Virus record (IMG/VR): IMGVR_UViG_3300020463_000052
Location: 1 to 35,689 of that record
Length of the DNA: 35,689 nucleotides
From: a virus
Strand: one strand, 5' to 3'
In this document: in pieces, positions 1-35,689 of the stretch
How the letters are laid out: each line of letters begins with the position of its first letter
How positions within the stretch are numbered: the first letter of the stretch is position 1
Translations under genes and position numbers: made by a program
Notes under the pieces: generated by a model
The model's input: only the letters and a program-made list of their open reading frames with translations
What the model was told of the DNA's origin: nothing
The model's database searches: none

Positions 1-72
1 CACAACTTCCCACTTGACTTAGCTTCAACTGAGTCAACAGAAGTTGCACTAACAGCCCCCCTAATTGGCTAA
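1..72 (+). CDS. psbA: psbA, photosystem II D1 protein (C-terminal fragment, 5' end outside window)
   Basis: The first 23 codons read in frame 1 end in TAA at 70-72 and begin HNFPLDLA, the invariant C-terminal end of the D1 reaction-centre protein. The 15 residues after the Ala of FPLDLA (STESTEVALTAPLIG) correspond to the C-terminal extension that the CtpA protease removes from precursor D1. D1 binds the cofactors of photosystem II in the thylakoid membrane. Cyanophages carry psbA to replace the rapidly damaged host protein during infection. It lies upstream of the capsid gene, as in known cyanopodoviruses. Only the tail is visible, so intactness of the gene cannot be judged. Confidence 0.9.
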   Translation, partial: HNFPLDLASTESTEVALTAPLIG

Positions 73-367
73 AAAAATTTGGACTATATGGAAGTATGCG
101 CTTGGTAGCTTTGAAGATAATAAGACTAGATCTTATGACAACATCATTGCTATCACTCGTACTTTCATTTTCATTAGTTACCTCATAACTAATTGTTTTA
201 TTATTTCTGGCGTCATACGTCATTGGAACAATATGTCACATCAAAACACAGGTATGAGAGCTGGCGTTAGTAGCTACGCTGAAGCACCTGAAGAACAAAA
301 ACTTGAAGAAGTTAAAGAAAAACTAGAAGCTACATACAAAGAACCAGAAGGAGACCCTTCTTATTAA
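65..367 (+). CDS. small membrane protein next to psbA
   Basis: A 100-residue protein read from a TTG at 65 that overlaps the psbA stop (TTGGCTAA); no in-frame ATG lies nearby. Residues 1-55 contain a Trp- and Tyr-rich head (IWTIWKYALGSF) and one hydrophobic segment at about 33-50 (TFIFISYLITNCFIISGVI) ending in RHW. From memory this resembles a short conserved protein of marine cyanophages with the pattern YALG-F-D...YDN...RT...GVIRHW. Residues 56-100 are a charged, Glu/Lys-rich tail that may be a fused second small protein, since an ATG (233) begins it. Translation is probably coupled to psbA. Function unknown. Confidence 0.65.
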   Translation: MAKKIWTIWKYALGSFEDNKTRSYDNIIAITRTFIFISYLITNCFIISGVIRHWNNMSHQNTGMRAGVSSYAEAPEEQKLEEVKEKLEATYKEPEGDPSY

Positions 368-368
368 T

Positions 369-521
369 ATGACTGCAAACGTAAGACGCTGGCAAGAAAC
401 AACAACAGGTAGAAAAGAAGAACCTATTGTTGCAGAGAAACCAGCAAAATCAAAGCGTGACAATAAGGGACGCTATAAAAAAAAAGAAACTGAAACAGTA
501 GAAAAAACTGTTACTGAATAA
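369..521 (+). CDS. small basic/charged protein of unknown function
   Basis: A 50-residue ORF starting at ATG 369, one base after the preceding stop, and ending at TAA 519-521. It begins MTANVRRWQE and is nearly all charged or polar (many Lys, Glu, Thr) with no hydrophobic segment, so it is probably soluble or disordered. The close spacing suggests cotranscription with psbA and the membrane protein. It is followed directly by the putative riboswitch. I do not recognise a family. Confidence 0.5.
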   Translation: MTANVRRWQETTTGRKEEPIVAEKPAKSKRDNKGRYKKKETETVEKTVTE

Positions 522-530
522 CCACGACTT

Positions 531-583
531 CCGTTCATCCTGTTTAGGACGCATGAAAACCAAAGCATGGAACGGGGCTTTGG
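531..583 (+). promoter_or_regulatory. glutamine riboswitch-like RNA (downstream-peptide/glnA class)
   Basis: Three pairings are exact. P1 is CCGTTC (531-536) with GAACGG (570-575). P2 is TCCT (538-541) with AGGA (546-549). CCAAAGC (560-566), inside the P1 loop, pairs with GCTTTGG (577-583) beyond P1 and forms a pseudoknot. This topology and the CGTTCA...GGACGCA...GGAACG sequence fit, from memory, the glutamine-binding downstream-peptide/glnA RNAs of cyanobacteria and cyanophages. The fit includes what follows: a Shine-Dalgarno-like GGGAG at 589-593 and a tiny ORF with a YRG motif at 600. Ligand-dependent control is inferred from the family, and the exact aptamer class was not verified by a covariance model. 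Confidence 0.68.
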
Positions 584-599
584 TATATGGGAGAAACCA

Positions 600-641
600 A
601 TGGTTACTTACGTATATCGTGGCGTCGTTTACACTAAGTAA
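600..641 (+). CDS. very short downstream peptide (13 aa, YRG motif)
   Basis: ATG 600, preceded by GGGAG at 589-593, opens a 13-codon ORF (MVTYVYRGVVYTK) ending at TAA 639-641. The T-Y-RGV-Y core resembles short cyanobacterial peptides of the DUF4278 type and is what one expects behind a downstream-peptide riboswitch. A longer in-frame start at 567 would overlap the aptamer. The small size makes this uncertain; the support comes from its position between riboswitch and terminator. Confidence 0.4.
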   Translation: MVTYVYRGVVYTK

Positions 642-650
642 ATGACAACA

Positions 651-697
651 GAAAGGGAGCACCTCAGAGTCGGACTCCCTTTCACTTTGGCTTTTTG
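651..697 (+). terminator. rho-independent terminator before the capsid gene
   Basis: A perfect 9-bp stem GAAAGGGAG (651-659) / CTCCCTTTC (675-683) with a 15-nt loop, followed after 8 nt by CTTTTT (691-696). It would end transcription of the psbA cluster and the riboswitch peptide before the capsid gene. Confidence 0.65.
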
Positions 698-719
698 CCC
701 GTACGCGGATACCAATTAG

Positions 720-780
720 CCGTCATGACGGTGGGATAGACCACACAATCTAATGAGTCTAACTAAGACTCACACTTTTT
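720..780. promoter_or_regulatory. palindrome and second hairpin in the capsid leader
   Basis: A perfect 12-bp palindrome CCGTCATGACGG occupies 720-731. At 754-772 a 7-bp inverted repeat TGAGTCT / AGACTCA with a 5-nt loop is followed by CACTTTTT, which could be a weak terminator or a 5'-end-stabilising hairpin in the capsid mRNA. A strong capsid promoter is expected in this leader, but I see no copy of the 27-bp promoter-like motif found elsewhere in the window. Confidence 0.3.
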
Positions 781-824
781 CACATGTGAAGACAAAGTAA
801 TATACCCTCAATTTTTAAAGGAAA

Positions 825-1946
825 ATGGCTCAACAGTCAACAGGTATGCAGTCGTCCGTAACTATGCCCGGTGCTAGTAATAGTGCTGGTGATAGACGTG
901 CGCTCTACCTTAAATTATTTTCCGGGGAGATGTTCAAAGGATTCCAGCATCAAACAATAGCTAGGGATCTAATTATGAAGAGAAGCCTTACCAATGGTAA
1001 GAGTTTGCAGTTCATATATACAGGTCGTACATCGGCGGAATATCATACTCCCGGAAACAGTATCCTCGGAAACTCCGACGGTACTCCACCAGTAGCAGAG
1101 AAAACAATCACAGTTGATGATCTCTTAATCTCAAGTGCATTCGTTTATGAATTAGATGAAACACTTGCTCACTACGATTTAAGATCAGAGATCTCAAGAA
1201 AGATTGGTTTCGCTCTTGCTGAAAAATATGACCGTCTTGCATTCCGTGCAGTCACTAGAGGCGCACGTGTTGTAAGTCCTATCACAAAAACTAGCTTTGT
1301 TGAACCCGGTGGTACACAAGTTCGTGTTGGAGCAACTACAAATGACTCCGATGCTTACAGTGCTACTAACCTAATCAACGCTTTCTACGATGCAGCTGCT
1401 GCATTAGATGAGAAAGGTGTTAGTTCTGAAGGTAGAGTTGGTGTTCTTAACCCAAGACAATACTATTCACTTATCCAAAACGTAGGTTCTAACGGTCTAG
1501 TAAACCGTGATGCTCAAGGTTCTGCATTGCAGACTGGTAATGGCATCATCGAGATTGCTGGAATCAAGATTTACAAGTCAATGAATATTCCATTCCTTGG
1601 CAAGTATGGTGTTGCTTATGGTGGAACAACTGGTGAAACATCACCTTCTAATGTAGGTTCATTTGTTGGACCAACAATGGAAGATGCTGAAGATTCAGAC
1701 ACAGGCATTAATAACGACTACGGCGCACAAGCTAACTTCACTTCTTCTTGCGGATTAATATTCCAGAAAGAAGCTGCCGGTATGGTTGAAGCAATCGGAC
1801 CACAAGTTCAAGTAACTTCTGGAGATGTTTCAGTTATTTACCAAGGTGACGTTATACTCGGACGTCTAGCTTGCGGTGCAGATTACTTAAATCCAGCTGC
1901 TTCAGTTGAATTATATGTAGGTGCTTCTGCTCCAGCAGCATTCTAA
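825..1946 (+). CDS. major capsid protein (T7 gp10-like)
   Basis: A 373-residue protein close to the length of T7 gp10A (345), lying just before the tail tube genes as in T7. It is the HK97-fold shell subunit. Recognisable capsid-type stretches include ALYLKLFSGEMFKGF near the N terminus, GKSLQFIYTGRTSAEYHTPG around residue 60, VDDLLISSAFVYELDETLAHYD and the REQYY-like PRQYYSLIQ. The start at ATG 825 has AAAGGA 5 nt upstream. No frameshift extension such as gp10B is evident, because a strong terminator follows the stop directly. Transcription is probably high and independent, with terminators on both sides. Confidence 0.93.
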   Translation: MAQQSTGMQSSVTMPGASNSAGDRRALYLKLFSGEMFKGFQHQTIARDLIMKRSLTNGKSLQFIYTGRTSAEYHTPGNSILGNSDGTPPVAEKTITVDDLLISSAFVYELDETLAHYDLRSEISRKIGFALAEKYDRLAFRAVTRGARVVSPITKTSFVEPGGTQVRVGATTNDSDAYSATNLINAFYDAAAALDEKGVSSEGRVGVLNPRQYYSLIQNVGSNGLVNRDAQGSALQTGNGIIEIAGIKIYKSMNIPFLGKYGVAYGGTTGETSPSNVGSFVGPTMEDAEDSDTGINNDYGAQANFTSSCGLIFQKEAAGMVEAIGPQVQVTSGDVSVIYQGDVILGRLACGADYLNPAASVELYVGASAPAAF

Positions 1947-1956
1947 CTTTTTATAC

Positions 1957-1981
1957 GGGAGCTTCGGCTCCCTTTTTTTTT
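1957..1981 (+). terminator. strong UUCG terminator after the capsid gene
   Basis: Perfect 6-bp stem GGGAGC (1957-1962), TTCG tetraloop, GCTCCC (1967-1972), then nine T (1973-1981). This matches the position of the T7 terminator T-phi just after gene 10, so capsid mRNA would be made in excess over tail mRNA. Confidence 0.88.
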
Positions 1982-1991
1982 ATATATAAAT

Positions 1992-2609
1992 ATGGCTATT
2001 CCTACCACAAATTCTGCTAGTGAATTACCAGCAGTAAATCAAATATTGCAGACGGTTGGTCAAGCACCTGTAACGACACTCGATCAAACCAACCCAGACG
2101 TTGCGATTGCATACGATACTCTGTTACAGGTGTCAAGGGAAGTACAATCAGAAGGCTGGACATTTAATAAAGAATTTAATTATCCATTCACACCAGACAG
2201 TAATAAAGAAATACTAATACCAGCAAATATTCTACAGATTGATCTTGCTCGAAATGAATCAAGCAGTAAGAACTATGACGTAGTTAGAAGAAGTGGAAAG
2301 TTATATGACAGACGCAAACATTCATCACAATGGGAAACCGAAATGAAGTGTGATGTTGTTTGGTTATTTGACTGGGTAGATTTACCACGTCCTATTCAAG
2401 ATTACATAACTGCTAGAGCTGCCTGTTTTACAGTAAGCAGAATTGTTGGAGATGCAAACCTTTATAAGATGTGTCAACAAAAAGAAGCATACATGAGAGC
2501 TATGGCACTTGAGTATGAATGTAATCAAGGTGAGTTTACTTTCTTTGGACATCCAAAAGATGGAAACTTTTACACCAGCTATGAACCTTATCATGCCTTA
2601 CACAGATAA
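1992..2609 (+). CDS. tail tubular protein A (T7 gp11-like)
   Basis: A 205-residue protein (T7 gp11 is 196) directly after the capsid gene. Gp11 forms the ring that joins the portal to the tail nozzle. Family-typical features are the start SELPAVNQILQTVGQAPV, the segment LLQVSREVQSEGWTFN at about 50-65, and VDLPRPIQDYITARAA at about 130-145. It begins at ATG 1992, 11 nt after the terminator T-run and without a clear Shine-Dalgarno. Its stop shares one base with the start of the next gene (TAATG), which suggests coupled translation. Confidence 0.93.
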   Translation: MAIPTTNSASELPAVNQILQTVGQAPVTTLDQTNPDVAIAYDTLLQVSREVQSEGWTFNKEFNYPFTPDSNKEILIPANILQIDLARNESSSKNYDVVRRSGKLYDRRKHSSQWETEMKCDVVWLFDWVDLPRPIQDYITARAACFTVSRIVGDANLYKMCQQKEAYMRAMALEYECNQGEFTFFGHPKDGNFYTSYEPYHALHR

Positions 2610-5005
2610 TGCCTAATGTCACACAAACAATTACTAACTATTTAGGTGGTGTCTCTCGTCAACCTGATACAAAGAAATTACCCGGACAAGTTGTTGAAGC
2701 TATTAATGCTTATCCAGACCCTACTTTTGGTTTAACAAAAAGACCCGGGTTTAAATTTATAACAAATTTAGGAAACGCAAATATCTATGACAATGCTAAA
2801 TGGTTTTATATTCACAGAGATGGAGACGAAAAATATATAGGTTGTATTAAAGGTACAGCTATTTATATATGGAACGCCACTTCAGGTGTCCAAGCAACAG
2901 TTACGTACACAAACAATGCTAATACTAATTATTTAACAGGAAGCACTGCTAATGACTATGACGTATTAACTGTTCAAGATACCACTTTAATTACAAATAA
3001 AACAACTACTGTTACTACACAGTCACTGCCATCGTTTACAGCAAACACTATTGGTACAGTAAGACTTCGTGCTGTTACTGTAAGTACAATTTATGAAGTT
3101 ACAGTTAATGGATCTACAGTAACTTATACCTCTGGAGCAACCCAAGCTACAGCCGATACTATATTAACTAATTTAAAAAGTAGTATTGATGCGCTTAATA
3201 TATCTGGTCTGACTGTCACTAGATTAGATACTACCTTAGAACTATCTTCTTCCTCTGCATTTACTTTATCTGGTAAAGGTGGAACAGATAATGAAAGGCT
3301 TGAAACTTTCCAAAATCAAGTAGCAAACGTCGCGCAGCTTCCTGACAGGTCTTTACAAGGCAGAGTGGTAAAAGTTTTAAATACCACGAGTAGTGATGAT
3401 ACATATTACGCCAGATTTATAGCTGATAATGGTACTTCTGGTAACGGTTACTGGGAAGAATATATTGCTCCCGGGGTATCACAGGGTCTAAATGACTCTA
3501 CTATGCCTCATGAATTAGTTAATACTAATACTAATACTTTTATATTTAGGGCAGTTTCATACACTAACAGATTAGTTGGAGATGATACTACTAACTCACA
3601 TCCAAGTTTTGTAGGAAAAAAGATACAACAAGCTTTCTTCCATAGCAGCCGATTAGGTTTCTTGGTTGATGATAATGTTTCATTAAGTCAGGCTAATGAG
3701 TTCTTTAACTTTTACCACGTATCAGCTAGAACACAAATAGCTTCTGACCCAGTTGATTTAAGTACTTCAAGTATTAGACCAACACTTTTAACAGGTGTCC
3801 TACCAACTGCACAGGGTTTAATTTTATTTAGTAAGAACCAGCAGTTTTTAATGTTTGCACCTAACGGTATATTCACACCAACTACAACTATTATTCGTGG
3901 TATCTCAAACTATGAGATGGACATTAATATTGATCCTGTAGATAACGGAAGTACTATAAATTTTTTAAGTAAAACTCCCGGTTACACACGTATATACCAG
4001 ATGCGTACAGCTGGACAAGAAATGAACCCAATAGTTTTAGACGTTGGAAGAGTTGTATCAGAATATATTCCAAGTACAATAACTGATTTAATTGCTAGTC
4101 CACAGAATAGTTTTATTGCTATGTGGGGTTCGTCCGCATCAAATGTTTATTTTTATAGAACATATAGTGATGGTGAACGGGAAGTTATGCAAGCATGGTT
4201 TAAATGGCAACTACCCGGTAATGTTCAAACTCTTTCTGTAGATTCAGATGTCTTATATGCCGTCACAATGCAGGGTGGTAAATATACTTTATGTAGTGCC
4301 AGTCTTAACCAGACGCCTGAAGAGTCTATTCTCGTAAACTCTAATGGGGATAAGATGAACCCTTGTGTGGATTTATATGCTACTGCTACATCAGTTGTTT
4401 ACGATGAAACAGATCCAATAAATCCTTTTAGTAAGTGTTACATACCATTTGAAAATGTAAGTACATTGTCTCCAGTTCTTGTAATTGGTAGTGATCAAAG
4501 TGCTTTACAAAATCAAACTTATGTGGAATCTGGTTTTACTATTACACCTACTGTAGCTACTGATGGTACTGGAACCTATTACAAAGTACCTTTTAAAAAT
4601 TTAACAAGTGTAGCCAATAAAGTTATTGTTGGATTTAAATATACATTTAACGTTGATATACCAACTACGTATTACAGACTAGATCCTAACGGATTACAAA
4701 CTGACTTTACTGCCAATTTAACTGTTGCAAGAATGAAATTCTCTACAGGTTTGTCTGGGGTATTAAGTTTTAAATTAAAACGCAATGGTGCTGCTGAATA
4801 TAACGACGTACAGCCTATACAATTAGCTAATTTTTATTTAGCTAATGATGTTCCTTTGGCTGATCAAACAGTTGTAACAGTACCTATTCATCAACGCAAT
4901 ACAAACTTTGAATTAAAAGTTACTAGCGATTCACCATTTCCTGTCTCATTGGCTTCAATGATGTGGGAAGGATATTACACACCACGTTTTTATAGGAGGG
5001 CATAA
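2609..5005 (+). CDS. tail tubular protein B (T7 gp12-like nozzle)
   Basis: A 798-residue protein, almost exactly the length of T7 gp12 (794). Gp12 forms the hexameric tail nozzle through which DNA passes. The N terminus QTITNYLGGVSRQPDTKKLPG and the segment LTKRPGFKFI are hallmarks of this family. The rest is Thr/Ser-rich beta structure, with SSRLGFLVDDNVSLSQANEFFNFY at about 345-370. The start overlaps the gp11-like stop by one base, and the stop lies directly before the ATG of the next gene. Confidence 0.95.
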   Translation: MPNVTQTITNYLGGVSRQPDTKKLPGQVVEAINAYPDPTFGLTKRPGFKFITNLGNANIYDNAKWFYIHRDGDEKYIGCIKGTAIYIWNATSGVQATVTYTNNANTNYLTGSTANDYDVLTVQDTTLITNKTTTVTTQSLPSFTANTIGTVRLRAVTVSTIYEVTVNGSTVTYTSGATQATADTILTNLKSSIDALNISGLTVTRLDTTLELSSSSAFTLSGKGGTDNERLETFQNQVANVAQLPDRSLQGRVVKVLNTTSSDDTYYARFIADNGTSGNGYWEEYIAPGVSQGLNDSTMPHELVNTNTNTFIFRAVSYTNRLVGDDTTNSHPSFVGKKIQQAFFHSSRLGFLVDDNVSLSQANEFFNFYHVSARTQIASDPVDLSTSSIRPTLLTGVLPTAQGLILFSKNQQFLMFAPNGIFTPTTTIIRGISNYEMDINIDPVDNGSTINFLSKTPGYTRIYQMRTAGQEMNPIVLDVGRVVSEYIPSTITDLIASPQNSFIAMWGSSASNVYFYRTYSDGEREVMQAWFKWQLPGNVQTLSVDSDVLYAVTMQGGKYTLCSASLNQTPEESILVNSNGDKMNPCVDLYATATSVVYDETDPINPFSKCYIPFENVSTLSPVLVIGSDQSALQNQTYVESGFTITPTVATDGTGTYYKVPFKNLTSVANKVIVGFKYTFNVDIPTTYYRLDPNGLQTDFTANLTVARMKFSTGLSGVLSFKLKRNGAAEYNDVQPIQLANFYLANDVPLADQTVVTVPIHQRNTNFELKVTSDSPFPVSLASMMWEGYYTPRFYRRA

Positions 5006-6733
5006 ATGTCATCAGGAGGAGGAACAAATGATATCATCAATCATCAGAATGAGCAGATTCAAAAACAATATGAATATGACTTACAGGCGTATCAATATCA
5101 GTACGGACTTCAGAAAAATGAAGATGGAGACTTTGTACAGATTTTGGACCCTGATGGTACTAAAGCTGGTGTCATTCCTAACCAATATGAGTATGCACAA
5201 CAGGGCTTACAATTAAGAAAAGAAGCTGATCAAGAAACTCGTGATTATCAAGAGGAGACTGCAAGGCAGAACTGGGAACAGGGAAAGTCAATGCAGCAAT
5301 TCACTTGGGATCAAGAGGATAGCTTTTATAGAAAGAATATTGATCAATATGATAAACAACTTGACTTTAACGAACTTGAATATGCTGATGCATTATCTAG
5401 GGAAAATGTAGTTTTAGATGAGAAGTTTATTGGTGCTGCTTTTGAGAACCAAGGTTTAATACAAGATTTATATGAACAAACTGGCACTGCTGGTTTTGCT
5501 AAAACACAAGCTAAACTTGGTCTTTTATCAAAAGAAAATACTGCTGCATATCAAAAAGCAAAGGCTTTAACTAATTTAAAACAAAATGCAAAAGGTGCTG
5601 AGTTTCAAGTTGGTAAAGAACAATTAGAAATATTAAATCGTAGAGGTGGTACTCAATATCAAAAAGCAAGTATTGCACAGAGCTTGGCTGAGAAAGAAGG
5701 TAATCGTAGATTTCAAAAAGCTGGTATTTTATTAGATACAAAAATACAAACACAAGCTGCCGATTATCAAAATGAAATGATCAGACGTCAGTTTAGGGAG
5801 AAAAATGCTGAGACTGCACATCGTATAGAAGAACAAACTATAAGAGGTTTACAAGCATCTGGACAAGCTCAACTGACACAGGCTGGAAGATCACAAGGTA
5901 AAGCTGTCCAATCAGTCATGGCTGAACTAGGAAGAAATAACGCTTATCTTGCCGATTCTCTTGTAAGAGGTCAACAGACAGCTGAAGCTCGTATGAAACA
6001 AAATAAGATAAACAATCTTAATGTCATACAAAAAGCTGCACAAGCTGAACAACAAATTGATTTTGGTTCTCTTCAAGATATTAATAAGTCTTTAATGGCT
6101 ATGTCTGAAGCTGATCGTAACTTAAAGATTGGTGATGCAAAGAGTCAATTAAATATGGATGAGATCAGACAGTCTTTAGTTAATAATGTAGAAAATACAA
6201 CATTAGACGTAGAAAATATAGAAAAGAATTTATTACAAGCTCAGACTGAGACAGGCGTAGATCTTAAAAAGATTGATTTTGATTTAGCTAATGTAGGAAA
6301 AAGATTTAAAACTAATCAAGATGTTTTAATTACTTCACTACAAAGTGCAGTAAGAGCAAGTGAAATGAATAAGAAAGATATTTATAGAAGTAAAAAAAGT
6401 GCAGACTTAGCTGCTGAAGCTAGGAAAATGTTAGACCCTTCAATTGGTAGAGATCTTGTAGATTTAGACCAATTCCAACCACTTGAAATACCACTACCTA
6501 AATATCAAGATCCAATGGCTCCCTCAGTACCACCAGCTCCAATAAAAGGTGCTACACAATCTCAAGTAGGTGCCGGAGCTACTTTAGGTGGAGCTGCTTT
6601 AGGTGGAATAACTGCTGGGTTAGGAGCTGCTGTTGGGGTAAATTCTTTAGCATCTAAATCATTAATGGGTTTAGGTGCTGGACCATGGGGAGCAATAGTA
6701 GGACTTGGTACTTTTGCAATGGGATTATTTTAA
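5006..6733 (+). CDS. internal virion protein (T7 gp14 position)
   Basis: 575 residues, far longer than T7 gp14 (196), but in the gp14 position between nozzle and gp15/gp16. Most of it is Gln-, Lys- and Glu-rich helix with coiled-coil potential (residues 10-480). The C-terminal 60 residues are hydrophobic and Gly/Ala-rich (GATLGGAALGGITAGLGAAV at about 525), fitting a segment that inserts in the host outer membrane during DNA ejection. A good Shine-Dalgarno, GGAGGG, lies 6 nt before ATG 5006. The assignment rests on order and composition more than on direct similarity. Confidence 0.8.
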   Translation: MSSGGGTNDIINHQNEQIQKQYEYDLQAYQYQYGLQKNEDGDFVQILDPDGTKAGVIPNQYEYAQQGLQLRKEADQETRDYQEETARQNWEQGKSMQQFTWDQEDSFYRKNIDQYDKQLDFNELEYADALSRENVVLDEKFIGAAFENQGLIQDLYEQTGTAGFAKTQAKLGLLSKENTAAYQKAKALTNLKQNAKGAEFQVGKEQLEILNRRGGTQYQKASIAQSLAEKEGNRRFQKAGILLDTKIQTQAADYQNEMIRRQFREKNAETAHRIEEQTIRGLQASGQAQLTQAGRSQGKAVQSVMAELGRNNAYLADSLVRGQQTAEARMKQNKINNLNVIQKAAQAEQQIDFGSLQDINKSLMAMSEADRNLKIGDAKSQLNMDEIRQSLVNNVENTTLDVENIEKNLLQAQTETGVDLKKIDFDLANVGKRFKTNQDVLITSLQSAVRASEMNKKDIYRSKKSADLAAEARKMLDPSIGRDLVDLDQFQPLEIPLPKYQDPMAPSVPPAPIKGATQSQVGAGATLGGAALGGITAGLGAAVGVNSLASKSLMGLGAGPWGAIVGLGTFAMGLF

Positions 6734-6745
6734 CAATTAAATACT

Positions 6746-9505
6746 ATGAGGAACTTATCTTTTAGAGGGTACGCCCAAAGTAAAGGTTTTAATCCGCAAC
6801 AAGTTCCTGATGAAACGTGGAAACTTGAACAAGAAACTCAACGCTCTCTACGGGGAATGCGTGAAGTACGTGATCAAAATCGAGCTAATAGGAGCGACCA
6901 ATTACAGGCAATCCAAAATAATAATGCTAAAGAGGAACGCCAAAGAGATTCTAATTTTAATCTCTTAAATGATTTTAAAAAAGCATATCACGATGCTGAA
7001 ATGCAGCATCATAAAGTGGCAATACAAGATGCCAAAACAGGTGAAATAGAAGCAAGAAGAAATTACGCTGAAATAGAAAAATTAAAAGACCTTGTACCTA
7101 GAGCATTCAACTCTTATGTTGGTTTTCAACAACAAAGACAAAAAGACGCTTTAAGTAAAAGTCAAGAAACACTTACCAATTTCTATTCAGTCGCAGGAAA
7201 TCTAGGTCTTGATGTAACAGAACTAAGAAGTAATGTTAATGACGCCTTAATTAAAGGTGTAGGTGTAGGTGAACATTTAAAAGATATATACAAAAACCCA
7301 ACCATACAACATCAAATAAATGAGATGTTTAAGGGTTATAGAGGTTTGGCTTTACAAAAAGGGATGATAGATCGTGCCTTTGAAGCGGGAGGTGGTTTAT
7401 ATAATCAATTTCATACAGATAAAGCAAAGCCCATTTCTGGCACTAAAGAAGCATTTGATATTTTAGCCGCAGATACAAAAGATGTAGATGGTAAAAAACA
7501 ACATGCTTGGCTAGATCTACATAGAGATAGACAAACTAAGAAATTTCTTGAAGGTGGTTATTCCTCTGGATTTGTAGCTGATTATATTTCAAAGAAACAG
7601 AATGAGTTTTATGGACTACAACGTAAACTCGTTAATGATCGAGTAGAAAAGAATTTAAGTGCTGCCCTTACTGAAGCTAATAAAGAAAACTTACTAGGTT
7701 TTTTAAACGAAGATAAAGGAGACCCTATGAAAGGGGTTCTTCAATGGATTGAAATGGGCGAAGACAAATCTTCTAGATGGGGATTCGCAACCAATACCAT
7801 AAATGCTTTATTTGAATCAGGTGAGTTAAATAGGGAAGACTATAACAAGATGTTTGCTTCCAATACAAACTACAATGGAAAAGAAGAACTTGCTGGAATA
7901 CAACGTCCTAAAGAATTTTCTCGTTGGGCTCAGACTTTAAATAATAGAGAAACTGCAAATAGAACACTTGAAACAGATCGTAAAAAGAATATAAGTAGTC
8001 AGACGCAGCAAATGTATTTAGAAGCTGTTATGAGTACTGGTGATAAAGCAAACGCTGCAACCATGAAAAAGCTTTATGAGCATATGCAAAGCAATGGTAT
8101 GACTAAAGCAGATATTGAAAGTTATGCTCCATGGTACAACGATGAAATGAACCGTGAACATATGCCTGTTGAGAACGCTAAACAATATGCCAAACTTTTA
8201 CAGAGAGATGGTCAGTTTACTGTTGCAGCGATGATGTCAACCATGCCACCATCTACATGGAAAGAGTTTCTTCCTATGACTAACGAAGGTATGAATATAG
8301 ATAAAGATACCCTAGATGAAGCATACAGTGTTATAAAAGCAGAGATTGCAGAGATAGCCGGTCAGTTGGATACAGATCCATCTTCTCGATCTTCCTCTAT
8401 TAAAAATATGTATCGTGTTGCTAAACGTAAGTTTTTTCCAAAACTATTATCTCAAATAGCAAGAGGAGAAAGTTCTGATGTAAACAATGCTATTGATATT
8501 GCTTTAGAAAAAGAACTAAATCTGATCAAAGAAAGGGAAGGTATATATGCAGTTAAGAAAGATGCTAATGGAAAACCTTTGTACCAAAATAAATCTGGCT
8601 TTGCATACTTTGATGGTTTAAAAGTTGATCAACGTTTAAATGATATTGAAGATACGATTCTCGGTGATCCAAGTGCTATAGAACAACCTGATTTTTTTGG
8701 AGAAGATACACAAACAATAATTAAATACAGTGAAGGGAAAGCACAGATGCCTGTCTCTTTACAAGTAGCTCACGATGCTGCTCCTATGTACAGTTATAAA
8801 GATATAACTAATGCTGTACGTGTCGCTAATGGATTAGATCCTATAGAACATTATGGGCTTGAAAAAGTAGAAACTATCGTAGCTCCACAATTTAAAAAGT
8901 CAGTAACACACAAACCATCACTACATAAAACATTTAATGCAGTTGTACAGACTGCTGAAAAATTTGGAACTATAGATACAGTTGATCAACTTATAACTGA
9001 AGCTTTGATACCTAAAGAAATTTGGAACTACAACGAAAAAGATCCCTATGATGTTGTACGAAATTCTAATGGACTAGATTTATCTTCTGAACTATTTAGA
9101 AAACCAGCAACAGAACTTACATTTGCTGAAGTTAAAAATGCAATGGGTTCAAATATGATTATCGGTTTTGGTGCTTTTGAATTAACATCTGAAGATTTAT
9201 ATAGAGCTGAATTTAAAGGTGAAATAGGAGATGATTCTATTTTATCGCCTGAATTACAAAGAAGAATTTATAGATCTAAGTTACAAGATGATACTTCCAA
9301 GGTGTTTGTTGATGGAATGTATCAAGCTATTCCGGGAATAGGTCACGAAAATTATGAGCCATTAAAAGCTTCTAAACAAATAGACGCAAACCCAGAAAGA
9401 ATGACATCTTTATTTACAAAATTTGCTGATCTTGGAATCAATGCTTTCCAATTAACAGATCATGCCTTGGACACATTAAATCAAAAAGTAAAACAAAATG
9501 AATAG
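6746..9505 (+). CDS. internal virion protein (T7 gp15-like)
   Basis: 919 residues (T7 gp15 is 747). It is mainly helical and charged without signal peptide or membrane segments, which fits an internal core protein that forms part of the ejection channel. Order supports gp15: it follows the gp14-like gene and overlaps the gp16-like gene by 8 nt (ATGAATAG). It starts at ATG 6746, 12 nt after the upstream stop, with a weak ribosome site. I see no enzyme motif. Confidence 0.85.
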   Translation: MRNLSFRGYAQSKGFNPQQVPDETWKLEQETQRSLRGMREVRDQNRANRSDQLQAIQNNNAKEERQRDSNFNLLNDFKKAYHDAEMQHHKVAIQDAKTGEIEARRNYAEIEKLKDLVPRAFNSYVGFQQQRQKDALSKSQETLTNFYSVAGNLGLDVTELRSNVNDALIKGVGVGEHLKDIYKNPTIQHQINEMFKGYRGLALQKGMIDRAFEAGGGLYNQFHTDKAKPISGTKEAFDILAADTKDVDGKKQHAWLDLHRDRQTKKFLEGGYSSGFVADYISKKQNEFYGLQRKLVNDRVEKNLSAALTEANKENLLGFLNEDKGDPMKGVLQWIEMGEDKSSRWGFATNTINALFESGELNREDYNKMFASNTNYNGKEELAGIQRPKEFSRWAQTLNNRETANRTLETDRKKNISSQTQQMYLEAVMSTGDKANAATMKKLYEHMQSNGMTKADIESYAPWYNDEMNREHMPVENAKQYAKLLQRDGQFTVAAMMSTMPPSTWKEFLPMTNEGMNIDKDTLDEAYSVIKAEIAEIAGQLDTDPSSRSSSIKNMYRVAKRKFFPKLLSQIARGESSDVNNAIDIALEKELNLIKEREGIYAVKKDANGKPLYQNKSGFAYFDGLKVDQRLNDIEDTILGDPSAIEQPDFFGEDTQTIIKYSEGKAQMPVSLQVAHDAAPMYSYKDITNAVRVANGLDPIEHYGLEKVETIVAPQFKKSVTHKPSLHKTFNAVVQTAEKFGTIDTVDQLITEALIPKEIWNYNEKDPYDVVRNSNGLDLSSELFRKPATELTFAEVKNAMGSNMIIGFGAFELTSEDLYRAEFKGEIGDDSILSPELQRRIYRSKLQDDTSKVFVDGMYQAIPGIGHENYEPLKASKQIDANPERMTSLFTKFADLGINAFQLTDHALDTLNQKVKQNE

Positions 9506-12500
9506 TTTTGATGAGTATCGTAAGAATGCTTACGAGCGTGCCTTACAAGATTCTGAGGAACGTAAACGAGTAGAACAGGAACAATCCGAAGCTTTAAAAC
9601 AAGAAAGTCAACCAGTCACTACTCCTACAGAAAAACCTAAAGAAACGAATAACATCTTTAGTAAAGACTTTAAACATAAAAAACCAAATGAAATATTTGG
9701 TAAAAATATTATTGAAGGTAGAAACGCAGTAGTTGGTGGTCTGGCTGATTTTTATAACAGTGTTGGTTCTATACCAAAATTCTTAGATAAAGATTTTTAT
9801 AAACCTACTGATCCAACTAATCCTTATAAATATGATGGATCACATTTAATTAAAAACAAACCTATCACTGAAACTATGTGGGGGAATGTGATCAGAAGTG
9901 GTGTAGAAATGATAGCTGGATTTAGGTTTATGGGTAAGATGTGGGGTCGTCCCGGACTTAAAGGATTAGCAACTAAAGCTAAGGCTTCTGCTGCTGGTCG
10001 TATTGGTATGGGTGCTGCACAAGGTGCTGCTTATGACTTAGTTAGTAATCAATCACAAGAATCTAATTTAGCCAGAGTTTTAGTAGATACGTTTCCTAAT
10101 AGAGCTGGCTTTTTAGAACCTTTAGCTACAAAAGATACTATGTCTCCAGCTATGAAATCCATGTACAACATTATGGATGGATTAGGTATTGGAGCTGTTC
10201 TTGATATGTTAGCTGAAGGAGTTGGTTGGGGTTTGAGATCTTATTCTAAAACTGCCAAAGCAACACAGAAAAAGATTACTGGTAATAAAGATCTTTTACA
10301 AAAAGCTGTAGATGATAGTGCTGATGTAGATTATGCTTTAAGAGAAGCAACGGTCACAAAAGCTGCAAAACAGATCCACGAAAAAGCTGAGTATCGAAAA
10401 TACACTAACAAGACTAAAAAAGCTGGCGTCGAACCTTTAACTAAACAACAATTTCTTAAACGTAATAAAGCGTGGGAAAGGTTAGATCCAGATGTCAAGC
10501 TTGCAAAGATGAATGATTATGCAAGTAAAAATGATATTGATTGGGGCGACTATAGAGATAGCACAATACATGGCAGACAAAAAGGTAAAGCTAATAAAGA
10601 TCTACAGATTGAACAGTTAGAAAAAGATATATATACTGGTAAACCTAGACAGAACCCCGCTTATTACAAAGGTGGAGATATTACTGATAACCAAGCATTA
10701 GTAAGTAGCACTAATCCTACTGAAAGTGTAAGAGACATGATTGAGATTAGAAATAATCCTAATCAAAAATATGGTTCTCCTAGAGGAGTTATGACTGAAG
10801 CAAACATCCGAAGAGTTGAATATACAGCTCCCGGAATGATGCTTGATGAAATTAATGCTGTTAGTAAAAAGCTAAAAGCTAGTCCAAGTTATCAGCGAAT
10901 GTTTGAAAAGGTAACTGCGAAAGCTGTAGAACAAGATATGGCAAAATCTTATAAAGATATTATAGGATTTCTTGATGAGACAGGTCATAGCAGATTAGTT
11001 GATGTACCAGAAAAAGACTTGTTAGATTTTATAGGTAAAAGAAAACCTATAGATATAGGTGTTGGTAAAAATAAAATAAGCGTACCAATCCTTAACCAAG
11101 AACAAATTAATGCTGTCGATGTAATAACAGGTCAAATGCTTTTTGAAGCAAGAGACTTAGCTAAGGCAGGCTTAAGTGTTGCTGATAAGGTTGACGTTTC
11201 CGCTTCTGGTTCTTTATTAGATGGAATACTTTCTAGGTACACAGCATTAGCGAGATTAAGAAAAGAAACCAGTGGTGCAGTATCTGCAAGATTAAGAGGA
11301 TTTAGTGCTGGTACTAAGAAAGATTTAATTGCTAGAGCATCTGATGAAGCAGCTCAACAGGTACAGACTTTTAAAGAAGTTTTAAAAAGTGATCCTTCTA
11401 ATGATTTGTTGGAAGGTTTCTTACATTTCACAGCGACTGCTAATGGAAGTAAACAAACTTTTAAAGACTTTAATGAATTTTTTCGCCAGAAGTTGAGAGG
11501 TTACAAGATGGGCGATAAGTATTCAAGAAACGCAATCATTAATGAAATGATGACTATGGGAATGAACTCCATGTTATCTGGTCCTAAAACTCAAGTACGT
11601 GCATTAGTAGGTACTGGTTTAGGAACTGTGATGCGTCCAGTAGCAACAATACTTGGTACATTTGGACAAGCAGATGATGCGGTTTTAAGAGGTGCTTTTG
11701 CTAATGTTGGTGGAATGTTTGAAGCAAGAAACGAAGCTTTTAGAAAAGCAATAGCCGACTTTCAATCGTATGGAATGAAAGAGGATGGTTGGAGAGGTTA
11801 TATAACAAATAAAAAGGATAACGAGTGGGAAGCCATGATTGAATGGGCTGCACAGAACGGAACATTAGGTGATAAAGCTCAAGCTAAAATTGCTAACTCT
11901 CTTCGTGAAATAAATAAACTTCCTGTATTTAATTACGGTCCTAGAATAATGAGGTCTATGGATACTTTCTTCTCCCAAATAATTGGTAGAGGTAGACAAA
12001 GACAACTTGCTTTCAACGAAGTTTATGAAAAATATAAAGCACAAGGTATAACTGTTTCTGATGTTGATTTAGATCAATTAGTAAAAGACGCTGAAATAAA
12101 CTTTGAAAATAAAGTATTTTCTGCTGATGGTCGAATTACTGATGAGATGGCAAAGTTTGCAGCTGATGAAGCTAAACTTACACAAGAATTAACGGGTGTA
12201 GCTAAAGACCTTGATAAAGTTTTTGAACGTACTCCATATTTAAGACCTTTTTTATTATTTGCTCGTACTGGTGTAAACGCATTAACCATGATGTCTAAGT
12301 ACACACCGGGTTTAAATATGTTTATTGGTGAACATGTAGACATAATGACTAAGGCATGGGATGCCCCTGAAATGGTTCAGTATGGAATAAAAAGTGCTGG
12401 TGATTTAGAAATAGCTAAAGCCACCATGCGTGGTCGTATGGCTATGGGTTACTCAGTTACAGGTTTAGCATCATGGGCTGCATTAAACGGAGTCATTACT

Positions 12501-13532
12501 GGTAATGGACCTCCTGATAGAGGATATAGAAATACTTGGATTCAATCTGGATGGCAGCCACGATCAATAAAAATTGGAAACTCTTATATCAGTTATGAAG
12601 CCTTAGAACCATTTAACGGAATACTTAGTTTAGTTGCTGATATTGTTGATTCACAAAAAGTTATGGGTGACGAATGGACAGGTAATTGGTTTGGTAAAGT
12701 TTCCTATTTAATAAGTGCAAACGTAACTAATAAATCATTCTTAGCTGGTCTTTTACAATTATCTGATTTATTAACCAGTCAGGGTGGTGATGCACCAAGA
12801 GTTGCAGCTAACTTTGTTAACTCACAGATTCCACTATCTGGATTAAGAAATGAGATTGGTAAAGTTTTATCTCCGGGGATGAGGGAACTTGAGTCTGGAT
12901 TCTGGCAAAGTGTTCAGAACAGAAACTTATGGGCTGACGTTGTAAATAAAGATGGAAAACTTCCATATAGATATGACGTATTAAATGGTGAACCTTTAAG
13001 AGACTGGCTCCCATTAACACGAGTAGTAAATGCAATACTGCCTATAAATTTAAATGTTGGAACAACTAATGAGACTAGAGAACTTTTGATGAGAAGTGGT
13101 CTTAATTTAAAACAAACATTTAATACTGGACCAAATGGTGAAAATTTAGAAGGTCATCCAGATCTTAAATCTAAATTCCAGTTTTATATGGGACAACAAA
13201 ATATAGAAGCTCAGTTAACTGAAGTGTTTACTGATCAAGTGCGTGACTCTATTATTCAAATGGGTATTGATAAAACAAGTAGAAGATCATATGAACCTAG
13301 ACATACGTTACATGGTGCTGTGATTCATAATGTGTTTAATAATACAAAGAAAAATGCATGGAACATGTTACTTGAAGATCCAGAAATAGGAGGAGATGCA
13401 CAAGCATTACAAGAGATTCATAATCTTAAGAAACTACAAGATAACTATCGTATCAGAGGTGATAACGCAGCTGATAGAGCAATTGATAGTGAAATAGAAA
13501 AAATAAAAAATATTAATAATATACCTAAATAA
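9498..13532 (+). CDS. internal virion protein (T7 gp16-like)
   Basis: 1344 residues, close to T7 gp16 (1318), the largest ejection protein. The N-terminal 60 residues are charged and disordered (many Glu, Lys, Gln). I see no lytic transglycosylase motif there, unlike T7 gp16, so cell-wall opening may depend on another protein. A mixed segment with hydrophobic helices lies at about 900-1010 (PFLLFARTGVNALTMMSKY), and MRGRMAMGYSVTGLASWAAL is a typical gp16-family stretch. The start overlaps the gp15-like gene, and a 33-nt gap separates the stop from the tail fibre gene. Confidence 0.9.
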   Translation: MNSFDEYRKNAYERALQDSEERKRVEQEQSEALKQESQPVTTPTEKPKETNNIFSKDFKHKKPNEIFGKNIIEGRNAVVGGLADFYNSVGSIPKFLDKDFYKPTDPTNPYKYDGSHLIKNKPITETMWGNVIRSGVEMIAGFRFMGKMWGRPGLKGLATKAKASAAGRIGMGAAQGAAYDLVSNQSQESNLARVLVDTFPNRAGFLEPLATKDTMSPAMKSMYNIMDGLGIGAVLDMLAEGVGWGLRSYSKTAKATQKKITGNKDLLQKAVDDSADVDYALREATVTKAAKQIHEKAEYRKYTNKTKKAGVEPLTKQQFLKRNKAWERLDPDVKLAKMNDYASKNDIDWGDYRDSTIHGRQKGKANKDLQIEQLEKDIYTGKPRQNPAYYKGGDITDNQALVSSTNPTESVRDMIEIRNNPNQKYGSPRGVMTEANIRRVEYTAPGMMLDEINAVSKKLKASPSYQRMFEKVTAKAVEQDMAKSYKDIIGFLDETGHSRLVDVPEKDLLDFIGKRKPIDIGVGKNKISVPILNQEQINAVDVITGQMLFEARDLAKAGLSVADKVDVSASGSLLDGILSRYTALARLRKETSGAVSARLRGFSAGTKKDLIARASDEAAQQVQTFKEVLKSDPSNDLLEGFLHFTATANGSKQTFKDFNEFFRQKLRGYKMGDKYSRNAIINEMMTMGMNSMLSGPKTQVRALVGTGLGTVMRPVATILGTFGQADDAVLRGAFANVGGMFEARNEAFRKAIADFQSYGMKEDGWRGYITNKKDNEWEAMIEWAAQNGTLGDKAQAKIANSLREINKLPVFNYGPRIMRSMDTFFSQIIGRGRQRQLAFNEVYEKYKAQGITVSDVDLDQLVKDAEINFENKVFSADGRITDEMAKFAADEAKLTQELTGVAKDLDKVFERTPYLRPFLLFARTGVNALTMMSKYTPGLNMFIGEHVDIMTKAWDAPEMVQYGIKSAGDLEIAKATMRGRMAMGYSVTGLASWAALNGVITGNGPPDRGYRNTWIQSGWQPRSIKIGNSYISYEALEPFNGILSLVADIVDSQKVMGDEWTGNWFGKVSYLISANVTNKSFLAGLLQLSDLLTSQGGDAPRVAANFVNSQIPLSGLRNEIGKVLSPGMRELESGFWQSVQNRNLWADVVNKDGKLPYRYDVLNGEPLRDWLPLTRVVNAILPINLNVGTTNETRELLMRSGLNLKQTFNTGPNGENLEGHPDLKSKFQFYMGQQNIEAQLTEVFTDQVRDSIIQMGIDKTSRRSYEPRHTLHGAVIHNVFNNTKKNAWNMLLEDPEIGGDAQALQEIHNLKKLQDNYRIRGDNAADRAIDSEIEKIKNINNIPK

Positions 13533-13565
13533 ATAATCTGCCCGGTCAAATAACTTTTAGCGTAA

Positions 13566-15569
13566 ATGGCTCTTACACAAACTCAATACACAGGAAACGG
13601 TTCTACCGTTTTATATAATTTTACATTTCCATATTTAAATGCGACAGACGTTAAGGTAAAAATTAACGGTGTTACGCAAGCTACAACTGAATATTCTTTC
13701 GCCAACGCTACCACCATTCAAATGAACACAGCTCCAGCTAATGGAGCTACTGTTTTAATTTTCCGAGATACAAATAACGATAATAAAAGAGCGACATTTT
13801 ATCCCGGCTCTGCAATTAAAGCTGAAGATTTAAACGAAAATATAGACCAGATTTTATATGTAGCTCAAGAAGTTGATAATAACGCTATGAGCACTCTTGG
13901 CGAAGATGCTATGCAAGGTAATCTAGACCTTGGCAATAACAAAATCGTTAATGTTGCGAATCCAGTAAATGGAACAGATGGCGTTAATAAAACAACTTTA
14001 GAAACTACTATAACTTCAAATGTCTTAGCTGGGACTGATTTAGCAAAAACTACAAGTAATAACCAAGTAACTATTAACCACGATGTTGCTGGTGCAAATA
14101 CTACGATCAACAACAGTAATGGAAATGTACTACAAGACATCACTGTTTCAGCTCAAGGTCATGTTACCTCAACTGGTTCTGTTGATTTAGACACCAGATA
14201 CTATACCGAAACCGAGCTAGATGCTGGTGCTCTTGACCCTTTATATTTTAGACAAGATAGTAGTGAAACTATAGCTAGTGGACAAACTTGGTCTGCAAGT
14301 GATACTTATGTAGCTACTACAGCTGCAATTGATGCACGTATTATTGACTTAGTTGATGAAGTTGGCGGTTTTGATATAGTCAACGATGAACAAAGTTTTC
14401 CTGATACAAACCCCGGTGGAACTACAGGACAAGCAGCTGTTTTAAGTATAAAAGCGGCTACTACAGATTTAGTTCCAAGTGGTACGACAGTTACTATAAC
14501 TAATGGAAACTTAGCTAATAATGCAAATATTACGATTACTGGTGTACCTAGTACAATCGCTTCAGGATTTGGATTTTTAGTAGAATCTACAACGACATTA
14601 CATACATATACTTTTCATAGATTAGTACCTAAAGCTACAGAGGTAACTACAGTTGCTAGTAACGCAACAGCTGTAGCAAATGTTGGAAACAATATCCCTG
14701 CAATAAATACTGCAAACTCTAATTCAACTGATATAAGTACAGTTGCTTCTAATATAGGCAACGTAAATAATGTTGGTACTAATATTGCTGACGTTAATAC
14801 AGTTGCGACTAATATATCTGATGTTAATAATTACGCTGACACATATCAGGTTGCTTCTAGTGATCCAACAACTAGAGCTGACAGTTCAAGTTTACAAGAA
14901 GGTGATTTATACTTTAATAGTACTTCTAATGAACTTAGAGTTTATAATGGTAGTGCTTGGCAAGGTGGTGTAACAGCTACAGGTAACTTAGCTGGTCTTG
15001 GAAGTAATACATTTACTGGTAATCAAATTATTAATGGCGGAGTAACCGCTACATCTTTTACAGGAGATGGAGCAAACTTAACCAATTTACCTGTAGACCT
15101 TACAAATTTAAGTGCAACAAACTTAACTTCTGGTACTATTCCTGATGCAAGATTTCCAGCAACTTTACCAGCAGTAAGTGGAGCAAACTTAACCAATTTA
15201 CCTGTAGACCTTACAAATTTAAGTGCAACTAATTTAACATCTGGAACACTACCTGATGCTAGATTCCCAGCGACTTTACCAGCTTCTAGTGGAGCAAATT
15301 TAACTTCTTTACCAGCTGCTAACTTAACAGGTACACTTCCAGATGCAACTTTCCCGGCTATTTTACCAGCTGCTGATGGTTCAGCCTTAACTGGTGTTGG
15401 AGGTTTAACTGGAGGAGGAGGTGACCAAGTATTTATAGAAGCAGATAATGTAATGAATACCGACTTTACAACAGGAACAAATAAAAATTATCTGAATCTT
15501 CTTCCATTAACAATTAATGCCACATTAACTGTGTCAGCTGGAAGTCAAATACAATTTGTAACCGTTTAG
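13566..15569 (+). CDS. tail fibre protein (T7 gp17-like N terminus)
   Basis: 667 residues. The first about 120 residues match the T7 tail fibre N-terminal virion-attachment domain: a YTGNGSTVLYNFTFPYL start, VLIFRDT, and ALKAEDLNE-like IKAEDLNENIDQILY. The middle (about 350-430) has Val/Asn-x-Asn periodicity typical of trimeric fibre shaft. Residues about 490-610 carry two near copies of a unit containing NLTNLPVDLTNLSATNLTSG followed by DARFPATLP. The C-terminal 55 residues (after GGGGD) form a small beta domain that is repeated in the next ORF. It recognises the host surface, and the distal part is expected to be variable. Confidence 0.93.
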   Translation: MALTQTQYTGNGSTVLYNFTFPYLNATDVKVKINGVTQATTEYSFANATTIQMNTAPANGATVLIFRDTNNDNKRATFYPGSAIKAEDLNENIDQILYVAQEVDNNAMSTLGEDAMQGNLDLGNNKIVNVANPVNGTDGVNKTTLETTITSNVLAGTDLAKTTSNNQVTINHDVAGANTTINNSNGNVLQDITVSAQGHVTSTGSVDLDTRYYTETELDAGALDPLYFRQDSSETIASGQTWSASDTYVATTAAIDARIIDLVDEVGGFDIVNDEQSFPDTNPGGTTGQAAVLSIKAATTDLVPSGTTVTITNGNLANNANITITGVPSTIASGFGFLVESTTTLHTYTFHRLVPKATEVTTVASNATAVANVGNNIPAINTANSNSTDISTVASNIGNVNNVGTNIADVNTVATNISDVNNYADTYQVASSDPTTRADSSSLQEGDLYFNSTSNELRVYNGSAWQGGVTATGNLAGLGSNTFTGNQIINGGVTATSFTGDGANLTNLPVDLTNLSATNLTSGTIPDARFPATLPAVSGANLTNLPVDLTNLSATNLTSGTLPDARFPATLPASSGANLTSLPAANLTGTLPDATFPAILPAADGSALTGVGGLTGGGGDQVFIEADNVMNTDFTTGTNKNYLNLLPLTINATLTVSAGSQIQFVTV

Positions 15570-15573
15570 AACT

Positions 15574-15777
15574 ATGTTACTTCAAATGTATTACCTCATG
15601 TCTCTAACCACGTTAGTAGGCTCTGGAGGTGAAAAGCTATTTATAGAGTCAGATAGCCAAGTTAATAATAACTACACAACAACTACAGGTAATAATTATT
15701 TCGCAATAAGTCCACTCGTTATTGCATCTGGTTCTACTGTAACTGTTACAAATGGTTCCACTATAAAATTTTTTTAA
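15574..15777 (+). CDS. duplicated tail-fibre C-terminal domain (67 aa)
   Basis: A 67-residue ORF five bases after the tail fibre stop. From residue 16 (GSGGEKLFIESD) to the end (VTVTNGSTIKFF) it parallels the last 52 residues of the tail fibre (GGGGDQVFIEAD ... LTVSAGSQIQFVTV) with the same spacing of conserved residues. It therefore looks like a tandem duplication. It could be a separately made fibre-tip or chaperone domain, an alternative tip reached by recombination, or a relic. The first 15 residues look unlike the rest and the true start is uncertain. Confidence 0.55.
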   Translation: MLLQMYYLMSLTTLVGSGGEKLFIESDSQVNNNYTTTTGNNYFAISPLVIASGSTVTVTNGSTIKFF

Positions 15778-15788
15778 ATGTTTAAATT

Positions 15789-16703
15789 ATGGCTAAATTA
15801 AAAGTCGATGAAATAGAATCAACCAGTACGAATACGAATGTAAAAATTTCACCAAAAGGAACTGGAATACTGGAAGCTAAAGGTGCTACAAATGATGCTA
15901 CCTTACAATTAAACTGTTCTGCTAACAGTCATGGTGTAAAGATAAAAGCTCCAGCTGATAGTGCTGGTCAAAACTACACATTAATTTTACCTGATAATCA
16001 AATAGCACAAGATAAATTATTAAAAGTTAAAAGCATAACTGGAAGTGGTGCAACAGCTGTTGGGCAACTTGAATATGCTGATAATCCAATACCATCAAAT
16101 CCTACTTATAGTGCTTCTAATTTAACATCAGGTACAGTTCCAAGTGCAAGACTTGGATCTTTCCCAGCAACTTCTGGAGCTGGATTTGCGTTTGTACAAA
16201 GATTTCATCCAGCTTTCTATAATGCTTATGGTTCTGTTTCTTTTAGTGTTCAAAACAATGCTGCATATAGAATTGTATGCAAAACTGCTGAAGTGAATGG
16301 TAAGTTACGTTGTCAACTTGGAAGTTCTACTTCAAACTACTACACATCTGGATATAGATGGAGAAAATGGTATGGATATAGAAACTATCATAATTACAGC
16401 ACCAGTAGCTATCTTGATGGTTATTTTGATCTAGACCCAGATGAATCAAATCAAAGTTCATCAACTTGGTATTATTTCGTAGCAGATTTATTTACTATGA
16501 CAGGAAGACCTAGCTTATTTTTAAGAGGGTTTAATCCTAAAGATGATGATACTCAAATTAAATTTGGTGGTAGTTTTTATACTAATTCTTCAGAAACTGA
16601 TACTGCTAATTTAAGTAGAACTATAGGAGCAATTAAGTTTTACCCTGATAGTGGACACATGGGTTATAACGACTGGGCTATTTATAAATATATGGAGGCT
16701 TAA
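15789..16703 (+). CDS. fibre-like virion protein, paralogue 1 of 3
   Basis: 304 residues. The N-terminal about 100 residues (AKLKVDEIES, GTGILEAKG, KIKAPADSAGQNYTLILPD, ITGSGATAVGQLEYAD) are shared with the next two genes. The middle is Tyr/Ser/Trp-rich and unrelated to them. The C terminus ends in IGAIKFYPDSG...WAIYKYMEA, again shared in pattern. This conserved-variable-conserved plan suggests a trimeric appendage protein with a common anchor and a specific receptor- or glycan-binding middle. The assignment to the tail or fibre is inferred from its place directly after gp17. Confidence 0.75.
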   Translation: MAKLKVDEIESTSTNTNVKISPKGTGILEAKGATNDATLQLNCSANSHGVKIKAPADSAGQNYTLILPDNQIAQDKLLKVKSITGSGATAVGQLEYADNPIPSNPTYSASNLTSGTVPSARLGSFPATSGAGFAFVQRFHPAFYNAYGSVSFSVQNNAAYRIVCKTAEVNGKLRCQLGSSTSNYYTSGYRWRKWYGYRNYHNYSTSSYLDGYFDLDPDESNQSSSTWYYFVADLFTMTGRPSLFLRGFNPKDDDTQIKFGGSFYTNSSETDTANLSRTIGAIKFYPDSGHMGYNDWAIYKYMEA

Positions 16704-16707
16704 AACT

Positions 16708-17640
16708 ATGTCAAAAATTATAATTGACGAAATCGAAGCTAAAACTACGGATGTAGCACTTACACCTAACGGAACTGGTACTGTTGAAATTACAGGTGAA
16801 TTAGTTGATGCTACACTCCAGCTAAATTCATCCACACAACTGAATAATGTAAAAATCAAATCACCTCCTGACAGTGCAGGACAATCTCACACATTGATTC
16901 TTCCAGATAATGATGTAGATGTTGATAAATATTTACAAGTAAAAAGTGTAACAGGAAGTGGATCTACAGCAGTAGGACAGCTTGAATATGCAACTATAGC
17001 AAATATAGATACAACCAATCTGAATGCAGATAATTTTACAACAGGTTCTGTATCTAGTTCTCGAATGCCAGCTTCATTTCCAAATACATCAGGATTTGCT
17101 CTTAAACTTATTACTAAGTATACCTATATGGGTGGTTCTGTTTCTACAATAAATTTTACAGGGTTAGATAATGATAGTCAGTATATTTTAGTTGCACCAG
17201 ATCTATCTTTTTCAGGAACTGATGTTTTAGAAATGGGGTGGTTAGATGCTAGCGGCAATGTACTAAATACTGGTAATGCAACAGGAGAAAAACATAAAGA
17301 AGAAGCACAATACAACTGGACTTACTATATAAATAGTGGTATAAATAGTAGTTCATCTGCTTTTTTCAATGCCAGTAATACTAATCATTTCAGACTGCTG
17401 GGTGAAAATGGTCTTCATCATCCTTTTATAGCTGAATTTAATACTGATAATTATGCACCAGCCATGATCTATAGAAGTTATCAAAACTACTATAACGATA
17501 AGGGTATGGTTGAAGCTTGGATGTCTCTTAATACAAGTAGTCCTTTTTTGCAGCGTATAAACGGCATAACTTTAAGGTCAACTAATGGTAATCAATTTGC
17601 GACTCCAACTGAAATTAGTCTTTACAAATACATGGATTAA
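16708..17640 (+). CDS. fibre-like virion protein, paralogue 2 of 3
   Basis: 310 residues when begun at ATG 16708 (MSKIIIDEIEAK). An in-frame ATG at 16651 lies inside the previous gene and is rejected because the homologous N terminus begins at 16708. It shares the N-terminal block (GTGTVEITG, PPDSAGQSHTLILPD, VTGSGSTAVGQLEYAT) and the ending ITLRSTNG...EISLYKYMD. The middle, about residues 140-270, is distinct. Only 4 nt separate it from paralogue 1 and 5 nt from paralogue 3. Confidence 0.75.
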   Translation: MSKIIIDEIEAKTTDVALTPNGTGTVEITGELVDATLQLNSSTQLNNVKIKSPPDSAGQSHTLILPDNDVDVDKYLQVKSVTGSGSTAVGQLEYATIANIDTTNLNADNFTTGSVSSSRMPASFPNTSGFALKLITKYTYMGGSVSTINFTGLDNDSQYILVAPDLSFSGTDVLEMGWLDASGNVLNTGNATGEKHKEEAQYNWTYYINSGINSSSSAFFNASNTNHFRLLGENGLHHPFIAEFNTDNYAPAMIYRSYQNYYNDKGMVEAWMSLNTSSPFLQRINGITLRSTNGNQFATPTEISLYKYMD

Positions 17641-17645
17641 AAATT

Positions 17646-18560
17646 ATGTCAAAAATAAAAGTTGATGAACTTGAAGCTAAAAGCGAAAACACAAACATAA
17701 AATTAACCCCTGTTGGTACTGGTAATGTTACGGTTAAAGGTGCTGGCGGAAATGATGGTACTTTAGAATTTAAAACTCTAACAGGTAACAATGGTGTGAA
17801 ACTAAAATCTCCACCACATAGTGCAGGGCAGTCTTATACTTTAAATCTACCCGATACTAATATAGAAGCGGATAAATTTTTAAGAGTAAAAAGTAAAACT
17901 GGTTCTGGTAATACTGCTACAGGAACTTTAGAGTGTGCTACTTTAGCTTCTGCCGATTTAACACAATTAAATGCAAGTAATTTAACAAGTGGTACTTTAC
18001 CAAGTTCTGTATTACCTTCAAGCTTGGCTGCATCAACTGGTGCGGGTTTACGGCTTATAAGTCATACATCTATATCCAATTCAACTTCAAGTGTCTATAC
18101 CATAGATCTTAACAACTTTGATAATGGTGCTATGTATAGATTACTAATTAAACAATTAAGGTTTAGTCAAGCCACGTCATATATAAACGTCAAAGCTTTT
18201 CAGTCAGACAATGTTAATACTGGTGCGGGTTTAACTTATCAGATACTAGGGTATTCTTACGGTTCATGGGTAAGAAGTAATAGTTCAAGTACTATGCCTA
18301 TAAATACAGGATCAAATTTTCAATCTCGAAAAAACTTTACTGCTGTATTTGATTTTGGAACTAAACAAGGGACTGCTTGGGGTTCATTTCAAGCTATGAT
18401 GAATGGTGCTGAGGAAGATTCTTGTTATGGATATTTTGGTACAGATGGTGGATATGGTAGTGGTGCAAGATTATATGGATTCAGATTTTACTCAGGTAGC
18501 AATCCATCTGACTATATTACCGATGCTGATATATTACTTTATAAATATGTCGGAGCTTAA
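17646..18560 (+). CDS. fibre-like virion protein, paralogue 3 of 3
   Basis: 304 residues with the same plan: SKIKVDELEAKSENTNIKL at the start, PPHSAGQSYTLNLPD at about 58, KTGSGNTATGTLECAT at about 85, a unique middle, and an ending ARLYGFRFYSG...ADILLYKYVGA. Three intact tandem copies with conserved ends and diverged centres argue for selection on several binding specificities. It is followed by a very A-rich 30-nt spacer before the next gene. Confidence 0.75.
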   Translation: MSKIKVDELEAKSENTNIKLTPVGTGNVTVKGAGGNDGTLEFKTLTGNNGVKLKSPPHSAGQSYTLNLPDTNIEADKFLRVKSKTGSGNTATGTLECATLASADLTQLNASNLTSGTLPSSVLPSSLAASTGAGLRLISHTSISNSTSSVYTIDLNNFDNGAMYRLLIKQLRFSQATSYINVKAFQSDNVNTGAGLTYQILGYSYGSWVRSNSSSTMPINTGSNFQSRKNFTAVFDFGTKQGTAWGSFQAMMNGAEEDSCYGYFGTDGGYGSGARLYGFRFYSGSNPSDYITDADILLYKYVGA

Positions 18561-18590
18561 TTAAAAAATTTAAAAAAAAAAAGAAAACTA

Positions 18591-18872
18591 ATGTCTGAAA
18601 AAATGTACAAAGCGGTCAATGGTGAAGTTATAGAAATGACCGATGAGGAAGTTGCAGCCTTTAACGCAAGCCTTCCAACAGAAGCAGAAATTCTTGCTGA
18701 AAAATGGATAGGAATACGAGGAAGTAGAAACGCAAAACTTTCTCAAACAGACTGGAGAGCTGGTAGTGACGTCACACTATCTGATGCTTGGAAGACATAT
18801 CGTCAGGCACTCAGAGATGTACCTACTCAGTCAGACCCAGATAACATCACTTGGCCGACAGAACCTAGCTAA
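18591..18872 (+). CDS. phage tail assembly chaperone-like protein
   Basis: 93 residues. The C-terminal half carries the recognisable pattern of the phage tail assembly chaperone/fibre assembly family: RGSRNAKLSQTDWRAGSD, LSDAWKTYRQALRDVP and a final NITWPTEP. Such proteins help fold or attach tail fibres, consistent with the position right after four fibre genes. It starts at ATG 18591 after an A-rich leader containing AAAGAAAA, with no strong Shine-Dalgarno. Confidence 0.78.
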   Translation: MSEKMYKAVNGEVIEMTDEEVAAFNASLPTEAEILAEKWIGIRGSRNAKLSQTDWRAGSDVTLSDAWKTYRQALRDVPTQSDPDNITWPTEPS

Positions 18873-18882
18873 CTTATAAAAT

Positions 18883-19281
18883 ATGGAATTACCAGTTTTA
18901 TATTTACCAGATGCTTACGACTTTCCAAATTTTGAATTTGAATTACCTATAGGAGAAATACCACAGTACACTCCTTTAGTGGTTCCACCCAGTGATTTAA
19001 GAGCCCCAGCAGGGGTTGAATCTAAGATTGAAGCAGAGTCTGAACAAGGAACTGCTACCAATACAACAGCTGGTATAAAACAGGTAGATATACCCATAAT
19101 CAAAGTTAAAGTTCCTGTCCCTGAAAGTGAGATATTGATTACTGCTGGAACAACAGCAGTGATTTCTGTAGCTGCTACTCTTACGGCTACAGCAGCTTTT
19201 AAATGGCTTGTTACAGCTATGAAGCCAATATTAAAAACAACATGGAAGAAGATACGTGGAAACAATCAAGCAAAAACCTGA
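18883..19281 (+). CDS. membrane-anchored protein, conserved in cyanophages
   Basis: 132 residues. The N-terminal half is acidic and Pro-rich (MELPVLYLPDAYDFPNFEF). A single hydrophobic Ala/Thr-rich helix lies at about 88-110, followed by a basic tail KTTWKKIRG, as in a one-pass membrane or virion-associated protein. From memory, similar proteins occur near the tail and lysis genes of cyanophages; function unknown. The 3' end overlaps the next gene by 26 nt. Confidence 0.65.
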   Translation: MELPVLYLPDAYDFPNFEFELPIGEIPQYTPLVVPPSDLRAPAGVESKIEAESEQGTATNTTAGIKQVDIPIIKVKVPVPESEILITAGTTAVISVAATLTATAAFKWLVTAMKPILKTTWKKIRGNNQAKT

Positions 19282-19570
19282 AGAAGAAAAGAAAGGTTTA
19301 TTTAAAAAATTAAAAGAGAATATAGATGATCATGACGAACAGATGGCAGTCCTTGGTGCAGCAGTGCGTCTTGGTGTTGTTATCTGGTCAGGGTTCATTA
19401 TTACATTAAGTTATGTCGAGTTACCGATGGTTAAAAAAGCTAGCACATCTGGCGACATCACTTTCGTAGCCTCGATTTTTACTGGTGCGCTGGCAACTTT
19501 TGGGCTGTCCACGGGTAACGGTAAGAAGAATGGAAACGGAGAAACCAAACCAACAATAAAAACAAAATGA
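19256..19570 (+). CDS. holin-like small membrane protein
   Basis: 104 residues from a GTG at 19256; an internal in-frame ATG would give a shorter protein lacking the charged N terminus. The N terminus is very charged (KPEEEKKGLFKKLKEN), then come two hydrophobic segments at about 35-53 (GVVIWSGFIITLSYV) and 67-85 (ITFVASIFTGALATFGLS), then a basic, Gly/Asn-rich tail. Two membrane segments, small size and a charged tail fit a class II-type holin that would permeabilise the inner membrane at lysis. It overlaps the following exported-protein gene by ATGA. Confidence 0.6.
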   Translation: METIKQKPEEEKKGLFKKLKENIDDHDEQMAVLGAAVRLGVVIWSGFIITLSYVELPMVKKASTSGDITFVASIFTGALATFGLSTGNGKKNGNGETKPTIKTK

Positions 19571-19923
19571 AGAAATGGATTCTTCTCTTAGCTCTGTTGT
19601 CACCCGCAGCTGCAAGAGCAAACACAATAACCCCAAATTTCACACAGGGGTCAATGAACTCAACGACAACAACTACCCAAACAATCAAAGAGGTCTCAAA
19701 AACTCAGACTTTTGGAGCCGCAGTAAAAAGCTGGTCTGGAAGCAATGTAGAACCTTCATCCAATATTGTGGCAACAGATACGACTTTCTCTGTAAAAGAC
19801 GTGACCAAACCTTGGACAATGGAAACAACCACAAGAGCGGCTGGTCTAGTAGAACAGATAGACGCAACAACAGATTGGACTATAAATACTACTACTACAT
19901 CCTTATCAGTCTTCTCACAATAA
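19567..19923 (+). CDS. exported protein of unknown function
   Basis: 118 residues. It opens with a clear Sec signal peptide (MKKWILLLALLSPAAARA, cleavage likely after ARA), followed by a Thr- and Ser-rich chain with no Cys. There is no lipobox, so it is not an Rz1-type lipoprotein. It overlaps the holin-like gene by ATGA and, in another frame, the next exported protein by 49 nt. Its place suggests a periplasmic role in lysis or superinfection control, but nothing in the sequence proves this. Confidence 0.65.
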   Translation: MKKWILLLALLSPAAARANTITPNFTQGSMNSTTTTTQTIKEVSKTQTFGAAVKSWSGSNVEPSSNIVATDTTFSVKDVTKPWTMETTTRAAGLVEQIDATTDWTINTTTTSLSVFSQ

Positions 19924-20450
19924 GTCCTGTCTTAGCAGAAGAAGAAGTTACGAATCACTCCAACCCGGTTGCAGCCGCAACAGGAAATGTTACCAACAGC
20001 GCGGTGCAATTCCAAAACAATGGAACTTCGTCAAGACAAAACTATGGCAGCGGAATCGCATGTAATGGGTCAACTATGACCTTTTCACCCTTTTACATGG
20101 GAAACCATATCAATCCATATTCTGAAAAAGAAGGTCTTGATGGATTATACCCGTCTAGTTATCAGTTAAATGAGAACTGGGGTTTTCAAGTTAACTTTAT
20201 GGTTCCTCTTGATAAGCGTGGCTTAGAGCAATGCAGACGCATCGCAGCAAGACAAGAAGAAAAGATGAGGTTAGATCATGAGCTGGTACGTGCTCTTAAA
20301 TGTGCCGAATTACAACAGAAGGGATTTACGTTTAGACCTGAAACACGTGTAGCACACATGTGTTCAGACGTAGTTCCTATACAATCATTATTACCAAAGA
20401 CAAATGTTAGCACTACTAAAACCAATAGTTTTAACCTTTTTAAAAAGTGA
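19875..20450 (+). CDS. exported protein conserved in cyanophages
   Basis: 191 residues when started at TTG 19875, which gives a signal peptide (YYYYILISLLTISPVLA, cleavage before EEEV). The much longer open frame upstream only shadows the previous gene. The mature part has a conserved core (VAAATGNVTNSAVQFQNNG, ACNGSTMTFSPFYMGNH) and four Cys (in IACNG, LEQCRR, LKCAEL, HMCSD) that could form disulphides in the periplasm. From memory, relatives with the VAAATGNVTN...QFQNNG motif are common in marine cyanophages; function unknown. Confidence 0.7.
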   Translation: MDYKYYYYILISLLTISPVLAEEEVTNHSNPVAAATGNVTNSAVQFQNNGTSSRQNYGSGIACNGSTMTFSPFYMGNHINPYSEKEGLDGLYPSSYQLNENWGFQVNFMVPLDKRGLEQCRRIAARQEEKMRLDHELVRALKCAELQQKGFTFRPETRVAHMCSDVVPIQSLLPKTNVSTTKTNSFNLFKK

Positions 20451-20478
20451 AAAATTCAAGTATTTCATATGTGATATC

Positions 20479-20562
20479 TTGGAAAAATTAGTTGCTGAAT
20501 CATCAAATAAATTAGACGATCAAGCATTAGCAATAGTTAAAAAGGGTTTAGATATTAAATAA
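20479..20562 (+). CDS. possible 27-aa peptide
   Basis: A TTG at 20479 opens a 27-codon ORF (MEKLVAESSNKLDDQALAIV then KKGLDIK) whose TAA overlaps the ATG of the next gene (TAATG). It reads like an amphipathic helix and fills the gap between two genes, but no typical ribosome site precedes it. It may be the end of a longer ancestral gene. Confidence 0.35.
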   Translation: MEKLVAESSNKLDDQALAIVKKGLDIK

Positions 20563-20702
20563 TGGCTAAACAAGGTTTATACGCAAATATCAACAAGCGT
20601 AAGAAAGCTGGTACGAGTAGATCTAAATCTAAAAGTACTGTTACACCCAAAGCATACGCAAATATGAAAGCTGGATTTCCTAAGAAAAAAGGCAAAAAGT
20701 AA
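20562..20702 (+). CDS. small very basic conserved protein
   Basis: 46 residues, about one third Lys/Arg, with the pattern GLYANINKRKKAGTSRSKSK and a C-terminal AYANMKAGFPKKKGKK. From memory, this short protein is widespread in cyanophages. Its charge suggests nucleic-acid binding. Its start overlaps the stop of the preceding short ORF. Function unknown. Confidence 0.65.
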   Translation: MAKQGLYANINKRKKAGTSRSKSKSTVTPKAYANMKAGFPKKKGKK

Positions 20703-20764
20703 GGGTACAAACATACTCAGACAAATTTACAAGCCTCTCACAGGCGATTCTCGAAGGACTATTT

Positions 20765-20950
20765 ATGGCAAAATCTAATAAAAAGAAGAATAATGGTGTC
20801 GAAAAAGGTTTTAAGAGTAATTTTAAAGCCAGTGCCGGAAACACTATTAAAACAATTCATACAGAACCTAGCATACCTAGATATCTTTATAACTTAGATA
20901 AGGAAAGGTATAAGGATCAATATAAAAAACGCAAAATAAAGAAAGCATGA
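20765..20950 (+). CDS. small basic protein
   Basis: 61 residues, rich in Lys and Asn, beginning MAKSNKKKNNGVEKGF and ending KKRKIKKA. It is preceded by CGAAGGACT, a possible Shine-Dalgarno (AAGGA at 20753-20757) 7 nt before the ATG. It overlaps the small terminase gene by ATGA, so it is probably translated with it. No recognised family. Confidence 0.55.
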   Translation: MAKSNKKKNNGVEKGFKSNFKASAGNTIKTIHTEPSIPRYLYNLDKERYKDQYKKRKIKKA

Positions 20951-21192
20951 AAAAGGCAACTGAAGAGCAATTTAATGAACTCCACCAGTTAGTCACTAAA
21001 GAATTTCTAGAAAGAGTTAAGAGCGGAGAAGCTACAACTCAAGACTTGAAAGCAGCCTGTGATTGGCTGAAGTCAAACGATATAAACGGTGTTGCTTACG
21101 ATGGCAACCCACTATCGAAGCTGGCAAAAGTATTACCAGAAATAGATCCAGAATTAGTAAAGAGCAAACTCTATGCCAAACAAAGGAGCTAA
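20947..21192 (+). CDS. terminase small subunit / DNA maturase A (T7 gp18-like)
   Basis: 81 residues (T7 gp18 is 89). The segment LHQLVTKEFLERVKSGEATT followed by QDLKAACDWLKSNDI is characteristic of the podoviral DNA maturase A family. The protein regulates the large terminase and recognises concatemer DNA for packaging. It is separated from the large subunit by two small genes and an HNH-like gene. Start at ATG 20947 overlaps the previous stop (ATGA), and its end overlaps the next gene by 20 nt. Confidence 0.78.
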   Translation: MKKATEEQFNELHQLVTKEFLERVKSGEATTQDLKAACDWLKSNDINGVAYDGNPLSKLAKVLPEIDPELVKSKLYAKQRS

Positions 21193-21409
21193 GTACGCCA
21201 ACGGTAATTATAAAGCTCAACAAAAAGCGTACAACAAAACAAGAAAGGGATTAAAACTACGAACTAGAGCTAATGCACTTAATAGAAAACTTGGTACTTA
21301 CGGAAATGGTGATGGGAAAGACGCTGCTCACTATAAGGGGAGCACTACCAAAGGCAGACTTCAAAGTCCAAAAGTTAACAGAGCAAGCAGAACTAAAAAA
21401 CGTAAATGA
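21173..21409 (+). CDS. conserved basic phage protein between terminase subunits
   Basis: 78 residues, strongly basic, with RANALNRKLGTYGNGDGKDA near the middle, a pattern I recall from other marine podoviruses and siphoviruses near packaging genes. It has no Cys and no hydrophobic segment. It overlaps both neighbours (20 nt with small terminase, ATGA with the HNH gene), which suggests translational coupling within the packaging block. Function unknown; DNA binding is only inferred from charge. Confidence 0.6.
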   Translation: MPNKGAKYANGNYKAQQKAYNKTRKGLKLRTRANALNRKLGTYGNGDGKDAAHYKGSTTKGRLQSPKVNRASRTKKRK

Positions 21410-21738
21410 CCCCTCTACTACCTAGTCCAAAATATTACTTACACAACTTAATAACCATGACAAGTTCAGATTCTAAACGGCTCTGGAGAAGAGCCATTAA
21501 AGAGCACTTCAATTGTACATGTGTTTATTGCGGAGAAAATTATGAATTACACGAACTTACACTCGATCATGTCAAACCTCGTTGCAGAGGTGGAGAAGAT
21601 CTCACAACTAATGTTGTCCCTGCTTGTCGGAAATGTAACCAAGACAAAGGTAGTAGTCATTGGCTCAGATGGTGTCGCGAGACATTTGGACATCGACCAA
21701 TTAGAGAACAAGTTATAAGCGATCATATCGCAGCCTAA
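21406..21738 (+). CDS. HNH endonuclease
   Basis: 110 residues from ATG 21406, or 93 from ATG 21457. The zinc-finger HNH core is complete: CVYCG, LDHVKPRCRGG, then N and CRKCN at about 60-80. HNH proteins next to terminases assist cos or concatemer cleavage in several phages; others are homing enzymes. The place inside the packaging block and ATGA coupling favour a packaging role over a free-standing homing gene, but this is not settled. Confidence 0.85.
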   Translation: MTPLLPSPKYYLHNLITMTSSDSKRLWRRAIKEHFNCTCVYCGENYELHELTLDHVKPRCRGGEDLTTNVVPACRKCNQDKGSSHWLRWCRETFGHRPIREQVISDHIAA

Positions 21739-21740
21739 CG

Positions 21741-21755
21741 TTCCACATTCGTACA
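21741..21755 (+). repeat. 15-bp direct repeat, left copy
   Basis: TTCCACATTCGTACA occurs here and, identically, at 22611-22625. The pair brackets the 274-residue gene. A related version (TTCCACTTCCGAACA) lies at 26386-26400, directly before another start codon. Confidence 0.7.
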
Positions 21756-21762
21756 CATACAG

Positions 21763-21781
21763 CCCCGTAAGGGGTTTTTTT
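21763..21781 (+). terminator. terminator directly before the HNH-like gene
   Basis: CCCC (21763-21766), GTAA loop, GGGG (21771-21774), then seven T. The T-run ends one base before ATG 21783, so expression of the next gene depends on read-through, or its leader starts at or near this hairpin. The stem is short (4 bp, all G-C). Confidence 0.6.
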
Positions 21782-21782
21782 A

Positions 21783-22607
21783 ATGGAAAAAGCACTGGTG
21801 GAAATGCTTGCCAGAGCATTAGCAAAGAAAGGTACAAAAGAAGCTGTAAAAACCGGAGTTGATGCAGCATCACAACTAAAAATAAATAAATATGGCTATG
21901 CACCCGGTAGCCCTTTAAGAGCTGATAAAGCTACAAAAACAAAGGGACCAAGTAGTACTATTTATAGCCCTAATCGTCGTATATTACGAGATCATCCTAA
22001 AGATGTACCCGCTTATGAAAAATGGAATAGGGAACTATATATGTATGCACGAGATCCTAAAACTGGTACTGTACGTCAACCTTTAGAGGGAGCTAAACAA
22101 TTTACAACTTCAGATGGTAAATTAACTTTAAGAGGTAAACCTAATCAAAGTTTTGCTGAAGGTTATCGGTTAAAAGCTCAACCATTAAGCACAAAAGAAG
22201 CATATGAAGCAAAAAGGTTGACCAAAGAAAAACCTTGGGATAAACCAGAACAACATGCTGCGATTGTTAAAGCTTTAGATAAAAGAGGTTATAGAGAATT
22301 ATTTGAACCCTTAATAAAATTAATGATGGCAGACTATAAAGCTAAAGTAGGTTCTTTTAAAAAACTATCTAAAGGTCATATTATCCCTGTAAACAAAGGT
22401 GGCTTAGATGTTGCAGAAAACATCATGGCACAAGAGGGTAAAAGTAAATTTAAAATAATTGATGGTAAAAAAACAAAGATACCCGGAAACTACTCTCAAC
22501 AAGATAAAAGTGATCTTTATATAGGTAGAACAAATAAAGGAGTAGCAAGCTGGGATGACTATGTTGAAATGAAGCTTCCAGAGCTTCTAGAACGCCTTAA
22601 AAAATAA
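21783..22607 (+). CDS. HNH-like protein inserted before large terminase
   Basis: 274 residues. The N-terminal 35 residues are an Ala/Lys-rich helix. The middle is basic with many Lys-Pro-Trp elements (residues 50-170). At about 198-215 it has KGHIIPVNKGGLDVAENIMA, which resembles the core of an HNH nuclease (H-x-x-P...GG...N), though flanking Cys residues are absent. The function is therefore a tentative nuclease or a structural relative. It lies between identical 15-bp repeats and a terminator, looking like a discrete cassette inserted between the HNH gene and large terminase. Confidence 0.6.
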   Translation: MEKALVEMLARALAKKGTKEAVKTGVDAASQLKINKYGYAPGSPLRADKATKTKGPSSTIYSPNRRILRDHPKDVPAYEKWNRELYMYARDPKTGTVRQPLEGAKQFTTSDGKLTLRGKPNQSFAEGYRLKAQPLSTKEAYEAKRLTKEKPWDKPEQHAAIVKALDKRGYRELFEPLIKLMMADYKAKVGSFKKLSKGHIIPVNKGGLDVAENIMAQEGKSKFKIIDGKKTKIPGNYSQQDKSDLYIGRTNKGVASWDDYVEMKLPELLERLKK

Positions 22608-22610
22608 TCT

Positions 22611-22625
22611 TTCCACATTCGTACA
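22611..22625 (+). repeat. 15-bp direct repeat, right copy
   Basis: TTCCACATTCGTACA, identical to 21741-21755; the last A is the first base of the terminase ATG. With the preceding ATCT it matches 16 of 19 positions of 26382-26400, which also directly precedes an ATG, so it may be a conserved leader or promoter element rather than a simple insertion scar. Confidence 0.7.
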
Positions 22626-24358
22626 TGACTGACGTACTAAACGCCTTACAGGGCGATTTCAAGCTGTTTCTGCAAGCATTATGGGAACAGCTAGACCTAC
22701 CTTCACCAACGAGGGCACAATATGCAATTGCAGATTACTTGCAACATGGTCCCAAGCGATTACAAATACAGGCGTTTCGGGGCGTTGGTAAGAGCTGGAT
22801 TACTGGTGCTTTTGTTTTATGGACTTTATTTAATAACCCGGAAAAGAAAATAATGATCATATCTGCTTCTAAAGAAAGAGCTGACAACATGTCTATCTTT
22901 CTACAGAAGCTAATCATAGAAACACCTTGGTTAAAGCACTTACAACCTAAATCAGATGACTCTAGATGGTCTCGTATCTCGTTTGACGTTAACTGCGCTC
23001 CACACCAAGCACCTTCTGTTAAATCGGTTGGTATAACTGGACAGTTAACTGGATCTAGAGCTGATTTAATGATTCTTGATGACGTAGAAGTTCCCGGAAA
23101 CTCTATGACTGAACTAATGAGAGAAAAACTATTACAGCTTTGTACAGAAGCTGAATCAATTCTTACGCCTAACAATGATAGTCGCATTATGTATCTGGGA
23201 ACTCCCCAGACCACCTTTACTATATATAGGAAACTTGCTCAAAGAAGTTACCGCCCTTTCGTCTGGACAGCTAGATATCCAAGAAATATTACACCTTATG
23301 AGGGGCTGATAGCTCCTCAATTACAAGAAGACATAGATAATGGAGCACAAGCGTGGGAAGCAACAGATCCTGATCGATTTGATGCAGATGACTTACTTGA
23401 ACGTGAAGCATCTATGGGTAGAAGTAACTTCATGCTTCAGTTCATGCTTGATACAAGCTTGTCTGACGCTGAGAAGTTTCCTCTTAAAATGGCTGACCTT
23501 ATCGTTACTTCTGTTAACCCTTCTAAAGCACCCGATAATCTTATATGGTGCTCAGATAGACAAAACCTTATTAAAGAATTACCAACCGTCGGACTACCGG
23601 GAGACTATTTCTATTCACCTATGCAATTGCAAGGGGAATGGACTGAATACGATGAGACAATTTGTAGTGTCGACCCCAGTGGACGAGGAACAGACGAGAC
23701 TGCTGCTGCGTATATATCCCAAAAAAACGGCTTCCTCTATCTGCATGAGATGCGTGCATACAGAGACGGCTACTCGGATAATACCTTGCTTGACATCCTT
23801 AAAGGATGCAAGAAATATGGAGTTTCGTCGTTGGTTATTGAGACAAACTTTGGAGATGGAATCGTAAGTGAACTATTTAGAAAACATCTTAAACAAACAC
23901 AACAACATATCAACGTGGAAGAGGTTCGGGCTAATGTTCGGAAAGAAGACAGGATCATTGATTCTCTTGAGCCTATCCTTAACCAACACCGCCTTGTTGT
24001 TGATCGCGGTGTTATTGATTGGGACTATGCGTCCAACAAAGATGCAGCCCCAGAAGAACGCCTCCTTTACATGCTCTTTTATCAAATGAGTAGAATGTGC
24101 CGACAAAAAGGTGCAGTTAAACATGACGACAGATTAGATTGTCTAGCTCAAGGTATTAAATACTTTACCGATGCTATGTCTATATCAGCTGACGAAGCTA
24201 TAAAAGACAAAAAAAGACAAGAATGGGATTCTATCTTAGAAGACTTCTTAGACAGTCCTCACTCTTCAGCTAACCATCTAGTGTTTGGAATGGATATAGA
24301 ACAAAGAAAACAAGCACGTGGAATAGAAGACAATAACTCTGTCTATAACTGGCTCTAG
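22625..24358 (+). CDS. terminase large subunit / DNA maturase B (T7 gp19-like)
   Basis: 577 residues (T7 gp19 is 586). The ATPase half has a Walker A-type FRGVGKSW with Lys56 and a Walker B ILDDVE with Asp152-Asp153. The C-terminal RNase H-like nuclease has VDPSGRGTDE (Asp350) and DDRLDCLAQ (Asp505) as metal ligands. It pumps DNA into the prohead through the portal and cuts the concatemer. The start at ATG 22625 lacks a Shine-Dalgarno and directly abuts the 15-bp repeat. Confidence 0.95.
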   Translation: MTDVLNALQGDFKLFLQALWEQLDLPSPTRAQYAIADYLQHGPKRLQIQAFRGVGKSWITGAFVLWTLFNNPEKKIMIISASKERADNMSIFLQKLIIETPWLKHLQPKSDDSRWSRISFDVNCAPHQAPSVKSVGITGQLTGSRADLMILDDVEVPGNSMTELMREKLLQLCTEAESILTPNNDSRIMYLGTPQTTFTIYRKLAQRSYRPFVWTARYPRNITPYEGLIAPQLQEDIDNGAQAWEATDPDRFDADDLLEREASMGRSNFMLQFMLDTSLSDAEKFPLKMADLIVTSVNPSKAPDNLIWCSDRQNLIKELPTVGLPGDYFYSPMQLQGEWTEYDETICSVDPSGRGTDETAAAYISQKNGFLYLHEMRAYRDGYSDNTLLDILKGCKKYGVSSLVIETNFGDGIVSELFRKHLKQTQQHINVEEVRANVRKEDRIIDSLEPILNQHRLVVDRGVIDWDYASNKDAAPEERLLYMLFYQMSRMCRQKGAVKHDDRLDCLAQGIKYFTDAMSISADEAIKDKKRQEWDSILEDFLDSPHSSANHLVFGMDIEQRKQARGIEDNNSVYNWL

Positions 24359-24359
24359 A

Positions 24360-24386
24360 GGGTATGGCGGCGTATTAGGGGGAGAA
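24360..24386 (+). promoter_or_regulatory. candidate phage RNA polymerase promoter, copy 1 (after terminase)
   Basis: GGGTATGGCGGCGTA (24360-24374), five bases, then GGGAGAA (24380-24386). The same 15-mer and 7-mer with the same 5-nt spacing occur at 31129-31155 (24/27 identical). In T7 promoters the transcript begins GGGAGA after a 17-nt recognition sequence, and here the 17 nt upstream of GGGAGAA are likewise conserved. The place after large terminase matches that of the T7 phi-OR promoter. The initiation site is inferred. Confidence 0.5.
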
Positions 24387-24479
24387 GGGTGGACTCCTCC
24401 TACCTTTCCTTGGACATCCGTTATTGATTTCCCTTGAAAGTACTTCATTATCCCACCACGTTACTAACTTAATAAACCC

Positions 24480-24980
24480 TTGTTAAATACAGATAAGTTT
24501 TACACCCCATTAGGTATTAAGGCAAGTATTTTTTATGACTACCTAAATGAACTTGTTAATAAAGAACATAGTTGGGAAACACACTTTGGATTTGATGCCA
24601 TACAAGTAGATAGTAGATGGATACAAGTAGATCATGCTTTGCGGGCAGTTGATAAATTGCAACCAATAAGAGCATTAGGTGTACTTAGAGTTCCTCCTAA
24701 TAGTTTTTATAACTTCCATAAAGATAGTTATAGATTAAGCACTATAAATATGTTGATTAAACAAGAAGAAGGTCATTGCTATTTTATTGAACCTAAAGGT
24801 GAGCATTACTCTGATTGCACAGAGCTAGTGTATAAACCTCGTACTTATTACCTTTTTAATAATCAAGCTATACACGGTGTAGTGAATAAATCAAAACCTA
24901 GATACATGTTGTCCCTTTACTTTGCAAATGAAACAAAATACTCAGATCTACAAGCCAAACTCGAACACCTTAAAGCTTAA
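24480..24980 (+). CDS. 2OG-Fe(II) oxygenase-like protein
   Basis: 166 residues from a TTG at 24480. The double-stranded beta-helix pattern is visible: PPNSFYNFHKDSYRLSTINM with His80-x-Asp82, then a spacer with YYLFNNQAIHGVVN (His132) and KPRYMLSLYF (Arg141). This gives the HxD...H iron triad and the Arg that binds 2-oxoglutarate, most like the Asp/Asn beta-hydroxylase type found in many cyanophages. The substrate is unknown. The start is uncertain: no ATG or clear ribosome site precedes the conserved part. Confidence 0.65.
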   Translation: MLNTDKFYTPLGIKASIFYDYLNELVNKEHSWETHFGFDAIQVDSRWIQVDHALRAVDKLQPIRALGVLRVPPNSFYNFHKDSYRLSTINMLIKQEEGHCYFIEPKGEHYSDCTELVYKPRTYYLFNNQAIHGVVNKSKPRYMLSLYFANETKYSDLQAKLEHLKA

Positions 24981-25230
24981 TACCTTTAAAAAACTATACA
25001 AGAGTCTAAAGACTCCTTGGAAACCACTCAATTGGATAATTCTTGGTTACTTAATAGGTATTGAGAATAGATACATTGATATAGTCTCTAAACAAACAGT
25101 AGATACAGCAATTGAGAACTACAAGAAAGAGATAGAAGAGGAAGAGAAAGTAATAGAGATAGATTACTCAGCTAGTGAGACAGGATTATTGGATATGTCT
25201 ATCGGCATAAAAAATGACAAAAATGTCTGA
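24928..25230 (+). CDS. small protein with hydrophobic segment
   Basis: 100 residues from ATG 24928, overlapping the oxygenase gene by 53 nt in another frame. After a Lys/Asn-rich start it has WKPLNWIILGYLIGIENRYI at about 30-50, a possible membrane or amphipathic helix, and then an acidic Glu-rich coil (IEEEEKVIEIDY). The reading frame continues 250 bases beyond the overlap with good codon use, which supports it as a gene. It ends at the edge of the GC-rich island. Function unknown. Confidence 0.5.
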   Translation: MKQNTQIYKPNSNTLKLNTFKKLYKSLKTPWKPLNWIILGYLIGIENRYIDIVSKQTVDTAIENYKKEIEEEEKVIEIDYSASETGLLDMSIGIKNDKNV

Positions 25231-25480
25231 AGGCATATATAGACGTACGCGCAAGGGCGATCCCCCCATGGGGGTACGCGCGGGCGAACCGTTAACGCGG
25301 GGGCGCACGAGGCAAGATGGATTACTGATCCATCGACTACCGCTGGTATGACTGGCGTCCCGCTCGCTTCGCTCGCTCTTTGTGCGCGTGTGATCAATTA
25401 ACGCGGGCGTACGCGGGAACAATTAACGCAGGCACGCGCGAAATAACGGGCGAGCGCGACGTGCGCGATATGCTCCTCGT
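25231..25480. repeat. GC-rich, CpG-rich repeat island without genes
   Basis: About 250 bases of strongly GC-rich sequence in an AT-rich genome, full of CGCG and GCGC. It contains TTAACGCGGGGGCG (25292), TTAACGCGGGCG (25398) and TTAACGCAGGCA (25423), with a weaker TAACGGGCG (25444). It also has a 12-bp palindrome CCCCCATGGGGG (25263-25274) and a hairpin GATGGAT/ATCCATC (25316-25334). Open frames on the minus strand here are low-complexity and have no support as genes. It could be a replication, packaging or terminal-repeat region; see findings. Confidence 0.6.
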
Positions 25481-25585
25481 TTTGTGGTGATCTGTCGCGT
25501 TACATTTTGTAACAATGCTGACATCGATTGCTAGATCAGACATCTCGAGATATTGCAACCATCTTAACAAAACTGTAACAATCCT

Positions 25586-25609
25586 GAGATACACTGCAAA
25601 CACTGGGCT
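25586..25609 (+). repeat. 24-bp imperfect direct repeat, copy 1
   Basis: GAGATACACTGC, 4 variable bases, ACTGGGCT. The same two blocks with the same spacing recur at 25899-25922. Here ACTGGGCT continues into AGTG, giving a small hairpin CACT-GGGCT-AGTG. The two copies bracket a gene-free, hairpin-rich stretch. Confidence 0.65.
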
Positions 25610-25701
25610 AGTGATGGTATGTCAGCAAACCGAGACATGAAGACTGTGCGAAAGTGGAAGCAATGAGCTATACTGGAAACAGAGATAGGTTGTTTACGTT
25701 T

Positions 25702-25743
25702 GTTTATTTCTCTCTCCCTTTAGGGTGAGAGAGATAAATAAAC
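25702..25743. terminator. long near-perfect hairpin
   Basis: GTTTATTT + CTCTCTC on the left pairs with GAGAGAG + (AT bulge) + AAATAAAC on the right, enclosing CCCTTTAGGGT, which itself closes by CCC/GGG. With about 18 base pairs this is the strongest hairpin in the gap. It may be a bidirectional terminator or an RNase III-type processing site; there is no pure T-run, only T- and A-rich ends. Confidence 0.45.
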
Positions 25744-25898
25744 TAACTACAACCTCCTCTCCAAGGCATTCAATCCACAGCTAGATGGCATCCATTGCCA
25801 CTGACCAACCTTGATAAGTTGGCGACCTGTAACAAGGGATGTGGGTAAAGACACAGCGAACAAGTTCTCCACCGTCGTTCATACTGCAGTGATCATGA

Positions 25899-25922
25899 GA
25901 GATACACTGCTACGACTGGGCT
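25899..25922 (+). repeat. 24-bp imperfect direct repeat, copy 2
   Basis: GAGATACACTGC, TACG, ACTGGGCT: 20 of 20 bases in the two conserved blocks match copy 1 at 25586-25609, 313 bp upstream. This copy forms the 5' half of the three-way-junction fold at 25909-25957. Confidence 0.65.
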
Positions 25923-25957
25923 CTTAGCCAGTCATCAGGTGCAAGTCCTGACGTAGC
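25909..25957 (+). ncRNA. tRNA-like fold, element A (three-way junction)
   Basis: GCTACG (25909-25914) pairs with CGTAGC (25952-25957) as an acceptor-like stem. ACTGG/CCAGT (25915-25919 / 25928-25932) closes an 8-nt loop containing CTCTTAG in the place of an anticodon arm. TCAGG/CCTGA (25935-25939 / 25947-25951) closes a 7-nt loop TGCAAGT like a T-arm. There is no D-arm. The T-loop departs from TTCRANY at its second base, so this is the weakest of the three tRNA-like elements. It could equally be another structured RNA. Confidence 0.4.
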
Positions 25958-25959
25958 TG

Positions 25960-25975
25960 TTGTCCGTAAGGACAA
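25960..25975 (+). promoter_or_regulatory. GTAA-loop hairpin covering a Shine-Dalgarno
   Basis: TTGTCC-GTAA-GGACAA forms a 6-bp stem with a GNRA tetraloop. The AAGGA at 25968-25972, the only ribosome site before the ATG at 25977, lies in its loop and 3' strand, so the hairpin would limit initiation there. The overlapping 14-bp palindrome AAAATGTACATTTT (25974-25987) spans the start codon. Confidence 0.4.
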
Positions 25976-25976
25976 A

Positions 25977-26315
25977 ATGTACATTTTATTCCATTCAAAA
26001 ATTATGTTTATCATTCCTAATCCAAGAACATCTGAAGCTGTCGAGGCTATCAAGGTCGACCCTATCAAGGGCACCGTTGTCACTCGCTTCAAGTCTAACG
26101 GCTACGAGTACAAGTACTCAAACGTTAGCCGTCTTAGCATCATCAATTTATTGATGAATCCTAATATGTCACTTGGTTTCTGGGTTTATCACAACCTAAG
26201 CAAGGTCGCAACTAGACAGCTGTCTTACCTACAAGGTAACACCGTTGCAACTGGTGAGCTTTGCTATGAGTATCTTGGAGCAAGCTACAGCAGTAGCGCA
26301 GCTCTACCCTGCTAG
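25977..26315 (+). CDS. KTSC-like domain protein
   Basis: 112 residues from ATG 25977, or 103 from the in-frame ATG 26004 (MFIIPNPRTSEAV), which may be the true start because the domain begins there. Residues about 18-75 follow the KTSC pattern: AVEAIKVDPIKGTVVTRF, NGYEYKYSNVS, then NPNMSLGFWVYHNL. KTSC domains occur next to nucleic-acid enzymes and in phage proteins, with unclear function. Codon use is richer in G and C than in the structural genes. The stop codon lies inside the next tRNA-like element. Confidence 0.55.
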   Translation: MYILFHSKIMFIIPNPRTSEAVEAIKVDPIKGTVVTRFKSNGYEYKYSNVSRLSIINLLMNPNMSLGFWVYHNLSKVATRQLSYLQGNTVATGELCYEYLGASYSSSAALPC

Positions 26316-26351
26316 TCGGTTTAAGGATGGGTTCAACTCCCATCCCTAGCA
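26311..26351 (+). ncRNA. tRNA-like acceptor/T-arm fold, element B
   Basis: GCTAG (26311-26315) pairs with CTAGC (26346-26350). GGATGGG (26325-26331) pairs with CCCATCC (26339-26345) around a canonical T-loop TTCAACT. The two 3' strands are contiguous, giving 5+7 = 12 stacked pairs, the same as acceptor plus T-stem in tRNA. A 9-nt linker replaces the D- and anticodon arms, and A26351 sits in the discriminator place; no CCA follows. GGGTTCAACTCCC is the T-arm sequence typical of tmRNA. The element overlaps the stop codon of the KTSC-like gene. Confidence 0.5.
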
Positions 26352-26353
26352 AT

Positions 26354-26380
26354 AACTAAACTTTTCTGTTTAGTTTTCTG
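26354..26380 (+). terminator. terminator after the KTSC-like gene
   Basis: Perfect 8-bp stem AACTAAAC (26354-26361) / GTTTAGTT (26368-26375), 6-nt loop, followed by TTCTG. It begins 3 nt after the tRNA-like element B. The stem is AT-rich and the T-run short, so termination may be partial. Confidence 0.55.
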
Positions 26381-26400
26381 TATCTTTCCACTTCCGAACA

Positions 26401-27081
26401 ATGAACGTACATGTAACTAAAAAGTCAGGTAACAGCAAGGTCGGTCCTATCCCAGTAACTACCTCGTCTGCTGACACATGCCCGAAGTCATGCGCAATGT
26501 ATGACCAGTGTTATGCGAAGACTGGTCCTCAGTCTTGGCACTGGAACAAGGTCACAGCTGGCAAACGTGGCGGTGACTGGTCAGAACTTACTGACTTTGT
26601 TAAAGCTCTTAAGCCTCATCAACTATGGAGGCATAACGTGTCTGGCGACCTACCGCACACCGTTGTTAATGATGTTGAATACATCAGGCTTGACCTACTC
26701 AAGGAGTTAGTTGATGCGAATAAAGCTAGTGATGCCAAGGGTTATACATACTCACACCACAAGCTACACACTCACAACCTCGAAGCTCTGAAGTATGCCA
26801 ACAAAAACGGGTTCACAGTCAACGCCTCGTGCGAGTCACTCGCGCAAGCTGACGACGCTATTAACGCCGGTCTCCCTGCTGTATGTGTTGTTAACTCTGA
26901 TAAGGAGACGCCAACCCATACACCAGAAGGACGCAAGGTCACAGTATGCCCAGCACAATTACATGACCATGTAACGTGCAGCAACTGCCATCTTTGCAGT
27001 CATAGCAACCGATCTGACGTGGTTGCTTTTCTCTCTCATGGTGCACGATCTAAGCAAGCTAATGAATGGCTTGAAGCTTAG
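26401..27081 (+). CDS. cysteine-cluster conserved phage protein (DUF7227-like)
   Basis: 226 residues. The start NVHVTKKSGNSKVGPIPVTT is followed by CPKSCAMYDQCYA (CX3CX5C) at about 26-36, WRHNVSGDLP at about 77-86, and a second cluster CPAQLHDHVTCSNCHLC at about 183-199. From memory this matches a family of phage and bacterial proteins (DUF7227) that keep both Cys clusters, suggesting bound zinc or an iron-sulphur centre; no activity is known to me. It uses more G and C at third positions than its neighbours, suggesting recent transfer. There is no Shine-Dalgarno; the 19-nt leader resembles that of large terminase. Confidence 0.7.
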   Translation: MNVHVTKKSGNSKVGPIPVTTSSADTCPKSCAMYDQCYAKTGPQSWHWNKVTAGKRGGDWSELTDFVKALKPHQLWRHNVSGDLPHTVVNDVEYIRLDLLKELVDANKASDAKGYTYSHHKLHTHNLEALKYANKNGFTVNASCESLAQADDAINAGLPAVCVVNSDKETPTHTPEGRKVTVCPAQLHDHVTCSNCHLCSHSNRSDVVAFLSHGARSKQANEWLEA

Positions 27082-27145
27082 GCAATCGTTCCACCTTAGC
27101 ACAGTAGGAGTAGTTAGGGTTCGACTCCCTAACCTGTGCATTGCC
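27081..27145 (+). ncRNA. tRNA-like acceptor/T-arm fold, element C
   Basis: GCACAG (27099-27104) pairs with CTGTGC (27134-27139). GTTAGGG (27113-27119) pairs with CCCTAAC (27127-27133) around a canonical T-loop TTCGACT. The 3' strands are contiguous (13 pairs), with an 8-nt linker in place of the D- and anticodon arms. An outer helix GGCAAT (27081-27086) / ATTGCC (27140-27145) extends the stack. GGGTTCGACTCCC is the tmRNA-type T-arm sequence. It fills the gap between two genes and starts on the last base of the upstream stop codon. Confidence 0.55.
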
Positions 27146-27175
27146 CACGCAACGAGCGGGGCTTTACTGACTCAC

Positions 27176-27484
27176 ATGGCACAAGACTACAACGGCAAAA
27201 CAATCCTTTGGGTTGTTATGTATCAAGAACCCTATGATTGCGACTGGCATCTCGCTGGTATTTATGAAGATATCGAAGGGGCTACAGCTCATGTCGCTTG
27301 CATTTCTTCACCATATTCTGGGGAAGAATACAAAATTGAAGCCAGAAATATTTCAAGTACTGAAGAATGTGTACAAAATTATAAGGACAAACAGGAAAGA
27401 AAAGCTAAAGCCGACAAGGACAAGGACAAGGACAAGGACAAGGACAAGGACAAGGACTTAATCAAGGAGGTTTGGAAAGCATGA
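27176..27484 (+). CDS. small protein with KD-repeat tail
   Basis: 102 residues from ATG 27176 (MAQDYNGKTILWVVMYQEPY). The frame is open upstream but would translate the tRNA-like element, so this start is preferred. The N-terminal about 70 residues look globular (IYEDIEGATAHVACISSP). The C-terminal 30 residues are highly charged, with a run of alternating Lys-Asp encoded by a hexanucleotide array. It overlaps the next gene by ATGA. Function unknown. Confidence 0.6.
   Translation: MAQDYNGKTILWVVMYQEPYDCDWHLAGIYEDIEGATAHVACISSPYSGEEYKIEARNISSTEECVQNYKDKQERKAKADKDKDKDKDKDKDKDLIKEVWKA
27416..27457 (+). repeat. (AAGGAC)7 hexanucleotide array
   Basis: Seven perfect tandem copies of AAGGAC in frame, encoding Lys-Asp repeats. 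Each copy contains AAGGA, a Shine-Dalgarno core. The array ends 24 nt before the next ATG, which has its own site AAGGAGG (27464-27470). Copy number can change without shifting the frame. Confidence 0.95.
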
Positions 27485-27687
27485 ACCAAACACAATTTGT
27501 AGCTGAATGTTATGCCGTTGCTTGGGCATCTAATCCTGATCTTGATGACTCCTCATCTTTTGAAGATGTACTCAAGGAGTTAACGACTATCAAGGACAAA
27601 GCCATGCGATGGGAAATAATAGTCAGCTCATTTAAACCTGAACCAACACTATTTCCTATCAAGGACAGGAGACAAGGACAACTATGA
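27481..27687 (+). CDS. small acidic protein of unknown function
   Basis: 68 residues from ATG 27481, with AAGGAGG 10 nt upstream and ATGA overlap with the previous gene. It begins MNQTQFVAECYAVAWASNPD and has Asp/Ser/Glu-rich helices. The stop overlaps the next start (ATGA). It is part of a chain of small coupled genes typical of the early host-takeover region of T7-like phages. No recognised domain. Confidence 0.6.
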   Translation: MNQTQFVAECYAVAWASNPDLDDSSSFEDVLKELTTIKDKAMRWEIIVSSFKPEPTLFPIKDRRQGQL

Positions 27688-27833
27688 AACACATCAACTG
27701 CTTAATGGAGCCCAAAGTTTATAACAACTTACAAACTCTTTTATGTGAAGCATTGGAAAGAGCTAATGACTCAATCCTTACATGCTCACTTGAACCAGAT
27801 GAAATAGAAGACATTATGAACTCTATTAACTAA
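27684..27833 (+). CDS. small acidic protein (49 aa)
   Basis: 49 residues from ATG 27684 (MKHINCLMEPKVYNNLQTLL), ending SLEPDEIEDIMNSIN. ACAAGGACAACT gives a plausible ribosome site, and the start overlaps the upstream stop. It is predicted to be helical, soluble and acidic. Unknown function; the early region of T7-like phages often holds such small inhibitors of host proteins, but nothing in this sequence shows a target. Confidence 0.5.
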   Translation: MKHINCLMEPKVYNNLQTLLCEALERANDSILTCSLEPDEIEDIMNSIN

Positions 27834-27907
27834 TCATTCGACTACGCCTGACAGTCAGTAAACCCGCCAATAGGTACAGGTATCTAACACACTCATCAGG
27901 CTTGCCT

Positions 27908-28078
27908 ATGCAGACATATCAAATCTTATACCGCGAAGGCTACCCACAGTCCAAAGGTATAAACCATTACTTGTATATCAATGCAAGTGACCCAGAAGAT
28001 GCAGCATATCAAGCTCTCGACTGGACAGCCATCCACCAATACAAACTCGTAGATGTAAGGAGGATTTACCACAAATGA
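27908..28078 (+). CDS. small conserved-looking protein (56 aa)
   Basis: 56 residues from ATG 27908 (MQTYQILYREGYPQSKGINH), with INASDPEDAAYQALDWTAIH in the middle, an alpha/beta pattern suggesting a compact fold. It lies 74 nt after the previous gene and overlaps the next by ATGA; an AAGGAGG inside its 3' end serves the next gene. Function unknown. Confidence 0.55.
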   Translation: MQTYQILYREGYPQSKGINHYLYINASDPEDAAYQALDWTAIHQYKLVDVRRIYHK

Positions 28079-28404
28079 GACGCAAGTACTTTCCAAACAA
28101 CTGGCAAGCAATCAAGGATTGTCCTGATAAATTCTTCCTCCCTTTAACTTTTGAACAGTTTGAAGAGTGGAAGATACATGGATATGACATACCTGATTCT
28201 GTCTTCGGCATACTACGCCTAGAAGATAAGGAAACAGGAAAAATAACTGAGAAGTATTACAGCAGCCCACGTCATGCACGTAATTGCTTAAGTAAATCCA
28301 TTAAGGAAAACAAGAGCATCACGCTATGCACGATGGAAGGCATATACCACCTATCACCTAACCTACCTATTGACTTTAATAATGAAGACAATCAATCAAA
28401 ATAA
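28075..28404 (+). CDS. conserved cyanophage protein (109 aa)
   Basis: 109 residues. The start RRKYFPNNWQAIKDCPDKFF and the following PLTFEQFEEWKIHGYDIPDS resemble, from memory, a protein family frequent in marine cyanophages. The rest (GILRLEDKETGKITE, SPRHARNCLSKSI) is polar with no membrane segment. AAGGAGG lies 12 nt before ATG 28075. The end overlaps the next small gene by 23 nt. Function unknown. Confidence 0.65.
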   Translation: MRRKYFPNNWQAIKDCPDKFFLPLTFEQFEEWKIHGYDIPDSVFGILRLEDKETGKITEKYYSSPRHARNCLSKSIKENKSITLCTMEGIYHLSPNLPIDFNNEDNQSK

Positions 28405-28540
28405 GACGCTTACAAGCCTTTGTAACGAAATACAACAGCACAACTACAAAGATGAATTAATCCAGTTGATGACTGAACAAATAGCAGATGACACAAACAA
28501 GATAGTACCCTTTGTAACAAAGCGAACACCCCGAAAGTAA
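28382..28540 (+). CDS. small protein at end of coupled gene run
   Basis: 52 residues from ATG 28382 (MKTINQNKTLTSLCNEIQQH), ending FVTKRTPRK. It overlaps the preceding gene by 23 nt in another frame. It is helical, polar, with a basic C terminus. It ends just before the promoter-like AT-rich gap, closing the small-gene operon. Function unknown. Confidence 0.45.
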   Translation: MKTINQNKTLTSLCNEIQQHNYKDELIQLMTEQIADDTNKIVPFVTKRTPRK

Positions 28541-28652
28541 GTAGTTATTTATACTCATGCTTAACATTCATTAATATTTTATGAATCTGGTAAAAAAGGT
28601 AGGCTAATATCACCTTCGTACACCAAATTCCCTTTCAAATGCCTTCACTATT
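28541..28652 (+). promoter_or_regulatory. AT-rich gap with likely early host promoter and inverted repeat
   Basis: 112 gene-free bases before the MarR/integrase/RNA polymerase block. It contains TAATAT-type -10 boxes (28573-28578 and 28605-28610) and the inverted repeat ATTCAT-N9-ATGAAT (28566-28571 / 28581-28586). CACCTTCGTACA (28611-28622) resembles the 15-bp repeats near terminase. An early host-type promoter is expected here because the phage polymerase gene lies downstream; no consensus -35 box is clear. Confidence 0.35.
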
Positions 28653-28835
28653 ATGCAAATTTTCTCACACAAGGACTTCTATTTTGGAGTAGATGACGCT
28701 AAGTATTGCGACTTTTCTATCCACATTGGAAACCTTTTGGTAGAATACAGATGTCCATCCAGTAAGAAAAATGTCAACCGACCCGTGGAGACAAGTGACG
28801 AGCGTCCCGATGGAGAAATTGCTTCGAGCAATTGA
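28653..28835 (+). CDS. possible small early protein overlapping marR-like gene
   Basis: 60 residues from ATG 28653. The first about 35 (KDFYFGVDDAKYCDFSIHIG, LLVEYRCP) look like a real beta-rich protein. The last 22 codons overlap the MarR-like gene in another frame and look random. The 65-nt overlap is larger than others in this genome, so either the protein has lost its natural end or the regulator starts later, at ATG 28810. Function unknown. Confidence 0.45.
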   Translation: MQIFSHKDFYFGVDDAKYCDFSIHIGNLLVEYRCPSSKKNVNRPVETSDERPDGEIASSN

Positions 28836-29139
28836 ACTGTTTAGACGACATGACCCTGAACTCCCATCACAAGTTATAAGTGTATTCTTATACATCGCAT
28901 CACATGATGACTGCACAAAAGTACAGCTCGGAGATGATGACGTTGGACTTGGTATGTCTTCAGCTAGTTGCTCACGTAACGCTGATTGGTTATCGGGTAG
29001 ACATCGACTTAATAAGGAAGGACTAGGTTGGGTAGAAAAATACAGAGATCCAGCAGATCAACGTAAGATTCTTTACCGACTAAATACACAGGGCAAAGCT
29101 ATTGTCCGTGACCTCAGACACATCCTCTATGAAAACTAA
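28771..29139 (+). CDS. MarR-like winged-helix regulator
   Basis: 122 residues. The pattern fits a MarR-type wHTH: LPSQVISVFLYIASHDDC (helix 1-2), VGLGMSSASCSRNADWL (recognition region with the SxxxxSRxxxxL spacing), then LGWVEKYRDPADQRKILYRL (the wing, with the D-R-K-x-x-x-L signature) and NTQGKAIVRDL. It is smaller than typical MarR (about 140) and may dimerise through short terminal helices. It lies directly before the integrase, overlapping it by 11 nt, so it may govern integration or early transcription. A candidate operator lies before the RNA polymerase gene. Confidence 0.72.
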   Translation: MSTDPWRQVTSVPMEKLLRAIELFRRHDPELPSQVISVFLYIASHDDCTKVQLGDDDVGLGMSSASCSRNADWLSGRHRLNKEGLGWVEKYRDPADQRKILYRLNTQGKAIVRDLRHILYEN

Positions 29140-30070
29140 AAGCCTAACCTTTAAAGAGTGTAGAGATTTGACATTAAAGACGCATCAACCTTGGAAAGAT
29201 GGTGGTGGACGTAAGTCTGCTATTAGCTATTCCGATACGTTTCTTAAATATACACACATGTCAATTCCAATTGAACGTATTACACGACGTTTATTAATTG
29301 AAATTGCTTGTGAGTTACAAGATACAAAAGGTTGGACTTATGCTGCTTGCAACCGATTAAATTCGGCGGTGTCAATGCCACTCAAACATTGTCAAAATGA
29401 TCTTGCAGTCATTAGTCAAGATTGGCAGATTCCTTCGTTTAAAACGTGGGATGAACGCAAACAAAAAAAATCCTATGAAGCCTACACTAAAGATGAAGTA
29501 GCTGAAATGTGTGATTTTGCAACACACGGTCTTTTATTACCGGAACTTGCAGACATCATATGGTTTGCTGCTTTAACTGGAATAAGAGCTGAGCGGGTTA
29601 TGCAACTCACTGTAAGCCGTGTGTTTATAGATGATGATAATCCGGATAACACTTTTATTCGTGTGACTAAAGCAAAAGGTATGAAGGACAGGACTGTCCC
29701 TATCAACGACGCCTTAATGCCAATCATAAAAGCAAGGATAGCTGGACAAAATCCACGTAAGAGATTGTTCGGTGATGACTGGCTTAACTATGATTCAATG
29801 TACAGGCAGTTCAAAAAATGTGTACACACTCATCTCGGAAAACCTAAAGATGGGCATTGGACATTCCATAGTTTGAGGCATAGCTTCGGCACATGGCATA
29901 TCCAAGACGGTACTAACATTAGAGATCTTGCTGATTTCATGGGACACAGCTCAACCAAAGTTACAGAAATGTACTTACATGCGACGGTAAAAGGTCGTAA
30001 TAAAATCATGAACAATGTAAAAGTAAACATGAATCATTCGACTAGAAGTTCATGGAGAGCAGCCTCGTAA
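29129..30070 (+). CDS. int: tyrosine-family site-specific integrase
   Basis: 313 residues from ATG 29129; a longer frame from TTG 29102 lies within the upstream gene. The tyrosine recombinase catalytic residues are present: Arg153 in TGIRAERV, His247-x-x-Arg250 in HSLRHSFGTWH, a further His in MGHSS at about 270, and nucleophile Tyr282 in TEMYLHAT. The N-terminal about 100 residues form the arm/core-binding region. It lies 97 nt upstream of a tRNA-Leu identity segment that would be its attachment site. Cyanopodoviruses such as P-SSP7 have the same pairing, although stable lysogeny there is not established. Confidence 0.93.
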   Translation: MKTKSLTFKECRDLTLKTHQPWKDGGGRKSAISYSDTFLKYTHMSIPIERITRRLLIEIACELQDTKGWTYAACNRLNSAVSMPLKHCQNDLAVISQDWQIPSFKTWDERKQKKSYEAYTKDEVAEMCDFATHGLLLPELADIIWFAALTGIRAERVMQLTVSRVFIDDDNPDNTFIRVTKAKGMKDRTVPINDALMPIIKARIAGQNPRKRLFGDDWLNYDSMYRQFKKCVHTHLGKPKDGHWTFHSLRHSFGTWHIQDGTNIRDLADFMGHSSTKVTEMYLHATVKGRNKIMNNVKVNMNHSTRSSWRAAS

Positions 30071-30166
30071 TCCAACGAGTCTACAATGTTCTGAAACCCC
30101 ACTATTTTTCGATTATTTGTGATAATTCTAAGCCGTCATGTTACACTAAATTCGCCGAGATCCACT

Positions 30167-30208
30167 GGGAGTGTGGCGGAATTGGTAGACGCGCCGGACT
30201 TAAAATCC
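30167..30208 (+). other. attP: attP core: 42-nt 5' part of a tRNA-Leu(TAA) gene
   Basis: The segment starts GGGAGTGT, runs through the D-arm GCGGAATTGGTAGAC and GCGC, and ends in CGGACTTAAAATCC. It therefore covers the acceptor 5' strand, D-arm and anticodon loop (TAA) of a leucine tRNA. The variable arm, T-arm and 3' acceptor strand are absent; a terminator hairpin follows. It is not a functional tRNA gene but the shape of an attachment site, adjacent to int. P-SSP7 is known to carry a 42-bp match to a Prochlorococcus tRNA-Leu. The exact core limits need the host sequence. Confidence 0.85.
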
Positions 30209-30232
30209 ATTAGGAATAATCAACATTAGTGG

Positions 30233-30269
30233 AAGGGATTAGGCTAACAACCTAGTCCCTTTCTTCGTT
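30233..30269 (+). terminator. terminator between attP and RNA polymerase gene
   Basis: AAGGGATTAGG (30233-30243) pairs with CCTAGTCCCTT (30251-30261), 11 pairs with one G-T, 7-nt loop, followed by TCTTCGTTT. It would stop transcription from the integrase before the RNA polymerase gene, which then needs its own promoter. Confidence 0.6.
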
Positions 30270-30284
30270 TATAATTGTACGAAG
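30263..30284 (+). promoter_or_regulatory. candidate promoter/operator before RNA polymerase gene
   Basis: The inverted repeat CTTCGT (30263-30268) - N10 - ACGAAG (30279-30284) encloses TATAAT (30270-30275), a perfect -10 box. There is no -35 consensus at the usual distance. The arrangement of a palindrome around the -10 box is what a repressor operator looks like; the MarR-like protein upstream is an obvious but unproven candidate. Confidence 0.45.
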
Positions 30285-30318
30285 ATGCAATAAAAATCCA
30301 ATTCTTAATCCATTTGAA

Positions 30319-32658
30319 ATGCCTACACCTATCGAAGTCGAAAGACAGATTGATCTCGAGCGTAAACAAATAAGAGGTGGACTGGAAAAGCTTAGGAAAG
30401 ATACAAAAAACTTAGAAGAAAAAACCTATGCTTCCGCTACCGTTTATGGCTCCGTTGCTATAAGTGAAATCATGATAGATTTGATAGATTATATAGATAA
30501 AAAGAAGAAGAAATACAGAGAGCAAGGATGTGGTAAGGACATGCGCTTGCATGGTAAATACACGTTACCAATAGATACAGATATTCAAGCACTACTAATA
30601 GCTAAGGTCACATTTGATCATGTGTTCTCACCACGTAAGGTTAATCACAACGTTTCTACTATTTCTATAGCTGCTGGTCATGCTATAGAAGGAGAAGCAC
30701 AGCTGACTTACTACGAATCACATGGACCTGAGTTATTAGATACCCTTAAAAAGAATTATTGGCATGATGCTAAAGGTACTGAGTACAAACGTAAATGTAT
30801 TCAGACACTTATGCACAAAAGAGATATAACTCCTTGGTGTGCATGGGATAAAGATACAAAAATGAAAGTAGGTTTATGGTTATTAGATTGTTTAATTGAA
30901 TCAACTGGTTGGTTTGAAAAATTATATATTTTTAAAGGAAATAGGCAAGTTCTTACATTAATACCTACAGAAACTTTCTTAAAACATCAAGATGAAATAG
31001 TTAAATGTGCTGAGTTATATAGTCCATTACAAAAACCAATGCTTATACCACCACGTGATTGGTCAACATTACAAGACGGTGGATATTTCTTAAATGACCT
31101 TACTCGATGCTATGAAATGGTCCGTAGGGGGTATGGCGGCGTAATACAGGGAGAAATTCCAATAGCTTTTCTTAATAAGATTCAGCAAGTTAAATATAAA
31201 GTTAACCCCTTTATAGTTAACGTCGCTAAAGAGTTAGAAGAGAGAGGAATAGCTGTAGGTAAATTTCGTCCTGTAATAGATCACGTTATACCACCTAAAC
31301 CGGCTGACATAGATACTAATGACATAGCACGTAAAGCTTGGAAGGTAGAAGCTAGGACAGCTAGAAATAATCAAGCTAACGAAGCTAGGAAGTCTTGTCG
31401 AACAAGAATGACAATGAATATTGTTAGAGAATTTGAAGGTAAAGCCTTTTATATTCCTTGGAGCTTTGACTATAGAGGTAGAACTTACCCTATACCAGCT
31501 TTTCTGACTCCTCAATGTACTGACTTTGGTAAAAGTTTACTTAACTTCAGTGAAGGAGGAGAGGTTAACGAGGAAGCAATGACTTGGTTAGCTTTTCAAG
31601 TAGCTACAACTTATGGTCTTGATAAGGCATCTATGTCTGAGAGGTTAGCTTGGGTAGCTAAACGTGAAAATATATTATTAATAACTCGTGTTGCAACTGA
31701 TCCAATTGGAAATATATCTGATTGGGAAGTAGCTGACGAACCGTGGCAATTTCTTGCAGCGTGTGAGGAATACTATGCTGTTGTCTTAGCTGTCTCAAGG
31801 TTACACACTCATCTGCCCGTGGCAACTGACGCAACCTGTTCTGGATTACAGATTTTAGCAGGGATGGCAAGGGATAAGTCCACAGCTAAGATGGTTAACG
31901 TTCTGGATTCAGATAAACCACAGGATGCTTATAAAGTCATAGCAGAGCAAAGTTTACCTGATATACCAGATAGATTAAAACCATATTGGGATAGAAAAGC
32001 TACCAAAAGGTGCGTTATGACTATTCCTTACAATGCTAAACCTTTTTCCAATCGTTTATACATAAGAGAAGCGTTAAAAGAAAAAGAAATACAGATTGAT
32101 AAGGATGAGTTAACTCAATGCGTTAAGGCTGTTAGGTCTGCGATGAACGTAATTGTTCCCGGACCTATGAAAGTAATGAAATGGATAGAAAAAGAAGTAG
32201 CTACGGCTATAAAAAATGGAGCAAAAATTATTAAATGGGAAACACCCAGCGGTTTTATAGTTGTGCAACACTTGATGAAGCACGAAACAAAGACAATTAA
32301 AACTCAATTAATGGGTCGTTGTGAAATTAATATTCAGGGCGTAGAAAAAGGTGTTGATTTAAGTCATCACAAGAATGCTACCAGTCCAAATTTAATCCAT
32401 AGTTATGATGCTTCACTATTACATTTGGCAATTACAAAGTTTGATAAACCAATAGCGTTAATACACGATAGCGTACTGTGCAGAGCGAATGATATGTCTA
32501 TTCTTTCCACCTTGGTACGGGAAACATATTTTCATTTGTTTGCAAAGCATGAACCATTAAAAAGTTTTGCCAGAGAGATCAAGGCAGAAAACGAACCACC
32601 CATCATAGGCGATCTGGAACCAGAAGCCGTGATTAATTCCACTTATTTCTTTTGTTAA
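30319..32658 (+). CDS. T7-like single-subunit RNA polymerase
   Basis: 779 residues (T7 gp1 is 883; the N-terminal domain is shorter). Catalytic motifs are intact: IPWSFDYRGRTYPIPAF (motif T), VATDATCSGLQILAGMARD with Asp504, KRCVMTIPYNAKPF with Lys563 and Tyr571 at the same 8-residue spacing as T7 Lys631-Tyr639, and ALIHDSVL with Asp717. The C terminus ends in aromatic residues (TYFFC), comparable to the T7 FAFA foot. It transcribes middle and late genes from phage promoters; one candidate promoter lies within this gene. Start at ATG 30319 follows an AT-rich leader without a strong Shine-Dalgarno. Confidence 0.96.
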   Translation: MPTPIEVERQIDLERKQIRGGLEKLRKDTKNLEEKTYASATVYGSVAISEIMIDLIDYIDKKKKKYREQGCGKDMRLHGKYTLPIDTDIQALLIAKVTFDHVFSPRKVNHNVSTISIAAGHAIEGEAQLTYYESHGPELLDTLKKNYWHDAKGTEYKRKCIQTLMHKRDITPWCAWDKDTKMKVGLWLLDCLIESTGWFEKLYIFKGNRQVLTLIPTETFLKHQDEIVKCAELYSPLQKPMLIPPRDWSTLQDGGYFLNDLTRCYEMVRRGYGGVIQGEIPIAFLNKIQQVKYKVNPFIVNVAKELEERGIAVGKFRPVIDHVIPPKPADIDTNDIARKAWKVEARTARNNQANEARKSCRTRMTMNIVREFEGKAFYIPWSFDYRGRTYPIPAFLTPQCTDFGKSLLNFSEGGEVNEEAMTWLAFQVATTYGLDKASMSERLAWVAKRENILLITRVATDPIGNISDWEVADEPWQFLAACEEYYAVVLAVSRLHTHLPVATDATCSGLQILAGMARDKSTAKMVNVLDSDKPQDAYKVIAEQSLPDIPDRLKPYWDRKATKRCVMTIPYNAKPFSNRLYIREALKEKEIQIDKDELTQCVKAVRSAMNVIVPGPMKVMKWIEKEVATAIKNGAKIIKWETPSGFIVVQHLMKHETKTIKTQLMGRCEINIQGVEKGVDLSHHKNATSPNLIHSYDASLLHLAITKFDKPIALIHDSVLCRANDMSILSTLVRETYFHLFAKHEPLKSFAREIKAENEPPIIGDLEPEAVINSTYFFC
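31129..31155 (+). promoter_or_regulatory. candidate phage RNA polymerase promoter, copy 2 (inside its own gene)
   Basis: GGGTATGGCGGCGTA (31129-31143), ATACA, GGGAGAA (31149-31155), 24 of 27 bases identical to 24360-24386. It lies within codons for RRGYGGVIQGEI of the polymerase, pointing toward the replication genes. The 17 nt before GGGAGAA are TATGGCGGCGTAATACA. It could be conserved only as protein sequence, but the second copy is not in a recognised gene. Confidence 0.45.
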
Positions 32659-32660
32659 AT

Positions 32661-32816
32661 ATGCCACTTACTAGAAACGATTGTAGTTTTTTAGCAAACA
32701 CAATTAAAGAAAATCAATTAGCTGATTACAACGCAACTGACCAAGATCTTGCTTACTGGTTTAAGTTAGCTCACAGATTTCAAGAGTCAGCTGATACAGG
32801 CATAATTACCGATTAA
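32661..32816 (+). CDS. small protein between RNA polymerase and SSB
   Basis: 51 residues from ATG 32661, 2 nt after the polymerase stop, to TAA 32814-32816. It begins MPLTRNDCSFLANTIKENQL and ends in HRFQESADTGIITD; amphipathic helices, no membrane segment. Similar small proteins that start with LTRxDxxxLA and contain a WF...A-F pattern are, from memory, common in cyanophages. Function unknown. Confidence 0.6.
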   Translation: MPLTRNDCSFLANTIKENQLADYNATDQDLAYWFKLAHRFQESADTGIITD

Positions 32817-32830
32817 CCACCTATTTTTAA

Positions 32831-33406
32831 ATGAGAAACATACACTTAACTCCTGAACCAGTAAGATTATCTGGATTTCAGGCAGTACTGAGACCAAGTA
32901 AATTTGGCTATAGCTTGAAAGCATTAGTTGACCAAGACTTAGTTGATAAACTTGAAATTGAAAGAGCTGACTGTCTTAAATGGGCAGAATCAAAGCTAAA
33001 GAATCCAAAGAGATCACTACTAAAACCTGAACCATGGGAAGAGGTAGAAGATGGTAAGTACATCATCAAGTTCTCTTGGGCTGAAGATAAACGTCCACCT
33101 ATTGTGGATACAGAAGGAACAATTATAAAAGATTTAGATACGCCAGTATATGAGGGAAGCACAGTTAAACTTGGCTTCATACAAAAGCCTTACATACTTA
33201 GAGACAATACAACTTATGGAACATCGCTTAAATTAAGCGGAGTACAAGTTGTGTCTGTTAAGGGTCAAGCTGGTATAGATGCTGGAGATTTAAACGACGA
33301 AGAGATCGCTGGACTATTTGGTAAGACCAAAGGCTTTAAGTCTGGTGAACCTAATGTTGTTGTAGATACAACTCCAAGTAGTGTTGAAGACGACGACGAC
33401 TTCTAA
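32831..33406 (+). CDS. single-stranded DNA-binding protein (T7 gp2.5-like)
   Basis: 191 residues (T7 gp2.5 is 232). It is in the gp2.5 position before endonuclease I. It has an OB-fold-like beta pattern (YIIKFSWAEDKRPPIVDTEG, SLKLSGVQVVSVKG) and ends in an acidic tail with a terminal aromatic residue (SVEDDDDF), the hallmark of gp2.5 that contacts DNA polymerase and the helicase. It coats ssDNA during replication and aids annealing. The stop shares one base with the ATG of endonuclease I (TAATG). Confidence 0.9.
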   Translation: MRNIHLTPEPVRLSGFQAVLRPSKFGYSLKALVDQDLVDKLEIERADCLKWAESKLKNPKRSLLKPEPWEEVEDGKYIIKFSWAEDKRPPIVDTEGTIIKDLDTPVYEGSTVKLGFIQKPYILRDNTTYGTSLKLSGVQVVSVKGQAGIDAGDLNDEEIAGLFGKTKGFKSGEPNVVVDTTPSSVEDDDDF

Positions 33407-33759
33407 TGGGATTCCGATCACAACTAGAAGAAAAGGTTGCTGATCTATTAGTAGAGTTAGGTGTTAGTTATGACTATGAAGACCACAAGTTAGCATATAC
33501 CATACAACACCTATACACTCCTGATTTTGTCTTACCCAACGGAGTAATTCTGGAGTGTAAAGGCTATTGGGACCCAGCTGATAGACGAAAGATAAGACAA
33601 GTTAAAGAGGATAACCCAGAAATAGACCTACGTATGGTCTTTCAAAATCCATATAACAAGATCAGTAAAAGATCTAAAACAACCTATGCACAATGGTGCA
33701 AACGATACGGAATTTTATGGTGTGCATACCATGCCATACCAGTTGATTGGCTGACATGA
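33406..33759 (+). CDS. endonuclease I / Holliday junction resolvase (T7 gp3-like)
   Basis: 117 residues (T7 gp3 is 149; it lacks the T7 N-terminal and C-terminal extensions). Active-site residues align: Glu8 in FRSQLEEK, Asp40 in YTPDFVLPNG, and Glu50-x-Lys52 in LECKGYW, equal to T7 Glu20, Asp55, Glu65 and Lys67. It resolves branched DNA and breaks down host DNA for nucleotides. It overlaps the primase-helicase gene by 4 nt (ATGA). Confidence 0.95.
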   Translation: MGFRSQLEEKVADLLVELGVSYDYEDHKLAYTIQHLYTPDFVLPNGVILECKGYWDPADRRKIRQVKEDNPEIDLRMVFQNPYNKISKRSKTTYAQWCKRYGILWCAYHAIPVDWLT

Positions 33760-35390
33760 ATACTGAAAGCGAATTTATACGACACGAACCATGTAGTAAC
33801 TGTGGATCATCTGATGCCAACGGCATATATACAGATGGTCACACCTACTGCTTTAGTTGCCAGCACTATACGCATGGCAATGACACACAAGATCACCCAC
33901 AAATGCAAAGCAATGTCACTTTTAAAGGATCAGCCCAAAGGCTGCAAAAACGAAACATTAGTGAAGACACGTGCGAAGTCTACAAAATCTATAGAGACGA
34001 AACACACTTACGCTTCCCTTATTATGATGGCTCTGGACGTCTTCAAGGATTCAAAACAAAAGACAAGTTAAAGAACTTCAAATATGAAGGAGTTTCCACT
34101 GACACTTTATTTGGTCAGCATTTATTCCCTAACAGCGGTAAGCGTATTGTTATAACTGAAGGTGAGCTAGACGCTGCCAGTTGTTATGAAGCTTTACCGA
34201 GGTGGGCATACGTTAGTTTGCCACACGGAGCATCAGCAGCAAAGAAAGACATACAAAAACAATTACAGTTTCTTCAAGGTTATGAGCAAATAGTTTTGTT
34301 CTTTGACAATGATGATGCTGGTCGTAATGCTACTAAGGCTGTTGCTGAAATTTTAAAACTTGGAACAAAGAAAGATTTAGGTGATTACATAGATGATAAA
34401 GGTAGAAAGCGACAAAACATAGTGTCGCAAGGTACTTTTATTGCTGCGTTACCTGAAAAATATAAAGATGCTTCAGACGCTTTACAATCTAACGATGGTC
34501 AAGCTATTAGAGATGCTATTTATAACGCTAAACCTTATCAACCTGACGGTATTGTTGAAGGTAAATCTTTACTAGAACAAGTAACTACACCAAGTCCTCC
34601 ATGTGATCACAAGTATCAGATCGAGGGACTACAAGAGAAAACACATGGCATACGTTATGGAGAACTTACTACTATAACTGCCGGAACTGGACAAGGTAAG
34701 AGTACCTTCTGTCGCCAACTTGCTACTCAACTATTAGAAGAGGGAGTCAAGGTTGGTTACATCGCATTAGAAGAATCTAACAGGCGAACAGCGTTAGGAC
34801 TTATGTCTGTAGCTGTGGGAAAAGCCCTACACCTTGGCGAACACGAATACACCACACTTAAAGAAGCATATGATTCCACTATCGATGGTTGGCAACTTTA
34901 TTTATATGACCATTTTGGTAGTTTATCTGCGGATACTATCTACAGTCGAATTGAATACATGGCTCTCGGGCTGGATATAAAAATAATATTTCTTGATCAC
35001 CTATCTATCTTATTAAGTGGACTTGATGGTGATGAAAGAAGAATGATAGATCAGACTATGACTGGCTTACGAAGCTTAGTTGAAAGAACTGGTATAAGTT
35101 TATTTTTAGTATCACATTTAAGACGTACACAATCTGATAAAGATCACACCGAAGGTGCAAAAGTTTCTCTTGGACAACTAAGAGGAAGTCAAGCTATAAG
35201 CCAATTATCTGATACTGTTCTAGCTCTTGAAAGAGATCAACAGTCAGAAGATGATATCTCTACTTTACGAGTATTAAAGAATCGATACAGCGGAGATACG
35301 GGTGTAGCAGCTTCCCTTAAATACGATAAAAACACCTGTAAATTTAATGAAACTACGGACGCAATTTTCAGTGCCAGCTCAGACTTCTGA
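33756..35390 (+). CDS. DNA primase-helicase (T7 gp4-like)
   Basis: 544 residues from ATG 33756 (T7 gp4A is 566); a TTG 9 nt upstream is in frame but the ATG is coupled to the previous stop. Domains in order: zinc finger Cys13-x-x-Cys16 and Cys32-x-x-Cys35, TOPRIM primase with ITEGELDAAS (Glu135) and FDNDDAGR (Asp184), and a RecA-type helicase with Walker A GTGQGKST (Lys315) and Walker B IIFLDHLS. The helicase also shows a QLRGSQ motif near the C terminus. It unwinds DNA and makes primers at the phage fork. Confidence 0.96.
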   Translation: MNTESEFIRHEPCSNCGSSDANGIYTDGHTYCFSCQHYTHGNDTQDHPQMQSNVTFKGSAQRLQKRNISEDTCEVYKIYRDETHLRFPYYDGSGRLQGFKTKDKLKNFKYEGVSTDTLFGQHLFPNSGKRIVITEGELDAASCYEALPRWAYVSLPHGASAAKKDIQKQLQFLQGYEQIVLFFDNDDAGRNATKAVAEILKLGTKKDLGDYIDDKGRKRQNIVSQGTFIAALPEKYKDASDALQSNDGQAIRDAIYNAKPYQPDGIVEGKSLLEQVTTPSPPCDHKYQIEGLQEKTHGIRYGELTTITAGTGQGKSTFCRQLATQLLEEGVKVGYIALEESNRRTALGLMSVAVGKALHLGEHEYTTLKEAYDSTIDGWQLYLYDHFGSLSADTIYSRIEYMALGLDIKIIFLDHLSILLSGLDGDERRMIDQTMTGLRSLVERTGISLFLVSHLRRTQSDKDHTEGAKVSLGQLRGSQAISQLSDTVLALERDQQSEDDISTLRVLKNRYSGDTGVAASLKYDKNTCKFNETTDAIFSASSDF

Positions 35391-35484
35391 ATTAAAACCA
35401 CCTAAACCACCTACAAAACAAGCAGTAAAAAAAGCAAAGTTTAAGGATAAAACATATGTCGGAAAAACAAATGCTCGTCTTTGA
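35347..35484 (+). CDS. possible small protein bridging primase-helicase and DNA polymerase
   Basis: 45 residues from ATG 35347 to TGA 35482-35484, overlapping the helicase end (44 nt) and the polymerase start (29 nt) in another frame. The middle is Pro/Lys-rich (LKPPKPPTKQAVKKAKFKD). T7-like phages often have small genes here, but the double overlap leaves only about 65 unique bases, so support is weak. Confidence 0.35.
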   Translation: MKLRTQFSVPAQTSELKPPKPPTKQAVKKAKFKDKTYVGKTNARL

Positions 35485-35689
35485 CTGCGAAACTAACGGA
35501 CTATTACATGACGTTTCTGAGATACATTGTATTGCCATCTACGACTGCACGAAAGAAGAACAGTTCGTATTTAATAATCGAGGTGGTAAATGCCCACCGA
35601 TCACGGAAGCTTTACATTGGCTCACCTCTGCTGATGTTATTGCTGGGCACAACGTGCTTAATTTTGATATACCTGTTCTTCGGAAAGTT
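35456..35689 (+). CDS. DNA polymerase I-type (T7 gp5-like), N-terminal fragment cut by window end
   Basis: 78 codons from ATG 35456 to the window end. MLVFDCETNGLL carries the Asp10-x-Glu12 exonuclease I motif of the T7 gp5 3'-5' exonuclease (T7 Asp5 and Glu7). IAGHNVLNFDIPVL is the exonuclease II segment (T7 FHNGHKYDVPAL). The gene order SSB, endonuclease, primase-helicase, polymerase matches T7. The polymerase domain lies outside the window. Confidence 0.93.
   Translation, partial: MSEKQMLVFDCETNGLLHDVSEIHCIAIYDCTKEEQFVFNNRGGKCPPITEALHWLTSADVIAGHNVLNFDIPVLRKV

Follow-up and report, generated by a model that had tools for sequence, protein, structure and literature searches.

Layout of the locus and identity of the aptamer

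The stretch of DNA analyzed here (the window, a 35.7-kb virus record of 35,689 nucleotides) begins in the last psbA codons and goes on to cover capsid and tail genes of a T7-like cyanophage. Two small ORFs follow psbA, and between them and the gene for the major capsid protein lie an RNA aptamer, a 13-codon ORF and two further RNA elements; no tRNA was found in the window with ARAGORN. The features considered below are as follows.

1–72, + strand: 3′ end of psbA (D1), a neighboring gene; its translation, HNFPLDLASTESTEVALTAPLIG*, aligns with the C-terminus of P-SSP7 PsbA
522–527, + strand: 5′ strand (CCACGA) of P0, a candidate helix with 617–622 (UCGUGG, Arg-Gly codons), from a swap test and a fixed-register count
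529–584, + strand: Glutamine-II riboswitch aptamer, from the RF01704 match and the presence of the contact bases
577–623, + strand: P3, a hairpin in competition with P2, whose 3′ strand (577–584) it takes up; it encloses the Shine-Dalgarno sequence and start codon, and pairs the Tyr-Arg-Gly codons
589–593, + strand: GGGAG, Shine-Dalgarno (SD) sequence, 6 nt from the ATG
600–641, + strand: 13-codon ORF MVTYVYRGVVYTK, a single-unit DUF4278-like microprotein, from spacing, Ka/Ks and the DUF4278 match of a longer relative
651–683, + strand: hairpin GAAAGGGAG/CTCCCTTTC with the 15-nt loop CACCTCAGAGTCGGA, a separate element of 9 bp (651–659/675–683)
687–745, + strand: separate conserved structured leader before the capsid gene, without an Rfam match, from compensatory changes and covariation
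825–1946, + strand: major capsid protein gene, a conserved neighbor, from tblastn, with identities of up to 79% to capsid proteins annotated in cyanopodoviruses

A preliminary description of this DNA, made from its letters, had proposed a glutamine riboswitch-like RNA upstream of the 13-codon ORF, and the covariance search bears this out: RF01704 matches the plus strand at 529–584, scoring 55.6 bits where the cut-off is 33 (E 5.2e-11), the conserved core bases are retained, and no other Rfam family was found in the window. RF01704 is the family Glutamine-II, formerly the Downstream-peptide motif. P1, also named in the preliminary description, lies at 538–541/546–549, and comparison with the published structure (PMC6698751) places the pseudoknot between CGUUC at 532–536 and GAACG at 570–574. 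The helix that had been called the pseudoknot, 560–566 with 577–583, is real and extends to 8 bp (559–566/577–584), but its identity was mistaken, for it is P2. The published glutamine contacts C1, G18, C39 and G40 and the conserved pairs C19:G41 and A33:G42 (PMC6698751) can be read against C532, G551, C573 and G574 together with C552, G575, A567 and G576, all of which are found in the window. Across 87 aligned loci the aptamer core is unchanging, and P1 and the pseudoknot are 99.4% paired in the alignment; the covariation score of P2 is 0.610, with slid controls at 0.088 or below. Folded alone in a nested-only energy model, the aptamer does no better than its shuffles (z −0.78), as is expected of a pseudoknotted RNA, and the evidence for it therefore lies in covariance score and conservation rather than in fold energy. 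A short ORF stands directly downstream, at 600–641 in the window and as YRG ORFs in at least 161 viral loci. Judged by sequence comparison, the element is a real Glutamine-II (Downstream-peptide) riboswitch. A Kd of 190 µM has been published for glutamine binding. Type-2 glutamine riboswitches are ON switches for gene expression (PMC6316151, PMC6698751), and it is reasonable to suppose from its family that the phage copy senses host glutamine.

The YRG microprotein and its genomic neighbors

The preliminary description had also assigned the YRG ORF to the riboswitch and singled out GGGAG, and both points stand, the latter as a Shine-Dalgarno sequence. A purine-rich, SD-like sequence is present in most relatives, and the start codon lies 29–33 nt past GGAACGG in nearly all of the at least 161 distinct viral loci with an aptamer and a YRG ORF; many of these loci stem from short contigs of a single abundant phage group, which makes the counts non-independent. 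These loci come from two pattern scans of viral contigs, of which only the second demanded the YRG codons; nearly all true aptamers from the first also have a YRG ORF. Phage peptides consist of one L/V-x-Y-R-G-[VI]-x-Y unit in 13–20 aa (MKVTFVYRGVAYTRVIG in P-SSP7), and longer ones, of 29–39 aa, add a charged N-terminal extension to one unit. Phage records already list some of the long peptides as 'hypothetical protein' (L350 2728–2844, STIP37_31; L355 2533–2646, STIP28_41; L358 2739–2840), and PHROG 5049, of unknown function, matches one long form (E 1.1e-5).

Among 59 related phage ORFs of 16–18 aa, Ka/Ks is 0.33 (0.36 when the YRG codons are left out), with values of 1.5–1.8 in the other frames; the ORF at 600–641 thus belongs to a group under protein-level selection. 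The 13-aa peptide of the window is too short for a Pfam or PHROGs scan, and longer relatives were scanned instead. The best longer phage relative tested did not reach the DUF4278 (PF14105) cut-off of 25.3, scoring 21.6 bits (E 2.9e-4) and covering only profile positions 38–57, the last, C-terminal 20, and host peptides clear the cut-off. The peptide, whose role had at first been called unknown, can thus be placed by homology as a single DUF4278 unit, in the sense that it resembles one such unit; a full domain is not claimed. Of 61 genomes sampled from the family to which a Prochlorococcus genome belongs, 42 carry Glutamine-II, with up to seven copies each; this family-level Rfam search was centered on the only two picocyanobacterial matches from a genome-contig pattern scan, itself too loose, with nearly all of its matches due to chance. 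The host proteins behind the Glutamine-II aptamer are of 33 aa (two units) or 55–57 aa (three units), and the phage peptide is shorter than every host version seen.

Of 26 cyanopodovirus records searched in full, 17 have an RF01704 match above the cut-off, with one copy per record. There was no convincing match in Syn5, P60, S-CBP2, S-CBP42, S-B28, S-SRP01 or DSL-LC07; S-SBP1 and S-CBP3 fall below the cut-off, yet encode a YRG peptide. The riboswitch occurs across many phage genera and is near-core in cyanopodoviruses; wherever flanking annotation was read, it has scaffold/psbA on one side and the capsid gene on the other. Comparison of the locus across these phages shows the capsid gene to be a more regular neighbor of the riboswitch than psbA: among the matches listed, the capsid gene is downstream in 100 of 104 loci with enough downstream sequence, usually within ~500 nt, whereas psbA is upstream in only 54 of 87 loci with enough upstream sequence. 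The slot lacks psbA in S-TIP28 and SS120-1, where the riboswitch still precedes the capsid gene, and S28C3, with no psbA within the fetched region, likewise keeps it ahead of that gene; in P-SSP10, NATL2A-133 and NATL1A-7 the capsid gene is more than 1 kb off, behind other genes. Since phages without psbA in the slot keep the riboswitch, psbA is incidental; the special link to the photosynthesis gene that was first suggested is rejected on synteny, and the conserved feature is the position ahead of the capsid gene rather than psbA adjacency. A few viral loci (L129, L172, L180 and L184) pair the aptamer with 45–48-aa peptides that start with the YRG unit and have no podovirus neighbors in reach; they probably belong to different phage groups or represent host DNA.

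The hairpin at 651–683 had been read as a terminator. No U-tract directly follows it (the next sequence is ACTTTGGC) and it is not among the terminators listed by the scan, so that an intrinsic terminator is rejected; its loop recurs in many relatives, and the hairpin is also found in riboswitch-less phages. The position before the capsid leader, examined at window 651–683, L122 (P-SSP7), L350 (S-TIP37) and L126 3747–3817 (NATL1A-7), is taken by either of two interchangeable hairpin forms: the loop is CACCUCAGAGUCGG in one, and the other resembles a tRNA T-arm (e.g., GGGGGGTTCGATTCCCCCC). NATL1A-7 has an intact tRNA-Gly at the hairpin's place, the only tRNA among 12 sources searched with ARAGORN, and T-arm-like pieces are present in Syn5, P60 and S-CBP2; one possible meaning is a tRNA-derived RNA-processing site at this position. 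The leader at 687–745 is closed by a GGCN..NGCC helix that shows compensatory changes; inside this lies a strongly covarying hairpin, in most cases with a UACG loop, and a conserved GAUACC is followed by GACGGUGGGAUAGACCACA. Its homologues occur in other cyanopodoviruses (e.g., L351 2884–2944 and L349 2881–2939), including the riboswitch-less S-B28 and DSL-LC07, and the Rfam search of window 640–830 gave only weak matches at chance level; it is a candidate that could represent a new RNA family.

Phage-specific helices and the proposed translational switch

The P3 core pairs 582–588 with 612–618 and is extended in the window to 577–589 with 611–623, a region that folds at −16.9 kcal/mol (z −4.41 against dinucleotide shuffles). 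P3 reaches 88.9% pairing over the 87 aligned loci; its covariation score is 0.288 against at most 0.166 in slid controls, and it shows 55 double changes against 18 ± 3.3 when shuffled, although such shuffle statistics ignore kinship among loci and are inflated by phylogenetic relatedness. GGU at 582–584 is common to P2 and P3, both of which covary, and the two helices are therefore mutually exclusive there. P3 is absent in 45 host loci: swapping SD regions against ORFs gives z −13.5 in phages and +1.57 in the host set, and the duplex between the 5′ flank and the YRG codons averages −10.1 native versus −8.34 swapped (sd 0.196, ~z −9) in phages, with +0.45 in the hosts. This duplex-energy swap test was used in place of an all-by-all covariation scan of flank versus ORF, which gave a noisy result, the register not being the same in all clades. 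In a fixed register P0 has moderate support, being 72.7% paired with a covariation score of 0.159 against a slid maximum of 0.107, and phage copies probably carry it; in the window its register is shifted by ~3 nt, and support at this locus is weaker. The YRG Arg codon is CGT in 37 and CGC in nine of 46 cases and never AGA, which makes up 53% in the large genes of the window, and the Gly codon is GGC in 33 of 46 against 7% in those genes, atypical choices of the kind that an RNA constraint would demand. Phages with the longer peptides show no excess hairpin folding (mean z +0.35).

We estimate a probability of about two in three that the Glutamine-II riboswitch acts on translation of the YRG microprotein ORF at 600–641 as an ON switch through P2 and P3. 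Without glutamine, 577–584 and the SD region would pair with the coding sequence as far as 623, including the Tyr-Arg-Gly codons, and the SD sequence and start codon would be held inside P3; on binding of glutamine to the pseudoknot, P2 would form and reclaim 577–584, and P3 would shrink from about −16.9 to −6.9 kcal/mol, so that ribosomes could start. Comparison demonstrates the aptamer, the exclusivity of P2 and P3, the coding selection, the synteny and the difference from hosts, and the literature on host copies supplies glutamine binding and the ON direction, whereas glutamine binding by the phage copy, the part of P3 as switching element and all action of the peptide are what we infer. 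The energies in the window are near balance (P2 at −9.3 plus truncated P3 at −6.9 versus full P3 at −16.9), as expected of a switch; across the 87 loci the P3-full state averages 3.3 kcal/mol less stable than P2-full, with a wide spread, and the balance is thus not universal. Ensembles computed with P2 forced predict no clear rise in how accessible the SD sequence is (in the window 0.27 either way; 0.40 versus 0.38 averaged) because the truncated P3 still pairs, and the switching step is hence itself inferred. The missing gain would also fit an aptamer that senses glutamine and switches as in hosts, through the pseudoknot and the SD neighborhood, with P3 only a general hairpin that damps translation or stabilizes the mRNA, and host copies do switch without P3 (PMC6316151); that P3 occurs in phage copies only, shows covariation and has bases in common with P2 makes this rather unlikely.

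The product of the P2/P3 switch would be one DUF4278 unit, a cut-down version of the two- and three-unit host proteins under the same aptamer class, and would most likely act on a target of those proteins while the phage makes capsid. The glutamine synthetase inactivating factor IF17 has DUF4278 as its N-terminal part (PMC6316151); the glutamine synthetase inactivation pathway is a candidate target, and action on host DUF4278/glutamine synthetase control is our leading guess from homology. The proximity of the capsid gene in most loci and the conserved RNA elements between it and the mini-ORF would also suit a leader-peptide effect on the capsid gene, in which glutamine-controlled translation of the mini-ORF alters how stable the psbA-to-capsid mRNA is or how it is processed or expressed, and the peptide itself is beside the point, but we consider this improbable given purifying selection on the amino acids, the match of the peptide to part of host DUF4278 proteins and the three phages in which other genes and more than 1 kb intervene. 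The shortness of the peptide might suggest a decayed remnant, a captured aptamer with a truncated DUF4278 gene whose function is lost, but this is rejected as barely credible in view of the invariant core, the constant spacing, the Ka/Ks of 0.33 and the presence in many phage genera. A doubtful extension of the P2/P3 reading is that cyanopodoviruses cut the glutamine-controlled DUF4278 gene of the host down to a minimal peptide of one unit, with the switch folded into its coding sequence, and that at plentiful glutamine this peptide would compete with the multi-unit host proteins and keep host nitrogen assimilation going during capsid production.

Significance and relation to known systems

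A glutamine sensor that precedes the capsid gene in the majority of the psbA-bearing cyanopodoviruses sampled would amount to a near-core regulator of an abundant virus group, whose hosts are the commonest photosynthetic bacteria of the ocean; it would have been missed so far because the RNA and a 13–20-aa gene usually go unannotated. It would provide a small, concrete system for the coupling of infection to host nitrogen status, the simplest natural DUF4278 unit, useful for finding the role of the family, and a riboswitch in which expression platform and controlled protein overlap.

The closest known system is Glutamine-II itself (RF01704, crystal structure 6QN3), with which the phage copies share the pseudoknotted aptamer, P1, P2, the invariant core and a short downstream ORF, and from which they differ in their capsid-gene slot, in P3 (probably also P0) reaching into the ORF, and in their one-unit peptides. 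Yfr6, other host DUF4278 (PF14105) genes and the N-terminal part of IF17 (gifB) share the L-x-Y-R-G-x-x-Y motif and the aptamer class upstream, but the host genes have two or three units and no P3, whereas the phage genes have one unit. Glutamine riboswitches, likewise phage-encoded, are mentioned for T4-like cyanophages in passages of PMC9964418 and PMC9602691, and a passage of PMC9004378 reports a glnA-like glutamine riboswitch with a tmRNA in phage Melnitz, also phage-encoded but with another target gene; these are other phage groups than cyanopodoviruses, and the passages concerned do not describe the cyanopodovirus locus or YRG peptides. In the searchable literature we found no description of that locus, of one-unit peptides or of P2/P3 competition, an earlier mention being possible. 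Earlier publications cover the aptamer family and its ligand and also report it from some phages; what is new here is an SD sequence and start codon inside a covarying P3 hairpin that reuses the bases of P2.
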